NCBI GenBank assembly: GCA_003116975.1
Contig: BGKB01000060.1
Coordinates: 219,208 to 283,207 of the forward strand
Origin: Aurantiochytrium sp. KH105
Lineage: Eukaryota > Sar > Bigyra > Thraustochytrida > Thraustochytriidae
DNA: 64,000 nucleotides
Reading direction: 5' to 3'
The notes below the pieces were generated by a model, which saw only the letters and a program-made list of their open reading frames with translations, was not told the origin of the DNA and did not search any database. Numbering within the stretch: the stretch's first letter is position 1; every line of letters starts with the position of its first letter. Below are positions 1-64,000 of this stretch, one piece after another. A program made the position numbers and the translations under genes.

Positions 1-977
1 CTCGACAGGACAAGTCAGCACGCTCGTCGCGAGCCAGGCTTTCTGCGAGAGAACGCCGCAAGACAGCTACTGCAGTGCCATCCACAAACCAGGAACAAGA
101 AGAAGAGGAAGACATTGCACTCAACGAGTACGCCGCAAACTCGCCATCTTCCCCGGTAGCCGCAATCTCGCGCGCTCAGGTCACGCAAGGCGACGCTGCG
201 GTCGACTCGGACGGCGACGGAGAATTTGACGAGGAAGATCGACCTCGAGGACAATCCGTTGAAACTTATGCCACGAGTTTGGACAATGATGATCTGGCCG
301 ACGACGATGGGTATCAAACACGCACTGACGATGAGGAGGAGAATAACCTGACTCACAATCCCCGCGCGCCAACAGATGCGGACGCAGACTCGAGTCACGG
401 GGGTGATGCTCTGAGCGACAATGATGAGATCTTTCTCGATGGCGGGAATGATGAAATCGGTGCCGATGATCTGGATGCCAGCAGGGAGGAGGACGACGAC
501 CTCGAGCTGTCGGCCGCGCTCGAACCCACTTCTACTGCGAGTGAGAACCGCCTTCGGGATAGGCTTGTACAAGAGCGCGAGGAGCTCGCGCAAATGGAAG
601 CACGCATTGCAGCGGAGGAGGACAAGCTTTTGGACGCGCGAAGGCGCGAGCGCGAGGCAGATATTGATGCTGTTACGGACCTAAGCGAGCACGAACGGAT
701 TGATGGTGAGGAGAGCACCGCGGAGCGCGATGATCTTGCCGCACTGAGCGAGCAGGTTTTGCAAACGACCATTTCGGACGCTCTTCAGAACCTCGCTTCC
801 ACGTCCGAGGACAGTACGAATGGTCAACGAACAGTGAGCATTGATTATGCATCAAAGAAGAATGCCGGAAAGGAGAAGGAAGAGGAAGAGGAAGAGGGCG
901 ACTTGGACCTGGTGTTTGATCCAATTCTCGAATGCTACTTTTGCCCCAAGACCAACAAGTACTATAAGATGAAATGA
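1..977 (+). CDS. Acidic coiled-coil protein, 3' part only
   Basis: The reading frame is open from the left edge (frame of base 3), so the 5' end lies outside the window; the first in-frame GTG at 75 is not a convincing start. It ends in TGA at 975-977. About 325 residues are visible. They are rich in Asp and Glu, with a probable coiled coil around the stretch beginning RLRDRLVQEREELAQMEARI, and a short conserved-looking tail, FDPILECYFCPKTNKYYKMK. That tail resembles a single Y-x-x-x-T-x-x-YY motif as in OCRE-type repeats, but one motif is not enough to name a family. Function unknown. The next gene, on the other strand, ends 112 bases further on, so the two are convergent. Confidence 0.7.
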   Translation, partial: RQDKSARSSRARLSARERRKTATAVPSTNQEQEEEEDIALNEYAANSPSSPVAAISRAQVTQGDAAVDSDGDGEFDEEDRPRGQSVETYATSLDNDDLADDDGYQTRTDDEEENNLTHNPRAPTDADADSSHGGDALSDNDEIFLDGGNDEIGADDLDASREEDDDLELSAALEPTSTASENRLRDRLVQEREELAQMEARIAAEEDKLLDARRREREADIDAVTDLSEHERIDGEESTAERDDLAALSEQVLQTTISDALQNLASTSEDSTNGQRTVSIDYASKKNAGKEKEEEEEEGDLDLVFDPILECYFCPKTNKYYKMK

Positions 978-1089
978 AGCGGTTCGAAAGCAAGAAAAGA
1001 GGATCATCATACCTCCAAAAGGATATATAAATTGAGGGGTTGGGCTTTAGATTGAGAAAAAAATGTATGTGTTTTGTGCGATTCGTAGA

Positions 1090-2367
1090 TCATGCCTCGG
1101 GGAGCTCAATGTTTTTCTGAATCCACGGGTGCCGCAGAACCTCAAAGAGACTCAGACGGCGCTCGGCATGCTTGTGAAGAAGTCGGCGAATAAGATCCTT
1201 GGCCTCGCGACTGACATGGCTCGGAAATCGGTAGTCGAGCGTGCTGATCTTGCGAAAGGTGGCCTCATTGTCGGAGACGCAGCTTTGCGGCGTGGCGAGA
1301 AGACCGCTAAAGTGAGAACTGCCGGCAGGAGTGGTCATGTGACTGAATGGCGTGCCTGGCGCGCGCAGGGCGCCGGCGCTAGCCATCTCATCGCCTGGTG
1401 AAGGCTCGAATGGCGGGACGCCCACGAGAAGCTCGTACGCGAGAACGCCGACGGTCCAGTTGTCGACGGTCTCGTCGTAGGCCTTGCCTTTGACCATTTC
1501 GGGCGCAAGGTAGTCCAAGGTGCCGCACATTGTGGTTCTGCGGTTGCCGTGGTTGATGCTTGCAAGTCGATCATTCTCCTCAGAACTCGCGCTTATGCCG
1601 CCGCGCACGTGCAAACGCGCTGTGCTCATGTAGCCATTGTATCCACGTCGGTCATGGGCAGCCCAGCCGAAATCCGCGAGCTTGAGCAAGCCATCTTGAG
1701 AGAGCAGCAAGTTTTCTGGCTTCACGTCTCGGTGAATCACATTAAAGCTGTGGCAATAACTGAGGGCGCTCGCGAGCTGGGCAATGTAGGAAGCTGCCGT
1801 TTTTTCGTCGAATTTTCCCTCGGGCTGCTTCTTCATGACCTTGTACAGCTCGCCGCCAGCAGCGTATTCGAGAATAAGGTAGACGCGTTTTGGGTCGTAA
1901 AAGTAGCCAAAGAGCTGCAGGATGTTTGGGTGCTTGAGCCGCGAGTGAATTTCCACCTCTTGGCCGAGCTGAGAATACATGTCGTCGCGTTGAAGTTGCT
2001 CCTTGTCGAGGACTTTGAGTGCAACAATCTGTTTTGTACGCTTTACTTTTGCACGGTACACTATGCCGTACTTGCCGCGGCCCAGGGCCTTGCCGATTTC
2101 AAAGTCGCGCAAGTTCCAGCGGAGCATGCCGTCCGCGCACTTGCCGCGAGGATCCGAGGCCGCGTAGTAGCTTTCGGGTGCAGGTGCTAGAGGCTCCCTT
2201 GCGTTGGCAACAACTTGCGTCTGCTTTGCGTTTGCAGCGGTCTTGCTTGAGACCATCTCGCGTGACACGGGCGCTGCAGATGTCTTGCCAGACACCACGG
2301 CATCGCGCGTCGCAGCCTGCAGGGCCAGCGAGGATTGCGCCGCACTGCAAGACCGTTGGCGGTCCAT
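1090..2367 (-). CDS. Aurora-type Ser/Thr protein kinase with two loop insertions
   Basis: A 425-aa kinase, read from the ATG at 2367. The frame stays open upstream, with another ATG (MGNQTQ) at 2562, so the start is uncertain. The catalytic domain spans about residues 88-418. It has the glycine loop GRGKYG (96-101), ALK lysine (119), HRDVKPEN (212-219), DFGWAAHD (232-239) and an Aurora-like activation loop RRTTMCGTLDYLAPEM. Aurora kinases act in mitotic spindle and chromosome control. Two insertions are unusual for the family: about 35 residues between DFGW and RRTTMCG (roughly 240-275), and about 40 residues after PPFE (322-366). Neither shows clean GT-AG borders, so both are probably translated. 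PLK or AGC kinases fit less well because of the TLDYLAPE block. Confidence 0.85.
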   Translation of the reverse strand: MDRQRSCSAAQSSLALQAATRDAVVSGKTSAAPVSREMVSSKTAANAKQTQVVANAREPLAPAPESYYAASDPRGKCADGMLRWNLRDFEIGKALGRGKYGIVYRAKVKRTKQIVALKVLDKEQLQRDDMYSQLGQEVEIHSRLKHPNILQLFGYFYDPKRVYLILEYAAGGELYKVMKKQPEGKFDEKTAASYIAQLASALSYCHSFNVIHRDVKPENLLLSQDGLLKLADFGWAAHDRRGYNGYMSTARLHVRGGISASSEENDRLASINHGNRRTTMCGTLDYLAPEMVKGKAYDETVDNWTVGVLAYELLVGVPPFEPSPGDEMASAGALRAPGTPFSHMTTPAGSSHFSGLLATPQSCVSDNEATFRKISTLDYRFPSHVSREAKDLIRRLLHKHAERRLSLFEVLRHPWIQKNIELPEA

Positions 2368-2847
2368 GGTGGCCCCAACGAATGAATTGGGACGCGTCTC
2401 GACGCGACCGGTGCTACGACCAACCTTGCACGTCCGCGTGCGCGCGGGCGGAGAGGCGAGGTGAAGGAGGCAGAAGCAGCCAGCGGGGGGCGCCCGCCGT
2501 GCCTTGCCTCGCCCAAGCACGTCGCGCGCGAGTTCTGTGCGATTCTGGGTCTGGTTCCCCATGTTCGAGGGGCCTCCTTTGATCAGCCAGCAGGAAGAAG
2601 CTCGGCCAACTTCATAAAAGTCTCTGGAAAAGGCAATGAGAAAACGTGCACTGCACCACATCGCAACGATAGCGGAGGTGATTGCGAGCAAGAGGGGGTA
2701 AAGGCCCTCAAGGGAAATTACCAGATAAGTTCACGCGTGTACAGTCAATTTTCGTTCGTTGTAAGAAAAGAGAACTCTGAATGAATAAAGATTGACGAGA
2801 CATTGCTTCCGCAGCCGATCAATCGCGAGCTAGCTAGATGGGCAGGA
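2368..2847. other. Intergenic: 5' region of the Aurora gene and 3' region of the UBAC2-like gene
   Basis: No separate gene is seen. The Aurora reading frame stays open through the part nearest 2367, which may be 5' leader or an N-terminal extension starting at MGNQTQ (2562). Confidence 0.5.
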
Positions 2848-4120
2848 TTACATGAGCAAAGATTCGGTAGCGCGAGCCACATTGTTGTTACATCGGCGAA
2901 GAGCTTCCACGGCACTATCTCGGTCGAAGCCCATCTCCGTAAGTCGTGCAACGTCTTCTTCAGAGGGAGGGGCCACGGTCGCCTGGGGCTGAGGTGGCGC
3001 GGGCCCCCCAAAGCCGCCTCCGAAGCCGCCGCCTCCGAAGCCGCCGCCTCCAGCACCACCAAGAAATCCTGGTCCTGGAAGCAACTGGTCCATTTGATAT
3101 CCCTGGGCGTTTGTGCCGCGGTGCTGCTGCTGTTGCTGCTGCTGCATCTCCTGCCGCAACGCCTACGAAAATAACGAAGAGACCAAAAACCACGAGGTGA
3201 GCAGCCAGGCGGCCGAGAATGAGTCAGTCTTTGCATGCGAAAGCAAGCGCGCCAGTCAAAACATTTGCAAAGGGCAAAACTTACAGCAATCGTCGCGGGA
3301 TCCATGCCCATTCTTGCGTACGTCTCTTCTTCCCTGCGCGCGCGCGCTGCTGCAATCTCAGCGGGGCTGCGACTGGCAAAAAGAGGCGCGAGATAATCTT
3401 TACTGAATCGCACGAGGGGGTCAGGCCACGAGAATTTGTTAAAGGGCAGCTTGTCGCTGAGACACAGAAGTCCGCCAATCATGCCACAGCAGGCTGCAAT
3501 CGCAGACTGGTTGCCCTGCGCCAAGAGGAGTTGACTACCCCATAAATACATGAAGGACTTTTCCGAGAACTCGGCCCCGAGAAGGCGGTACTTTTGCAGC
3601 TTGGGTACGTAGACAAAGTAGTGAACAAAGAGAGCAAAGATGTAACTGTACGGCCCAATTGCAACCTGGCTCAGCTCGCGGTCATCAAAGCCCGGATTCA
3701 TGATGAGGACAGCCATTTGAAGCGTGATGGAGAGCAACGTGGACATGGTCGTGAACGAGAGGAAGCGCGCGGTGCCCATTCTGCGCTCGAACATTCTAAA
3801 CTGGTAAATGAGCCCCATACCCAGGACCAGCTCGCCAATGCCTCCAAAGACGAATTGTCCTGCCAAGACACGATGCAGTTGGACGCCGGAAAAGGCAGTC
3901 ACATCGTATCCAGTCCATGGGGCTGGGAGAGTGTACATGTTGGCAATGGATCCAAGTCCCACGGCGAAGAAGATTGCTTTGCTGGCCGGCGCCTGGTCTA
4001 CGCGTCGAAGAAAGTAAAAGCAATAAAGAAGGTCAGTTAACAGTTCGACAAGGGGGTGCGAGGCGACGTGGACGACGGAGACAAGCACTTACAAAAGTCA
4101 AACCATCCGGAAGACGCCAT
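2848..4120 (-). CDS. UBAC2-like rhomboid pseudoprotease with C-terminal UBA domain (3 exons)
   Basis: Three exons give 351 aa: 4093-4120, 3285-3997 and 2848-3162. Introns 3998-4092 and 3163-3284 both start GTAAGT and end TAG, and the joins restore MASSGWFDFYQAPASKA and DPATIAALRQEMQ in frame. The total of 1056 nt divides by three. The middle exon encodes a multi-pass membrane region with rhomboid/derlin-like features (GMGLIYQFRMFERRMG, as in UBAC2). The last exon encodes poly-Gln and Gly-rich linkers and then a UBA domain (EEDVARLTEMGFDRDSAVEALRR). Animal UBAC2 is an ER membrane protein linked to ERAD and lipid-droplet factor retention, so an ER ubiquitin-related role is inferred. No rhomboid GxSG/His dyad is visible, as expected for a pseudoprotease. 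Confidence 0.85.
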
Positions 4121-5364
4121 CGTCGCCTTCTCCGGGAGCCGTGCTGAGCCTCCACGTCAGAGATATTATCAAAACGAGGGAGAGCAATCTCTGTACAGAG
4201 AGCCGCTCCCAGGCTGGCCACCACCAAGCGGCGCCGCTCCAGAGCCCAGCGTGCGCAGCTTGCGCAGCGCTAGGCGAAGCAGGCCGCAGATAATGTCTCC
4301 GCCCGCCCTAGAAGGCGCGCCGCCGTCGATCGCGCACGCGGGCGGGCGCGGGTTTGTGGATCTGCGCTAGGGCCGCACGCAAGAACTATTTTTGTTGCTC
4401 TTCTCTTATTTTCATTTTCCTCAATCAAATCAATCTGACAGTGGGTAAATGCAGTATCGGCGATATCGCACTTGCGATGGCGCGAAGTCCGACTTTTTGC
4501 CGCGCAACCTTGACGCGGAAGCGAGTTATACGCGGCGCACAAGTGGGCTATTGGCGGTTCAAGTAGACAATGGTCGAAGTAAACAAGAACAAAAACCAAC
4601 CGAGACAATGGCAATGAGCCGCAGTCAAAGTCAGCCAGCAAGTCAACTAAATCAACTTTGAAACGCAAACGTTGGTTGCTCAGAGTGGTTATTCAAATTT
4701 GAATTCAAGTCCCCCAAAGCGCAGAGAAACCCAACTTTCCTCATCCAAACAACATCCAAATCAGGTTTCGATCCGCAGCCGAGTGCGTGCAGGTCGAGCT
4801 CGAGCCCGAGGCCGCCGCGCCACGCCAGCCCGCCCGCACGGCGAGGGAGCGCAGCGCGCGACGCGCGGCGAGCGCGGCCGGCGCGTACCCCGCGCGGCGC
4901 TCGCAGCCCGCCAGAGGAGAGGCCGAGCGAGGCTGGTCGCCAGGGAAGGGGGGGAAGGACGTGGTGGAAAACGCCAACGACCGCGCCCCCGCGCGACGGC
5001 GACGGCCTCTCCGTTCCTTCGCGCCTGTTGCGTGGCGCGCGCGCGGAGCGGAGGTGCCCACGGGGTCCCTTGGCACGCATCCCCCCGCGCCTCCCACGCC
5101 CCCACGGCGTGCGGATTGCAGACACCAGGGCCCGTGAGAGCGCGCGAGAGCGGCGGACCACTCGGGCTAGCTAGCAAGCTAAGGGCTTAGCTAGCTGGCC
5201 CCGTGTACACCTCGCTGGAGCAGACAGATCTCGCGAGCGGACGAGCCGCAAGAAACACCGCCTTGGCGAGCAGCGACGTGCAAGTAGTCATCCATCTGCT
5301 CACATAATTGCTGCAACGTAGCTTATCGGGAAAAGCAAAGCAAAGCAAAGCAAACACCCTCGAA
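4121..5364. other. Intergenic, divergent promoter region
   Basis: Lies between the divergent UBAC2-like (-) and F-box/CDK/cyclin (+) genes. The left part is moderately AT-rich and 4790-5130 is extremely GC-rich. A small palindromic GCTAGC-rich patch sits near 5165-5195. The open frames here are compositional and unlike any recognisable protein. Confidence 0.5.
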
Positions 5365-8307
5365 ATGGAGAACGCCAACAGCACCAGCGAGATTGCGAGC
5401 AACGGGAGCAGCATGGGGGGAAACAGCACCGCCGGCGGTGCCGCTGGCGGTAGCGGCAGCGGCGGCGGCGATGGCTCGGCATCTCCCCGCAATCAGCCCC
5501 TGCAAACAAACCCTCCCAAACCCGCGCGCGTCGTGGCAGATTCATTTTCCAGTCCAATGACGCAGAAACGCAAAATGATCGTGGCGCCGTCAAGGCTTGA
5601 TCTTGACGGCAAACGATCGCGATGGGAGGACGCAGCGCGCAAGTCGCGAAAGCGAGCAGTAAGCCTCGATGACCTCTTGACGGAGATCAAGATGGAAATC
5701 ATCTCTTATCTTGCCTTTGGAAGCCCTGGCTCGATCGAAGGCATCTGGGCCGCCTCCGTGACATGGAACCGTCTGTGCACAAGCGCGCGGTTCTGGAAAC
5801 AGTTTCCCTCCTTTGACTCGTCGGGCGTGATCCGGACAGCGTCGTTCCAGTACCTTGGGCTGAAGAACAAAGGCACGGAAGGCAACTGCTACAAGGTGAT
5901 GCACCGACGCTCGGGCCGTCTCTTTGCCATGAAACGCGCGCGCGTGTATCCCACGGGCGAGGGCGTCCCATACTATATGCTACGCGAGTTGGCGTTTTTG
6001 CAAGGATTACGACATCCGCACATTGCCACCGTCGAACGAATTTCGCTGGTGGACAACAAGCTGCACCTTTTCTTCAGCTACATGGAAAAGTCGCTCTTTG
6101 ATCTCATTAACCCTAACAATGACGCCGACGGCGGCAAGCCCTTGCCGCCGACGCTAATTCGGCGTTTCCTGTACCAAATATTGCAAGGCGTCGCGTTTTG
6201 CCACCAGCGCGGCGTCTTGCACCGCAACCTGAAACCCAAACATCTATTGGTGGACATTCCAGGCATCTCGAATTCGTCGCGCCGCTGTACTACGGTGCGG
6301 GAGGAGCGGGAGTCCATTTCCTACATTTTGGGTCTCACCGATAAGCGACCACCCCCCGTTGCGGAGATGGATACCGCGGGGGAGGAGATTGCAGGCCCGG
6401 AGAATGCCATGGATGACCATGTGTACGCTGAGCTTCTCACAGCCGCCGAAAGCGGGAGCATCCGCATTTCTGATTTTGCCCTGGTCCGCTCCACCTCGAT
6501 TCCGCTTCGCAATTATACTACAGAGGTCGTCACACTCTGGTATCGGTCTCCAGAAGTTCTCATGGGTGGCCGATACTTTGCTGCGGTGGATGTGTGGTCG
6601 GTGGGCTGCGTATTTGCAGAGATGATCCTTGGCAAGCCCTTATTTCCCGGTATTTGCGAGATCGATCAGCTTTTCCAGATCTTTCTCAAGCTCGGAACGC
6701 CGAACGAGTCGACCTGGGCAGGTTTTTCTGAACTGCCAAACTTTCAACCCGAGTTCCCACGCTGGCCGCGACGCTCTCTTAAGGTGCACGTACCCAATTT
6801 GGATGAGGACGGCGTCGATCTCATGACGCGAATGCTCGACGTGAACCCAAACCGCCGCATCACGGCCGAGGAAGCGCTGCAGCACCCCTACTTTGATCCG
6901 ATCCGGGCGCAGCCCAAGGCTCCAGATGTTGATGCTGCGCCGTCCACAGACCCCACGCCACGTGTCGGCCCCGGTCGCCCCGCGGAGGATGATGAATTCG
7001 GTCGCGTTGTCTCTGTGCCTGGCCAGGTGGACTTGAACTCATTAAGCTGGCATGACGCGGACACTGAGGAATTCAAGACAACGTGCTGGAAATACGCAGG
7101 CAAGATCGATCGACTCGCGCGCGAAGATCGCGGCGGTGCGCCGCGGCAAGGTCTCGACGACATGCTGTATCTAATTCGCTACTACCACTATCTCAAGGCG
7201 CTGGAAGCGGAAATGTTCCCCCTTGCAGATTACCTCGTCGAACCAGAAATGATGCCGGCCGCCGCAGAGGCTGGCGCCGGGCGAGGGGCAGTGGCAGCTG
7301 CCGGGGCCACTGGCGCAGTGGCTCCAGGCCAGGGACCGCAGCCTCGCGGAGGGCAGCAAGAAGAGCTCACTGGGCTTGCTCAGCTGCCTCCGGCCCAGAC
7401 GCAGCAAGGTCAGATGCAGGAACAGTTGGAACAGCTCCCGCCTGATCAGCGTCCACAGGGGGAGGAATTGGAGGAGGGCGCCGAGCAAGGCATGGGGGCG
7501 CTGGCGCGTACAATCGAAGAGCAGAACGCCACGAACATGCAAGCCAATCTGCAACCGCTGCATCGGTCGATGCTTGTAGACTGGCTTGTGGAGGTGATTG
7601 ACGTTTTTGACATGTCGGTGCGAAGTGTGTTCATGGCGGTCAATTACACGGATCGTTATCTTGCGAAGCAATTTGTACAGCGGAACCGCTTCCAGCTTCT
7701 TGGAGCCACCTGCCTGCATATTGCCTCCAAGTGCGAGGATGTTTCCTACATTGGTGTGGAAGACCTCGTTGTGTGCGCAGACAAAGTGTATGGCCCCGAG
7801 GACGTCTTGCGTCTTGAGGAGAAGGTCCTGAACACGCTCGACTTTCATATTTCCGTACCGACGGTGATCGACTTCTTGAACGTTTTTATTGTGCGGCTCA
7901 TGTACAGTTCCGGCGAAGACCAGAGCTGCACCGTGCTGGCCTCGGGAATTAGCGCGCTCCGGGAGATGCACGTGAGCAAGGAAGCCAAGGCCCTGGCTCA
8001 GTATCTTGCCGAGCTTTCGCTGCAGGAACACTTTTTCATTGCCCAAATGCCTTCATGCGTGGCGGCTGCGGCGCTCGGGTTTGCCCTTTTTCTCAAGGGT
8101 TTGCCCATTTATCCTGAGCGCTTTGAGGCTGTCACGGGCTATTCTCTCAAGGCGCTTCGTCCCTGCGTGGAGCGCCTCAGCAACGCCTTGCAAGATGCGC
8201 CCCTGCGTCCTAATTTGCACGTGATTTTGCGTCGTTACCAGCGCCCGCAGAACTTTTCCGTCGCGGTCACCTCGCTGACGCGGCCTCTGTACACCATGTT
8301 CGAGTGA
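5365..8307 (+). CDS. F-box / CDK-like (pseudo)kinase / cyclin fusion protein
   Basis: 980 aa from the ATG at 5365, preceded by an AAAG-rich leader. A low-complexity Gly/Ser N-terminus is followed by an F-box-like motif at about 99-150 (LLTEIKMEIISYL through ARFWKQF). A CDK-family kinase domain covers about 162-510. It has an AMKR lysine, a PSTAIRE-helix counterpart EGVPYYMLRELAFL, the T-loop YTTEVVTLWYRSPE and CDK signatures such as DVWSVGCVFAEM. A Gln/Ala/Gly-rich linker leads to an A/B-type cyclin fold from about 725 to the end (SMLVDWLVEVIDVFDM, LLGATCLHIASKCED). The catalytic loop reads HRNLKPKH (286-293) instead of HRDLKPQN, and DFG is DFA (370-372), so activity is probably lost or reduced. 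About 70 extra residues lie between these motifs. F-box plus cyclin recalls cyclin F, but with a CDK module in the same chain. An SCF adaptor or cell-cycle regulator role is inferred. Confidence 0.85.
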   Translation: MENANSTSEIASNGSSMGGNSTAGGAAGGSGSGGGDGSASPRNQPLQTNPPKPARVVADSFSSPMTQKRKMIVAPSRLDLDGKRSRWEDAARKSRKRAVSLDDLLTEIKMEIISYLAFGSPGSIEGIWAASVTWNRLCTSARFWKQFPSFDSSGVIRTASFQYLGLKNKGTEGNCYKVMHRRSGRLFAMKRARVYPTGEGVPYYMLRELAFLQGLRHPHIATVERISLVDNKLHLFFSYMEKSLFDLINPNNDADGGKPLPPTLIRRFLYQILQGVAFCHQRGVLHRNLKPKHLLVDIPGISNSSRRCTTVREERESISYILGLTDKRPPPVAEMDTAGEEIAGPENAMDDHVYAELLTAAESGSIRISDFALVRSTSIPLRNYTTEVVTLWYRSPEVLMGGRYFAAVDVWSVGCVFAEMILGKPLFPGICEIDQLFQIFLKLGTPNESTWAGFSELPNFQPEFPRWPRRSLKVHVPNLDEDGVDLMTRMLDVNPNRRITAEEALQHPYFDPIRAQPKAPDVDAAPSTDPTPRVGPGRPAEDDEFGRVVSVPGQVDLNSLSWHDADTEEFKTTCWKYAGKIDRLAREDRGGAPRQGLDDMLYLIRYYHYLKALEAEMFPLADYLVEPEMMPAAAEAGAGRGAVAAAGATGAVAPGQGPQPRGGQQEELTGLAQLPPAQTQQGQMQEQLEQLPPDQRPQGEELEEGAEQGMGALARTIEEQNATNMQANLQPLHRSMLVDWLVEVIDVFDMSVRSVFMAVNYTDRYLAKQFVQRNRFQLLGATCLHIASKCEDVSYIGVEDLVVCADKVYGPEDVLRLEEKVLNTLDFHISVPTVIDFLNVFIVRLMYSSGEDQSCTVLASGISALREMHVSKEAKALAQYLAELSLQEHFFIAQMPSCVAAAALGFALFLKGLPIYPERFEAVTGYSLKALRPCVERLSNALQDAPLRPNLHVILRRYQRPQNFSVAVTSLTRPLYTMFE

Positions 8308-8594
8308 GTGAGGGATGTTGGTTGTCGATTGAAACAGAAAGAAGAAAAAACACAAACAAAGAAACAAACAAAGAAACACAGAAAGCAAGCTTCATTTTAG
8401 AATAAAGTTCCATTTCCCTCTCTCTTGGACATCAAGAGGGCAAAGTGCTTTCGAGAATAGGAGCACGCGCCCGCATGATCCTCTTGCGAGCGCCGTAAGA
8501 GTCATCAACTCCAAGGAAGAAAAACTAAGAAGGGAGCTCTAAACCGTCACTCACTGTGAGGTCAGGTTAGGTCCGCAGTCAGAGAACATTAGCT
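8308..8594. other. Short intergenic spacer with a polyadenylation-like AATAAA
   Basis: 3' region of the fusion gene followed by the leader of the next. AATAAA occurs at 8401-8406, about 95 bases after the stop, in A-rich sequence. No gene is seen. Confidence 0.4.
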
Positions 8595-9662
8595 ATGGTG
8601 GACGCCGACTTTGATGCGCTCGTCCGCGACCTGCGCGCGCATGCGCAACCAGCGGCCCTAGGGCTCACTGTGCGCGACCTCGCGCCCGGCCGTAGACCAC
8701 GACCCTCGCGAAAACCTGCCGTGGAGGACGATGCGCAGGCTTTGCAAGGGACCAAGAACGACGAGGAGTTCGACTCTGGCGACGAGCATCATAACGACGT
8801 CCACTTTGGGGACGTCGCGCTGTACGTGTCAGGTGTTGAAGGCCACCCCGTTGGCACAGAAGATGGAGCCAGCGACACGGAAAGCAGGTTCTTCTTTGGA
8901 AAAGAGCGACGGGCGGCGCAACGCAAGCAGGTTAAGGACCACCACGCCAAGGCCCAGAACGCTCGCTCTGCTGACCAATTGAGCAGCTTGCGGCGGAAGA
9001 AGATGCAGAAAGAGCAGCCGCCTGCAGACGAGACCAAGCCGCCGCCACGAAAACGCGGTCGACGTAAAAAGGTACTTCCTCGCACAGAGATTGCAACCGA
9101 CGTTAGCGTCAGTCTAGACGCCGATGCCGCTGCACGCGCGCAAAAAGCTCTTGCGCAGCTTGCATCGCATAAAAGTGAAAAGGCATCGAGGAAAATCGAG
9201 CGCATGCAACGCAAGGCGCGCAAGAAGCTCAAGACTCTGGCGCGTCAAAGCGGAGTCAAGCCTCCTTCCTCGTCCTCCTCGTTGTTCTCCAAGTCGTCAT
9301 TCTCGATGGCCCAGGGAAAGACCGAGTCTTCCCAAAAAGTCGAGTCCCCGCGCACAGACGCGATCGCATTGATTCCATCCATTGCGGGTGCGCGCGCCCC
9401 GAGCGCGTCAATGTCAGGAATGTCAGCATTCCGCGCGCTTCGCCAGCAAGATCTCTTTGCATATTCCGTGCCGCTCGACTCCGACCAGGCCAAGCTAGCT
9501 TCGTCACAAAGTATCGGACACGAACAAGCTTCAAATCACGTCACCGCTGACGCCAGTGTCGACGATGATTTTGGTGATCTTTCTCTCTTTCAAGACGTCT
9601 CGCAGGCGCCTGGACGCCAGCGCCGACACTACCTTTTGGCCGATCGTCGCAACGGCGGATAA
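8595..9662 (+). CDS. Basic, disordered, probably nuclear protein of unknown function
   Basis: 355 aa from the ATG at 8595 to TAA at 9660-9662. No family was recognised. The N-terminus (MVDADFDALVRDLRAH) is helical-looking, followed by an acidic patch and then a block RFFFGKERRAAQRKQVKDHH that looks the most conserved. A strongly basic segment PPPRKRGRRKKVLP is a likely nuclear localisation signal, and a Lys/Arg-rich helix (SEKASRKIERMQRKARKKLK) follows. The C-terminal half is Ser-rich and probably disordered. Composition suggests an RNA- or chromatin-associated protein (inference only). Its last about 130 bases overlap, on the other strand, a weaker candidate coding segment. Confidence 0.65.
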   Translation: MVDADFDALVRDLRAHAQPAALGLTVRDLAPGRRPRPSRKPAVEDDAQALQGTKNDEEFDSGDEHHNDVHFGDVALYVSGVEGHPVGTEDGASDTESRFFFGKERRAAQRKQVKDHHAKAQNARSADQLSSLRRKKMQKEQPPADETKPPPRKRGRRKKVLPRTEIATDVSVSLDADAAARAQKALAQLASHKSEKASRKIERMQRKARKKLKTLARQSGVKPPSSSSSLFSKSSFSMAQGKTESSQKVESPRTDAIALIPSIAGARAPSASMSGMSAFRALRQQDLFAYSVPLDSDQAKLASSQSIGHEQASNHVTADASVDDDFGDLSLFQDVSQAPGRQRRHYLLADRRNGG

Positions 9663-9917
9663 TTGATCCAAGTACGTCTCGGCCCTCGGTCTATGCTCGG
9701 ATTGATGTGCCGCATGCGAATCAAGCAAGGAACACTCGGCAAAGAAACGCATGTTCAGTTCCTTCTCTTCGGGATCGCTGTCGCATCTAACGGCGATTTC
9801 GGACGCTCGCCTGCTTGGATGATACGTGCGTGCGATAATTCTCGCGGTGACAGAGAGAAGATTTTCCAAGCTCTTTACGTCCAACTCCTTTCCGCCAGGA
9901 CTGGCAGCGGCCAGCAT
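9531..9917 (-). CDS. Candidate small gene or terminal exon, unknown
   Basis: A 128-codon frame starting MLAAASPGGKELDVKSLENL. Its amino-acid usage looks like a real protein (mixed hydrophobic helices such as LENLLSVTARIIARTYH, ending SGDVI). Upstream, a possible intron (GTTGAT at 9988 down to an AG just before ATCTAC) would extend the frame with VVLTIVGKIYMLAAAS, but no convincing first exon or ATG was found beyond it. It overlaps the 3' coding end of the + strand gene by 132 bases, which is unusual and lowers confidence. No family was recognised. Confidence 0.35.
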   Translation of the reverse strand: MLAAASPGGKELDVKSLENLLSVTARIIARTYHPSRRASEIAVRCDSDPEEKELNMRFFAECSLLDSHAAHQSEHRPRAETYLDQLSAVATIGQKVVSALASRRLRDVLKERKITKIIVDTGVSGDVI

Positions 9918-10437
9918 GTAGATCTGCCATTGGCTCCGAGCCCTGTCTTGTCATGCCATGATGCCGACCCGGTCCATCAACCTTGCCGACGATCGTCAGT
10001 ACTACTTGGGCCTAGGGCCTATGTCTGCTTCTACTACTATTGCTACTACCAGTATACAGTATACTAAACCGGCCTCGTTGGGAAATCCCAATCTCCAGAG
10101 AGAAGTGGAGCAGAGCGAAAACAGCACGAGAGAAGGCGACGGCGAGGAGCGCGACGGGAGAGCGCGCGAGGGGCGCCCGGGGCGGAGCGCCGGCAGACAG
10201 CTCGCGACGCACCGCTGCCTGGCAGACGCGGCGGATCTGGCACGAAGGCTCGGGCGAGGAGCGAGAGCGAGAGCGAGATTGAGATCGAGGTTGACTTGGA
10301 CTCGCAAGTCCTGCCCCTGCACAGCAAATCAAGCACGTCCGACCGAAGATCTTGGAGACGCTCGCGCGCAAGCACGGTAAGCTCACTCGATCGCACGCAC
10401 ATAATCTCGAGGGGGCGAGGACGTAAGAAGAGCAGAG
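9918..10437. other. Intergenic, PEX16 promoter side
   Basis: Contains short trinucleotide-like ACT/ACC runs near 10030-10060 and GC-rich sequence up to the PEX16 ATG. It may also hold 5' sequence of the uncertain minus-strand gene. No other feature is seen. Confidence 0.4.
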
Positions 10438-11664
10438 ATGTCGGAGACCGGGTCGAGTCCGAGCGAAATGCTCGCGCAGTACAAGGAGATGGTGCGCACG
10501 CATCCAGAGCAGGTGAAGCGCATGGAGGAAATGGGTCGTCTGGTGACAATGCTCGTGCCAACGACAAGGCTTGGCAAGTACTCTGAAGTCTTTCAGGAGG
10601 CCACATACTCGGTGCTGAGCCTAGTAAGCCTGTACCATAGCCGCATTATCCACCAGGTGCGGCTTTCGGAACAGAATACGCCGCTGGCATGGCTCGTTAA
10701 ACTCGTCTTGACACTCTTTGGTCAGACGGAGGTGGTGATCGAAATGCTTACGCGCATCATCCGCGGCGATGATGCCCGTATGCGCATTGTCATCTTTATC
10801 GAGTGGTTCAAGGCCGTCTGCAGACTCGCGCTCTTTTCACAGTCTGGACGACGCAGCATCATTGTTGCTGGAGGCCAGCTTCAGCCCCTGCCCCCTGGTG
10901 GCGAAGCCGTCGCTGCGAACGGCTCGGCAAGCTCCGAGGCTACCGTGGCCGATGCACAGAGTAGCCCTGCTTCGCCGGGGGAGGTCGTTGAGCAGGGCAC
11001 GACGGAGGCCACACTCAAGAACAAACCGCAGTGGGTTGGTCGACGCTCTGGCAAGGCCGTTCCCCTGTCGGCCTCTTTGGCTTCGCATGACAACGTGAAT
11101 GACGCGCCCCTTGTGGCGAACGCCACAGCTGCTGCAGGGGCCAAGACTCTTGCCTTGTCTGAAGCCGGTCCTGAAGATCAAGCGCTGCGCACGGCCGGCG
11201 AGGTGCTTCACATCATGCGCCCAGTCATTTATGTTATGCAAATGCGACACAAGAGCGCTCAGAAATCGTGGACGCCTTGGGTTGTCTCGCTTCTGTTGGA
11301 GCTTTTGTCGCTGCGTTGCAGCTCCGTTGCGACGCCCGGCCCCGTCGTCAAGCAAACCGAGTCCGCAAACTCCGCCGAGGTTATGACGCTCGCGCTGCAA
11401 AAACTCGTTTCCGGGTCGTCGGGTTCAAGCAAGCTGCCTCCTGCAGCAGCCAAGGTGATCGACGACGAACTGCGTCGCCGCAGGACGTTGTTCTCGTTTT
11501 ATTTTATGCGTTCTCCTGTGTTTGACCTTGTCACGCTTCCGGCCGTGCGTCGCTTTGCCAAGAGTCTCAGCCATTTGCCTGGACTTGGAAACAACATCGA
11601 GAAGATGCTCGTAGAGATGGTCATGTACTACCACCGCAACCATTTCCACATTGCTGGAAGCTAA
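10438..11664 (+). CDS. PEX16: Peroxisomal membrane protein PEX16
   Basis: 408 aa from the ATG at 10438. It matches the PEX16 pattern: an N-terminal YKEMVRTHPEQVKRMEEM, then GRLVTMLVPTTRLGKYSEVFQEATYS; a central FIEWFKAVCRLALF; a long low-complexity loop; RPVIYVMQMRHKSAQKSWTPW, allowing for small differences; and a C-terminal LFSFYFMRSPVFDLVTLP region ending YYHRNHFHIAGS. PEX16 is a peroxisomal/ER membrane protein that helps recruit PEX3 and membrane proteins to peroxisomes. Two hydrophobic stretches (around VSLLLELLSL and in the C-terminal block) fit membrane insertion. It is convergent with phosphofructokinase downstream. Confidence 0.88.
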   Translation: MSETGSSPSEMLAQYKEMVRTHPEQVKRMEEMGRLVTMLVPTTRLGKYSEVFQEATYSVLSLVSLYHSRIIHQVRLSEQNTPLAWLVKLVLTLFGQTEVVIEMLTRIIRGDDARMRIVIFIEWFKAVCRLALFSQSGRRSIIVAGGQLQPLPPGGEAVAANGSASSEATVADAQSSPASPGEVVEQGTTEATLKNKPQWVGRRSGKAVPLSASLASHDNVNDAPLVANATAAAGAKTLALSEAGPEDQALRTAGEVLHIMRPVIYVMQMRHKSAQKSWTPWVVSLLLELLSLRCSSVATPGPVVKQTESANSAEVMTLALQKLVSGSSGSSKLPPAAAKVIDDELRRRRTLFSFYFMRSPVFDLVTLPAVRRFAKSLSHLPGLGNNIEKMLVEMVMYYHRNHFHIAGS

Positions 11665-12111
11665 GCCCTCTTGAAAGATGCATCAAGAACGCTTTTTATA
11701 TAATTGATCTTCATCTTCACTCACTCACTCACTTACTTTACTCACTCACCCCAAATTCGACGTCTAGCATGTAAGTTTCAGGAGAAAACGTACGATTGAC
11801 CTGCAAATACAAAAACACGTCGCGAGAACGCGATCCCGAGCCAACTCCCGAGCCCATTTCCGCGCCCACGCCTGAGCCGACCCAGATTTTTGTTGTCAGC
11901 CCTTGACAATTCAAAGCTTTAAGTGCGCTGATGTTGAAGATCTGATGACAGAGCTTGACCGCTCATGTGTTCTGATTCAAGGTCACCGTAAAGGTCAAGT
12001 GAGCCTGAGCCCCCTCCTGCAAACGACAACAGATGGTAAAAAAGAAAAAGAAAAAGAAAATTGTCTGTCTATCTATTGATGTCACGTATTGGGTTCAGCC
12101 AGATGTCCTCT
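11665..12111. other. Convergent spacer with exon-like minus-strand remnants
   Basis: Lies between the PEX16 stop and the phosphofructokinase stop. A (CTCA)-type tract sits at 11717-11750. On the minus strand a pyrimidine-rich stretch ending TTTGCAG precedes a protein-like frame (12016 down to 11738) holding one in-frame TGA. A second TTTGCAG precedes VNRTFSPETYMLDVEFG, which is followed by GTGAGT. It may be the remnant of a gene or an unannotated exon. Confidence 0.35.
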
Positions 12112-14469
12112 TCAAGCCTGCGTCCCCTGGTCCTGCTCCTCGGGTTGCAAAAGAACCTTTTTGATGGTCGTTGGAGCGCCATTCAAAAGCACATTCGTCA
12201 CCAGCTTGCCAGCCGTGGCATCGTACTCTTGATTATCGTCAACCTGATCCATGAAGCCAGACAAACACTGCTGCAAGTTGAGCAACCAGGCCCACGGCTC
12301 GCTAGCGGGGACACGGCGCGTCCAATCTGCGTCCTGGCAAGCCTCTTCCATGGTCCGCACAACGTCCTTGGACTCTGAAAAGCCGACAAGGACCTTTTTG
12401 TTCTCGGTCTCCTCGCCCTTGATGCACTTGATCAAATGCTCTGTTGCAGTGGCCGCGAGCGTGGTGGCACGGATGCGGTCGAGAGGCGAAGGGTAGTCAC
12501 CCTGGCAAAGGTGACCAAGTTTGACGGTGCGCACGGAAAAGCAGCCTTTGCCTTCCTCACGAAAGAGGGTTTCCATAAAGTTGAGATCGTAGGCCGGGCT
12601 ACAGAACTCGTTGCGGACCACAACAAAATGGCGCTTGTTGTGCTTTTTGATGTGGCTCTTGATTTGCTCAATGTCAGCCTGCATCTGTTCAAGAGTCACG
12701 CCCTTTTCAGGCGTGTAGGCGATGTCGGCGCCGGACGCAAGAGCACTCAGAACCGTGAGGTAACCGCTGTTGCGGCCCTGAACCTCGATGATAAAAACGC
12801 GGCTCTTGGATGCATCGGCGGACTTTTTGCACGTGTCAATGGCGCTCACAATGGCGTTCAAAGCCGTGTCAGAGCCGATGCTAAAATCAGTACCAGGGAC
12901 GTTGTTACTGATGGTTGCCGGCACGTAGGCCACGGGCACAGTCACTTCGTCACGCATGTGGTAAATTCCCTTGAGACCATCGAAGCCGCCAATGACGAGA
13001 AGAGCATCGAGCTTGAACTGCTTGCAAATCTCGTTCATGGCATCCGGATCGCTCGGCACGGAGCGGTCACAGCGCAGATTGCAGCCACCGTCGCCAGCCC
13101 AACCGAGGACGTCCTCCCAGGCAAGGGGCTTGATGTTACCCTCGAGAAAGCCTTGAAATCCATCATAGGCCGCATAAACGGCGTATCCGAGGTTGAGTGC
13201 GTAGTGGTTGGCGCTTCGTACAGCCGCGTTGACGCCGCCGGCCGGTGCGCCCGAGCAAATGATGCAAATGTTTTTACCAGCGTCGGGAACCGCTTCACGT
13301 TTGGCAAAGTCACGATTGATTGACTTTTGGATGGCCCAATGACGCTTAAAGTCTTTGCCGCGAGCCTGGATGGCAGCCTCAAAGTCGAGCTGCTCGGTGT
13401 GCTTGGCGACCATTTGCGTGGCCTCGATGGTTTCGACAAGTGGATTGAAGGCTACGGAGTAGCCCTTGACGCCAACGATGGTCGACGCATCTTCGGGCTT
13501 GGTACGTAAAAGGCGTTCCACGGCAAGTGCGCCACTGACAGACCCGAGGAAGCGATCATACGCCGAAGCGTAGCCACCGCGCTGGACGTGACCGAGAATT
13601 GTGGATCGTGTGTCGTGGCCGAGACGGTCGATGATGACCTGGCGCACGTACTCTGTTTTGATGGGTTTGCCAAACTTATCAATGGCGCCTTCTGCTACAA
13701 GGACAGTGCACAGACGAGCTCCGCGCTTTCGCTGGTGGTCGAGCTTGGCACAGAGCACTGACTCCCAGTCGTCGTGCTTGGACGGGGCCTCGGGAATGAA
13801 AATGTAGTCGGCACCCGTGGCCACACCGGCGGCCCATGCGAGATAGCCGCAATGCCGACCCATGATTTCGAGCACAAAGGTGCGCTGGTGGCTTGATGCT
13901 GTGCTCTGGACGGCATCGATGGCGTCCACGATGCGGTGCAGAGCAGTGTCGGTGCCGATTGTGAGCGTACCGTCGTAGACCATGTCGTTGTCGATGCTGC
14001 CGACGCAGCCGATAATGTTGATGTTGGCGTACTTTTGCGCCTGGGCGTCGGTGACTCTGCCAGAGGATCGCAGTTCCTCGAGGAGAGATGCCCATTCGAG
14101 CTTGAAGATATTGGCGCCGGTGAGGGACCCGTCACCGCCGCAGCAAATGATGTTGGTGATGCCGCGGTCCACGAGGTGCTTGCAGGCGGCGAGGCGGCCT
14201 TCGCGCTCGCGGAACTCCTTGCAGCGCGCGGACCCGATCACGGTGCCTCCTTTGTAGATCATCATCTGCACATCGGTCCACTCCATCTTGCGGATCTTGC
14301 CTGCGCCGTCAACGAGGCCCTGGTACCCCTCGTACACGGCGAAGACGTCGCGCGCATGATGGATCCCGCACCGCACCACGCTGCGCACGACCGCGTTCAT
14401 GCCCGGCGCGTCGCCGCCGCTCGTGAACACCGCCACCGCGTGGTCCATGCGGCCCGCGTCCGTCTCCAT
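12112..14469 (-). CDS. ATP-dependent 6-phosphofructokinase, eukaryotic tandem type
   Basis: 785 aa from the ATG at 14469 (METDAGRMDHAV) to TGA. Phosphorylates fructose 6-phosphate to fructose 1,6-bisphosphate in cytosolic glycolysis. Two homologous halves are visible. The catalytic-type N half has TSGGDAPGMNAVVRS (16-30), CGGDGSLTGA, and GCVGSIDNDM with GTDTALHRI near residue 160. The C half starts around residue 400 with CSGAPAGGVNAAVRS and has a second FSIGSDTALNAI. The length and the two-domain plan match the animal/fungal PFK family, in which the C half became regulatory. The frame is open upstream of 14469, but no family similarity lies there, so this ATG is preferred. Confidence 0.93.
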   Translation of the reverse strand: METDAGRMDHAVAVFTSGGDAPGMNAVVRSVVRCGIHHARDVFAVYEGYQGLVDGAGKIRKMEWTDVQMMIYKGGTVIGSARCKEFREREGRLAACKHLVDRGITNIICCGGDGSLTGANIFKLEWASLLEELRSSGRVTDAQAQKYANINIIGCVGSIDNDMVYDGTLTIGTDTALHRIVDAIDAVQSTASSHQRTFVLEIMGRHCGYLAWAAGVATGADYIFIPEAPSKHDDWESVLCAKLDHQRKRGARLCTVLVAEGAIDKFGKPIKTEYVRQVIIDRLGHDTRSTILGHVQRGGYASAYDRFLGSVSGALAVERLLRTKPEDASTIVGVKGYSVAFNPLVETIEATQMVAKHTEQLDFEAAIQARGKDFKRHWAIQKSINRDFAKREAVPDAGKNICIICSGAPAGGVNAAVRSANHYALNLGYAVYAAYDGFQGFLEGNIKPLAWEDVLGWAGDGGCNLRCDRSVPSDPDAMNEICKQFKLDALLVIGGFDGLKGIYHMRDEVTVPVAYVPATISNNVPGTDFSIGSDTALNAIVSAIDTCKKSADASKSRVFIIEVQGRNSGYLTVLSALASGADIAYTPEKGVTLEQMQADIEQIKSHIKKHNKRHFVVVRNEFCSPAYDLNFMETLFREEGKGCFSVRTVKLGHLCQGDYPSPLDRIRATTLAATATEHLIKCIKGEETENKKVLVGFSESKDVVRTMEEACQDADWTRRVPASEPWAWLLNLQQCLSGFMDQVDDNQEYDATAGKLVTNVLLNGAPTTIKKVLLQPEEQDQGTQA

Positions 14470-14840
14470 CCTCGCGCGCGAACTCAACTCCGTCCCGCCC
14501 CGCCCCGCCCCGACCCAGCCCGACCGTCCGCGCTCCGCGGCCTCGCGCGCTCTGGCCTGGCGTTGCGTGACTACCGCGTCGCCGAGTCGCCGGGACGGAC
14601 GCGCAGCAGGAGCCCGAGGGCGCCCTCCTTGGGCTCGTACGCGCGTATCCTGCGCGTCTGTTGTTGCTGTTTCGTGTTTGCCGCTCTGCCTGTTGCGTGC
14701 GTGCATGCATCCATGCATGCGTCAATCCACGCAGGGGGGATGAATGCAGAAGCAGAAGATACGGAGCCCGGTCGAGCGCGACGCCAAGCACGTCGACGAG
14801 GTTGACGACGACGAGGTTGACGGAGAGCTGGACGAGCAGC

Positions 14841-14875
<35 letters not shown>

Positions 14876-16084
14876 GCGACGGCGTGGACACGCGGGGCGT
14901 CTGCGCCGGCGCGGCGGGAGAGGGGAGGGAGCGAGCTCGCGGCTTTGGCGCGGGAAAAGCTCGCGACGGGACCCGACATGTACCCGCTCTCGGGATGGCG
15001 AAGGGGAAGTGGAGGTGCGGCGACAGGAGGACCGCGACGGAGAGGGCCTCCGACGAGGGGCCGGGCAAGGACCGCGGGAGGTGGCCGTGGTCATGCCCGA
15101 GAAATTGCGAGCTAGACGAGGAGATGGAGGATGACTTGACGTGATCAAAAGATGCAGGGGCAGGGCAGGGGCTCAGCTTTTGTCACAAATGCGGGAGGAA
15201 AATGTCCCGAGGGTCGGGACTCTAGCGGCGAGGCAGACCTCCGCGAAGCCGCCGGCCAGGCCGACAGGCGTACGGGCCGACATTTTGCGAGCGAGGAGAG
15301 GTCGGGAATCGGGTCTTGAATGCATTCCGCAAGGCTCGGGTTCTGTTTGCGATGAGATCAAGATCGCAGCTTGCTGACTTTGAAGCGTGCGTCCGTAAGT
15401 ACAATGTATTCGAGAGTCGCCTCGACATCGTTCTTACTTTGATGATGCTTTTCTCATGGAGTGTTCGACTTATTTTGTATGAGTGAAAGGAATGGAACCG
15501 GCCGGCCTTGCACGCGCCGCTGCTTTCTCAAAACAACAACTTGAAAGCTGTCTCATATATACGCGCGGCGCAGGAAGCTCTCGAAGGGAATCGACCTGGC
15601 TGCGAAGCGGCATACTACAGCACAAAAAGAAGACAAATTCTACAGACAGCCGGGCTAACTTTTATAGTGGTATAGTCATTCTCATCCTTGCCGACTTTTG
15701 AGAAAAAGAAGGCCGAACAAGAGGGCAGCGTCAGCGAACACGAAACACGAAAAACGCATTTCCTATTTCCATGGCGCACTGTGTTCGCTGTCCTATTGCT
15801 TCGTTGCGCGGTGTTCTTGAAATTGCCTCGCACCTGTGCTTGCCCTTTGTCGTTCGTCGAACATTCACGCTTGAAAGACGAAAGCATAGTAGATTCTGCC
15901 TTGCATTTAGTATTCCGTCCATCACACTCCAAAGAAATTGTGCATTTTGGCCAGCAACAGATCAACGACGTATCTCTGCTTGGCCAGCATGCTATTGGGT
16001 CGTCAGAATGATCTGACTTGCCACAGTCTCATCAACAAAGACGGCAATGGACGTGCTGATGTACTCTCATGGCGCTGGAGTGGT
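14470..16084. other. Long intergenic region without a supported gene
   Basis: 14470-15150 is GC-rich PFK upstream sequence with a CAG tract. 15400-16080 is clearly more AT-rich. Several short open frames occur, but none has recognisable protein character. The right end contains the second copy of the duplicated segment described for the 16.1-16.7 kb gene. Confidence 0.5.
14845..14874. repeat. (CAG)10 microsatellite
   Basis: Ten uninterrupted CAG units in the upstream region of phosphofructokinase, outside any supported coding sequence. Confidence 0.95.
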
Positions 16085-16132
16085 CTAACTTGCTACAGTC
16101 TCATCGATAAAGACGGCAATGGATGCGCTAAT
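16013..16132. repeat. Tandem duplication of a 48-bp coding segment (72-bp period)
   Basis: Copies at 16013-16060 and 16085-16132. On the minus strand the upstream copy encodes the end of the 145-aa protein and its TAG. The downstream copy reads ISTSIAVFVDETVASQ in the same frame, with CAG where the first has TAG. Several of the differences are synonymous. Confidence 0.85.
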
Positions 16133-16708
16133 GGCACGAATGGCGTCTGGTGTAGCGCGACTTCCCTCTGTAGAAGCCAGACAGGCATCGACAAGTTGCA
16201 TCTGTAAATCCTCGACTTTGCTCACGATGTGTAAGAAGAACCTTGCGAGTCAGAAAAATTGAACTACCCGCAAAGGTGCGGGAAAACAACGTACGGTCGA
16301 GCTCAACTGTATCACCAGTACCGGCAACAATGTAGATGACGTCGTTGATAGAGCGCACGAGCATTACGATTTCGGAACCATTTCTGCGGAAGCAAGAGAA
16401 ACGTCAGACACAAGAAAGAGATATATGGGTTTGAACCATCTCCCCCCACCCCCCCCCCAAGAAAAGAAAGGAAAGTATGCGTCAACGTACCTGAACGTGC
16501 ATAGCTGCGTTTCGGTGCGGGCATCGGTCCAGGCAACACGACTCTTTTCAAAAAGAGCAACAGCAAGCGAGGCCCCTCGTAAATGTGTTGTTGATTTATC
16601 AGTTTCGCTTTGAGGCAGTACAACATCCCAAACTCTGGAGAACATGAGCGACCCCTTGAGACTGTCCACCAAGCCGACCCAGACCACCCTAGGGGCGTCC
16701 ATTTCCAT
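16085..16708 (-). CDS. Small spliced protein (145 aa), unknown, possibly longin/adaptor-small-subunit-like
   Basis: Three exons: 16491-16708, 16295-16383 and 16085-16215. The introns are GTACGT to CGCAG and GTACGT to AAAG. The summed coding length, 438 nt, is in frame and the joins read smoothly (ETQLCTFRNGSEIVMLV and TVELDLEDLQMQLVDAC). The start is MEMDAPRVVWVGL at 16708; the frame is open further up only from a TTG. The strand-rich core (GSEIVMLVRSINDVIYIV) followed by a helix recalls the longin/sigma/zeta adaptor fold, but similarity is too faint to name. The C-terminus ISASIAVFIDETVAS is repeated 72 bases downstream as a partly synonymous copy. It shares its upstream region with the divergent bL17m gene. 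Confidence 0.6.
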
Positions 16709-17193
16709 GCTCGCCGTCGGGCGCCAGCGCTCGCCGCTCAAGCTACGAGGCAGTCCCTTCTGCTCAACCAAACGACGAAAGTGTCGAAGCCCAACCCTCG
16801 CAGGGCATCAAGCGGAGGTCTGTCTGCACGGGCAGTATCGCGGCAGGGCTCGGCGTGTTGCGCGGCCTCTCCTTTTTCACTCGCGAGGCTCTGCGGTCTT
16901 TTCCTCGCGAGGCTCCGCGGTCTCCCCTCGATCCAACTCGAAGCCTTTCCGCAAAGACGTTCTGCGGATCCTCCCTCATCGAGGAGCAGAAGAGCGAATT
17001 GCGTTGCGCACGCCGCGGCGGCGCTCTGAAACGAGTTGCGCAGACCGCGGCGAGCGGCGCCCGCTGCTGGAGGCCTTCCAGACACGGACGGCGGCAGCGC
17101 GGCGCGGCGCGGCGAAGCGGGAGCAGAGCGCGCGCGCGGCAGAGGCGACGGGAGCGGCGGGCGAGCGCGGCGGAGGCGGCGGAAGCGGGCACG
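16709..17193. other. Divergent promoter region
   Basis: Between the 145-aa gene (-) and bL17m (+). The frame upstream of the bL17m ATG is open and Arg/Ala-rich, but without targeting-peptide character that could be relied on. A direct repeat CGCGAGGCTC(T/C)GCGGTCT occurs near 16880-16925. Confidence 0.45.
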
Positions 17194-17679
17194 ATGGGCG
17201 GCCAAAAGCACCGCGTGATGTTCCGCAAGCTGGGCCGGGACAGCGCGCACCGGATGGCGATGTTGCGCAACCTCGTGGACTCGCTCATCCTGAGCGAGCG
17301 CGTCAAGACGACGCTGCCCAAGGCCAAGGAGGTCCGCAGGTTCGCCGACCACGTGATCAACATCGCCAAGAAGGGCGACGACGCGCACCGAAGAGCGCAG
17401 GTTCGCAGCGTGCTTATGACCAGCCAGGCCCAAGACAAGGTCTTCGACGAGCTCGCCAAGCGCTACGAGCATCGCCCCGGTGGCGTTACGCGCGTGCTCA
17501 AGATTGGTTGGCGAAAGGGCGACGGCGCAGATATGGCCGTCATCGAGCTTGTGGACACTCCCTTGGAGCTTCGTCCCGCCAAGCCCGTGAACGCCAACAC
17601 TGTCCTGCGCAGCAAGGGCGTCGAGACGCCGACGTATGCGGCGATGCTTCCTTCGCGTAACAAAGACCTTACTCGGTAG
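17194..17679 (+). CDS. Large-subunit ribosomal protein bL17, probably mitochondrial
   Basis: 161 aa from the ATG at 17194 (MGGQKHRVMFRKLGRDSAHR), ending TAG. It follows the bL17 pattern along its whole length: HR-x-x-RKLGR-x-x-HR, MLRNLVDSLILSERVKTTLPKAKEVRR, then GGVTRVLKIGWRKGDGADMAVIELVD. bL17 sits near the exit of the bacterial-type large ribosomal subunit. In this nuclear context it is expected to serve the mitochondrial ribosome (inference). No clear presequence is seen; bL17m proteins often lack an obvious one. The frame upstream is open, so a longer N-terminus is possible. Confidence 0.9.
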   Translation: MGGQKHRVMFRKLGRDSAHRMAMLRNLVDSLILSERVKTTLPKAKEVRRFADHVINIAKKGDDAHRRAQVRSVLMTSQAQDKVFDELAKRYEHRPGGVTRVLKIGWRKGDGADMAVIELVDTPLELRPAKPVNANTVLRSKGVETPTYAAMLPSRNKDLTR

Positions 17680-18224
17680 ACGAGACCCTATGCTTGATCT
17701 TCGAGCCGTGTTTGACGTCGATGCACGTCTCTGCGGCATGCAGCAGTATCGTATTACTTGAAAATCCATAAACAGCCAGACACCCTTCTCCCCCCCCCCT
17801 CCCCGAAAAAATAAATAAAAAAAATTATAGACAGCATGCGGAGCTCATGTGCGCGCTTTCTTTGAATTTTTACGCCTCCTCGTTTGCACCGTGCGCTTTT
17901 CCCAAGGTAAGGTTTTTATCAAACCTCCGCTAGCCTCTGTCACCGTCTTGCGAAACAAACGAGACCACGAGGCGACAAGCTTGCATTCTTTGCAGGGAAG
18001 CGTTCTTGCTTGGGCGTGGACGATGCGTTGACCGACAACGAGCTTCGACGCGGCAAACAGCCAAATAACGGAGCAAGGAATGGGTGTAGTAGACTAATAA
18101 GGTGCTAAGAAGTTTTTTTTAAAGCTTTTGGGTTGTAAGTTGTTGTAGTTGTAGTTGTTGTAGTTGTAGTAGTGATGGTTGATGTTGTTGTTGCAAGTAT
18201 CCGAGAGTCAATGCAAGAAGGCCT
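17680..18224. other. Convergent 3' spacer
   Basis: Holds the bL17m 3' region with an A-rich AAATAAATAAA stretch near 17810-17820, and a (GTT/GTA)n tract at about 18128-18195 ahead of the mS35 stop. No gene is seen. Confidence 0.45.
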
Positions 18225-18956
18225 TTAGTGTGCGCGGATGTTGGCCACCACATCAGAGAGAAGCTTCTTGACGATCTCCATGTTCTCCTTGACGGAGTCC
18301 GCACGCCTACTGACGAAGCTGAGCGTACCCTTGCTCGGCTTGTAGCGATTTCCAACGAGCTTGATCATATACTCCGTCTGCGCCGGGGTGAGCTCGAGAT
18401 CTGCAACCTGAAGGGTCACCTTGACCTTTTGGTTGGGTTGGAGCTTGCGTTCGAGGAAAAGACTCAGGTAGGGCGGGTAGACGTTGAACTCGTACTCGAG
18501 CTTGACGTTCTCGAGACCCTCGGGCTTGGTCTCGTAATCGGGCTTGACGCTCTCCATGTAAGCATCCATGTCAATATGGGCAAGGGGGTTTTCCGGGTCA
18601 ACATTTTGGGGGGGCTCGTAGTTGTCCATGTCGTAGATGAACTTTTCGTTAAAGTAGTCGGCCCAGGCCTGGTGATCTGCGTCCTCACCGGGCTCCTCGG
18701 GCGGCGGGAGCTTGCCTGTCTCGGCCTGGTGAACCATCTTCATGGCCTCCGACTCATACGACTCTTCCTTGGGCATGGGCGTGGGTGCAAAGCGGCCCCT
18801 GGGGCTCCTCCGGAAGTTGTCGCTCAGCCACCGTCGCCTCAGCGCCCCGCGCGCGCCGCTGGTCGCCTCGAGGCTGCTGCTGCTGCAGCTGCTCCCGGCC
18901 GCAAATTTCGCGGCCACGCTGCGCGCGCCGCGCAAGGCTGCCAGAGAGGAAGACAT
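18225..18956 (-). CDS. Mitochondrial small-subunit ribosomal protein mS35
   Basis: 243 aa from the ATG at 18956. The N-terminal about 45 residues (MSSSLAALRGARSVAAKFAA onward) are Ser/Ala/Arg-rich without acids, as in a mitochondrial targeting peptide. The mature part has an acidic linker and ends in the conserved mS35/MRPS35 block: KVKVTLQVADLELTPAQTEY, then MIKLVGNRYKPSKGTLSFVS and a final helix KENMEIVKKLLSDVVANIR. It belongs to the mitochondrial small ribosomal subunit. It lies close to the bL17m gene but is convergent with it, so the two are not co-transcribed. Confidence 0.85.
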   Translation of the reverse strand: MSSSLAALRGARSVAAKFAAGSSCSSSSLEATSGARGALRRRWLSDNFRRSPRGRFAPTPMPKEESYESEAMKMVHQAETGKLPPPEEPGEDADHQAWADYFNEKFIYDMDNYEPPQNVDPENPLAHIDMDAYMESVKPDYETKPEGLENVKLEYEFNVYPPYLSLFLERKLQPNQKVKVTLQVADLELTPAQTEYMIKLVGNRYKPSKGTLSFVSRRADSVKENMEIVKKLLSDVVANIRAH

Positions 18957-19452
18957 CCTGCAAGCCGCGCCGCGTGCGAGGCGGTTGCTGCGCTGCGCGC
19001 TCCGACTGCGCTCCTTTCCGTCTGCAGTGCGCGCTCCGACTGCGCTGCCGCTCGCTCTGCGCGCGATGAGTGAGTGAGTGAGACCAGTCGATGGACGTCT
19101 TGTGTTGTCTTGTTTCTTTCTTTCTTTCTTTCTTTCTTATTATCTGGCTGCCAAAGCACGGTGACAGCAGCAACTGATTGTCCACTATCCGCGGCAGCTG
19201 AAAGTCCAAAAGCGGGTATACTTCACTTGTAGCAGTGCAAAGTAAAAGTGGCAGCGGAAAGGCGTGTAAAAGCACGAGCAAGCAAGTGCACCGGGGCAGC
19301 AGCGACATGGATCTCTTGCTCTCTGCCGTCGCTGGCTGACTGGGTGGGTGATGCAGCATAAAAGTCACAGGTTCACCAAGAGCGGCATGCGACGCCGCCG
19401 CATGATCAAACGTAACAAGTTGCAAGAAGGAAAAGAAAGAAATCAAAATGCG

Positions 19453-19490
<38 letters not shown>

Positions 19491-19863
19491 TAAGCCGGGT
19501 CAATACGAGTTTAGAAGAGGCAAAAAGAAGGGTTCATGAGGCGTGACAGGACGCGCCTCGTAAGAAAAGACTCCTGTGCGGCAGGATGAGGCGCAGACCA
19601 CCGTCTTGACATGAGCATTTGTGTAGTTTCTTTCTCTCTCATGCACACACAGATACACAAACTCCCATTCTCTCAATCTTTCGCTCTCTCTCTCTCTCTC
19701 TCTTGGCGTTGGTCAGCGTACGGCCGATATCGCTTTAGCAAAAGCATTTTGCCACCTCCGTCCGCCATGGAACGCAATAGATAAAGAGGGAGACAAAGAG
19801 AGGTGATAGAGAGCGAGTGAGTGATTGATTGCTCGCACGAGAAAGCCAACGTCAATGGCTAGC
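18957..19863. other. Intergenic region rich in simple repeats
   Basis: Upstream of mS35 and downstream of the G3BP-like gene. Holds (TTTC)n at 19113-19138, (AGCA)n at 19453-19490 and (TC)n at 19684-19703. No gene is supported. Confidence 0.55.
19453..19490. repeat. (AGCA)n microsatellite
   Basis: More than nine tandem AGCA units. Confidence 0.9.
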
Positions 19864-21300
19864 TCACTTGGACGCCTGCTGCTGCTGCTGATGACGTCCT
19901 CCGCCGCCGTTGCCGCCGCGAGGACCCCGACCACCATTGCCGCCAGAAGGTCGCGAGCCCCGAGCATTGCCCGCGTTGCGACCGCTATTGCCGCCACCGC
20001 GACCGCGGCCGCCACCATTGCCGCCGTTGTTACCACCACGAGCACCGCCCGTGGCGCTACGAGCCTCGACGTAGAGCTTGTTGTCGCCCATCATAATAGC
20101 ATCAGCGGCCAAGGCCTTCTTCATGGCCTCCGAAGACTCAAAGTTGACAAAGGCAAAGTGCTTGCCGGGCGGAAGCTCCACGCTCACGACCTCGCCAAAC
20201 TGGGAAAAGACCTCGCGAATCTTGGACTCCTTAAAGTCCCGCGGCATATCCTTGATATAGAGCGAACGCGAAACGTCCGCTGCATTCGATTTGCGTCCTT
20301 GCGAACCGCCCTCGCGCCGGGACTTGGTCTGCTGCTGGCCTTGCTGAGCCGCACCATTGCCATTGGCCTGGGACTGGGCCTTGGGCGCTTTACCCTTTGC
20401 ACCCGGGGCAGCGGCTGCCGCGGCAGCACCAGCACCAGCACTAGCGCCGGCGACCGGCGCCTGTACGGCAACAGGCTGTGCCGCCGCGCTACCAGACGGA
20501 GCTGGGGTGGCAGCAGGAGCAGCCTTTGGTTTCGCAAGCATTTGCGCGTAAGAGAAGCTGCCCGTGCCGGCTTCCTTGGGCGCAGCAGGTGCAGCGGGCG
20601 CAGCCGCTGATGTCTCGGCGGTCTGTGCAGCTGGCGCAGGGGCATCAGACGAAGCCTTGGGCGCCTCGACAGTCTCGGCCTCTTCAGTTGCCTCCTGCTC
20701 CTGCTCCTGCGCCTGCTCTTGCTCCTCTTCCTCGACGGGCTCCTCAGTTGTAGCCGTGGGTTCCTCATCTTTTTCTTCCGTGGCCGCAGGGCCGACGCCG
20801 TTCATCTGCGTCTCGCTCTCCGGGACCGCAGCAGCCGTGTCGACGGCACTTGCAGTGTCCTCGCCAGCAGGAGTCGCAGGAATAGTTTCTTCAAAGGCAG
20901 GGCCTTCGAGGCAGTGCAGAACCTCAGAGACAATCTTAAAGGTAACAGGCCCATCATCCTCCTTGGACTCGGTGAGAACAAACGAATGCGAGATGAGACG
21001 GTCCGGTCCTTCGGTGTCCGAGGTAAACCGTCCTGAGACCATGATAAGGACGTTGTCGTCCTGCACAGGCAGAAAGGATGCAGTCTGGATGTCGATCTGC
21101 ATATCTTGGAATCCGAGCGTCAAAAAGGCGTTCTGAATCTCCTTCGGGTCGCGGTACACCTTGTCCTGAATACAGACAGTCGAGTAATCTTCATACATTC
21201 CGGACACTTTATCTGTCATGAGGAAGAGTAACTTGTAGTGGAACATGATAAATCTGCGCACGTTTGTGAACTTCATTCCCGTCAGCTTCTCTTTCGCCAT
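19864..21300 (-). CDS. G3BP-like RNA-binding protein: NTF2-like domain, RRM, RGG tail
   Basis: 478 aa from the ATG at 21300. Residues about 8-135 form an NTF2-like domain (FIMFHYKLLFLMTDKVSGMY, then VLIMVSGRF and HSFVLTESKEDDG). A long Glu/Ala/Pro-rich disordered region follows. An RRM lies at about 341-415 (RSLYIKDMPRDFKESKIREV with RNP1-like KHFAFVNFES), and then an RGG/GN-rich tail ending in poly-Gln. This order is that of G3BP, the stress-granule scaffold that binds RNA and, through its NTF2 domain, FG-motif partners. Cytosolic mRNP function is inferred. The acidic middle and RGG tail suggest the same self-inhibited condensation logic, but this is not shown by the sequence. Confidence 0.9.
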   Translation of the reverse strand: MAKEKLTGMKFTNVRRFIMFHYKLLFLMTDKVSGMYEDYSTVCIQDKVYRDPKEIQNAFLTLGFQDMQIDIQTASFLPVQDDNVLIMVSGRFTSDTEGPDRLISHSFVLTESKEDDGPVTFKIVSEVLHCLEGPAFEETIPATPAGEDTASAVDTAAAVPESETQMNGVGPAATEEKDEEPTATTEEPVEEEEQEQAQEQEQEATEEAETVEAPKASSDAPAPAAQTAETSAAAPAAPAAPKEAGTGSFSYAQMLAKPKAAPAATPAPSGSAAAQPVAVQAPVAGASAGAGAAAAAAAPGAKGKAPKAQSQANGNGAAQQGQQQTKSRREGGSQGRKSNAADVSRSLYIKDMPRDFKESKIREVFSQFGEVVSVELPPGKHFAFVNFESSEAMKKALAADAIMMGDNKLYVEARSATGGARGGNNGGNGGGRGRGGGNSGRNAGNARGSRPSGGNGGRGPRGGNGGGGRHQQQQQASK

Positions 21301-22592
21301 TTCTCTGGATTTCGACTGGCCTCACGAGCAAGTGAGCAGCGACCACGCGAATGGCGAGAGCACCTCGCTCGCTGCTCCATAGTGCTGCCAACTCGGCGCA
21401 GCTCCGTTTCTCCCCGGTCTGACTGTCCGTCTGCCCAACTTACGAGACGCCCACCGCGCGGGCACGCTCCAGGGGGTCCATCTCCGCTGCGACTGCGCGC
21501 GCGCTCGCGCGCCCGGGCTCGCCTTCGAGGTCGAGGTCGAGGTCGAGTCGAGATCGAGATCGAGTTCAAAAGCGCAGATGAGACGCCCGCCAGCGAGCTA
21601 GCTCTCCGCCGCCGGCGCTCGCGCGCGCGCTCGTCGCTCCTGCAGCTGGCGCGCGCCTGCCTGCCTGCCTGCCTGCGCGTCGCTCGCTCGCTCGCTCGCT
21701 CGGCTGCGTGCGGCGGCGGGCGAGGCGGGTATGGTCCCGCCTGCTGCGCTCGCTGGCCGCGCTCGCCTCGGCGCGGGGTGCGGCAAGCAGAGGGCGGGCG
21801 GGCGGGCGGGAAGGCGCGGGCGCGCGGCGGGCGGCGGGCGGCGGGCGAGGCGGAGCGGGGGCCGCGATCGGGGACGGCGCCGGGCGCGGCGCGGCGCGGC
21901 GCGGCGCGGCGCGCGCGCGGGCGGGCGGGCGGGCGGCGGAGGGCGGCGACAACGTTGAGGCGGAGAAGGGCGGGGAGGAAAGATACGGGGAAACAGGGAT
22001 TTGGGGACTTCGGCGCGGAGCGGCGCCGGAAACGTGGTTCGCTTTTTGCGAGCGTTTGGGGATGGGGTGGTAAGAGTATGATGATGAGGCCGCGGGCATA
22101 CGCGGAATGAGGCAGACGAAAGTGTCTTTGGCGGAGTTGGGGAGTGAATGATGAGGGTTGATGACAATGCGATCGACGTTGACGGACGCTGTCGAAAGGT
22201 TCGTCGGATGCAAATTGATGAAGTGAGATTTGGACGACACTCCCAAGCGTGAATTTTTGTTTTTTTGCAAGGATGTTGTGTTCATGTCAGTTGATCTGGA
22301 ACGAATAGGTTCTCAACATGGAGACATTTACTTCCTTTCTTTGACGAAGACCTCTATTCATGTGCAGTAGTAAAAAGAATGGTTCCGAGCTTCCGCTGCA
22401 GAATAACGAAGAGTGAAATGAGCAAGTGAAATGTTTGAAGCTTCTTCACTTGATTTGGTGAGAATAACGGGTTTGGAACCAGCCAGGTAAATGGACCAAT
22501 TGAGATGTATTTTATTTTATTTATGTGAAAGAAGGAAGACATGCGAAAGAAGTTCCGTCACGTGAGATTCCGATTCTAGCCTGGAGTTGGGT
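21301..22592. other. GC-rich promoter region, then AT-rich spacer
   Basis: 21301-22000 is extremely GC-rich, with (CTGC)n near 21656-21676 and (CTCG)n near 21681-21702, and probably holds the G3BP-like promoter and leader. 22080-22590 turns AT-rich. No gene is supported in either part. Confidence 0.5.
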
Positions 22593-23606
22593 CTAGTAGG
22601 GGCAACAAAAAGCCCCGGACGCTCCATGCCAGCCATTGAAACCAGCTTTTCCGCAGCCATCGACTGTGTTGCGCATATAATAGCCTTGGTAGTCGCTCAT
22701 CCAGCCTGCCGCACAATGAGAGAAACCCTCCACCTCGCTCTTGGTGCAAAGACGTTTTCTCGTGTTAGATAAACACGCCTTCTCTGCTTTTTCGCGGCTG
22801 TCATAATCATATCCTCCAATGTACTCCACATCTTCGCAGCAGTACGCGCCCGACGTTCCCGTTCCCCAGTTGTTTAAGCCAGCGTTGCCACAGCCAGCAG
22901 TAGTCTCAGCCATGTAGTAGCCATTGTAGTCGCTCATCCAACCAGCCGCGCAATGCGAGTAGCCCTTCACTTACTCTTTTCTGCACAGTTTCCGTCCATA
23001 TTCGTTGCACGCTTGCTGCGCTGACTCCCTCGTTGGATATTTGTAGCCGGATAGGTATTGGATTGGAATGCGGCCAAGTCGGGGACCAAGGTAATACTGC
23101 GCGACAATTCCTTTAAGAATCTCCCTCCATATGCTTGAGACCTTCTTCTGGACGTCGTCGACGAATTTACGCTTGCATTTCTTAGCTTCATCAAGGACTG
23201 TCGCGCGCTCCACTGGTTCGTAGTCCGTATTGTGACCACGATTGGTATACTTTACACAGCACATAAAGACATTATCCCAGTAGATCCTCCAGGTCAAATC
23301 CTTTGCAACACCGCTGCGCAGGTCATACACATGATACGGTCCACTGTCGTAAAGGTACGCAACGGCCTTGTCATAGTCGCAGTCTTTGCCAGCAAAATTT
23401 CGGTAGCTCGCCCGATTCCCTGTCCTCTGAATTGACGAGTCAAAGAGCTTTTCGTTTCCGTCCCGATATGCAACCTCATAGACAGTTCTAGTGCAGTAGT
23501 TGAACAAATCGGCCTCGAAGAATGTAGTGTCTAGTCTTTTTCGGATCAAGTGAGCGTCACCTCCATAAACGTTTGGAAGACTTTTTTCCAAGTTACACGC
23601 GAGGAC
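22593..23606 (-). pseudogene. Cys-rich protein with two Link-like repeats, interrupted by an in-frame TAA
   Basis: One reading frame from 23606 to TAG at 22593, broken only by TAA at 22971-22973. The part before TAA (about 210 aa) has no recognised domain until YPTRESAQQACNEYGRKLC. After it come HCAAGWMSDYNGYYM, GCGNAGLNNW and GAYCC, then a second unit with RKRLCTKSEVEGFSHC and the same AAGWMSDYQGYYM. The A-x-x-AC...LC...C-x-AGW-x-x-D pattern resembles the Link (hyaluronan-binding) fold. The TAA lies within GTAAGTG, a perfect donor-like site. The exon appears to begin after an intron (TACTAAT branch-like site, AG at 23607-23608). No first exon or signal peptide was found. Base composition is more AT-rich than in most neighbours. 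It may be a decayed gene, read-through, or alternative splicing. Confidence 0.55.
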
Positions 23607-24462
23607 CTCACGTACCAAAATACATTAGTACTTTTCAAGCTCGAGAAGTCAATCTATTGACTCTAATTTCTCCCTTTAGCGAGCTGTGTACGGTGTAAAG
23701 AAGGCTGGCCGACGCTCATTTTGTTTGGTTGCGAGCTGTCAGCCTATGGCACTCACAATCTGCGCATGGCATCTGCGAGGATAACGTGATGTGAGTTCTG
23801 GATGGTTTCCTCTGCGAATGGAGCCTGGAGCAAAGCGGGGCTGGGCCATGTCAAACATTGGCCTCAGGCTTCAGGAAACACTAGGCTCTTGGCGGGCAAG
23901 GAGCAAGTTGAGTGACGCGAGTCGACGGTTTTCGACTTCATCTCGCCGAAAGAACGTATTCAAGCAGCCAGGTGTCCACAAAGCGTTCTGGCCAGAATCT
24001 TATGTGGATCGTGGTCGAAAGAACGGTGGCCTGGCGCGGCGGAACCTGACCTCACGCGGACTATTGCATTTGCCTTTCGACGGGCCGGCGCCACTCCAAA
24101 GTTTCTTTTCAGCGATACAGCCGCGATCGGGCGGCCGACGCGGCCAGCCACTCCAGCGCGGCCCAAGATCCGGCTTTTATGCGTTTGCAAGGAATGTAAG
24201 CGATAAGGTAAGCGAGCCGGCGCCTGGATCTCCGAGTCGGCACTTGCACGATGGGCCTATTGTGAATCGGAGGGATAAAACTATTTTTTACAGAAAAAAA
24301 ATTAACCGTTGATTCTTCTACCAGTGTTGATTGAGCGGGCATTCGGCTCTCAAGTTGAAGACGGCAAGCTGAAGGAAGCCCAAGACGTCAAGTCAAAGCT
24401 GTGCATGAGACGCAGATAAAGCGAGACGCAGCCGCTTGCAATGCGTACCATCGGTCGCAGCC
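23607..24462. other. Divergent intergenic region
   Basis: May contain a first exon of the Link-like gene. Candidates such as ATGCCATGCGCAGATT before GTGAGT on the minus strand are too short to trust. A 158-codon plus-strand frame (MEPGAKRGWAMSNIG) lacks protein character. Confidence 0.4.
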
Positions 24463-25215
24463 ATGCAAGTCGTTGACGTCAACTGGGGCGTGCAAGCGCG
24501 CAAGACACCGAAAAGACGGACCTGGCGTGTGCTTGGCGCGGCAGTACTGACAGTGGCCGCCTTGGTGTCGCTCGGGTTATTGCTTGCCGCATCTCGCTGG
24601 AATGATGTGACGAAAGAAACGAAAACACCGGCACGCGAGGCGCATCATCGTGAGCCGCCAACGCGAAGTCGTCTTGGCGCTGCTTCAAAGAAATACCAAC
24701 TTGATCGAAGAAATGCTTCCTCGCATCCGCTAATGTGCGACGAGCTCGTCCTACCTTTTGATAGCTCGAGTGGTGGAGGTTTGGTCTTTGATAAGGCAGA
24801 TGGCGTGCGTGGAGCACGGCGGATGCCTCGTCTCCTCATGAACAACAAGAGTATTTCCGGCACGGTGGAGGAGGATGATTATGATTTTTTCCAAATTTGC
24901 GTCCAGCTTGAGCAGAGTTTTCGATTCACGGTCGATGTCACACACAAGTCAGGGAATCCCGACCTCTATATGTCGTTCAGCCAGCCATGGCCCTACGTAG
25001 GCAACTCGGATATCATCTCTGCCAACATCAATCGTGAGCACATCAACGTCTCCACGACAGCAGAAATCGTCCAGGAAGCCATGCGCGTGCCTGGCGAGAT
25101 GCCCTCTAGACGACATGCTGTGCCTTCTGTCATCTTTTTGTCCGTCTTTGGACGCGAGACGTCAACGTACACGATAACCGCGACCCTCACGCCAGAATTT
25201 TTCAAGTCTGCTTAG
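24463..25215 (+). CDS. Single-pass membrane protein with PPC-like beta domain, unknown role
   Basis: 250 aa from the ATG at 24463 (MQVVDVNWGVQARKTPKRR). A basic N-terminus is followed by one hydrophobic segment at about 24-44 (VLGAAVLTVAALVSLGLLLA), giving type II topology with the rest outside or in a lumen. The C-terminal about 110 residues (SGTVEEDDYDFFQICV, then DLYMSFSQPWP, NSDI, and TYTITATLTP) look like the strand pattern of bacterial pre-peptidase C-terminal (PPC) beta domains, in which an acidic D-x-D-x-F stretch is followed by NPDLYM. No enzyme motif is seen. Function unknown. Confidence 0.65.
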   Translation: MQVVDVNWGVQARKTPKRRTWRVLGAAVLTVAALVSLGLLLAASRWNDVTKETKTPAREAHHREPPTRSRLGAASKKYQLDRRNASSHPLMCDELVLPFDSSSGGGLVFDKADGVRGARRMPRLLMNNKSISGTVEEDDYDFFQICVQLEQSFRFTVDVTHKSGNPDLYMSFSQPWPYVGNSDIISANINREHINVSTTAEIVQEAMRVPGEMPSRRHAVPSVIFLSVFGRETSTYTITATLTPEFFKSA

Positions 25216-25807
25216 AAATGTTCTTTTACTGTAACATTTATTCTCCCTACTTTTGTTTTGAATTTCCTGAGACCTGAAACGAGAGGTTGATTCCTGCTGT
25301 CTGTCTGTCTGTCTGTCTGTCTGGTTGATCTTAGGCTCAAGATCTTTGTATTTTTCGAATGCTCAGCCACGATGCTCTTGACTTCCGCGGAAACAGGACA
25401 ATCTAATTTGTTTTTGGTCATCGTCAAGTGCTCAAAAGCGGTTCGTGTGCGCACAATTTTTTTTTTCAAAAGTAGCGTCTTTTTCGAGTTGAGCTTGTGA
25501 ACCTAACATGACCAGCCAGTCTGACAGATCCATGGTTCTTGATGTCTCGAATGGAGACCCCAAGTTGTTCGTCCAAGGCAATAAGCGAGAAAAAGGAAAC
25601 ATTTTTTTTTCTCAAACGGTTATGACTCACGATGTTCGAACGGCAGGCAGACTTGAAGAAAAGTTGCACGTGGAGGAGAGGAGTGGGAGGCAAACGAGCA
25701 GCAAGCCAACGCGCTTGTGTGTCTGTCCGTCTGCCTGCCTCGCGCGACCTGTCTGCCTACCAAGCTTGCACGCTTCGTAGGCCTCATAGAGGCTAAGGTA
25801 GTAGACC
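25216..25807. other. Intergenic spacer
   Basis: Contains a (CTGT)n tract at 25297-25322 and homopolymeric T runs. No gene is supported. Confidence 0.5.
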
Positions 25808-27040
25808 ATGCCGCGACGCAGCAGCAGCTCGTCAAGTTTAGGGAGACACCGCGCGGAGCCCGAAGGCGGAGACGCAGCAGACCCGAACGAAGCAGCGGTT
25901 CTTTACCGCACGTCGTTTCACAATGTAGTTCTCGATGTGTTGCGTAATAGGCCTGGATGGGAGCAGACTGACAGCGACACAGACTGGGACTTTAACTGGT
26001 GTGACATTGGCTGGGTGCGCGACTTTTATGACCACATCCAGTTCGACGACAGACAGCGCGTGAATCACTTTCGCAACCACTACGAGCTCACACGCAAGGA
26101 CTTGCTCGTCAAGAACCTCAAGCGCATGAAACGACAGCTCGAGCGTGGGGAACAGCACACAGAGGCCGCGCGGTACGACTTTTTTCCAAGCACCTATGTC
26201 CTCCCTCAAGAATACAGTCTCTTTCTCGAAGAGTTCAAGCGCAGTGGAGGCGCAACGTGGATCATGAAGCCGATTGGTCGTGCCCAGGGAAGAGGCATTT
26301 TTCTTTTCAATAAGCTCTCGCAAGTGAGCGACTGGAAAAAGGACCACAAGTGGAAGGCCGATGCGCCGCAGGCCGAAACGTACGTGGCCCAGCGCTACGT
26401 GGAGCGACCTTTTACGGTGGGGGGCAAGAAATTCGACCTCCGTCTTTACTGCCTTGTCACCTCGTATTCCCCGCTTCAAGTATGGATGCATCGCGCTGGC
26501 TTTGCTCGTTTTTCCGCAACGCGATATTCTGCCGCTGTAGGCGACATTAGCAACTCTTTCATGCATTTGACGAATCACTCCATCCAAAAGACTGCTGAAA
26601 ACTATGATGCGGAACAAGGCATGAAATGGAGTGTGCACGACCTGCGCGTTTTCCTCACGATGAATTATGGGCATGACAAGACGAATCGCCTCTTTGCGGA
26701 CATTCAGGACATGATGGTGCGATCTCTCCTTGCCGTCCAGCAGGCCATTATTCAGGACAAGCACAGCTTTGAGCTTTACGGTTTCGACGTGCTCTTTGAT
26801 CAGAATTTCAAGCCCTGGCTCATTGAGGTCAATGCGTCTCCGAGTTTGACAAAGTCGAATCGCGAGGACCACGCCCTCAAATACGATTTGATTAACGATC
26901 TTGTTGATGTCGTCGACGTCGAGGGCCGTCTCCGCGGCGACGAGACCAATGTGCGCGGTTTCGACAAGGTCTACGACGGTCGATTTCTTCGCAAATCTTC
27001 AAGCATTGGCTGTCACTATGTGTCGAGTTTCCCCCAGTGA
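25808..27040 (+). CDS. TTLL9: Tubulin polyglutamylase, TTLL9-like
   Basis: 410 aa from the ATG at 25808. It is a tubulin tyrosine ligase-like enzyme of the ATP-grasp fold. Visible motifs are WCDIGWVRDFYDHIQFDDRQ, RVNHFRNHYELTRKD, STYVLPQEY, TWIMKPIGRAQGRGIF (ATP-binding, about 150-166), KKFDLRLYCLVTS, SNSFMHLTNHSIQK, and FDVLFDQNFKPWLIEVNASP with the metal-binding Glu near 340. TTLL9 adds glutamate chains to axonemal tubulin, so it fits with the other flagellar genes of the window (CFAP97-like, IFT144-like). The length matches compact TTLL9 proteins. The initiator region is Ser-rich and not conserved. Confidence 0.9.
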   Translation: MPRRSSSSSSLGRHRAEPEGGDAADPNEAAVLYRTSFHNVVLDVLRNRPGWEQTDSDTDWDFNWCDIGWVRDFYDHIQFDDRQRVNHFRNHYELTRKDLLVKNLKRMKRQLERGEQHTEAARYDFFPSTYVLPQEYSLFLEEFKRSGGATWIMKPIGRAQGRGIFLFNKLSQVSDWKKDHKWKADAPQAETYVAQRYVERPFTVGGKKFDLRLYCLVTSYSPLQVWMHRAGFARFSATRYSAAVGDISNSFMHLTNHSIQKTAENYDAEQGMKWSVHDLRVFLTMNYGHDKTNRLFADIQDMMVRSLLAVQQAIIQDKHSFELYGFDVLFDQNFKPWLIEVNASPSLTKSNREDHALKYDLINDLVDVVDVEGRLRGDETNVRGFDKVYDGRFLRKSSSIGCHYVSSFPQ

Positions 27041-28238
27041 ACGAACGAACCAATCATTTGCTCGGACTCACAAAAATAAAAATGTAACAAAGACTATGCT
27101 ATCCATGTTCACTCTGACGACGTTGCTTCGTGTGGCCTTGCAAGTGATGCTGCTGGCCGGAGCCAAACAGTCGACCTGCTGCAGCTTCTTCTTTTTTGGT
27201 TCGGGGGCCTGTTTGGGAGAGGACTACACTTTTGTACCGAAATTATGTCACCGCCCGCCTCTTCTTCTTCTTCTCGCGATCAGCTGCAGCTGGCCGCGAT
27301 GAGGCCCCATTGCGATGCGACCAGCACCGCCTCCTCCTCCCGCCACCCCTCTTGGCCATTTTCACGCCCGGCACGAATCGAGCACGCGGCTCGAGCTCAT
27401 TCGCTCGCTCGCTCGCTCGCTCGCTCGCTCGGCATCGCTTCACGGCGCGCACCGGTCGATGGAAATCGATTCGATCGACCGGTGCCCGTCTCGAAAGGGC
27501 CCGGCTGCGCAAGCGGGGCGGCCCGAAGTGCAGAATGCGGAGGCGCAAGTGGGGAATGGCGGCGCGTCCACTGTGGCGCCCTGACTTGCCCGCCCGCCTG
27601 ACCTGACCTGACAGCGCGTCGAGTCGGGCCGAGTCGGGGCGAGCTGATCGAGTTGGCGCGGCAGAGCAAAACGAGGCGGCGCCGCGCGAGGAGACGCGCA
27701 GGCAGCGACGCGGCGGGAGGGCGGCGGGAGGGCGGGCGGCCCGACCGACCGACCGACCGGACCTGGCGGCCGCGCAGGCCGCGGCGGCGCGGCGCGAGGG
27801 TCCCACCCACGCCATCGACCACGCCTCGAGAGCCTGCCTGCCGAGGGTATCTTCGCGACCCGACCCAACCCAACGCGACCCGGCCCGACGCGCAGCGCAG
27901 CCGAGCCGAGCAGAGCCGAGCAGACGTGTCGCGACGCTGGCGGCGCGTGCAGGCAGGCAGGCTGGCTCGCACGTAGTACTTGCTCGGAGAGGCGGACGAG
28001 AACGGAGGATCTTTGGCTTGGCAACGCTAGCTAGCTAGCGAGCGAGAGCCTGAGCTCCAACAGGCAGGCGCAGGCGCCTCTTCTGAGGAAGGGGCAGCCG
28101 GCTGGCTCTCTTTCTGCCTGCAAGGCCTGCGTGCTTGGCGCAAAGGTCTCTCCTGTAACTAAAATAGCTCGGCCGGTGTCTTGAGCGAGGGCGTTGAAGA
28201 GCACGTTTGCAAGTGCAGCCTCGAAAGATTCTGTCCCC
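27041..28238. other. GC-rich intergenic region, CaMKK-like kinase promoter
   Basis: Contains (TCGC)n at 27401-27431, (CCGA)n at 27741-27760 and a perfect 12-bp inverted repeat at 27449-27485. No gene is supported despite long compositional frames on both strands. Confidence 0.5.
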
Positions 28239-30752
28239 ATGGGCCAGAGCCTCTCTGGTGCCGATGGCGCCGCCGCGGGGTCGGCCAAGGCGCAGGCAAA
28301 GCAAGCCCAAGCTCAGGCAAAGGCGCAAAGACGCAATTCACATCCCTTGTCGCAGAGTGGAACTGGAGTTCCGCCAATTCCTTTACATCATCATGATGGG
28401 CATCATGATATAGAGCAAGACGATGCAAACCAACACACGCGAGCACAAGACCAGCAAGACCAGCAAGCGAAAAGTGGCGACTTGCGACACCGAAGTTCAA
28501 CGCTTTTAGAGTCACTCGATTGTGACACGGATGACCGAACCATGGTGCTGCTCACGAGTCATCGAAACAGTATAAGCAACCACACTGTGGCCACAGAATC
28601 CACCACCCCCGAAACGATCGAGTCCGAATATTCCGCGGAAGACGAAGATGAGGATTTTACCGATCAAGTCGCAGATAACACCGCAGACCTCGAAACGAGC
28701 AGCGAAACGCCCGTCGCTCCCTCCTCGCCGCAGCCTTGGGCAGGAGATGCCCACGTGGGACACCTTTCCGCCGCGTGCACTGCAGGAACGGCCTCTCTGG
28801 CAGCAAGTCTCCCAGCCGCAGCCCTGCCCGGCGGAGCGCTAACCTCAACACCCCAACGCATGTCGCCCTTTGCGCCGGCCAAGATGGCGTTTGGAAATGC
28901 CGAGGTCCTTGTGGCCGCAAGTAATGGGCTTGTGGTGGGCGCCACGCCCTCGATATCCTCTTCGCAAAAACCGCACGGTCAGAGCGGCAATCCTAAATTC
29001 TCCGATAGCGAGATCCCGGACTGGATTCGCAAGTACGAGACCGTCATGGGTCACGTGAACCAATACGTCATGTTCGACCGCATCGGCTCTGGCGCGCAAG
29101 GCTCCGTGTACAAATGTCTTAACCTCAAGGACAAGAAAATTTACGCCATCAAGGCTCTCGAACACGCTTCGCTGCGCAAACGACGAAAACCGGGCTCGAG
29201 CATCAATTCGCTCAAGAATGAAATTGGCATCATGAAAATGCTCGATCACCCGAACCTCGTCAAACTCTACGAAGTGATTGACGACTTGGAAAATGACCGT
29301 CTGTATCTCGTCATTGACTATGTGCAAGGTGGGGGCGTCATGGGGGACCACGATCTCATGAAGGGCGGGCCCGAGTTGGCCATCCCTGAGGAACGCGCTC
29401 AAATGCTTTTCGGAGACTTTGTCCGCGGCATGGAGTATCTTCACAATCATGGCGTCCTGCACCGTGACATCAAACCCAGCAATATGCTCATTGACAATAA
29501 CACGGAGGATGGTGAGCCTCGGGTTAAGGTGTGCGATTTTGGCGTGTCCTCTCTCTGCAATCAAGAAAAGAGCGCCAAGGTTTTGGGCGAGGATGATCTC
29601 ATCTATGTTGCTGGATTCGGGACAGTGGCCATGATGAGTCCAGAGGCCTTGGGCCGGGGCCCAGACGCCATTTACCACGGGCGCCCCGCGGACGTTTGGG
29701 CTGCTGGTGTCACTTTGTATTGTATGGTCACAGGAACGCTTCCATGGCGTGCCAAGGATGCCGACTCCCTGCAAAAGGAAATATGCTCTGGGTCTCCTGT
29801 AAATTTTCCACCGCGACCCAGGCTTTCGAAAGAAGTGCGTCGGCTTATTTCCAAAATGCTTGAGCTTGACCCAAATCAGCGCATCACCTTTTCGCTCATT
29901 CGCCAGGAGCCCTGGTTGCTTAATGGTCACGCCTCTGGACATTCAAGTCGAAGCGTAAGCGAGCGTCTTGAGTCTCTCGCGGCCATCTCGTCTTCCACTT
30001 CCTGGTCTTCGGGATCGCCGTCGCCTGTGGCAGGCGCCCCTTCTCATTCTCTTTCAGGTCCTGCTTCAGCGACACACTCATCTGGGCAGTCACTTGCGTC
30101 GATGACCGCCTCTGCTGCAACGTATTCTTCTTCCAAGTCAGTGACGCAATCTCAAGGCAATGGGGCCGACGAAGAGGACCGTATTGGCGAATCTACGAGT
30201 GGGGGAAGTGCAAACTCAAACGGCTCACCGTCATCGGGGAGCCTCTTGGACAGCTTTCGTCGCTCAAACCGGCATCACAAGGCGCGAAGCGCTCGCATCG
30301 GCAGCATCAAGATGCCTCGAGATACCTGGCTTGCAAATGTGCAAGCCGTTCTTGCGGCGACTCATCCGAACTCGAAGAAAAATGGGCCACACTCCTCGTC
30401 TTCTTCGGCACACCAGCCGCGGCGCCACGAAAGCTCGTCGGCGCCGGACCTCCCTGTCGCAGGTTCGGCAGAAAGGCCTAGCACAACGACGCCCCCGGCA
30501 GTGACAGCGAATGGGGTCAGCAGCCCATCGAGCATGCCCGAGCCAGGTGACGCGGTTCATCACAGCTCGAGCATTGGCAGTACTGGAAGTTCCAGCAACG
30601 CGACGAACGGGAGCTCGGCATACTCGGGCGCCCTCGAGCGGGGGGTCGGGACACCCCCGCTGGCTCCAAGTTCGCCATCACCATCACCATCGCCGCCGCT
30701 GGTGCCGCAACAAAGCGTCGTCTCGAATAAGGCAAGAATCACGCCGCCATGA
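28239..30752 (+). CDS. CaMKK/LKB1-like upstream kinase
   Basis: 837 aa from the ATG at 28239; the frame upstream is open, but only from a non-ATG codon. MGQSLSGA at the N-terminus would fit N-myristoylation (inference). After about 270 residues of low-complexity sequence a kinase domain spans about 275-560: FDRIGSGAQGSVYK, AIKALEH, HRDIKPSN (HRD at 408-410), CDFGVSS, and VAGFGTVAMMSPEAL in place of the usual GTP-x-FM-x-PE. An Arg/Pro-rich stretch in the kinase N-lobe (SLRKRRKPGSSINSLKNE) recalls the RP insert of CaMKK. CaMKK/LKB1/SAK kinases phosphorylate the AMPK/SnRK1 activation loop. A Ser-rich tail of about 270 residues follows. No calmodulin-binding helix could be identified. Confidence 0.8.
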   Translation: MGQSLSGADGAAAGSAKAQAKQAQAQAKAQRRNSHPLSQSGTGVPPIPLHHHDGHHDIEQDDANQHTRAQDQQDQQAKSGDLRHRSSTLLESLDCDTDDRTMVLLTSHRNSISNHTVATESTTPETIESEYSAEDEDEDFTDQVADNTADLETSSETPVAPSSPQPWAGDAHVGHLSAACTAGTASLAASLPAAALPGGALTSTPQRMSPFAPAKMAFGNAEVLVAASNGLVVGATPSISSSQKPHGQSGNPKFSDSEIPDWIRKYETVMGHVNQYVMFDRIGSGAQGSVYKCLNLKDKKIYAIKALEHASLRKRRKPGSSINSLKNEIGIMKMLDHPNLVKLYEVIDDLENDRLYLVIDYVQGGGVMGDHDLMKGGPELAIPEERAQMLFGDFVRGMEYLHNHGVLHRDIKPSNMLIDNNTEDGEPRVKVCDFGVSSLCNQEKSAKVLGEDDLIYVAGFGTVAMMSPEALGRGPDAIYHGRPADVWAAGVTLYCMVTGTLPWRAKDADSLQKEICSGSPVNFPPRPRLSKEVRRLISKMLELDPNQRITFSLIRQEPWLLNGHASGHSSRSVSERLESLAAISSSTSWSSGSPSPVAGAPSHSLSGPASATHSSGQSLASMTASAATYSSSKSVTQSQGNGADEEDRIGESTSGGSANSNGSPSSGSLLDSFRRSNRHHKARSARIGSIKMPRDTWLANVQAVLAATHPNSKKNGPHSSSSSAHQPRRHESSSAPDLPVAGSAERPSTTTPPAVTANGVSSPSSMPEPGDAVHHSSSIGSTGSSSNATNGSSAYSGALERGVGTPPLAPSSPSPSPSPPLVPQQSVVSNKARITPP

Positions 30753-31065
30753 TCAGCAGCTGCGTCGTCCGAGGGTGCGTTGGCTTTTACGAGAAGGAGG
30801 AAGTTTCAACTCCCCTGCGCACGTATCTGCCTGTATAGAAGAAGGATTATCGATAAGCATAGAGCGAGCAGTGAGCACCCCATAAGCAATGAGCCATGAA
30901 AACCAAAAAAAAAACAAAAGAGTAAAAAGAAAGGGGGGTTTGATTCAGTAGTTGGAATGTCGAGTAGATGATGTGAGGCGGAGGCGCAGGCAACGAGCCG
31001 AACAGAGAAGACGGCACGTCACCATAGTTAGATTGCTGGATTTTAGATCAGTCGAAGAGTGCGTT
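30753..31065. other. Convergent 3' spacer
   Basis: A-rich around 30900-30925. No gene is seen. Confidence 0.5.
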
Positions 31066-32124
31066 TTACACGGCGCCGTTGTGCTTGGATTCTGACAGTT
31101 GCAAAGGCTTGTTCTCATGCGGCAAGGGCTTGAAAACCGTCGCCGTGTATGAGTGGAGGGCATCGTCCTCGTGCTTGATGTGGAGAACGAGGTGGAAGTT
31201 GATGCCCGCAACGACCTGCTGAGCGGCCTGCTCAATCTTGACGAGGTCGCCCTTGCCAATCTCCTTGGCAGCAAAGTCAGCAGCCTCCTTCACCTCGGGG
31301 GTCTCGGTATCAGCCTCCTTGTAGCCTCCCGGCACACCCGGAAGCGACATTTTTGAGAGATCCTCCGAGAGGCCATCGGCGGCACTCGAGGGAGCGCCAA
31401 CGGTCTGCTTAAGGCGGTCCTCGGCGCCTTCCGTAACGTCTTCAGCCTGGCTGTCGTGGTCCGAGTCCTCGGCTGCGTTCTGCGCGGCGACAGAGTCGCG
31501 GCGAACCTCCTCGCGCTTGTTCCTCTCGTCGATTTGCTTGTCAATGGCCTTCTTCTCGATGGAAGCCGATTCGTCGCCCTCGTCCTCGACGGGCTTGAGC
31601 TCGCTGGCCTCCTTGCTGCCGCCGTTGATGGCCTTGGCAAGCTCGAGCTTCTCTTTGAACAGGTTGGCGATCTCGGAGCTGCTAAACTTGATGGCAAAGG
31701 TTTCGGTCTTGAGTTCTTCGTCGGCAAAATCAGACGCCGTGAAGACCCACGAGCGGTCCGAGCCGACGTTGGACTTGAGCTCAACGTGGGGGCTCACGAG
31801 GTGGTTGGCGCAGATCTTGAGCGTCTTCTCCTGACGCATCAAAAGGCGGACCTTGCCCATCTCCTTGTGCTTGAGAAGCTTGACGTCGCCGGTGCCGCGC
31901 TCCTTCCACCAGTTTTTGCGCACCTCACCGCCGTAGATGTCCTCGGCGACGAAGACAAAGAGCTTGGAGCGCTGCTTGAAGCAGACCTCCTCGTCCTCCT
32001 CCATGGTCTTCACCTCCACCTTTTCCATATTGTACTTGGGCGTGAACTCCGTCGCCTCGCCGGCGGCCTCATCGGCGCCCTCGAAAGCGGCGCCGGCCTC
32101 ATTCTGGGCTTCCGCCTCCGACAT
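31066..32124 (-). CDS. RanBP1-type Ran-binding protein fused to a stefin-like cystatin domain
   Basis: 352 aa in one uninterrupted frame from the ATG at 32124. Residues about 33-165 are a Ran-binding domain ([20 protein letters not shown], then [15 protein letters not shown] and [20 protein letters not shown]). RanBP1 binds Ran-GTP and promotes hydrolysis with RanGAP in nuclear transport. An acidic linker follows. Residues about 259-345 match stefins: [20 protein letters not shown], the Q-V-V-A-G inhibitory loop at 303-307 and LPHEN where stefins have LPGQN. Cystatins inhibit papain-like Cys proteases. No intron-like border separates the modules, though an internal ATG (MSLPGVPGG, residue 259) could start a free cystatin. 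Confidence 0.88.
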
Positions 32125-33708
32125 CTTTCCTCGAGGCCTCGCTGGCTGTTTCCCTCGCTAGCTGCTGCGGCTTTGCTCTCTCGCTCGCTTCTGGCTGGCT
32201 GGCTGGCTGGCTGTGCGTCGCGATCGCCCACCATGCACAAACCGACACACGCAAAAGTCGCGTCGTCGACGATGGATCAGTCAGAGTATGTGAGCAGCAG
32301 GAGTTGGTCGTCAGTTGGTCAGTCAGCAATCCATCTATCCGCGCGTCCCGTCTCGCGCTGCCGCGCTCTCCGGGTGCTCGAGGGCCTCCCCGCCTGCCTT
32401 TCCTTTCCTTTCCTTTCCTCTCCTCTCCTTTCCTTCTCGCCGAGGTCGTTAACCGCTCCATGGCGTGCGGCACTCTCTGCTTCGCCGTTGGCGCCGCGGG
32501 CTCGCGGGACGCTCGCGTGCCCGCGGGCGCAGAGCCGGGCGCGGGGGCGGGCGTCAGAGCGCGCGTGCGGGCGGGTGGCGCGCAGCGGGGCCGGAGACCC
32601 TGTCGCGCGCCGCGCTCGCGCGACACATCGGACGCCGCGGCGCCGCATCGTTCGAATCATGAACCATGGCGCATCGGCCGCACGGAGAGCGCAGCGCGGC
32701 GCCCGGCCGCCGCACGAGGGGAGGGAGGGAGGGAGGGAGGGAGGGAGAGAGCGGGCCCGCGGCGCCGGTCTGCCTGCCTACCGGCCAGCCGGCCGGCCGG
32801 ACGGCCTGCGCGGCTGCCTGCGCGCGACGGCGAGAGCGAGAGCGAGGCAAGAGAGCGAGCGTGCGTGCAAGCGTGCCAACCTACCTTGTTCTGGATACAA
32901 GTTTGGATTCCTTCGCGGAGCCCGGGCGGGCCATTGTTCACTTGCGCGCTGGGGATATTCACTTGCGGGGGCCAACTTGCACTTGCGGGGGGCCTTTCTC
33001 CACTGTGCGCGGCGGCCCGGGAAAGGGCGCCGATGGTCCGGCGCGCGCCTGCGCCGAAGCTTGGGCACCCTAACCGCCGAGGCGTTGCGGACTGGAGCGT
33101 GTGGAACCTCCTGCTTTTCTGCTAGTCGAAGAGAAAGTGCCAAGATCGTTTGAGCATCCATCATCAGTGCGGCTCGGCGCGCAGGGAGATGTAAAGCAAA
33201 AGTTCTTCGTTCGATGTGTCCAGATGAAGGAGGATATTTGATTTGTAGTACATAGATTTTATGCAAGCGCGGCGTCGAGGATTATACAGACAAGAAATTC
33301 GACGTAGCGTGCTGCGTGATATGATGTGATCGGATGCTATATGTTGTTGTGACGCGACTTGCCGCGATGCGACTTGCAGTTTGAGTCTCGTAGAGCCTAC
33401 GTATCTGGACTTCTTTCTTTGTCAAAATTTTCGACGTAAAGTGCCCTTCTCACAGACGAGATCGAGACCTTGATGAAACGTTTCCAACAAGAGCAGAGAA
33501 TAATTTCATGCCAAAGTAGTATACCACATCCGCGATAGATTCTGGTGATATTCATGTTGCGACGTAACATAAGATAGAGAAGACGCGAGCCACTGGCCAG
33601 CCATTTCCCCCCTTTCTTGTTTTGTTTTTTTTTGGAGGGGGGGGGGGGGGGGGGGGGGTTAGCAAGGGTTTACTGTACAAGGCCAGCCAACCAACCAGCC
33701 AGCCACCT
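32125..33708. other. Long intergenic region, RanBP1-cystatin promoter side
   Basis: GC-rich from 32125 to about 33110, with (TGGC)n at 32191-32212, (TTTCC)n at 32398-32425 and (GGGA)n at 32719-32745; AT-richer from 33120. A G homopolymer of over 20 bases lies near 33636-33658. The long open frames here are compositional; no gene is supported. Confidence 0.5.
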
Positions 33709-34590
33709 TTACAAGGCGAAAAGGTAGTGTGCAAAGCGAATCGGATTATGCCAGGCGTGCTTAGGACCCTTGGCCACATCAAAGTACGTCGGAATGTCGG
33801 CCTTGCCACAGGAGTTATAGGTGGCATAGAGATCCGCTGCAGGGACGCCTTCCCAGCCTGTCCACACGGTAAGTCCTGGCGCAGGCCGCTTTGCCGATGC
33901 CGCGAGAGGTCGTAAAAGGGTCTCTTGCAGCGTGTCCAACGATGCAAGCACAAATGACGCGCGCACAGCAAAGGTTATTTGCGCCTCATGACCTACAAAT
34001 CGGTCCACCACAGTAAACATTTCATGGCAGGCGCTGGCTTCATAATGCGCGGGGGACAGCGTGCATGGTGCGAATTTGGTTCGCCAGCCCAGAGAATACA
34101 CTGTTCTGAAGAAGAAGAGGTCCCGATTCCGCTGGATAAATGCATCGCAGACGTCGAAGAAAGCTTGCAGCTCTTCCGGGTCCCAAGTCCCATCTTGCCC
34201 CACAACATCCGCATTGAGCCAGATCTCTGGCAGCTCGCTCTTCGGCACGCGCAGCTTGGTCACAGCACTTTCTAGCGCAAAGAGGGCATGTTTGGGGGCG
34301 TGGAGTAGCTCTTTGAAATCGAGCTTGACGACCTGGATCGTTTTCCCGTTCTTGACCGACAAGAGACAGGCCTCGGCCCAGGCCTCCATGGTCAGCTCTT
34401 CGTCGCTGGCCAGCTCGCTCACGGCCGTGTGACGCGTTACAGCCGTCTGCAGTCGCGGATTCCAGGCTACGTCCACCTCTAGCCTTCGCACGTGGTGCGT
34501 GGCGATGGCGTCGGCGAGCAAGTCGCGCGCATTGACGGCATGGGCCCAAGTTCTCGTCTCGCGCTCGAGTGCTTCGGCCGTCGTCTGCAT
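33709..34590 (-). CDS. FAM151/Menorin-family protein
   Basis: 293 aa from the ATG at 34590 (MQTTAEALERE) to TAA. It matches the FAM151 (DUF2181) pattern: an early EVDVAWN where family members have E-x-D-V, HTAVSELASDEELTMEAW, the VKLDFKELL motif, then EIWLNADVVGQDG, and a TVYSLGWRTKFAP block, ending PIRFAHYLFAL. The family has a TIM-barrel/GDPD-like relationship and includes nematode Menorin, which acts in dendrite shaping; biochemical activity is unclear. No signal peptide is seen when starting at this ATG, unlike FAM151A but like the shorter FAM151B. The frame upstream continues without ATG support. Confidence 0.8.
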   Translation of the reverse strand: MQTTAEALERETRTWAHAVNARDLLADAIATHHVRRLEVDVAWNPRLQTAVTRHTAVSELASDEELTMEAWAEACLLSVKNGKTIQVVKLDFKELLHAPKHALFALESAVTKLRVPKSELPEIWLNADVVGQDGTWDPEELQAFFDVCDAFIQRNRDLFFFRTVYSLGWRTKFAPCTLSPAHYEASACHEMFTVVDRFVGHEAQITFAVRASFVLASLDTLQETLLRPLAASAKRPAPGLTVWTGWEGVPAADLYATYNSCGKADIPTYFDVAKGPKHAWHNPIRFAHYLFAL

Positions 34591-34877
34591 GTCGCGGGGG
34601 ACCGACCGCGCGAGGACTCGGAGGGGACGGGGAGGGAGGGGGAGAAGAGGGGGACACAGGGGCAAAACAAGGCGAGCGCGGCTGCCTCGGCACCTCGTTA
34701 CGAAGCTTGCGCAGAACTTGGCGTTCTGCTTTCTGTACTGGCACCCATCGTCAGAGCGAGAAAGAAGAATTCCTGGGGGGAAAAAGTTTCACGGTCTGAA
34801 TTGATGATCGATAGGCCTAGATCAAACTTTCCGAATCATTGGCCTTCTTTATCTTTTACGTACACTTACTAGTACTA
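34591..34877. other. Short spacer between two minus-strand genes
   Basis: Leader of the FAM151-like gene and 3' end of the transporter gene. Nothing else is seen. Confidence 0.4.
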
Positions 34878-36140
34878 CTATACAGTTGTGACAGGACGAG
34901 ATGCAGAACCCTCTACAGCAGAGACATCTCCTGCGAAAGGAGTTTGTTGAGAAGCTTGCATTTCGACAAGTACACCCGCCTTAGCTTGGCGCTGCGTGCC
35001 CTCCTCTTGCTCTCTTTCTTCTTCAGAGTCCGAAGTTTCAGACTCGTCGCCAAGAAGGTCCGCAACCTCGGGGCCGTCCAGAGAGTCTGCCTCGTTTGCC
35101 TTGATCCTCTCATATGAAGCTCTTTCCTTTGGTTCCTCGAGCACCCAGCGTAAACAAGAAGGGAGAACGAGATCCAGCACGTCGGGTTCATCTGGCGTCT
35201 TCAGTTTCAAAGCGCTGTACAAGGCAACGCCCATAAGCGCCACAAAGACACCGAAGAGATTAGAGATCAAATCGCTCAGAGGCCTACCCTCCGTGAGATA
35301 CATTGCATAATGGGCAATGAGAATCAAACAGGTTTTACCATGCCCGACGACCTGGAAAGTGATTGCCGAAGTTCTGCCAATCAGTGCAAAAGCGTGGATG
35401 TTCGCGCTGATGGCCAGAACACACGAGAGAAGAATGAGCCCCGCGAGTGACGTCGAGGATTGTGATATGATGGAGTTCTGGTCCTGCGTTCCCAGGTCCT
35501 CGATTGACGCACCCGAGCGGAATGCATCAAACAAAATCGGCCCATCTATGATTGCTGCCAAAAGCCCGCAAATGAAGATTTGCGATGTGCACAAGGTAAG
35601 CGCAAGTTCTTGACTTGACATTTTCCATTCCTCTTGCTTGCGCCCCATCCAGGTTTGGTATTGAGCAGAAATAACGACGGCCAAGGCACCTACGAGCGAT
35701 CCAATCAGATTTAGATTGAGGTCCGTAACTGTCGCTCCGCCCACGCCGGCGAGGATGAGCACGAGAGCCACCTGAATTTTTCGAGTCGCAAAGGTGCCGT
35801 ACATGAAAGCATCAATTGCCAAGCAGCAAGGCACAACGCAGAGTTTCATCATTTGATAGAAGCCAACGCTGTTGAGATGGAGTGAAAAGTTCATGAGACA
35901 CATGGACCCGACACCAAAGCAGGATACCAGCAATGTTTCCCCGAGAGAGACATATTTTACTTCAAATAGCCCAAAGACTCTTGCCAGGATTTGCAAGAGG
36001 CCGGCTGTCCACATGAAATGAATTGTAGTGAGCGTGAAAATGTAGGAGAACCCCGAAGCAAAAATTGCTTTGTTGACCAGCACCAGTGCAACGGAGCTCA
36101 CAATGCTTCCCACGACCAGCGCCCAAGCCGGGTACGTCAT
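34878..36140 (-). CDS. Nucleotide-sugar / triose-phosphate-type transporter (DMT superfamily)
   Basis: 420 aa from the ATG at 36140 (MTYPAWALVVGSIVSSVALV). Nine to ten hydrophobic segments are visible, with typical TPT/NST features: VLVNKAIFASGFSYIFTLTT, FSLHLNSVGFYQMMKLCVVP, LVGALAVVISAQYQTWMGRKQ and a late QVVGHGKTCLILIAHY. These motifs are closest to the plant UDP-sugar (URGT/UXT-like) and KT/KD-group transporters, which exchange nucleotide sugars for UMP in the Golgi. Substrate cannot be assigned by eye. A cytosolic C-terminal tail of about 90 residues is acidic (LLGDESETSDSEEEREQEEG). An array of short tandem repeats lies directly before the start codon. Confidence 0.85.
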   Translation of the reverse strand: MTYPAWALVVGSIVSSVALVLVNKAIFASGFSYIFTLTTIHFMWTAGLLQILARVFGLFEVKYVSLGETLLVSCFGVGSMCLMNFSLHLNSVGFYQMMKLCVVPCCLAIDAFMYGTFATRKIQVALVLILAGVGGATVTDLNLNLIGSLVGALAVVISAQYQTWMGRKQEEWKMSSQELALTLCTSQIFICGLLAAIIDGPILFDAFRSGASIEDLGTQDQNSIISQSSTSLAGLILLSCVLAISANIHAFALIGRTSAITFQVVGHGKTCLILIAHYAMYLTEGRPLSDLISNLFGVFVALMGVALYSALKLKTPDEPDVLDLVLPSCLRWVLEEPKERASYERIKANEADSLDGPEVADLLGDESETSDSEEEREQEEGTQRQAKAGVLVEMQASQQTPFAGDVSAVEGSASRPVTTV

Positions 36141-36154
36141 TGTTACAACCCACT

Positions 36155-36249
36155 CACAGCCTGACTTGCAACGAACGATTCACAGCCTGACTTGCAACGA
36201 ACGATTCACAGCCTGACTAGCAACGCTTCACAGCCTGACCAGCAACTTC
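36155..36249. repeat. Minisatellite: four tandem units of 21-26 bp
   Basis: Units start CACAGCCTGAC at 36155, 36181, 36207 and 36229. The first two are identical 26-mers; the later ones are shorter and diverged. The array begins 15 bases upstream of the transporter ATG, so it is probably in its 5' leader or core promoter. Confidence 0.95.
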
Positions 36250-37357
36250 ACGCGCCACAACCAATACAGCAACCGCTGCAGTAACAGCGTCGACTGCGTT
36301 GACAGAACCTGGAAGCGGCGCTGGCGCGAATCAACCCAAGGCCAGGCAGCCCAGCACCAGCTCCAGCACCAACAGCTGCAGCTGCAGGCAACGGTTGCGG
36401 CTCGCCCGCGATCGCGGGGCGCGCGAGCGTCTCTCCCCGCCGGCGATTGCGCTTTGCCGAGGTCGCTGCGCCTTTTCACTTCATGTTCATCAACCCGCGC
36501 AGACAGAGTCAGCCTCCCAGCGTGATTCGATGCATCGACGCACGGCAAACTTCCCGACTAGGAGTGGCCTACTGTTTACTTATCCAGATAGCTATAATGG
36601 ATCCCCAAGGAATGTCATCTCCCTCGAGTCCAGCCTCACGAGCGTTGTCAACTGCAGCTGTAGCGAACCTTGTTTGTTTGCTTGCTTGCTAGAAATTGAT
36701 TGATGCAACGCGAGGGAACATGTTGCAACGAATGTGACTTTGTTAACTTGAGAAATGCTTCGAGCTGATCTCTTCGATGGATTCGAGGGCGAACTGTGGA
36801 TCGGAACGTGTTGCGGTCGTCCACTACCACCACAATCTACGCTGCAGAACAAACCACACAGACATCAATGCCTAAGATCCCGCAAAGACTACGTCGGCGT
36901 CGGTCACTTCCTCAGCAATAAGATCGACTTTGCACAGACCGTCTCTCGTTTCTTCTCTCTTCTCTTTTCTTTTTACATCCCAGTATCGATTCCCATGCCT
37001 GGCCTCCAGACGCGCACACGTCGACCATCGCCAGCTTTCCTCTGCCGAAGCAGCACCTCCTTTTCCTTCTTGTTGTTGTTCTGGTTCTTCGTCCTCTCAG
37101 GCTTCTTCTTCCTATTCTCACGACCGTGAACGTGACGGCGTGCCATAGGTTAGTCCACTTCATCCACGTCGACAGCCTCGGCCTGCCTGCCTGCCTGCCT
37201 GCGAGACGACCAACGGCCGACCAAGGTCCAGCTTGACGCCGCCCTGCTGCCTGCTTGCGGCTAGCACTTGCACACTGACTCGCTCGCGACGAGGGGGAAA
37301 GCAAAACGAGAGAGCGAGATCGAACCGCCGTGCATCTCAGGCGGGCGGGCGCGAACG
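36250..37357. other. Divergent promoter region
   Basis: Between the transporter (-) and the EEP gene (+). Includes a (CCTG)n tract at 37181-37202. No gene is supported. Confidence 0.5.
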
Positions 37358-39265
37358 ATGCAGGTGCAACGTCGACGCGGAGGCATGGCGACGACCGGGA
37401 GCGATGCGGAGGAGGAGCAGTCGTTCCTGGCCGGGCCTGCGTCCAGCAGCGCGAGCGGGAACTCGAGCAACGGCAACGGGCCCGCGGGCGCCGGCTCCAA
37501 CGCCGATGTCGGCGGCGCACTTGGGGGTCACGACGGCCTCAGCAAGGATGGCATGGGCGGCAGCAGCAGCACCGGAACGGTCGCAGAAGGTCAAAGAAAG
37601 AAAGCGTACAATGCGAAGTTGATTTTGGGCGCGACGGCGCTCCTCTTTCTGCTTGGGCTCGCCTTCCAGAGCGGGAGCGCACCAAACATGTTGGCCAGCA
37701 GACTGCGCGCGAGCATCTCCAAGCGCGAACTTCACGTCGCGACCTGGAACATCGCGGCCATCAACAACAACCCATTCGAGTACTGGCTCACTCTCGACAA
37801 CAACCCAGACTACGACAAGCTCATGGAGCATGTGCAGGACTTTATCGAGAGCCCAGGCGCGAACGACGTCGCCGTTAGCGAAGTTTTCACTGACTCCATG
37901 TTCAAAGAGCTCGTGACAGAGATGCGCAAAATGCCCAACTTTGACGAAGCTTCCATCAAAACCACAATGAACATGTGGAAAACGAACTTTCGCTCGCGCA
38001 AGATTATCAGCGGCTTCCTCAAGGACGGCGAGCTGGGCAAGAAACGCCTCACTTCCATGCCCGATCGCGTCACGAATACCATCCCACTGCGCTCCGGTGA
38101 ATCTGCGTACAGGCCTACTGTCATTAATTGCTTTGGTTCTTCGCTTGATTCCATGGAAGAGTGGTGGACCAAATGGCGCAACTTCATGTTCCGCGACAGC
38201 ATTGACACTGTGAAGAGTGGCACCCTCATTCCCGCGTCCATGCTCAAGCTCATCAGCCGCGAAAAGTACCCCGTCATCACCGAACAAGAGGCCAAGGTCA
38301 GCATTCCGCTTCAGACGCTTTGCGCGGCCATCTTCGACGCCGTTCTCGTGCACATGATGAACGTCATTGACGGCCGCCTCGGAGGCGGGGCTTCATACGG
38401 GTCCAAGAGCTCTGCGTGGCAAGGTCTTCGCAGCCAGATCTGCCACTCGCTCAACCTGAAAAAGAACGATCGTATCCTCGACATTCTGAGCAATACCTAC
38501 CTCGACCGCGAGATCATCTTTTTGCAAGAGGTGGCCGGCGCCTTCATTGAGCGCGCGCGTCGGGATGCTGTGCTCTCGGGCGCCTTTCATATTGTCGGCC
38601 CCGCCAAGATGAGCAACAGTGACCAAAACTCGGTCATTCTGCTCAGCAAGGAGCGCTTCCCCAGGGGCATCACGGAAGATATTACGAACCGTCTCAAGTT
38701 CGATTCTTCCGATGGTGATGGTGCCGGGAAAAAGGTCGCGGCCGGAGACGTTACCATTGTGCATGCCACCGATGTTTTTCAAAACAATCTCGTGCTCGCA
38801 TCATTTCACGGCGATACGAACGGCCTTCAAACGGTACCCGTGGTCCGTGCTGTCACCAAGGTTGTGGCCAAGCCCGAGCTCCTTCTCTTTGGTCTTGATG
38901 CCAACACTTATGAAAAGGGCAAAGCCGGCGTCAAGCAGGATGTTACAGAGTTTGCTTCAGAGTATGTTCATCTGGGTCTCGACTCGTGCTGGGGCCAACA
39001 CCCGAACCCTCGCAACTTTACGACCTACAATGGACGCACGTATCTGCAATCGCAGCTCAACAAGGCTTCGAAAAAGTCGGAGATTCGCTCGAAGGGTGAC
39101 GTCAACCCCAAGGATTTTATCCTCTTCAAGCAAGGCACTTTTGCTGTTCAGCACGTGACCAAGGACAACACCGGAAAGAAGGCTTACATGGAGCTCACCG
39201 TCTTTCCCACCCTCGAGTTCCCCTCGGACCACGGTGTACTCTCTGCAGATCTTGAGCTGATTTGA
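37358..39265 (+). CDS. Membrane-anchored endonuclease/exonuclease/phosphatase (EEP) family protein
   Basis: 635 aa from the ATG at 37358 (MQVQRRRGGMATTG). After a Ser/Gly-rich cytosolic N-terminus, one hydrophobic segment (about 87-103, LILGATALLFLLGLAF) suggests type II insertion, with the catalytic region outside or in a lumen. EEP signatures in order: HVATWNIAAINNNPF, IIFLQEVAGAF, LASFHGDTNG, LLFGLDANTY and a final FPSDHGVLSADLEL. Together these supply the Asn, Glu, Asp/Asn and Asp-His residues of DNase I-like and inositol-phosphatase enzymes. A long insertion lies between the WNI and QEV motifs. Substrate unknown; nuclease, phospholipase-like or phosphatase roles are all possible. Confidence 0.75.
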   Translation: MQVQRRRGGMATTGSDAEEEQSFLAGPASSSASGNSSNGNGPAGAGSNADVGGALGGHDGLSKDGMGGSSSTGTVAEGQRKKAYNAKLILGATALLFLLGLAFQSGSAPNMLASRLRASISKRELHVATWNIAAINNNPFEYWLTLDNNPDYDKLMEHVQDFIESPGANDVAVSEVFTDSMFKELVTEMRKMPNFDEASIKTTMNMWKTNFRSRKIISGFLKDGELGKKRLTSMPDRVTNTIPLRSGESAYRPTVINCFGSSLDSMEEWWTKWRNFMFRDSIDTVKSGTLIPASMLKLISREKYPVITEQEAKVSIPLQTLCAAIFDAVLVHMMNVIDGRLGGGASYGSKSSAWQGLRSQICHSLNLKKNDRILDILSNTYLDREIIFLQEVAGAFIERARRDAVLSGAFHIVGPAKMSNSDQNSVILLSKERFPRGITEDITNRLKFDSSDGDGAGKKVAAGDVTIVHATDVFQNNLVLASFHGDTNGLQTVPVVRAVTKVVAKPELLLFGLDANTYEKGKAGVKQDVTEFASEYVHLGLDSCWGQHPNPRNFTTYNGRTYLQSQLNKASKKSEIRSKGDVNPKDFILFKQGTFAVQHVTKDNTGKKAYMELTVFPTLEFPSDHGVLSADLELI

Positions 39266-39477
39266 TTTGTGTGCCTTTCACGTCCGCCGTTTTGCAAAGT
39301 TCGTGTTGAAACATCAAGAAGTGAGTGGTCCAGACCTTTGAAAGAGTACAAGGTAAAAAAAAACTTATCAGAACACAAGTGTTTTGCTTGAGACCCTCAA
39401 AAAAGAAAAACAATGCACCCCCGTTGCAGTGGCAACTTGCTATAGTACCTCTTTTTGAACAAGCTCACGTAAATTTA

Positions 39478-40917
39478 CTAAACCATCAAAAGCAGCAAAA
39501 AATATACAAGGAGAGACCAACCCACAACGTAGGCGACATCCCGACCGAACCCGATCCACTCGTTGTAAGATATCGCCGACGTCGCTGCACTCGCACGCAG
39601 ATCCTCGCCACCACGTTCGCTCCCTTCTTCCACGATGACAAAAAGGGGTAGCTGAGACGTACGCTTCCGTAAGATTGTCGCCGGTGTCGCATCTGCTGGG
39701 GCGCGTACCATGTCAGGGGTTTGTTTGAGGTCACTGTCGGCAACTCGTGCGCTCGCGTCAGACTCCATTCGGTGCTGCGAGCCACGCTGCAGAAATCTTA
39801 ATTGTACACCGCGACGAGCTGCGAGAAAAATGATGCTCGCGCATGCAAGGAAAATATAGCCCAGATAGACTGCCAATTGGTCAGGCAAACCACAGACTTG
39901 CATCCTCGCCTCCTTTTGATTACCAGACAAAGGTTCCTTGCAACCCTCGAGTCGCACAATCGCGAATCCAGGACGACGAACGCCTTGCAGCCAACTAAAG
40001 GTTGCAATTGTGTACTCGCGGGTCACGCCAACCGAGGTGGTGTGAGAGACAATGCAATTGTCATGATCGTCACCTGAAACAATCAGTTCGGGACGCAGTT
40101 TCTCAAGAAGCAACGAAGACGTCTCGCGATCGAGCAAATTCTGGTAAGAAATGCCTGCGCCTTGTGCAAGATTCTTCTTGAAGCGCGGCGCTTCAGGTGC
40201 GCAGGACACCCCCGGTGCTCGCCACAAGGGGATATGCGTGAAAAGCAAAACGCCTTTGCTGCTATCTTGCATCGCATTAACGACAGCACTGGCCTCTCTC
40301 ATCGCAAATTGGTCAGCCTGCACGCCGTAGCGGCCGTTGACGAGCGACGGTCCGTCAAGAACAACGAGCCGCTTGCCGCAGACGCTAGTTTCATGGGATC
40401 TTGGCCCAAAAAAATTGCGAAATTGATCTGCTGCTGACGCAGCAAAGTATCTGCCGAGACCGACGTCGTGGTTTCCAGCTGCGAAGATAAAGGTGCTCCA
40501 GTCTGCGCCAAATATCGCTTTAAAACGCTCCACATGGCGAGCGTACGAGGCCTCGTTCGCGACTCGACCCCCGTCAAAGAGGTCACCGACAAAGACAACT
40601 TTAGAAGGTGCATGCGCGCGAACGGCCAGGCGATAAGCACGTCGCATGTACAAGTCACTGTAGAACTCGGTGAGCCATAGCGTCAGCGACCCGGGTCGTT
40701 GCCCATAGCTAAAGGCGTCTGTGAGTTGCGGGTCGGCCACAACCGCTACGTTGATGCCGTCCCGGCTTGTAGCAGAAACCGGTTCGCGGCGGCCGTCAAC
40801 GCTCGCACACCGGTACGAGGCTGACCAAAAGACGCCCGCTTCACCTATCACGAGCGCCAGCGTCCAGGCTAGCACCAACGCGTGGCGCGCGCGCCATAAG
40901 CGCCAATCGAGGAGCAT
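39478..40917 (-). CDS. Cdc1/Ted1/PGAP5-type metallophosphoesterase
   Basis: 479 aa from the ATG at 40917. The N-terminal hydrophobic segment (about 10-32) and further hydrophobic stretches near 345-365 and at the very C-terminus (SLLVYFLLLLMV) indicate a membrane protein with a lumenal catalytic part. Metal-site motifs are VAVVADPQLTD, VFVGDLFDGG, FAAGNHDVG, FTHIPLWR and SGDDHDNC. The DPQ and GDDHD variants are typical of the Cdc1/Ted1/MPPE1 group, which removes ethanolamine phosphate from GPI-anchor mannose in the ER to allow export. That role is inferred here. The gene lies 212 bases from the convergent EEP gene. Confidence 0.85.
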   Translation of the reverse strand: MLLDWRLWRARHALVLAWTLALVIGEAGVFWSASYRCASVDGRREPVSATSRDGINVAVVADPQLTDAFSYGQRPGSLTLWLTEFYSDLYMRRAYRLAVRAHAPSKVVFVGDLFDGGRVANEASYARHVERFKAIFGADWSTFIFAAGNHDVGLGRYFAASAADQFRNFFGPRSHETSVCGKRLVVLDGPSLVNGRYGVQADQFAMREASAVVNAMQDSSKGVLLFTHIPLWRAPGVSCAPEAPRFKKNLAQGAGISYQNLLDRETSSLLLEKLRPELIVSGDDHDNCIVSHTTSVGVTREYTIATFSWLQGVRRPGFAIVRLEGCKEPLSGNQKEARMQVCGLPDQLAVYLGYIFLACASIIFLAARRGVQLRFLQRGSQHRMESDASARVADSDLKQTPDMVRAPADATPATILRKRTSQLPLFVIVEEGSERGGEDLRASAATSAISYNEWIGFGRDVAYVVGWSLLVYFLLLLMV

Positions 40918-41150
40918 TTGCTTTTAACCAAGGAGACTCGGAGGGAGACAGAGATGAAAGCGAGGATGAAAGTGGGAATTAGCCCACACACACATTTTGA
41001 CATCATGACAATCGATGAGTGACCGAGAGAACGATCGATGGTTTTGATGCATGCGAACGAGGAGAAGCTTGGTAACAGCGACAATCGAGCAAGAGAGAAA
41101 CAGGGTACTTCACTTCATTAGTCACATCGTCTATCAATCAATTCAACTTG

Positions 41151-42746
41151 TTAATCCATCTTGGTGAGCCGTCTCAGCCGACCAATAAAGAATTCGATGA
41201 CTTCGGCGAGCTTGGGGATCTTCGCTCTGTCCTCTACAAGATTGTCATAGAGGCGATACACCATACATACAGCATCCCCGCCCGTGTTGACAGGAGGAGA
41301 ACGTGATTCATAGGCTAAGAGCGCTGCGGGACTCACGAGCTGCTCGAATCCGAAGTCGTACGTTTGAGCGTGTTTGCGATACGAATCAAAGCTCATGACG
41401 ACGGGAGGCAGTTCACGCTCGTTTGTCATGAAAGCTCCCACGGTTGCGATGACGACGCTAAGATCGCTACCAGCACCAGCGACGGCTGGGGATAGTACGC
41501 TGTCGAGTTCGGCAACAAGATCGTTGCAAAAGTCTCCAAAGTGGAGAATCTTGTCCATCGGTGCAAGGGCTTCCTGCAAATGATAAATCCATCCTAGCAC
41601 TCGCGCAATCAAAAATATCGAGTGAAGACGCCAGAGAGAACTCTGCCCTCTGGTGATGAAGCGGTGCTCCGATTCTGCAAATGTTTCGAGGTGATGCACC
41701 AGGTCTGCAGCGGCTCGCACAAACTCATCAGGATACACCAGTATATGCCGCGAAAGCTTGATTGAAGCGGCGCCCAAGAGTTCTCTGTGGGTAAGAAGTC
41801 TGGGTTTGCCAATGCCTTTGCCGCCGTTCCGATTGGGAAGACCCATTCTCGCACAGAATTTTTTTTGCTTGTTCCCGCTTATCCGAGATGGTACCTCGAC
41901 TAGTCGCTCGATGGCAATGGGAAATGTGAATTCGCAGTTGTTGAAAGTCTCCAGGGCATTTCCCGAAAGCCATGTGGACATGTCGTTGCTGCTGCTGCTG
42001 CTTTTTTCATTCTTCGTGGCCTCCTCCTCTGCCTTCTCCGCCAATTGTTCTAAAAAGTAGAGCACAAAGTCGTCTCTGGAATTATGCATCCAGAGTCTGC
42101 CGAGATTTAGAATCGGCGAGCTCCAGCAAAGAATGGTCAATTGAGCTGTGGAATCTTCTTCGCTCTCGCGATAAGCATGAGGTGTTCTCTTACCCTCCAG
42201 ACGAGCTCTCTTCCATTGCACCCAAATATCAGTTGCAAGTCGGCTGGAAGTTGGGGCGTGGAACAGCAAAAGTTGCAAGGATTCCATGTGTGGGACGACT
42301 TCGCAAAGCGCATCATCCAGGACCTTTTTCCTGCTCACGTCTCTAGTCTCACTGGACACAGCAATGCAAATCTTAACGTGCTTGAGATCCGCGAGTTCTA
42401 AGCGCTCAGAAGATCTTGCCTGCTCTTTGTCGTGCCTGATCACCGTCTCCCATGATTCGCTGAAGAACTTTGTCATGAGGCCTGGTTCTGCAGTTTGGTC
42501 TTCGCCGATCACTGCAGTCGCCCAGTGCGCCGGATGTTTGTTTCCAGTTATCGCAGACACGAGAGTCTGTGACGCATGAAGGTAGCGCTCGCCAGGTGTC
42601 AAAGAGCCCTCCCGCTTCCTCTTTGCGAAGCGCGATAAGGGATAGTAGCTGCAGTCATTGTCCAGGAGCAAGACCAGGATCTCAAACTCATTTTCAACCT
42701 CTACCGATTTGACCTTTTTAGGCCCACTTGCGGGCACGTCCTGCAT
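41151..42746 (-). CDS. Unknown 531-aa protein
   Basis: A single frame from the ATG at 42746 (MQDVPASGPKKVKSVEVENE) to TAA. The residue mix is that of a genuine globular, mostly helical protein (for example FIGRLRRLTKM at the end and ESLQLLLFHAPTSSRLATDIW in the middle). A short Glu/Lys/Ser-rich disordered patch (KAEEEATKNEKSSSSSNDM) separates two parts. No transmembrane segment, signal peptide or known motif was recognised. The gene starts about 915 bases from the divergent RTEL1 gene and may share its promoter region. Confidence 0.7.
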   Translation of the reverse strand: MQDVPASGPKKVKSVEVENEFEILVLLLDNDCSYYPLSRFAKRKREGSLTPGERYLHASQTLVSAITGNKHPAHWATAVIGEDQTAEPGLMTKFFSESWETVIRHDKEQARSSERLELADLKHVKICIAVSSETRDVSRKKVLDDALCEVVPHMESLQLLLFHAPTSSRLATDIWVQWKRARLEGKRTPHAYRESEEDSTAQLTILCWSSPILNLGRLWMHNSRDDFVLYFLEQLAEKAEEEATKNEKSSSSSNDMSTWLSGNALETFNNCEFTFPIAIERLVEVPSRISGNKQKKFCARMGLPNRNGGKGIGKPRLLTHRELLGAASIKLSRHILVYPDEFVRAAADLVHHLETFAESEHRFITRGQSSLWRLHSIFLIARVLGWIYHLQEALAPMDKILHFGDFCNDLVAELDSVLSPAVAGAGSDLSVVIATVGAFMTNERELPPVVMSFDSYRKHAQTYDFGFEQLVSPAALLAYESRSPPVNTGGDAVCMVYRLYDNLVEDRAKIPKLAEVIEFFIGRLRRLTKMD

Positions 42747-43661
<915 letters not shown>

Positions 43662-46600
43662 ATGGATCTCAACAGGGCCTCGCGGCAAGGCTCAGCCGCC
43701 GAGAGCAGCAGCAGCGGAGGAGGAGGAGGAGGAGGCGGAGGAGGAGGGCGCGACTTTGTGGAAAAGGTCGTGCGCGGTGTGCGCGTCAAGTTTCCCTTTG
43801 AGCCGTATGGCGTGCAGATGGCGTACATGAGCAAGCTGCTCTCGGCCGTGGAGACCAAGGGCAACTTTGCGCTGCTGGAGTCGCCAACGGGAACTGGCAA
43901 GACGCTTGCCATTTTGAGCGCGCTGCTCGGCTGGCAGGAAACGCAAAAGGAGCGCCTCAAACATGCACACGGCCGGGTCAATTCGGGCGTGAATCCGCTC
44001 GACACAGCCAAGGCTAACACCGACCCGCGTCCACCCGTCATCATCTACGCCAGCCGCACGCATAGTCAGCTGAGCCAGGTCGTCCAGGAACTCAAACGCA
44101 CAGCGTACCGACCGCGCGTGACCATTCTTAGCTCCCGTGACAACATGTGCGTGCACCCGGAGGTCCAGCAGAAGCGTGGCACCGACATGCGCCACACCTG
44201 CCGCATGCTCACCAAGGCGCATGCCTGTCGCTACCACGAAAAGGTCGAACAGTTTCTAAGCAACCTGTCGCTCGATGGTAACAGTCGTCAGGGTTTTTTG
44301 CGCGATGAAAACAGTGACGCTGACGAGTCCGCCGTCTTCCGGCGGAACATGATCATGGACATTGAAGAGCTCGGAAACCATAGTCAGAGGCAAGGCGTGT
44401 GTCCGTACTTTCTCTCTCGTGCGAAACCAGTGCAAGAAGCCGCAGAGATTGTGTTCATGCCCTATAACTATCTCGTGAACGCCTCGACGCGTCAAGGTCT
44501 CGACGTACGCTGGGCCAACTCTATCATTGTCGTGGACGAGGCCCACAACCTGGAGCAAGTTTGCGACGAGGCCACGTCCTTCTCCCTCTCGGGTGGCGAC
44601 CTTGCCCAGGCTATCGATGAAATTGACGAGACCGCTGCCATGCTGGAGGATAATGCTGCTCAGGGCGCTGGCAGCAACCCGGACGGTCTCACGCTCGAGC
44701 GCGTGGCGCAGGCCAAGCAGATTGTCATGTTCACCGAGGATAAACTGCGCAGCCTCGCGCTTTCGACCATCTCCAACATGGGCAACGTCGTAGGCAAGGC
44801 ACTTCCCGGAGATGCCATCTTTTCATTTTTCCCAGTTCATCACCAAGGAATCAAGGGTTCCGAGGTAGAAGAGTGCTTGGCTCTTTTCAAAGCCATCCAA
44901 GATTACCACGCTCGTGCTGCTTACCTGGAAAAGTATGTCACGGCCTTTGAGCGGGCCCTGGCCCAAACGTCGCAACTTCCCCCGGACCACCAAGCCATCA
45001 CTTACTACAGGACATTTGTGCGCGAAGAGGCCATCAAGTCGTCATCGGGCCAAGGTCAAGGTCAGTCCAACTGGGGCCGCGCAAAGGCCCCTGTTCGCAA
45101 GACGAGGACGCTCAATTTCTGGTGTTTTAGTCCTGGTGTTGCGCTCAGTGAACTCCAAGCTAAAAGCGTGCACTCGATTATCCTCACGAGTGGAACGCTG
45201 GCACCGCTGTCTTCGTTTGCCGCGCAGATGCGCACGCCGTTTCCTGTCCAGCTTGAGAACCCTCATGTTGTCAAGGCGCGCCAAGTGCTTGTGCGCGTGG
45301 TGGGCAAAGGAATCTCTGGCAGGAAACTCACTTCCACATATCAACACCGCGACAGTCCCGCATATCTTTCAGAGCTGGGCAACACGATTGCGAGTTTTGT
45401 CCGGGTTGTCCCCGATGGCATGCTCGTCTTCTTTCCCAGCTACCACACGATGCAAACGGCGCTCCGCGCCTGGCGCGAAGGCGGAATCCTGCGCACCATC
45501 AAGCTACACAAGGACGTATTCGAGGAGGCTCGAAATGCTGCGGACATGGGCAAAGTCGTTGAGCGCTACGAGGAGGCCATTGCAGCGGGCCGCGGCGGAC
45601 TGTTCTTTGCTGTCTGTCGAGGCAAAGCAAGCGAAGGAATCGATTTTTCCAACTCCAAGGCGCGCGCTGTCGTCATCACGGGTCTTCCGTACCCACCCAA
45701 GGTGGATCCACAGGTCGTGCTCAAGTGGCAATTTCTCGACCAGCAAAAACCGGACCCGGCACGGCCCATGTCAAAGCTTTCGGGCCAGGACTGGTACGGG
45801 CAACAGGCGTATCGCGCTGTGAACCAGGCAATTGGGCGTGTGATTCGTCATCGAAACGATTATGGAGCTATTCTTTTGTGCGATGAGCGTTTCGGGTACG
45901 AATCGACGCGACGCTCCATTTCCATGTGGCTGCGCAACAAGGTACAGGTGGCAGAGTCCTTTGATGGTGTCAACAAGGAGCTTGTCGACTTTTTCAAGAC
46001 GAATCTTGCCGATCGAAGCTTGAATCAGTCAAGGTCTCCTGCGGGAAGGAGCGGCGGCACTTTATTGTCGTCATCGTCTTCGGCGTCTTCTGCTGCGAGG
46101 GCGCGCGCCAATGAAAATTCGGGGCCGCTTTCGCTCAACGGATCGAGATCGGATTCGATTATGCAGCAGGATCGCCGCGGTAAAATGATCCAGATTGGTT
46201 CCAAGCGAACTCTGGCGGACTCTCATGGCGCCCGGTCGAGTGCGAACGCACGGCGGCCTACGCAGCCCGGGGGAGACCTCGATCTTGAGTCTCTTTTGAA
46301 CGCTCGAGTTCCAGAGACTCGCTTTGAGGATGCTGGTGCGAGAAATTGGGTCCCGCCAAAACTGACCGCAGACGAGAAGCGACGCAAGGAGGCGGATCAA
46401 GAGCGCCGACTGGAAGAGCAGCGTCGTCTTGCCGAGAAACAACGCAAGCGTCGCACTTTGGCGTCGGAAGAGGAGCGGCAGCGTGTAAATGCCAAGCTTG
46501 AGCGCGAACGCAAAGAAATGACAGACCGCCTGACTCGGGAACGGAAGCGAAAGCGCCTGGAGCAAGGTTTCAATAAGCCTGCGAAGCAGCGCGATGCAGG

Positions 46601-46871
46601 CGCTTTCATGAAACGGGTCAAGGCAAATTTGGCCACTGACGCGTATGAGCGGTTCAAAGTAGCGCTCAAGAAGATTCGTACTGTACGCACGGGCCGCTAC
46701 GATGACGAGGAGATGATGGAACGCGCGCTTCCCTTTTTGCGGACCATGCACGAGACACTTTCTGCGGCGACGTCGGGAATGGACGAGCAGTTTCTTGTCG
46801 AACTCGCACAGTACATGCCCCTCCAATTCCGCGCTCTTTACAAACGCGTCGTTTTTGATCAAATCGTGTAA
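43662..46871 (+). CDS. RTEL1: RTEL1-like iron-sulfur DNA helicase
   Basis: 1069 aa from the ATG at 43662. It is an XPD-type superfamily 2 5'-3' helicase of the RTEL1/FANCJ group, which unwinds D-loops, G-quadruplexes and telomeric structures. Motifs: Walker A ESPTGTGKT near 72-80, ASRTHSQLSQVVQEL, Fe-S cluster cysteines at about 163, 179, 186 and 247 (in CVHPEV, CRML, ACRYHEK, GVCPYF), VVDEAHNLE near 290, FCRGKASEG-type FFAVCRGKASEGIDF and the QAIGRVIRHRNDYG motif VI. The linker after the helicase core is Arg/Glu-rich, and the C-terminal helices (YERFKVALKKIRTVRTGRYD) resemble an RTEL1 harmonin-like domain. The DEAH and RTEL-specific NMCVHP block favour RTEL1 over FANCJ and DDX11. The Gly-rich N-terminus is low-complexity. 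Confidence 0.9.
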   Translation: MDLNRASRQGSAAESSSSGGGGGGGGGGGRDFVEKVVRGVRVKFPFEPYGVQMAYMSKLLSAVETKGNFALLESPTGTGKTLAILSALLGWQETQKERLKHAHGRVNSGVNPLDTAKANTDPRPPVIIYASRTHSQLSQVVQELKRTAYRPRVTILSSRDNMCVHPEVQQKRGTDMRHTCRMLTKAHACRYHEKVEQFLSNLSLDGNSRQGFLRDENSDADESAVFRRNMIMDIEELGNHSQRQGVCPYFLSRAKPVQEAAEIVFMPYNYLVNASTRQGLDVRWANSIIVVDEAHNLEQVCDEATSFSLSGGDLAQAIDEIDETAAMLEDNAAQGAGSNPDGLTLERVAQAKQIVMFTEDKLRSLALSTISNMGNVVGKALPGDAIFSFFPVHHQGIKGSEVEECLALFKAIQDYHARAAYLEKYVTAFERALAQTSQLPPDHQAITYYRTFVREEAIKSSSGQGQGQSNWGRAKAPVRKTRTLNFWCFSPGVALSELQAKSVHSIILTSGTLAPLSSFAAQMRTPFPVQLENPHVVKARQVLVRVVGKGISGRKLTSTYQHRDSPAYLSELGNTIASFVRVVPDGMLVFFPSYHTMQTALRAWREGGILRTIKLHKDVFEEARNAADMGKVVERYEEAIAAGRGGLFFAVCRGKASEGIDFSNSKARAVVITGLPYPPKVDPQVVLKWQFLDQQKPDPARPMSKLSGQDWYGQQAYRAVNQAIGRVIRHRNDYGAILLCDERFGYESTRRSISMWLRNKVQVAESFDGVNKELVDFFKTNLADRSLNQSRSPAGRSGGTLLSSSSSASSAARARANENSGPLSLNGSRSDSIMQQDRRGKMIQIGSKRTLADSHGARSSANARRPTQPGGDLDLESLLNARVPETRFEDAGARNWVPPKLTADEKRRKEADQERRLEEQRRLAEKQRKRRTLASEEERQRVNAKLERERKEMTDRLTRERKRKRLEQGFNKPAKQRDAGAFMKRVKANLATDAYERFKVALKKIRTVRTGRYDDEEMMERALPFLRTMHETLSAATSGMDEQFLVELAQYMPLQFRALYKRVVFDQIV

Positions 46872-47239
46872 AGTATTTTTCTGCTTTCTTCTTGCTCGCT
46901 CTTTGTACTTTATGTCCTCTGCAAATTCAACGCGTACAAGAAAGGAAGCACGCAAGGAAGAGATTGGAGAGTAGTAGGCCTGAGCTCTAGGCCAAGAAGA
47001 CCAAGAGTTCCTTTTTCAATGGTTGGTTTTTGTCGTTATTGTGGTCTGTGTATACGATACGATACGTTGCGACGCAAACGAAGCAGTCCCTCTCTCTCGT
47101 GTCAGACTCGAGAGAAAAAAGCAAAGTCTACCCCGCTGCTCGTTTGCTCGCTACTCGCTTTCCCGCCCTTTCGGCTTCTTTGACATGCATGCATGCATGC
47201 AGGCAGGCAGGCAGGCAGGCAATTGAGACGAGAGCCCGC
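46872..47239. other. Convergent 3' spacer with ATGC/AGGC repeats
   Basis: A (ATGC)n tract that shifts into (AGGC)n runs at 47184-47221, directly after the proteasome gene. No gene is seen. Confidence 0.6.
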
Positions 47240-48004
47240 CTACCATGATCCGCCCGTGTCGGATCCAGCCTTGGGGTCAACAAAGGACTGGTAGCTCCAC
47301 TCGGTGGAGACCTCGACGGGCTCATCCACAGAAGGTCCCTTCTTGGTCGCTGAGGCAAAGGTGATCTTGTTGATGGTCCTGCAGTCGCGGTAAAAGAGCG
47401 TGCGCATGCAGGACTCAAGGAGCTCGCGCGCCTCCGACTCGGACATGTCAGGTTTCCAGTGACGACGCAAGATAGGCATAGCCATGTGAAGGCCCATGCC
47501 GGTGGCGACAAAGTCGCACTCGTACGAGGTTCCGATCTTATCCGTCGTGCCGAGGAACGCCTCACCCTCGTGGAAGCCCGCAATGACGAGATTGTTCCAA
47601 AGGGGGTTCATCTTGGATCGCCGGTGGTACAGAATGCGGGCCATGCAGCACCAGATCTCCTTGGGGCTGTGAGTAATGCCGTCGGCGACGCAGGCGTCCT
47701 CGACCTCGAGCTCCTTCAGAATATCCTGCACATACTGAAAGTCACTGTAGTCGCCGTCAGCGCCGACAAGGGTGTAGCCTCCGGTCGTGACAATACGTCG
47801 CAGGTCCGTAAACCTCGACAAGGATCCATACGAGCCGAGCGTATCAGCTGCCATCATGACGCCATCCTTGTACTTGAGCGCCACTACCGAGGTACCCGTC
47901 ACGATTGGGCTGGTCGTGTGCTTGTGGGGGTCAGCGGCGCTGCGTCCGGCGGACACGTCCGCGCTGCTCGCCGCGCACGCCAACGTCTGCGAGACGGTCG
48001 CCAT
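47240..48004 (-). CDS. 20S proteasome subunit beta type 7 (PSMB4 class)
   Basis: 254 aa from the ATG at 48004. A propeptide of about 30 residues precedes TTSPIVTGTSVVALKYKDGV, then MMAADTLGSYGSLSRF, GDYSDFQYVQDILKEL and the WNNLVIAGFHEGEAFLGTTD block. These are diagnostic of the inactive beta7 subunit (PSMB4/Pre4) of the 20S core. The mature N-terminus begins with Thr, but the catalytic Lys/Asp environment of active beta subunits is not expected in this class. The C-terminal extension (PVEVSTEWSYQSFVDPK) fits the beta7 arm that reaches between half-proteasomes. Confidence 0.93.
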   Translation of the reverse strand: MATVSQTLACAASSADVSAGRSAADPHKHTTSPIVTGTSVVALKYKDGVMMAADTLGSYGSLSRFTDLRRIVTTGGYTLVGADGDYSDFQYVQDILKELEVEDACVADGITHSPKEIWCCMARILYHRRSKMNPLWNNLVIAGFHEGEAFLGTTDKIGTSYECDFVATGMGLHMAMPILRRHWKPDMSESEARELLESCMRTLFYRDCRTINKITFASATKKGPSVDEPVEVSTEWSYQSFVDPKAGSDTGGSW

Positions 48005-49057
48005 ACTGGCTTCGAGGTGAGACGGTTGTCGTCGCGGGCTCGAACTCGCTCCCCGGCGCCTCGCCTGGGTGCTGCGCTCTTCGCGAAACGCTACTCGCGG
48101 GCTGCCGCGAGAGGGGCTCGGGCCGGTCGCCTTCTCCCTGCTGCTACGCTCGCTCGCGGTCTCACGCGCACGCGCACGGGGCCGGAGTCTCGCGCGGGCG
48201 GATACCGAGCGGTCGATCGAAGCGGGTCTGGCTGGCCGCCCTGCTTATGCGCATAGGACCGTTCTTTCGTTCTACCTCGCCCGTTCTTTCCGTCGCTTCG
48301 CTCGGCTTCCCTTTCGCTAGGGCGAATTTACGCTTCATGCATGAGTGATAGGGAGAAATGTTTGGGGGAGTATCGCCGCTGTATGTCTGTCTCTCTTCGA
48401 GTTTGGATGGATGAGCTTAATCGGTTGGTTGTCTCGCTAGACAAGGAAGGACGCTCGAGTCAGGAGCCCGTGCGTCGCATGGGAGCTCTGGATTTCAGGA
48501 TGTGCCCGGGTGAGGTCGATTTCCGAGCCTCGCAAAACATCGCTATCAAGAGTCTGGAAAAAACAACTTGAAATAAAAACAACGATTAGACCACTTTGAA
48601 AGAGGCGTATAGATCCGGTCAGCTCAGCTCAGTTCGGCTTCACTCCTCAAAGCTGGATACAGAAGGCGAGGATGCTTGCTTGCTTCGCACGCGCGGCAAG
48701 GTAAAGAAAGCATTGACATGTGAGTAGCGCTTGATGCATGCGTGCAGGCAGGTAGGCAGGCAGACAGGGAGGCAGGCAAGCAGCTGGACAGGCTTAGAGG
48801 GGCGCTTTTGTTGAGATTCTTCGGTCAGGGGGAAGTGCAGAATTTGCTGGCAACTTGTTGGGCGCGGACCCGAAGCCTTATTCTTTAAAGGACGGCCTTT
48901 GCCTCAGGCACGGACAAGTAGAGGCTGTCGTTCGATGCATAATTGCGCGTAGCGTGCGGTTCGGTGCTGAGAGAGATCGCAAAAGTAAATCCAGGGGAAG
49001 CTAGAGCAGGCCAGGCCAGGTCAGGCCAAGCGCGCCGAGGTGCTCTTGCCTGCAAGC
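48005..49057. other. Divergent promoter region
   Basis: Lies between proteasome beta7 (-) and the CFAP97-like gene (+). An imperfect AGGC/AGAC tract is at 48744-48782. A 76-codon plus-strand frame (MSDREKCLGEYRRC) is not supported as a gene. Confidence 0.5.
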
Positions 49058-51478
49058 ATGGGCGGAGGCGGAGCGTGCACGACGCACAAAGTGCCCGCGT
49101 CGAACCGAGTGGTGAGCGATCGCTGGGCGACGCATTGCCAGAAAATTCACCTCAAGAACCTGCTGACGGCCAAAGCAGAGGTTTCCGCTGGTCCGAGCGC
49201 CCCCTCGGACGCGAAATGGGCGGCGCGCAAAGCCGAGCGCGTCAAGCAGCTTCACAGCCAAAAGCGTGCTCTCTTTGTGCGCGAGAGGCAGCGCCGTATT
49301 AAGCTTGAGAACCAGGTACTTCTCAAGAAACTTATTGAAATCGACCGCTGTGCAGACCAGAAGCTGCACGACAAGTCGGCCAAAAAGAAACAGCGACTTC
49401 GAGCCGCACGCCGAAAGGCAAAGGCTGCGCAGGCCGCGGGCAATGCGGTAGAGCATCAGGTTGCACTCGAGATCGCCGAGCAGGCCTCCATGGCCACGAA
49501 CATGCATCGCGCGCATGCAAATAAAGTGGTCACCCGAGTCACGCGCATGAAGCGCGAACAAAGGCGTATTGAGACGGAAAACTTGCGTCTCATGAAGCGT
49601 ATTATTTCTGCAAGACCTACAATTTCCTCCAAGGAGCTTGAGCGGGAGGCGAGACGCCGCGACAGGCTGGTGCAGAGTCTGTCCGATTATTCACAGCATA
49701 AAGTGCTCGATATGTCACATTTGACCTTGCAAGCTGTTCGACCCAAACGCGCGCCGGTTGACAAGGGCTCGAGGACCCAGCATTATCGACCGCAGCCGCC
49801 TGCGGCCTCTGGGCCCGGCTCATCCTCGCATTACACCGGAACAGCGAGCCGACACGGCGCTGCGCCGCCGACACATCGTAAAGTTTGGGTTCCCGGAGAT
49901 CTCGAGACCGATTCGTTAGGGGCATCGTTCAATCTAAGACATCTAACATCTGTTGACGAAGACAGACCAGAGCACCGTACTGCCTCAGGTATTGATTCGC
50001 TTCGCATTAACTCCTCGAGGAGCGAGCTCAGTTCAGACAATGCTCCCATTCTTTCACCCGGCAATGAAGATATTGATGCGAGCAATCCCCATGTTGGTTT
50101 TCCGAAGTCGCCAAACAATCAAGAGGCTAGTCTTTATCGCAACGAGGAGCATATGCGACTTGCTCAGGAGAAGTTGAAAGAAGAAGAAGAAGAAGCAGCA
50201 GCTGCAGTTGCAGCAGAAAAGAAGCGACTTGCTCAAGAACAAGAACAACGAAAAGAAGAAGAAGAACGAAAACGTGCTGCTGCAGCAGCAGAGGAAGAGG
50301 AACGGCTTGCTCGGGAACAAGAAGAGGAAGAAGAACGCAAACGCGCTGCTGCAGCAGAGGAAGAGGAACGGCTTGCTCGGGAACAAAAAGAGGAAGAAGA
50401 ACGCAAACGTGCTGCTGCAGCAGAGGAGGAAGAACGGCTTGCTCGGGAACAAAAAGAGGAAGAAGAGCGAAAACGTATTGCAGCAGAGGAGGAGAAGCGG
50501 CTTGCTCGAGAGGAAGAAGAAGCAGCAGAAGAAGAACGCAAGCGCATCGCTGCAGAAGAGGAAGAGAAGCGCCTCGTTCAAGAGAAAGAAAATGAAGAAA
50601 AGAAGCGACTTGGCGAAGTCGAGCAGATGCGCCTTGCTGAAGAGGAACAAAAGATGCTCGCTGAAGACACGATGCAGCATGCAATTCTGGATCAAGACCT
50701 CAAAGAGGAAGTCGCGCAAGATATGCTCAAAGAAAGGGGAGGCCAGGGCGACTTGTCGTCTTCGTCGAAGGATTCCGAGCGGACCGAGACGGCAAGCACT
50801 GAAATAAGGGTCGATGCAGGACACATCGTCTTTGCAGCTGCTGATCCACGTGATTCGCAAACATCAGAAGGAAAAGATGTCTCCGCTGAGCACAGCGAGA
50901 CCAAAAGGCAAACGTCTCCAGAAAAGGGCACCGAAGTAGACGCGAAAAACAGCTCCATGTCAAGTGACGGTCATGCGAAGGCGCAGCAGGACAAGGATGC
51001 GGAGGAGAAGGCTCGTCGCGAGCGACGACGCAAGCGCAAGGAAGAAAAGCTGCGGAGACTTGAAGAGCAGGAACGAAAGCAGCAGCAGCAGCAGCAGCAA
51101 CAACGTCATGCAGGGGGATCTCGAGAGAGCGACCGTCGACATCACTCGCATCGACCTGCGTCGCCGAATCAGCGCGCACCTCGCCACCACCGTCATCATC
51201 ATCAGCAGCAGCAACAACAAACAAAACAACAACAGCAACAACAACAACAACAACAGCGCAGTCATCGAAGTCACCATCCCCATTCTCGCTCACATCATGA
51301 CCCGCATCAACAGCAACAAGAGTACTTGCAGCAGCAGCAGCAGCATCGACATCGGACCGCAGGTCATCATTATCATCAACAACAACAGCAATCGCAACAC
51401 GTGCATCGCAACCATGATGCAGGGCACGCTCAGCAGCGCGCTCACAGTCAGTACCAACATCGTGCCTTCCCGAAGTAA
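49058..51478 (+). CDS. CFAP97/Hemingway-like protein with Glu/Arg repeats and poly-Gln/His tail
   Basis: 806 aa from the ATG at 49058 (MGGGGACTTHKVP). The N-terminal about 210 residues contain the CFAP97-type helical pattern: RWATHCQKIHLKNLLTAKAEV, RRIKLENQVLLKKLIEI and, again, RRIETENLRLMKRIISARPT. CFAP97 proteins are linked to cilia and flagella, in keeping with TTLL9 in the same window. Then comes a run of near-identical units of about 22 residues (RLAREQKEEEERKRAAAAEE type, about 50250-50600) predicted to form one long charged helix. The last about 150 residues are Gln/His/Arg-rich (poly-Q plus HRHHHQQ patches), probably disordered. Only the first part supports the family call; the rest is low-complexity and may vary in length between strains. 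Confidence 0.7.
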   Translation: MGGGGACTTHKVPASNRVVSDRWATHCQKIHLKNLLTAKAEVSAGPSAPSDAKWAARKAERVKQLHSQKRALFVRERQRRIKLENQVLLKKLIEIDRCADQKLHDKSAKKKQRLRAARRKAKAAQAAGNAVEHQVALEIAEQASMATNMHRAHANKVVTRVTRMKREQRRIETENLRLMKRIISARPTISSKELEREARRRDRLVQSLSDYSQHKVLDMSHLTLQAVRPKRAPVDKGSRTQHYRPQPPAASGPGSSSHYTGTASRHGAAPPTHRKVWVPGDLETDSLGASFNLRHLTSVDEDRPEHRTASGIDSLRINSSRSELSSDNAPILSPGNEDIDASNPHVGFPKSPNNQEASLYRNEEHMRLAQEKLKEEEEEAAAAVAAEKKRLAQEQEQRKEEEERKRAAAAAEEEERLAREQEEEEERKRAAAAEEEERLAREQKEEEERKRAAAAEEEERLAREQKEEEERKRIAAEEEKRLAREEEEAAEEERKRIAAEEEEKRLVQEKENEEKKRLGEVEQMRLAEEEQKMLAEDTMQHAILDQDLKEEVAQDMLKERGGQGDLSSSSKDSERTETASTEIRVDAGHIVFAAADPRDSQTSEGKDVSAEHSETKRQTSPEKGTEVDAKNSSMSSDGHAKAQQDKDAEEKARRERRRKRKEEKLRRLEEQERKQQQQQQQQRHAGGSRESDRRHHSHRPASPNQRAPRHHRHHHQQQQQQTKQQQQQQQQQQRSHRSHHPHSRSHHDPHQQQQEYLQQQQQHRHRTAGHHYHQQQQQSQHVHRNHDAGHAQQRAHSQYQHRAFPK

Positions 51479-51716
51479 TACGCCCGTCCTACATCTCCTT
51501 CATCAATAACTTGTAGTACTAGGCATACGACGTAGTAGAAACAAAGTAAAAGGGCAAAGCCAAAGCAAAGTCGAATCGTTCAAGCAAAGTTGCCATTGGT
51601 CGTGGCGAGCAAGGGGCGCGCGGGCCCGTTGCCGCTGCGCGCGGGGCCGCAGAGGCGGGTCCCCGTCCCGACCTTTACCGACGTTTGCAAAGAAAACGTC
51701 GATCTCGACGGTAGTC

Positions 51717-53420
51717 ATGCTCACCGAAGAGTTGGATGAACTGGACGTCGTCTTCACGGTGGACGCGCGGCTGCTGGGCAAGGGCAAGCCGCTATTCGCA
51801 TGGAGTCCCGACGGCAAAATCTTGGCTGCAGCAGGGAGCTCTCGTGTGGTGCAGCTGCTTAGCTCGGACGGCAGCGTCATTGGGCAAATTGTACCGCCAT
51901 CTCCGTCGCCCTGCGTGGCGCTTGAGTGGAGCGCTGACACCCAGCTTCTCGCCGTTGTTCAAGACGCCTCGCGGATCGTTGTCTTTTGGGACGCAACCTC
52001 GAAGAGCATCCGACACGTTGACGTGGGTGTCAAGGACATTGTCAGTGCCAAGTGGCGACCGGCGTGCCGCCGCAAAAGACAACGAAATCTGGGCGCAAAG
52101 CGCGCTGGCGACGCGCAGACACCCGGAAACGAAGCAACGACTTTTTCTCTCACGTTGGCCAAAGAAAAACCCAAAGGCGATGTCATTGTATTTGGAACTT
52201 CGCGCGGAAAAGTTCTTGTTTTTGACGTGACATCGACAAAGTGCATTGCCTGGGATACAGCCTCTGGCAAGAGCCATCATCAAAATCATCGTCGAAAAGT
52301 AGAATTCTTGTGCTGGTTCGAGCGAGAGGACTGCCCACTTGAAGACGGAATACGCAAAGACTCGGGCTCAGATTCAGTTTTTGACTGGGTGGGACAACGT
52401 TTTCTTCTGGCCTACGTCAGCGAGCAAACAGTCCTCACATTGTGTTTGCCAAACGGAGAGCTCTTGGATCGTGTGAACTTCAAGTCCCGCGTACTTTCTC
52501 TTGCATGTAGCGAGTCGTTTATAAGCGCATGTACTGAGGACGGGAGCTTGATACTATACGAGGTTGTGCAAAGTGCATCCCCCACAAATGGAAACGAACG
52601 CGAGTCCGAGCCTGGTCGCGGAGATGAGGGGAAACAAGCCCGCTCCGGCGCGGCGGACGTCGATGTGCGAGGTCGCTCAGACAGCGCTCAAGAGACCGCC
52701 AGCGCAGGACAGGGAGCACAGGCCACTGCGGCTCGACGGAAAGCACGTAGTGTAAGTGGTCCAAGTATAAGCGACCCAACAAATATCGCGATGGAGCATT
52801 TGCGTGCCTCCAAGCCGGAAGTTGTTTGCAAGGCAAAGCAACTTTGCCGTCTCGTATTTGGCGGATCCTACGGTCGAGCGTCGACTCATTTTTGGTGCAA
52901 GGCTTCAGAAGTGGTCGTTGGATTCAGCGCTGGTACGATCGTCCTCCTTAATGTTGGCAAAGACCGCATCAACGTCGAACGATGTCGCGCAAGATACATC
53001 CGCCACGACTTACAGGACCTTTCGTTTGGAGACCTGGGCGTCAATTTTGTCTCGTGTGGCGACAATGCAGTGCAGGTCTTCAATCTCGACAGTTGGTCGC
53101 TCGTAGCCTTTGAGCCTCTTCCTCAAGAGGCTGGGCGGGTTCAGCAAGTCCAGGCAAATGGTGCCCGTGAACTTGTGAGTGTGTCGACTGACAGCGGCAG
53201 CATCTATAGCTTCCAACTTCCTGTCAAATCAGGGTTCGACGGCGAGGATGATGCGCGATTGGTCGAGACAAAGCAGCCATTTGACTGGTCCGAGGCCGTA
53301 AAGCCGTGGTCCGTGCTTGGAGCTTGCGCAGTGACGATATGTGTCTGGGTGATGGGATTGCGAGTGTACTTTGGGGTCCCTCTCGGTACCTTTTTGCGCA
53401 TAATCTTTCATCTACTGTAA
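51717..53420 (+). CDS. IFT144 (WDR19)-like WD40 propeller with C-terminal membrane helix
   Basis: 567 aa from the ATG at 51717. The N-terminal part follows the first propeller of WDR19/IFT144: LFAWSPDGKILAAAG, CVALEWSADTQLLAVVQ, VVFWDATSKS, IVFGTSRGKVLVFDV, RKVEFLCWFERED, EVVVGFSAGTIVLLN and FVSCGDNAVQVFNLDS, in the same order. IFT144 is a retrograde IFT-A subunit. A disordered insertion (about 52570-52760) splits the propeller. The long TPR region of IFT144 is missing: the protein ends with a hydrophobic helix (VLGACAVTICVWVMGL) and FHLL. The stop codon lies inside GTAAGG, a possible donor, but no downstream plus-strand exon is visible because the peroxidase occupies the next region on the other strand. 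A Sec12/PREB-like anchored propeller is the alternative. Confidence 0.65.
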   Translation: MLTEELDELDVVFTVDARLLGKGKPLFAWSPDGKILAAAGSSRVVQLLSSDGSVIGQIVPPSPSPCVALEWSADTQLLAVVQDASRIVVFWDATSKSIRHVDVGVKDIVSAKWRPACRRKRQRNLGAKRAGDAQTPGNEATTFSLTLAKEKPKGDVIVFGTSRGKVLVFDVTSTKCIAWDTASGKSHHQNHRRKVEFLCWFEREDCPLEDGIRKDSGSDSVFDWVGQRFLLAYVSEQTVLTLCLPNGELLDRVNFKSRVLSLACSESFISACTEDGSLILYEVVQSASPTNGNERESEPGRGDEGKQARSGAADVDVRGRSDSAQETASAGQGAQATAARRKARSVSGPSISDPTNIAMEHLRASKPEVVCKAKQLCRLVFGGSYGRASTHFWCKASEVVVGFSAGTIVLLNVGKDRINVERCRARYIRHDLQDLSFGDLGVNFVSCGDNAVQVFNLDSWSLVAFEPLPQEAGRVQQVQANGARELVSVSTDSGSIYSFQLPVKSGFDGEDDARLVETKQPFDWSEAVKPWSVLGACAVTICVWVMGLRVYFGVPLGTFLRIIFHLL

Positions 53421-53727
53421 GGAATGGCAATGGAAAAATGTAAAATATCAAGATACTTTGGAATCTCAAGTCGTTTTGCAAGGGGGAGGGGGGGGGGGGG
53501 CAACAAATATCATTACACGTAGTCTCGGCTTTGTCCACATCCCGTAGGAGATGAGCCTGCCACAGTGGAGTTCGGCAACGTAGTTCAAGAGGATTGACAT
53601 GATGCAAACATTTTTGTTTGTTTTGGGGTCTTGGTGACGGTCTACGAGACAGTCACGAGGGCCAAGAATGAGGAAGGGGGGCAGCATGAGGCGGGCCTCT
53701 GCTCAAGATAATCGTTCATGTACTCAT
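53421..53727. other. Convergent 3' spacer
   Basis: A G-rich run lies at 53481-53500. No gene is seen. Confidence 0.5.
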
Positions 53728-55293
53728 TCAGGCCTTGCTCGACTTCATGCCGGGGCACATGGGCACGCCAAGCTGCGTGAGCTTCTTGTACGCTTCGCCA
53801 AACTCTTGGCGGAGGAGGTCAACATCCTCGGCGTACTCCTCAACATGCTTGCGGAACCCTTCGTCCCAGGCCATAACCATATCGGCGACGAGCATCATCT
53901 GAAACTTGACCTGGAGAAGACCGCCGTTGGGCAAGGCCTTGCGCGGCTCCTCATTGTATCCTTCTTCGATGCGCTCAAGAAGCGCACCGAATTTCTCATC
54001 GACGAGCGAGATCCAGCCGCGACCGTCTGCGAGACGAAGCAGAATCCGACCCTCAGCGGCAGTCGAGGTGTCCACCTCCTCAACCTCGACGACGGTATCG
54101 CTGCAGGCTTGGCCGTCCTCGGCGTCAGGAGCATCCTTGACGAGAACCCGGGACTGGACACCTGGCGCGACACGAAACAGAGCTGGCGCGATCTCAAGGT
54201 CACCGATGCGTTCCATAAGGGCCTCGCCCGAAGAGCTGACGATGGACGCCCAGCCGCCAACGTCGAGCTGGCCGCGTACAGCATTTCCGAACTTGCGCAC
54301 AACGACCACGTTGAACTCTTGGCCTTCCTTGGGTTGGTCAATGGTGTCTGAAGAGGGGTCGTGCGTGCGCCGCACATTGATCCAGTCGTCCACGACACGG
54401 TAACGGCCTGGTGGGCACTCCTCGGCGTGCACAACCTCGACCTCTGCGAGCGCTTCGGCCTCCTGCGAAGGCGACCATGCTGTCATGTACTGCCGCTTTC
54501 CGGGCGCGGGGCGAGTTTCCTCGGGGATGGGGACGCCTTCCACCGTTGTATCGTGCTCCACGTGCATCCACTCGTCGCCGATCAGGTCCGCGGCGTACTC
54601 GTTGCTGAACTTGGTCGGTTCTTCGACCCATGCACCGTTGTATCCAGAGTGCTCCGGATGGCAGCGGCCGTAAACGTGGCCGCCACAGAGGAGCGCGGCA
54701 GTTTCACGATCATCAAAGCCCATGCGGCCAAAGACGTCGCGAAGATGCTGAGCGAGGTTTTCCCAGCCATTGGCGCGGCCCTCGTCGTCAACGCCAGGGA
54801 GAATGCCATGCTCTGCCTCGGGAAGGCGACCCGGTTTGATGGCGTGCTTGGCGGCCTTGTCGGTACGACCGGGCTCAAACGTGATGACGGGCCCGCCGGT
54901 GTGCTCGAGGGCCGCGTACGCGGCGAGAATCCAGAGATCTGAGTAACTAATGCCCGGGTGCTTCTTTTTAATGGGTGTGAGGAGCTCACGGGCGACCTCG
55001 AGACCGCGGTTCTCTGGGTCGTCAATTTCTGGCGAGAAGCGCATCGTTGCGCCGTTCGACCCGCCGGTGCCGTCCGCGGCGTCAAAGGTTCCACTCGAGT
55101 GCCATCCAAGGCGGATGAGTACGGGTGCGTAGCTGCCGTCATCATGCGTGGTCGAGTCCATCACGCTCAGGATGTCGGCGCGCACGGCATCATAGTCTAC
55201 TGGCGCGATCGACTTGCGCAGCGACAGCCTTGCGGTGAGCGACGCCTTCTTCGAGACCTTTCCACTCTCCTGCACGCCGGACGCGTTGCCCAT
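53728..55293 (-). CDS. Class I haem peroxidase (CcP/APX type) split by SH3-like modules
   Basis: 521 aa from the ATG at 55293 (MGNASGVQESG), an N-myristoylation-like start. The frame is open upstream only from a GTG. Residues about 34-270 form most of a class I peroxidase: distal Arg61, Trp64 and His65 in LIRLGWHSSGT; ALEHTGGP; proximal His206 in LLCGGHVYGRCHPEHSGYNG; and Trp222. About 185 residues follow (273-458) with two SH3b-like units, including VDDWINVRRTHDPSSDTI, GGWASIVSSSGEALMERI and a second GRGWISLVDEKFGALLERI. The peroxidase then resumes with FQMMLVADMVM, supplying the proximal-pocket Asp471 (Asp235 in yeast CcP), and ends RKHVEEYAEDVDLLRQEF. It reduces H2O2; the electron donor (cytochrome c or ascorbate) is unknown. 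Confidence 0.88.
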   Translation of the reverse strand: MGNASGVQESGKVSKKASLTARLSLRKSIAPVDYDAVRADILSVMDSTTHDDGSYAPVLIRLGWHSSGTFDAADGTGGSNGATMRFSPEIDDPENRGLEVARELLTPIKKKHPGISYSDLWILAAYAALEHTGGPVITFEPGRTDKAAKHAIKPGRLPEAEHGILPGVDDEGRANGWENLAQHLRDVFGRMGFDDRETAALLCGGHVYGRCHPEHSGYNGAWVEEPTKFSNEYAADLIGDEWMHVEHDTTVEGVPIPEETRPAPGKRQYMTAWSPSQEAEALAEVEVVHAEECPPGRYRVVDDWINVRRTHDPSSDTIDQPKEGQEFNVVVVRKFGNAVRGQLDVGGWASIVSSSGEALMERIGDLEIAPALFRVAPGVQSRVLVKDAPDAEDGQACSDTVVEVEEVDTSTAAEGRILLRLADGRGWISLVDEKFGALLERIEEGYNEEPRKALPNGGLLQVKFQMMLVADMVMAWDEGFRKHVEEYAEDVDLLRQEFGEAYKKLTQLGVPMCPGMKSSKA

Positions 55294-56450
55294 CTTGTCG
55301 CCTCCGAGGTTTTCACCGCCTCCGTGCTGCACAGCTGCCTTCGCCGATGACGCTGCTCTCGCTGCTCTCGCTGCCTTCGCTGCTGCTGCTGCTGCTACTG
55401 TTGCTGCGCTTGCTGCAGCTGTGAGCGGCCTCTGTGCCGCGTCCCTCGTCCCTCGACTCGCGCGCGCGAAATCTCCTTTTTAGCGGACTGCAAACCACTG
55501 CCACTGCAACCTGCGCTCCAACTCCAGTGCTTTCATTGTATGCAGTGCAGTACACCTTGCCGCGCACGCGCACGCGCAGCACGTGCAGCGCCGGTGCACA
55601 CTTCCTCTTTCGCCTGCTTTCGTTCTTCCTGGCCTGTTCCGTCTGCCGCACGTCGCCCATCTTGCACTACATCATGTTCTTCAACGCGCAGGTTGGAGTT
55701 GCTGTTTGTTTTCCTCATGCCATTTGTTGTTGCGGCAAGCGCTCGCCGTCGTCGCTGTCGCTGTCGCTGCTGCCACTGCTGTTACCGCTGGTGTCGGGGT
55801 CGCTGTCGGAGTTTTTTAACGACTTCTTTTGCGTACAAACCTAACCAAACCTAACCGGTGGCTTCGGCGTGCGTAAAGAAATCCACCAGATTGTCAACGA
55901 AGTCTGAAAAGGCTGAATCATTCATTGCATTAGCCTACTAATACTACAAACGAAGAGGAGCCGTCAGCATAATCAGCATTGTACAAGTCATAATTTTGTT
56001 CGAAAACGGAATCTCCAAGATTATGAGAAGCTAAAACTCTTCGGTTGAACTGGCCAACTCGTAAGATGTCGACCTTGTCGTTGGCTTCGTCAATAGTGAT
56101 TGGTAAAGTGCCAACCGGAAAAAAACAAACAAAGAACTTTTGCTCGACAATTGGCCAGGGCGCACGCCTGGAATTTTACTTGCAACGCAAGTGGCGAGAA
56201 GCTCCATTTTTCGCAGATTGCCAATGAACAAATTCGCGAATTACCAGCGCAACCCAAGAGATTGTCGTTTGAGGTGAGGAAAAATTGCCGTCGGCGGTCG
56301 ATTGCAGAATGCCGTATCACCTTTGGGGAAATGCCATTGTTTTGTAGTTTAATTTGCAAGTGTTAAGACGCTCAATACTGTCTAGGTAGTTATTAGGAAA
56401 TTGTGGATCGGAGTTCTTTTCTGAGCAGGAGCTATTCACGTCTTGGTCAC
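55294..56450. other. Intergenic: peroxidase promoter and left flank of the probable transposon
   Basis: GC-rich near 55300-55650, becoming AT-rich from about 55840. The change may mark the left border of the element. CCTAACC repeats twice at 55840-55856. No convincing terminal inverted repeat or target-site duplication was found. Confidence 0.4.
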
Positions 56451-58027
56451 TCAAGCGAACATTTTCGATGCAGGTGCTTCCTGTATATTGATCCTTATCT
56501 CCTCTTCCAAGTCAAGTCGCTTTGACGGTGCGTGGCGTTGATTTTCATCTTGAGGGCTATCTGGCTGATGACGCTTCTTCAGTCTGTGCATGTCCAGGAC
56601 TTCTGCTGCCGCCCAAAGATCGAAAGTCTTGTCGTTGATCTGAATTGAAGCGGCGTTTGCAGATCTATCATCCTCGACCGGATACCAGTGGACAACCCAA
56701 GCACGGCATTTCTCGAACATGAGCATACTATGTATGTGAGCGCTCCGTTGCTTCTTATTTACATCAGATTTTCGCCCGTGTCCCTGACGAAGGAGAAGGG
56801 ACCACATAAAAGCTAGCTGATTCCGATGGACGACCTCGAAGAAGTTCTTCACAGAGAAGCACCTACGGTTACGTAGCTTGGTAGCTTCCTTGTAAGGAAC
56901 GAATTGCTCGATCGTCCACATCACCAGGATAGCCATCGCTAATTCGGATTTTTCATTGCGTCGATACACACTATCTTGGTCGCCTCCAGCGTCTGCAAAA
57001 GATAAAGGTCAGCTCGATTCAGTCGCAATTCATCCTTTTGACACTTACCTTCGGTATTGAAACTGTGTTCATCTGTCCAGTTGAAGAGCGACGCCTTCGT
57101 TTGTGCCGAGATCGTTGCAGGAGCGAACGGTTCAAGCTTGTCTTGAGTGACTCGAACTTGCACGATCTCGCCATTCTCGTCGTGGGGATTGTACTCTGCT
57201 GCTTCAAGGTTCTCTTTCGTCACGCCTAAGAATTCAAGCAACTCCAGGTTGACCCCAAAGGTGGAGTTGAGCGCACGCGCCAGCACCTGCGCCTGGGTTT
57301 TTGTGTGATATGTAAATCGCTTCCGCTGTGCCGTGACGTAACTTTGAACGTGTTTCAAGATCTCCGGCGTGCAGTAAAGAAGCCGGAAGAAAACGTGAAT
57401 GATGATGTCCAGCCCATGTGGCACGGGTTCGTTGAGAGGACTCGTACCCTTCTTTGTTCTGGATTTCTTCTTGTTCCCTTCGACTTGTGCCCAGTCAAGT
57501 GCTGTGTCTGTAGCCCAGCCAAGCTCTTTCTGGCAGAACTGAGAGGTAACGCCGACGAGGAAAGCAAAGGAGGGAGACACTATGGATTTCTTCCACGATC
57601 GTTTAAAGTACAGCCCACACATCTTGAAAATCTGCTTTGCGTCGCACTCGTCGAGGGCCCCCCACACTTTCGTTTCGAATTTCTTCTCACATGCCGTCTT
57701 TGACGCTTCGTCCCAATCCCGCTTCGAAAAGCGTCTGTCGTTCACGATGCGCGAGATGTTGGTGTCACAACTTTCAAGAGGGCCGTCTTGAATTTCCGCG
57801 AGAGCTGCTCGCAGCACTTTCCCAATTTGCAGCATCTTCTTTAGTGCACGCGTCTCGCGTTCGCCATTCGATGATAGCTCCTGTGTCGTCATGGTCGAGG
57901 TAGGCGTTGTTCCTGTTACGCCATTCACATCGTCGCCGGTTTCAAGGTCCGCGCCGTCGTGGGCACGCTCATTGCCATTCACGCTCGTACCTCTTTCGCC
58001 TGGACTCTCTCCCACTCTGACGATCAT
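56451..58027 (-). CDS. Spliced unknown protein (506 aa), possible accessory gene of the adjacent transposon
   Basis: Two exons, 57049-58027 and 56451-56992, separated by a 56-base intron (GTAAGTG to TTTTGCAG). The junction reads HSFNTEDAGGDQDSVYRRNE and the sum of 1521 nt is in frame. The start is MIVRVGESPGERG at 58027. No domain was recognised. The N-terminal half is helical with a central hydrophobic patch (SIVSPSFAFLVGVTSQFCQK) and a Lys-rich loop; the C-terminus has a likely nuclear localisation region (RLKKRHQPDSPQDE). The gene is visibly AT-richer than its left-hand neighbours and lies back to back with the transposase gene, which suggests it belongs to the same mobile element. This is inference; it could be a host gene. 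Confidence 0.7.
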
Positions 58028-58876
58028 TGGTCTTCCTTTTACTCCAAGTTCTGCTGGAGAGTTTTGATTTTGCTCGGCAAGTGAACCGAGCCTCGCCGGA
58101 GAGCGCTTGGAAAGAGAGAGCTTCCTATTGTGTATCTATACAAAACTATAGTCAATTTTAAAAATAGCCTCGGCCGCGCGTGAGTAGGGAAAGGAACCGC
58201 TTGTCCCCAATGAAGCTTCGAGTTGACAGTGAATGTCATCTGCGAATACAATTTCGAATGCTTTATTCGCATGTCGGCAAGTTTGGCAAGGAAGGGGTGA
58301 TTAGGCTAAAGAGCGTTCGTGGGAGAACAGTCAGCTTGAATGGTGGGCGTGGACGAAGGAGGGCAGCTTCTCTTACAGTTGGACTCGGATTTTTTAATTT
58401 TTATTTTTTATTTTTCTGGGGCAAATGTAGTTTCGTGATCAATACTCACTTATAAACGTGTCCAGGCAAGTCAAATAAAAGCGATTTGTCGATTTATCTC
58501 TTGCGACCGGAACCCAATCAGTGTTCAATGAGTCTTTGTGCCGGCGATCCCCGCGTGCTGCTGGCAGAACGCGCTCCGGCTCGAGGTGCGGAACGCGCTC
58601 CGACTCGCGCTCCAAGTGTGGAGCGCGTTTCGCACCTCGCCGACGTACTCTTTGACGTGGGTGGTCTCGAGTTGCCGTCAAGAGTCAGACCTGGAAAGAG
58701 CGGTGACTTGGGCACCGAGAGTTAGCGCGGGGCATTGCGGCGACAGCGCGGCAACGACAGTGCGACAAGAACAGCCGCGGCGGCGACAGCGCGGCGGCGA
58801 GAGACGCAGCTCTTGCTCTTCTCGCTTCGCGCGCGTTCACTCTGCTGCTGCTGCTGATCAGTCGATCAGGATCACC
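58028..58876. promoter_or_regulatory. Divergent promoter region of the transposon genes with a strong inverted repeat
   Basis: Arms 58583-58601 and 58620-58638 match over 19 bases with one mismatch and are separated by 18 bases. The left arm shares GAACGCGCTCCG with a direct copy just upstream at 58567. Such motif clusters could be transposase binding sites or could stabilise a hairpin in the leader. 58140-58440 is AT-rich. Confidence 0.55.
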
Positions 58877-61800
58877 ATGCCCAGGCCGAGAGGGCGTCCG
58901 AGTGAGAGGGAGTTCTATTTGCCTGACAAGTACAAGCTTGGAAACTTCTGCCGCTGGTGTGGCAAATTCAGGGGCCACGAACTTCACAAGCACTTGTACT
59001 GCCATGCCAAGCAGCTCAACAGCCTGCATGGAGCTGCCTACTGGTGCTTGAACCCTGAATGCTCGTTCTTCACCACCAACGATGCAATCTCTATTAAACA
59101 TGCAATCAACTCTTGGGACTGTAGGCATTTCTACAGAATAAAGTACAAGAGCGCGTCAAGATGGGCGGAGCGCGAAGGCATGGAACAGACTCTTCTGGAC
59201 TCTAAGGTCATCTTACGCCCCTCGACAACTTCCCCGAACACATGGATCCTCCCTGATAACAAGGAAGCGCACATCAGGAATCTGTTCTTGCGAAAAGATC
59301 GAGGACTTTCTCCATGCATACCAGGAGCGGCTGCCTCCTCATCTGCCCAGAGTCCAGTTTCTTCGTCAGCTCCGGCGCCTGCTCCTGAAAACAACATGAC
59401 GGGAAACAGCCAGGCTGCAGCGCAAAAGCGTAAAAATGAGGCCGCTGACGATGATCACTCTGAGAGCGACTCCATCTCTGATAACGAGGCGAATTCAGAG
59501 GAAGAAGAGGACGAGGACGATGACAAGCGATCTGACGAAGGCCTTGCGTTTGACCGCATCATCAAGGCTGGCTTTTGGCGGCTAGACAATTACGATTTCG
59601 ACTCTTTGGGCGCCCCGGAAGAGAATCTACAAGGAATAGAAGCAGAGACCGTAAACTCGCCAGCTGCAAGCACCAGCGCGGTCGTTCGCGTAGCCATTTG
59701 TCCGATCGAGGGTCACGATGTCGACCTCAAGGGAGTCGAAGGCGTCATGGCCCATATCATCGACGAGCTGTACGAGGTGGAGAAAGCTCGCGGTTCCTTT
59801 GGCACGCTGCAAGGTGCACACGGGATGGCTACCCCATTTGTTCGTGCCTCGGTCGAACGTGGAATTCCTATGGCCACCATGAATTTCATGCTACATGTCG
59901 TAACAAAGGAGGTACGGGACTGGGCAGAAGGAGAATTGAGCCACGGCACTGTCGCCGAAGAATCTGTACGGCGACTGCAAAAGAGACTCAAATGTCAAAG
60001 CTTCTCACGAGAGCGCCGTAGTATACGAGAAGCTTGTCAATCTTACATCGGTCACGTCTATGAACTTTCCTTTGACGTGAAGGAATTCCAGGTCAACGCC
60101 GATCCAGCTGACTCCATCTTCAAGGTCCTCTTACGCGACCCAATCATTCTGGCCCATGATATCGTCTCGTCATCAAATGTCCTCGCTAGAGGTGAAAAGC
60201 TTCATCTAGCCGCAGTCGATGGACCCTTATCACATTTCTGCCACGGAACTCGATATAAAACCATGCTTACAAAGGTGCACAACGAAGTTCGCCGTCTGAA
60301 GCAAGGTGGCGAGGGCGTAGAACGTGCGCTGCCGTGGGCTGACGTGGACCCAGCTACGGTTGTCGTGCTTCCGCTGGCATTTTTCATCGGCGACACACCT
60401 GTATGCAAGAGTGGAGCACTTACGCAGTGTCCCATCGTCATGACGGTCCTATGGTTTGACAGTCATGGTTTCCGGCGAAACAATACGAAGCGAATCATGG
60501 GGTACATTCCGTCCCCACCAGACGTTGGAAGTGCTCCACACAAAGCAGCCGTCCTCAAGCGTGCTTGTCGTCAAGCGGCCCAGCGAGCCATTCTGGACCT
60601 CGTCGACGCATGGCAACACGTTGCTTTTCGGAAGGGGGGGCTTATTTGGAGAGTAGCCGATGGACGCCTCGTGCGCGCAATTCCTGCACCCGCGCTCTTC
60701 CTCGGCGATAACAAGGAGCAGAATGTGCTTGCCGGAACGATGGAGCGGACCCGATGCAGAATGTGCTCTGCCAACGTGAACACCATGCTCAAGGGTGAGG
60801 CCATGCCAGAGGGCCCGATGCGTGACTTTTTCGACCTGAAACAGGCCTACGAAAGATTGAGGCGCGAGGATCGAGCATCTCGTATTGCGTTTCAGGAAAA
60901 GTATGGGCTTCAAGTTGATGGCTCGCAGGGCCTCTTTCAAACGACCGTGGACTTCTTCGCCGGAAAGGAAGTCTACCGAATGTTCTGCTTTGACACCATG
61001 CACACACTCAACCTCGGTCCTTTGAAGGATATCCTCGTTGCAACTCTGAGTAGTGTTCAGACGCGAAAGAACAAGACGTGCAAGTTCAAGACGCTCAAGA
61101 CACTCTCGACGAACATGAATGGAGCAAGCAGTGGCCTTTCACAAATCCAATCCGATGCATTGGCCGACCTGCAACTCTACATGCACCGAGCGGGTAATTT
61201 GCCCGCGAATGCACTCCAGCGTAATCGTCTTGAAGCAAAACACATCTTGCCCCTCGCGAGAGCCACGCTCACTGCCTTTTTGCACGATCTTGCAATCGAA
61301 GCGGCAGAAGAGCAGATCCTTCCTATTGCTCGGGACCTGCGCGTTCTCCTCTGGGCTCTTGCAGCCGCTGTTCGAGTCACGCACGAGCTGACTCGACCGG
61401 CCCTCGATCCTGGCGCACTCCCAGCTGCAAAACAAGAAGTTCGGGAGCTCTCGCGGCTCGTACAGCGCTTCCGATTGCTGGGTGGCTTCAAGGAGATGAC
61501 AACTTTGAAAACGCACGCTCTAAGCCACATGGTCGATCAAATCGCGTTTACGGGCGGCACTGCCTTTTGTGACACGGCTTCATTCGAGCACTATCATTTG
61601 CTTGTTGCCAAGGCTGCTCGACTTGACAACAACACGGATAAAACAGGCTCACACATGCTCCATCGTGCGATTGAGCTCGATGCCGCTCGCATCTTGACGC
61701 CAGCGAATCCTCCAGATGAGTGCAAGCGGGCGCGAACTATTGGAGAGCAAGGAGGCGTACCGCATTGTGCCGGTATCGACGTAGCAAAGGCAGCCTCGAT

Positions 61801-62590
61801 CATCATCAAACATATACGAAATGCACAAGAACAGACATCAAATCTGGATGCTCTTGAGGAAGCTCTTCGTGGCAAGCTGGAAGACACGTTCAAAGGCGCG
61901 CCAGCATTCGACGGCTTTGTGAGGGGCAAGATGGGTTCTATCGACTTGCGCGTGGTGGGCGCCAAGCCAATACGATGGAGAGCCAAGCCACCGACTCTCT
62001 TTTTGACCCGCGACAAGTCCTTCTTCGCGCCTTTGCTGTTTCTGAGGTCTGTCTCAGTACCGGACACTGCAGAGTCATTTCAGAGCAAATTTTTGGTGGC
62101 AGGGGCGGTTGTAGGCCGCGATGAAGTCCTTCACGCGCGTCTCAAAAAGACAACGTACGCCAGCAATCCGCTGTCAGGGTTTGCTGTTGTAGATCTAGGA
62201 GATTCTCTGATTCATCTCCGCCCTGATCAACTGCAGATCAAGTCCATCGATGACCTTGCCGCCGGTGACACGATTTGGCTCAAACCCCCTTCCGAGGAGA
62301 AAATGCATCGAAAGATAGTCTTTTGGCCTGTCGGATCCTCTGCATTTCCGTCTTGGCTTAGTTGCCCATTCACCGATCGAAGAGGCGATCAAGCAGCATC
62401 AGCTGGCGACCTCGATGACGTCAACGACGACGAAGATTTTGCCATCTTAGCTCATGCTCGGGAGACGAGTCGCAAACGCACTTGTCCAGCAAGCTCGGAT
62501 CATCAAGCGCACGCACAGAAGATGCCTCGGCATCCCGCGGGCGCTCAGCAGACTTCGCAAGTCTCACAAGCCTTATTCAGCAAAGACTAA
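58877..62590 (+). CDS. Plavaka-like transposase
   Basis: 1237 aa from the ATG at 58877 (MPRPRGRPSEREF); the frame is open upstream but GC-rich and unlike protein. Two zinc-finger-like units lie at about 18-75 (FCRWCGKFRGHELHKHLYCH and WCLNPECSFFTTNDAISIKH). An acidic linker follows. The RNase H-fold catalytic core has candidate acidic residues Asp506 (VLPLAFFIGDTPV), Asp611 (LFLGDNKEQNVLAG, followed by a CRMC zinc pair) and Glu904 (DTASFEHYHLLVAKAARL). FCFDTMHTLNLGPLKDIL lies between the last two. These correspond to motifs of Plavaka-type transposases, relatives of CACTA/KDZ elements. The C-terminal about 250 residues are beta-rich and then disordered. Confidence 0.8.
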   Translation: MPRPRGRPSEREFYLPDKYKLGNFCRWCGKFRGHELHKHLYCHAKQLNSLHGAAYWCLNPECSFFTTNDAISIKHAINSWDCRHFYRIKYKSASRWAEREGMEQTLLDSKVILRPSTTSPNTWILPDNKEAHIRNLFLRKDRGLSPCIPGAAASSSAQSPVSSSAPAPAPENNMTGNSQAAAQKRKNEAADDDHSESDSISDNEANSEEEEDEDDDKRSDEGLAFDRIIKAGFWRLDNYDFDSLGAPEENLQGIEAETVNSPAASTSAVVRVAICPIEGHDVDLKGVEGVMAHIIDELYEVEKARGSFGTLQGAHGMATPFVRASVERGIPMATMNFMLHVVTKEVRDWAEGELSHGTVAEESVRRLQKRLKCQSFSRERRSIREACQSYIGHVYELSFDVKEFQVNADPADSIFKVLLRDPIILAHDIVSSSNVLARGEKLHLAAVDGPLSHFCHGTRYKTMLTKVHNEVRRLKQGGEGVERALPWADVDPATVVVLPLAFFIGDTPVCKSGALTQCPIVMTVLWFDSHGFRRNNTKRIMGYIPSPPDVGSAPHKAAVLKRACRQAAQRAILDLVDAWQHVAFRKGGLIWRVADGRLVRAIPAPALFLGDNKEQNVLAGTMERTRCRMCSANVNTMLKGEAMPEGPMRDFFDLKQAYERLRREDRASRIAFQEKYGLQVDGSQGLFQTTVDFFAGKEVYRMFCFDTMHTLNLGPLKDILVATLSSVQTRKNKTCKFKTLKTLSTNMNGASSGLSQIQSDALADLQLYMHRAGNLPANALQRNRLEAKHILPLARATLTAFLHDLAIEAAEEQILPIARDLRVLLWALAAAVRVTHELTRPALDPGALPAAKQEVRELSRLVQRFRLLGGFKEMTTLKTHALSHMVDQIAFTGGTAFCDTASFEHYHLLVAKAARLDNNTDKTGSHMLHRAIELDAARILTPANPPDECKRARTIGEQGGVPHCAGIDVAKAASIIIKHIRNAQEQTSNLDALEEALRGKLEDTFKGAPAFDGFVRGKMGSIDLRVVGAKPIRWRAKPPTLFLTRDKSFFAPLLFLRSVSVPDTAESFQSKFLVAGAVVGRDEVLHARLKKTTYASNPLSGFAVVDLGDSLIHLRPDQLQIKSIDDLAAGDTIWLKPPSEEKMHRKIVFWPVGSSAFPSWLSCPFTDRRGDQAASAGDLDDVNDDEDFAILAHARETSRKRTCPASSDHQAHAQKMPRHPAGAQQTSQVSQALFSKD

Positions 62591-63861
62591 CATAAAAGCC
62601 CTTGGTTTCACCGCTTTCCTCTGCATTCACGGTGGGCTTGTGTCTTCAACTGCGCTCAATCGCCACGCAAATTAAAGTATACATCGAATGCGGCTCACTC
62701 TAGGCCTACCAAAGGTATCGACAAGATGCATTCACAGTCAAACACATGTGCCTTGAATTGTACTGCGCAGGCCATACGCGCAACAGCACCCTACCTCACG
62801 GAGGCTGTAGACACTGCCTTCCCTAGCGCATTTGCTGCCACCTGCTGCTACTGCTGCTGCTGCTGCTGTTGCTCCTGGCGAGCCAGACCCTTGCAAGGGT
62901 CGCGCGAGCTGTGTACACACCGTAAAGAAATCGAATCTTGAGGTTGGAAGGTGTGGGGCCGGTGGGTAGCAAGGAAGAGCGAGGTGGCCGCAGCGATGTC
63001 TATACAGAAGATGTCTGCAGAAGATGTCCCCGGCGCCAGGAGCCCAGACCAGCCGCACCGCCGTGAGATCGACTTCTGGCCGCTTGTGTTGAGGCGACCG
63101 ATCCGGAGGGCTCGAGAACCAGTGGCCATGGACGGACGGTAGATTGGTGGGGTCGTTTGGGCACCGCTTGCCCGCCTTCATCATCATAGAGACGCACGCG
63201 GGTTTAGGCTTTTGTGAACACTTCAAGCCAGACGCAAACTTACGCTGTTTGATGGCTCTGATCACGAGGCGCCTCCAGCCACCCAAGCATGCACACAAAC
63301 CTGGAAATGCACAACCTGCAAACCCCGCTCGCTCGCTTCGGCACCGGCAAGACGTTCTCGGCGCGGCGCCAGCAGGCTCGACACGCGCGCTCCACGGCCC
63401 AAGCCCTGCGCGAGCTCGCGCCGCACCTTCTCGCCCTTCCAGGTAGCCACGCAGCCAGGCAGCCAGGCACTGCCAGTCAATTGGTTAACAACGCACCAGC
63501 CATACGAACCGGGTGAATCTGGCTGCGTTTGCGCACGTGCAAAACTTCTCGCGCGACGGAAGCGGCAAGACACGAGGCATTCCCTCAACGCTGTGTGAAG
63601 GGACGTGGCGTGACGATTGGAGCGCGGAGAGACAAGGAGGAGGAGGAGGAGGAGGAGTGGCGTTGCGCAAAGCTTGTTCTTTCGTAGCGAGCTCGACTTG
63701 TCGCTCGCGAGCTCGCGAGCTCGACAGAGAAACAATCACACAAACAATCGTCTTTTCATCTTCGTTCTTTACGACCTAGGTAGGTCTTCATTCTGCGTGC
63801 GCCAAAGGCGAAGCTGAAGAGGCCTCGCGGCAATCAGGGAAAAGCTTCTTGGGCGCAGTAA
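62591..63861. other. Intergenic: right flank of the transposon
   Basis: 62591-62760 is AT-rich, as in the element. 62844-62875 holds an interrupted (GCT)n tract. From about 63330 to the next gene the sequence is GC-rich with a (GGA)n run near 63638. No gene is supported. Confidence 0.45.
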
Positions 63862-64000
63862 TGACCCCCACGGGCGATCACGGCCTCATGAACCTTGTCT
63901 ACAATGTGAGCCTCGAAGAGGACGCAGGAGGGCGCGCCCTCGCAGGGACGGGCGTGGACGCTCTGAATGAGTGCAAGTTCCGCCTGGAGAAGATCGCCTT
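63862..64000 (+). CDS. 5' part of an unknown gene running off the right edge
   Basis: 46 codons from the ATG at 63862 (MTPTGDHGLMNLVYNVSLEE), open to the end of the window. The same frame is also open upstream to 63784 and reads like protein there (VFILRAPKAKLKRPRGNQGK), right after CTAGGTAG. The ATG may therefore be internal, and the true first exon may lie further left beyond an intron ending at about 63783. Too little is visible to suggest a function. Confidence 0.5.

Follow-up and report, generated by a model that had tools for sequence, protein, structure and literature searches.

A CDK-cyclin fusion gene with a degenerate kinase active site, predicted to be catalytically inactive, in Aurantiochytrium sp. 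KH105

RESULTS

One open frame with two alleles encodes a CDK-cyclin fusion

The region analyzed here, termed the window, is a stretch of 64,000 nucleotides from Aurantiochytrium sp. KH105 (contig BGKB01000060.1, positions 219,208 to 283,207). On its plus strand lies a gene that encodes a kinase domain and, C-terminal to it, a cyclin module (Table 1). Both parts were matched by Pfam in the one frame, and a second allele agrees, as expected from a preliminary description of this DNA that had placed a CDK and a cyclin in one polypeptide. The same description had reported a 980-aa frame with no stop or splice signal, and this also held: translation of 5365-8307 (+) gave no internal stops across 980 aa, and no GTRAG motif, a narrow test for splice donors, was found on the plus strand in 6900-7540.

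Table 1. Features of the fusion gene and its product; positions are those of the window
Feature	Residues (aa)	Position	Strand	Basis or remark
Whole coding frame (P0001)	980 + stop	5365..8307	+	Single open frame; allele of equal length
Bipartite NLS-like stretch (KRSRWEDAARKSRKR)	83-97	5611..5655	+	Pattern match only
F-box-like segment, candidate	104-147	5674..5805	+	Custom profile score of 7.1 bits, match fragmented
CDK-like kinase domain, first part; K190 and E208 retained, degraded glycine loop, E172 at the Y15 position	161-300	5845..6264	+	
Catalytic loop HRNLKPKH; catalytic Asp replaced by N288, metal-binding Asn by H293	286-293	6220..6243	+	Alignment to CDK2 and own CDKs; same in allele
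Kinase insert of ~60 aa between catalytic loop and DFA	301-361	6265..6447	+	Gap relative to CDK2 and four own kinases
Kinase domain, second part; DFA 370-372, T-loop T385 and WYRSPE kept	362-515	6448..6909	+	
Linker; low-complexity Ala/Gly/Gln/Pro at ~aa 635-713	516-716	6910..7512	+	GC1 0.91 in low-complexity part
Cyclin_N box	717-829	7513..7851	+	Pfam 5.4e-31; closest solved chain cyclin A2
Cyclin_C	832-968	7858..8268	+	Pfam 1e-15

Several neighboring genes could be recognized. A rhomboid-family frame (PF01694) occupies window 2748-4088 (-), and a further frame downstream of it, at 2848-3159 (-), carries what we take to be a UBA-like stretch; the two frames probably belong to a single UBAC2-like gene with an intron between them, and for that reason introns may occur near the fusion gene. 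The next sizeable plus-strand frame downstream of the fusion gene, at 8595-9659, encodes 355 aa rich in Lys and Arg and had no Pfam match at E<=0.1. A gene for the peroxin Pex16 lies at 10438-11661 (+) (PF08610, 3.1e-53).

The genome assembly comprises 76.0 Mb in 367 contigs, and its cyclin matches are mostly paired with equal or near-equal scores, which is the pattern expected of two assembled haplotypes. The allelic copy of the fusion gene, on contig G000:C1 (L025 1209-4151), also encodes 980 aa with no net indel, and an 8-kb stretch around it is collinear with the window, with 95% identity in DNA and 56 gap openings in the alignment. Between the two alleles, we counted 50 synonymous and 16 nonsynonymous changes, a dN/dS of 0.096. 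Regional values, which rest on small counts per region, were 0.119 for aa 1-90, 0 for aa 95-152 (the F-box-like region, with zero amino-acid changes), 0.158 for aa 516-605 of the linker, 0.554 for the low-complexity aa 635-713, and 0.046 for the cyclin core; aa 606-634 had two nonsynonymous and no synonymous changes and so gave no ratio. All three pieces of the kinase region lay at or below 0.08 (0 for aa 153-300, then 0.043 and 0.08 for the two later pieces), which indicates that the kinase, although it lacks active-site residues as described below, is not decaying. The fusion is one constrained coding gene, genuine and unusual.

An assembly error joining two genes, which the preliminary description had named as a way in which its reading could fail, or a comparable gene-model error, would be in keeping with the linker of ~200 aa, in which no Pfam family was found (aa 516-732, E<=10). 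Against it, the two alleles share the same frame without net indel, and in Phytophthora, RT-PCR has confirmed genes with this layout (PMC3019232). Because the second allele has equal length and few amino-acid changes, we consider such a join very unlikely and rejected it as an account of the locus.

The kinase domain has lost catalytic residues

Pfam matched Pkinase in two stretches (1.3e-49), and the closest solved chains to this part were CDK2, CDK3, and CDK1, which upholds the earlier assignment to the CDK family. The matches from NCBIfam all stayed far below the cut-off: weak ones to kinases and a single one to a cyclin (ccl1). A kinase tree of eight sequences joined the fusion to CDK2 with a support of 0.011, a value that does not settle its place.

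We then compared individual residues with those of CDK2. In CDK2 numbering, the changes in the fusion are D127N (N288), N132H (H293), G147A (A372), G11N, E12K, Y15E, and V18C, and the PSTAIRE helix reads PYYMLRE. Retained are G13, T14, G16, K33, R50, E51, F80, H125, R126, K129, D145, F146, R150, Y159, T160, E162, W167, and R169. When scored on four residues of active kinases (the VAIK Lys, the HRD Asp, the catalytic-loop Asn, and the DFG Asp), the fusion keeps two, K190 and D370. HRD was present in all 10 other kinase loci examined (L011-L020), a set that consists largely of allele pairs, mixes CDKs with non-CDKs, and includes two partial frames (L014 and L015); both fusion alleles have HRN. 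Since the catalytic base and one metal ligand are lost, we predict from the sequence that the kinase part is catalytically inactive. Some kinases without canonical catalytic residues do retain weak activity.

The loss of the catalytic Asp is a feature absent from the preliminary description, which had envisaged a self-contained cyclin-kinase unit; as an enzyme, such a unit finds no support, given the Asn, His, and Ala at positions 127, 132, and 147 (CDK2 numbering). An active, self-sufficient cyclin-kinase would draw on the retained K33, E51, D145, and T-loop threonine, and it has a counterpart in the engineered Cdc13-L-Cdc2 fusion, which drives the fission yeast cell cycle (PMC4319789) and thereby shows that tethering is workable. 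Like the gene described here, that construct holds a cyclin and a CDK in one chain; unlike it, the construct is artificial, is named with its cyclin first, and runs a cell cycle (PMC4319789). With both the catalytic Asp and the catalytic-loop Asn replaced, the glycine loop broken, and the catalytic loop identical in the two alleles, we regard an active enzyme as quite improbable.

The cyclin part is closest to cyclin A

The cyclin part had been described as A/B-type. The cyclin fold stands (Table 1), and within that pairing A2 is nearer than B1: among solved cyclins, the fusion scored 104 bits with A2, 76 with cyclin F, 64 with B1, 64 with D1, and 56 with E1. The canonical cyclin B of the same genome, used as a control, scored 192 bits with B1, 177 at best with A2, 97 with F, and 69 with E1. 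Cyclin F thus outranks B1 for the fusion and is the third type, after B1 and A2, for the canonical cyclin B. Because the latter lists cyclin F too, the cyclin F match is no special sign in itself, and with A2 scoring higher, we did not adopt kinship with cyclin F. The resemblance to cyclin F (FBXO1) amounts to a possible F-box N-terminal to a cyclin and to F being the second-best solved type; in the fusion, unlike in cyclin F, a kinase domain lies between the F-box-like segment and the cyclin.

Reading the A2 alignment by eye, we found K266 and E295 (cyclin A numbering) kept; in cyclin A, these residues contact the CDK. The substrate-docking patch of cyclin A includes M210, I213, L214, W217, E220, L253, and Q254, and of these, L214, W217, E220, and Q254 are kept in the same by-eye alignment, with M210 changed to H, I213 to M, and L253 to F.

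The retained contact residues bear on another arrangement, in which the partner of the cyclin part would be another, active CDK recruited in trans, leaving the dead kinase of the fusion to regulate only stability or place. PSTAIRE-type CDKs with HRD are indeed encoded in the genome (L011-L013), and a cyclin domain of such fusions may regulate protein stability, as Judelson and Ah-Fong suggested (PMC3019232). With R50 and E51 of its PSTAIRE region retained, however, the tethered kinase would be a competitor in cis, and we hold recruitment in trans to be unlikely.

Cyclins occur at 29 or more places in the genome. We examined 19 of 29 places, including about 1.5 to 4 kb of flank, by tblastn (E<=1e-3) with two queries, the fusion kinase and one of the organism's own CDKs, and found no kinase next to a cyclin beyond the two fusion alleles; the other 10 were taken as allelic partners because their scores are the same or nearly the same as those of examined places. 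One canonical cyclin B gene (L001 1138-2310 (-), contig G000:C266) was seen at a single place: no other of the 29 cyclin matches had an equal score.

The N-terminal segment is a possible divergent F-box

An F-box-like motif, also part of the preliminary description, was not confirmed. Pfam, whose search filters drop most weak matches, found no F-box at E<=1 in the whole protein or at E<=10 in aa 91-167 or aa 91-154. Genome-wide, PF00646 gave 39 matches at E<=1 and PF12937 gave 58 at E<=10; the fusion gene was in neither set, although these scans score only first-look candidates. In the solved-structure search at E<=10, the segment matched a single PDB chain, that of the F-box protein KDM2B, with E 3.8 over 20 residues. 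This search has little power to recognize F-boxes: of two true F-boxes from the same genome, one brought up only a non-F-box chain, and the other brought up F-box chains with E values of 0.45 to 2.

Custom profiles gave weak and fragmented matches. With a profile of 12 of the organism's own F-boxes, aa 89-165 scored 6.0 bits, and 7 of 2000 shuffles scored at least as high (the best at 14.8 bits), as did 1 of 425 background tiles; the full protein scored 0.6 bits. A second profile, from 10 F-box stretches, gave 7.1 bits for aa 83-167; of 5000 shuffles, 9 scored this high (the best at 11.3 bits), and of 541 background tiles, none did. The full protein scored 1.7 bits, and the match was split into pieces rather than forming one alignment. 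As the segment had been preselected in the preliminary description, these shuffle counts are uncorrected. Held-out F-boxes of the same genome scored 10.2-26.5 bits with the second profile, placing the segment below all five, though they score high by construction, having been found by Pfam. When the fusion protein was tiled, the best scores with both profiles lay over the F-box-like segment. A single-sequence structure model of low confidence (pLDDT 50.8) contained five helices, three of which span aa 101-118, 124-139, and 141-146 and two of which lie elsewhere. It is possible that aa 104-147 are a divergent F-box.

If so, the protein could be tethered to SCF, as the preliminary description proposed, and serve as an adaptor, the N-terminal F-box binding Skp1 and the pseudo-CDK-cyclin body recognizing substrates, such that CDK- or cyclin-docking proteins would be ubiquitinated. 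The three modeled helices in F-box order, the preference of both profiles for the segment over shuffles, the KDM2B listing, the lack of amino-acid change between alleles in aa 95-152, and the presence of Skp1 genes in the genome all speak for such a role. Opposed to it are the absence of a Pfam match, a fragmented score under every held-out F-box, the background tile and the best shuffle of the first profile, the low full-protein scores, the short KDM2B match at high E, the preselection of the segment, and the fact that the term 'F-box' does not appear in the main text of PMC3019232, which describes similar fusions. On balance, we find an SCF adaptor doubtful. It is compatible, as an added function, with the scaffold or decoy role proposed below.

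DISCUSSION

Relation to known CDK-cyclin fusions

Whether CDK-cyclin fusions had been reported in stramenopiles was left open in the preliminary description; they have been known in oomycetes since 2010, when Judelson and Ah-Fong (PMC3019232) described four P. infestans CDKs with C-terminal cyclin domains. According to that report, Asp is replaced by Asn in subdomain VIb of all four, and relatives that share this replacement occur in P. ramorum, P. sojae, H. arabidopsidis, Paramecium, Tetrahymena, and Theileria; two diatoms and two other apicomplexans lacked such relatives (PMC3019232). The authors proposed that the fusions may be enzymatically inactive and that the common change suggests an important function (PMC3019232). 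In the literature searched, we found no later work on such CDK-cyclin fusions and no thraustochytrid case; the same searches, some of them aimed at other questions, showed no functional study of such a protein.

The Phytophthora fusions (PITG_21617 and three others) share with the gene described here a CDK kinase, a C-terminal Cyclin_N and Cyclin_C, and the subdomain VIb substitution in a single polypeptide (PMC3019232). They differ in number, four genes as opposed to one locus with two alleles, in the PSTAIRE helix, reported for PITG_21617 but reading PYYMLRE in our gene, and in that a possible F-box-like segment precedes the kinase here. By its sequence, the Aurantiochytrium gene looks like a further member of the little-studied HRN CDK-cyclin family known from oomycetes, a kinship that rests on layout and substitution as described in print, not on alignment. 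The layout and the dead active site were thus already described in 2010, and only the F-box lead could add to them. The member reported here contributes another lineage, a measure of constraint, and that lead.

A proposed non-catalytic scaffold or decoy

We favor as probable a pseudo-CDK-cyclin fusion: a CDK1/2-type kinase without its catalytic base, held in cis with an A-type-like cyclin, that would act as a non-catalytic scaffold or decoy. Most likely, the cyclin box would pack on the PSTAIRE-region helix of its own kinase, giving a permanently assembled, non-catalytic copy of a CDK-cyclin. This copy could titrate or position partners of the real complex, such as docking-motif substrates, CKS (for which genes are present in the genome), and inhibitors, and the ordinary HRD CDKs of the cell would do the phosphorylation. 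The nearest solved chains to the two halves are those of CDK1/CDK2-cyclin A, which, unlike the fusion, are separate chains with HRD intact. A structure model of the full-length protein had a mean pLDDT of 37.2, too low to use, and the change of PSTAIRE to PYYMLRE counts against this explanation. The gene also fits among the Asp-to-Asn fusions of oomycetes, ciliates, and Theileria, which have the same substitution (PMC3019232). A dead CDK-cyclin that is constrained between alleles, with that substitution also found in those lineages (PMC3019232), suggests a job of its own.

Were the F-box real, the fusion would pass CDK-cyclin docking partners to SCF. That the whole chain of F-box, pseudo-CDK, and cyclin A forms an SCF receptor acting through a dead CDK-cyclin, by which docking proteins are destroyed and not phosphorylated, we consider rather doubtful. 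If true, recognition of a kinase-like kind would be coupled directly to ubiquitination, in a family whose dead active site has been described in lineages from oomycetes to ciliates.

Wider scans and additional observations

No relatives of the fusion were found in prokaryote genome contigs or in two scans of viral contigs. A third viral scan gave 15 loci of weak kinase similarity, and the seven that were re-checked matched only in the kinase region. Separately, parts of a PfaA-like polyunsaturated fatty acid synthase were observed in the Aurantiochytrium genome; the match scored 930 bits against a cut-off of 1010, in keeping with a thraustochytrid origin, but the same search also gave weak, below-cut-off matches in 11 of 14 control genomes. 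These parts are spread over contigs G000:C72, C155, C61, and C290, those of C61 lying at the contig start.
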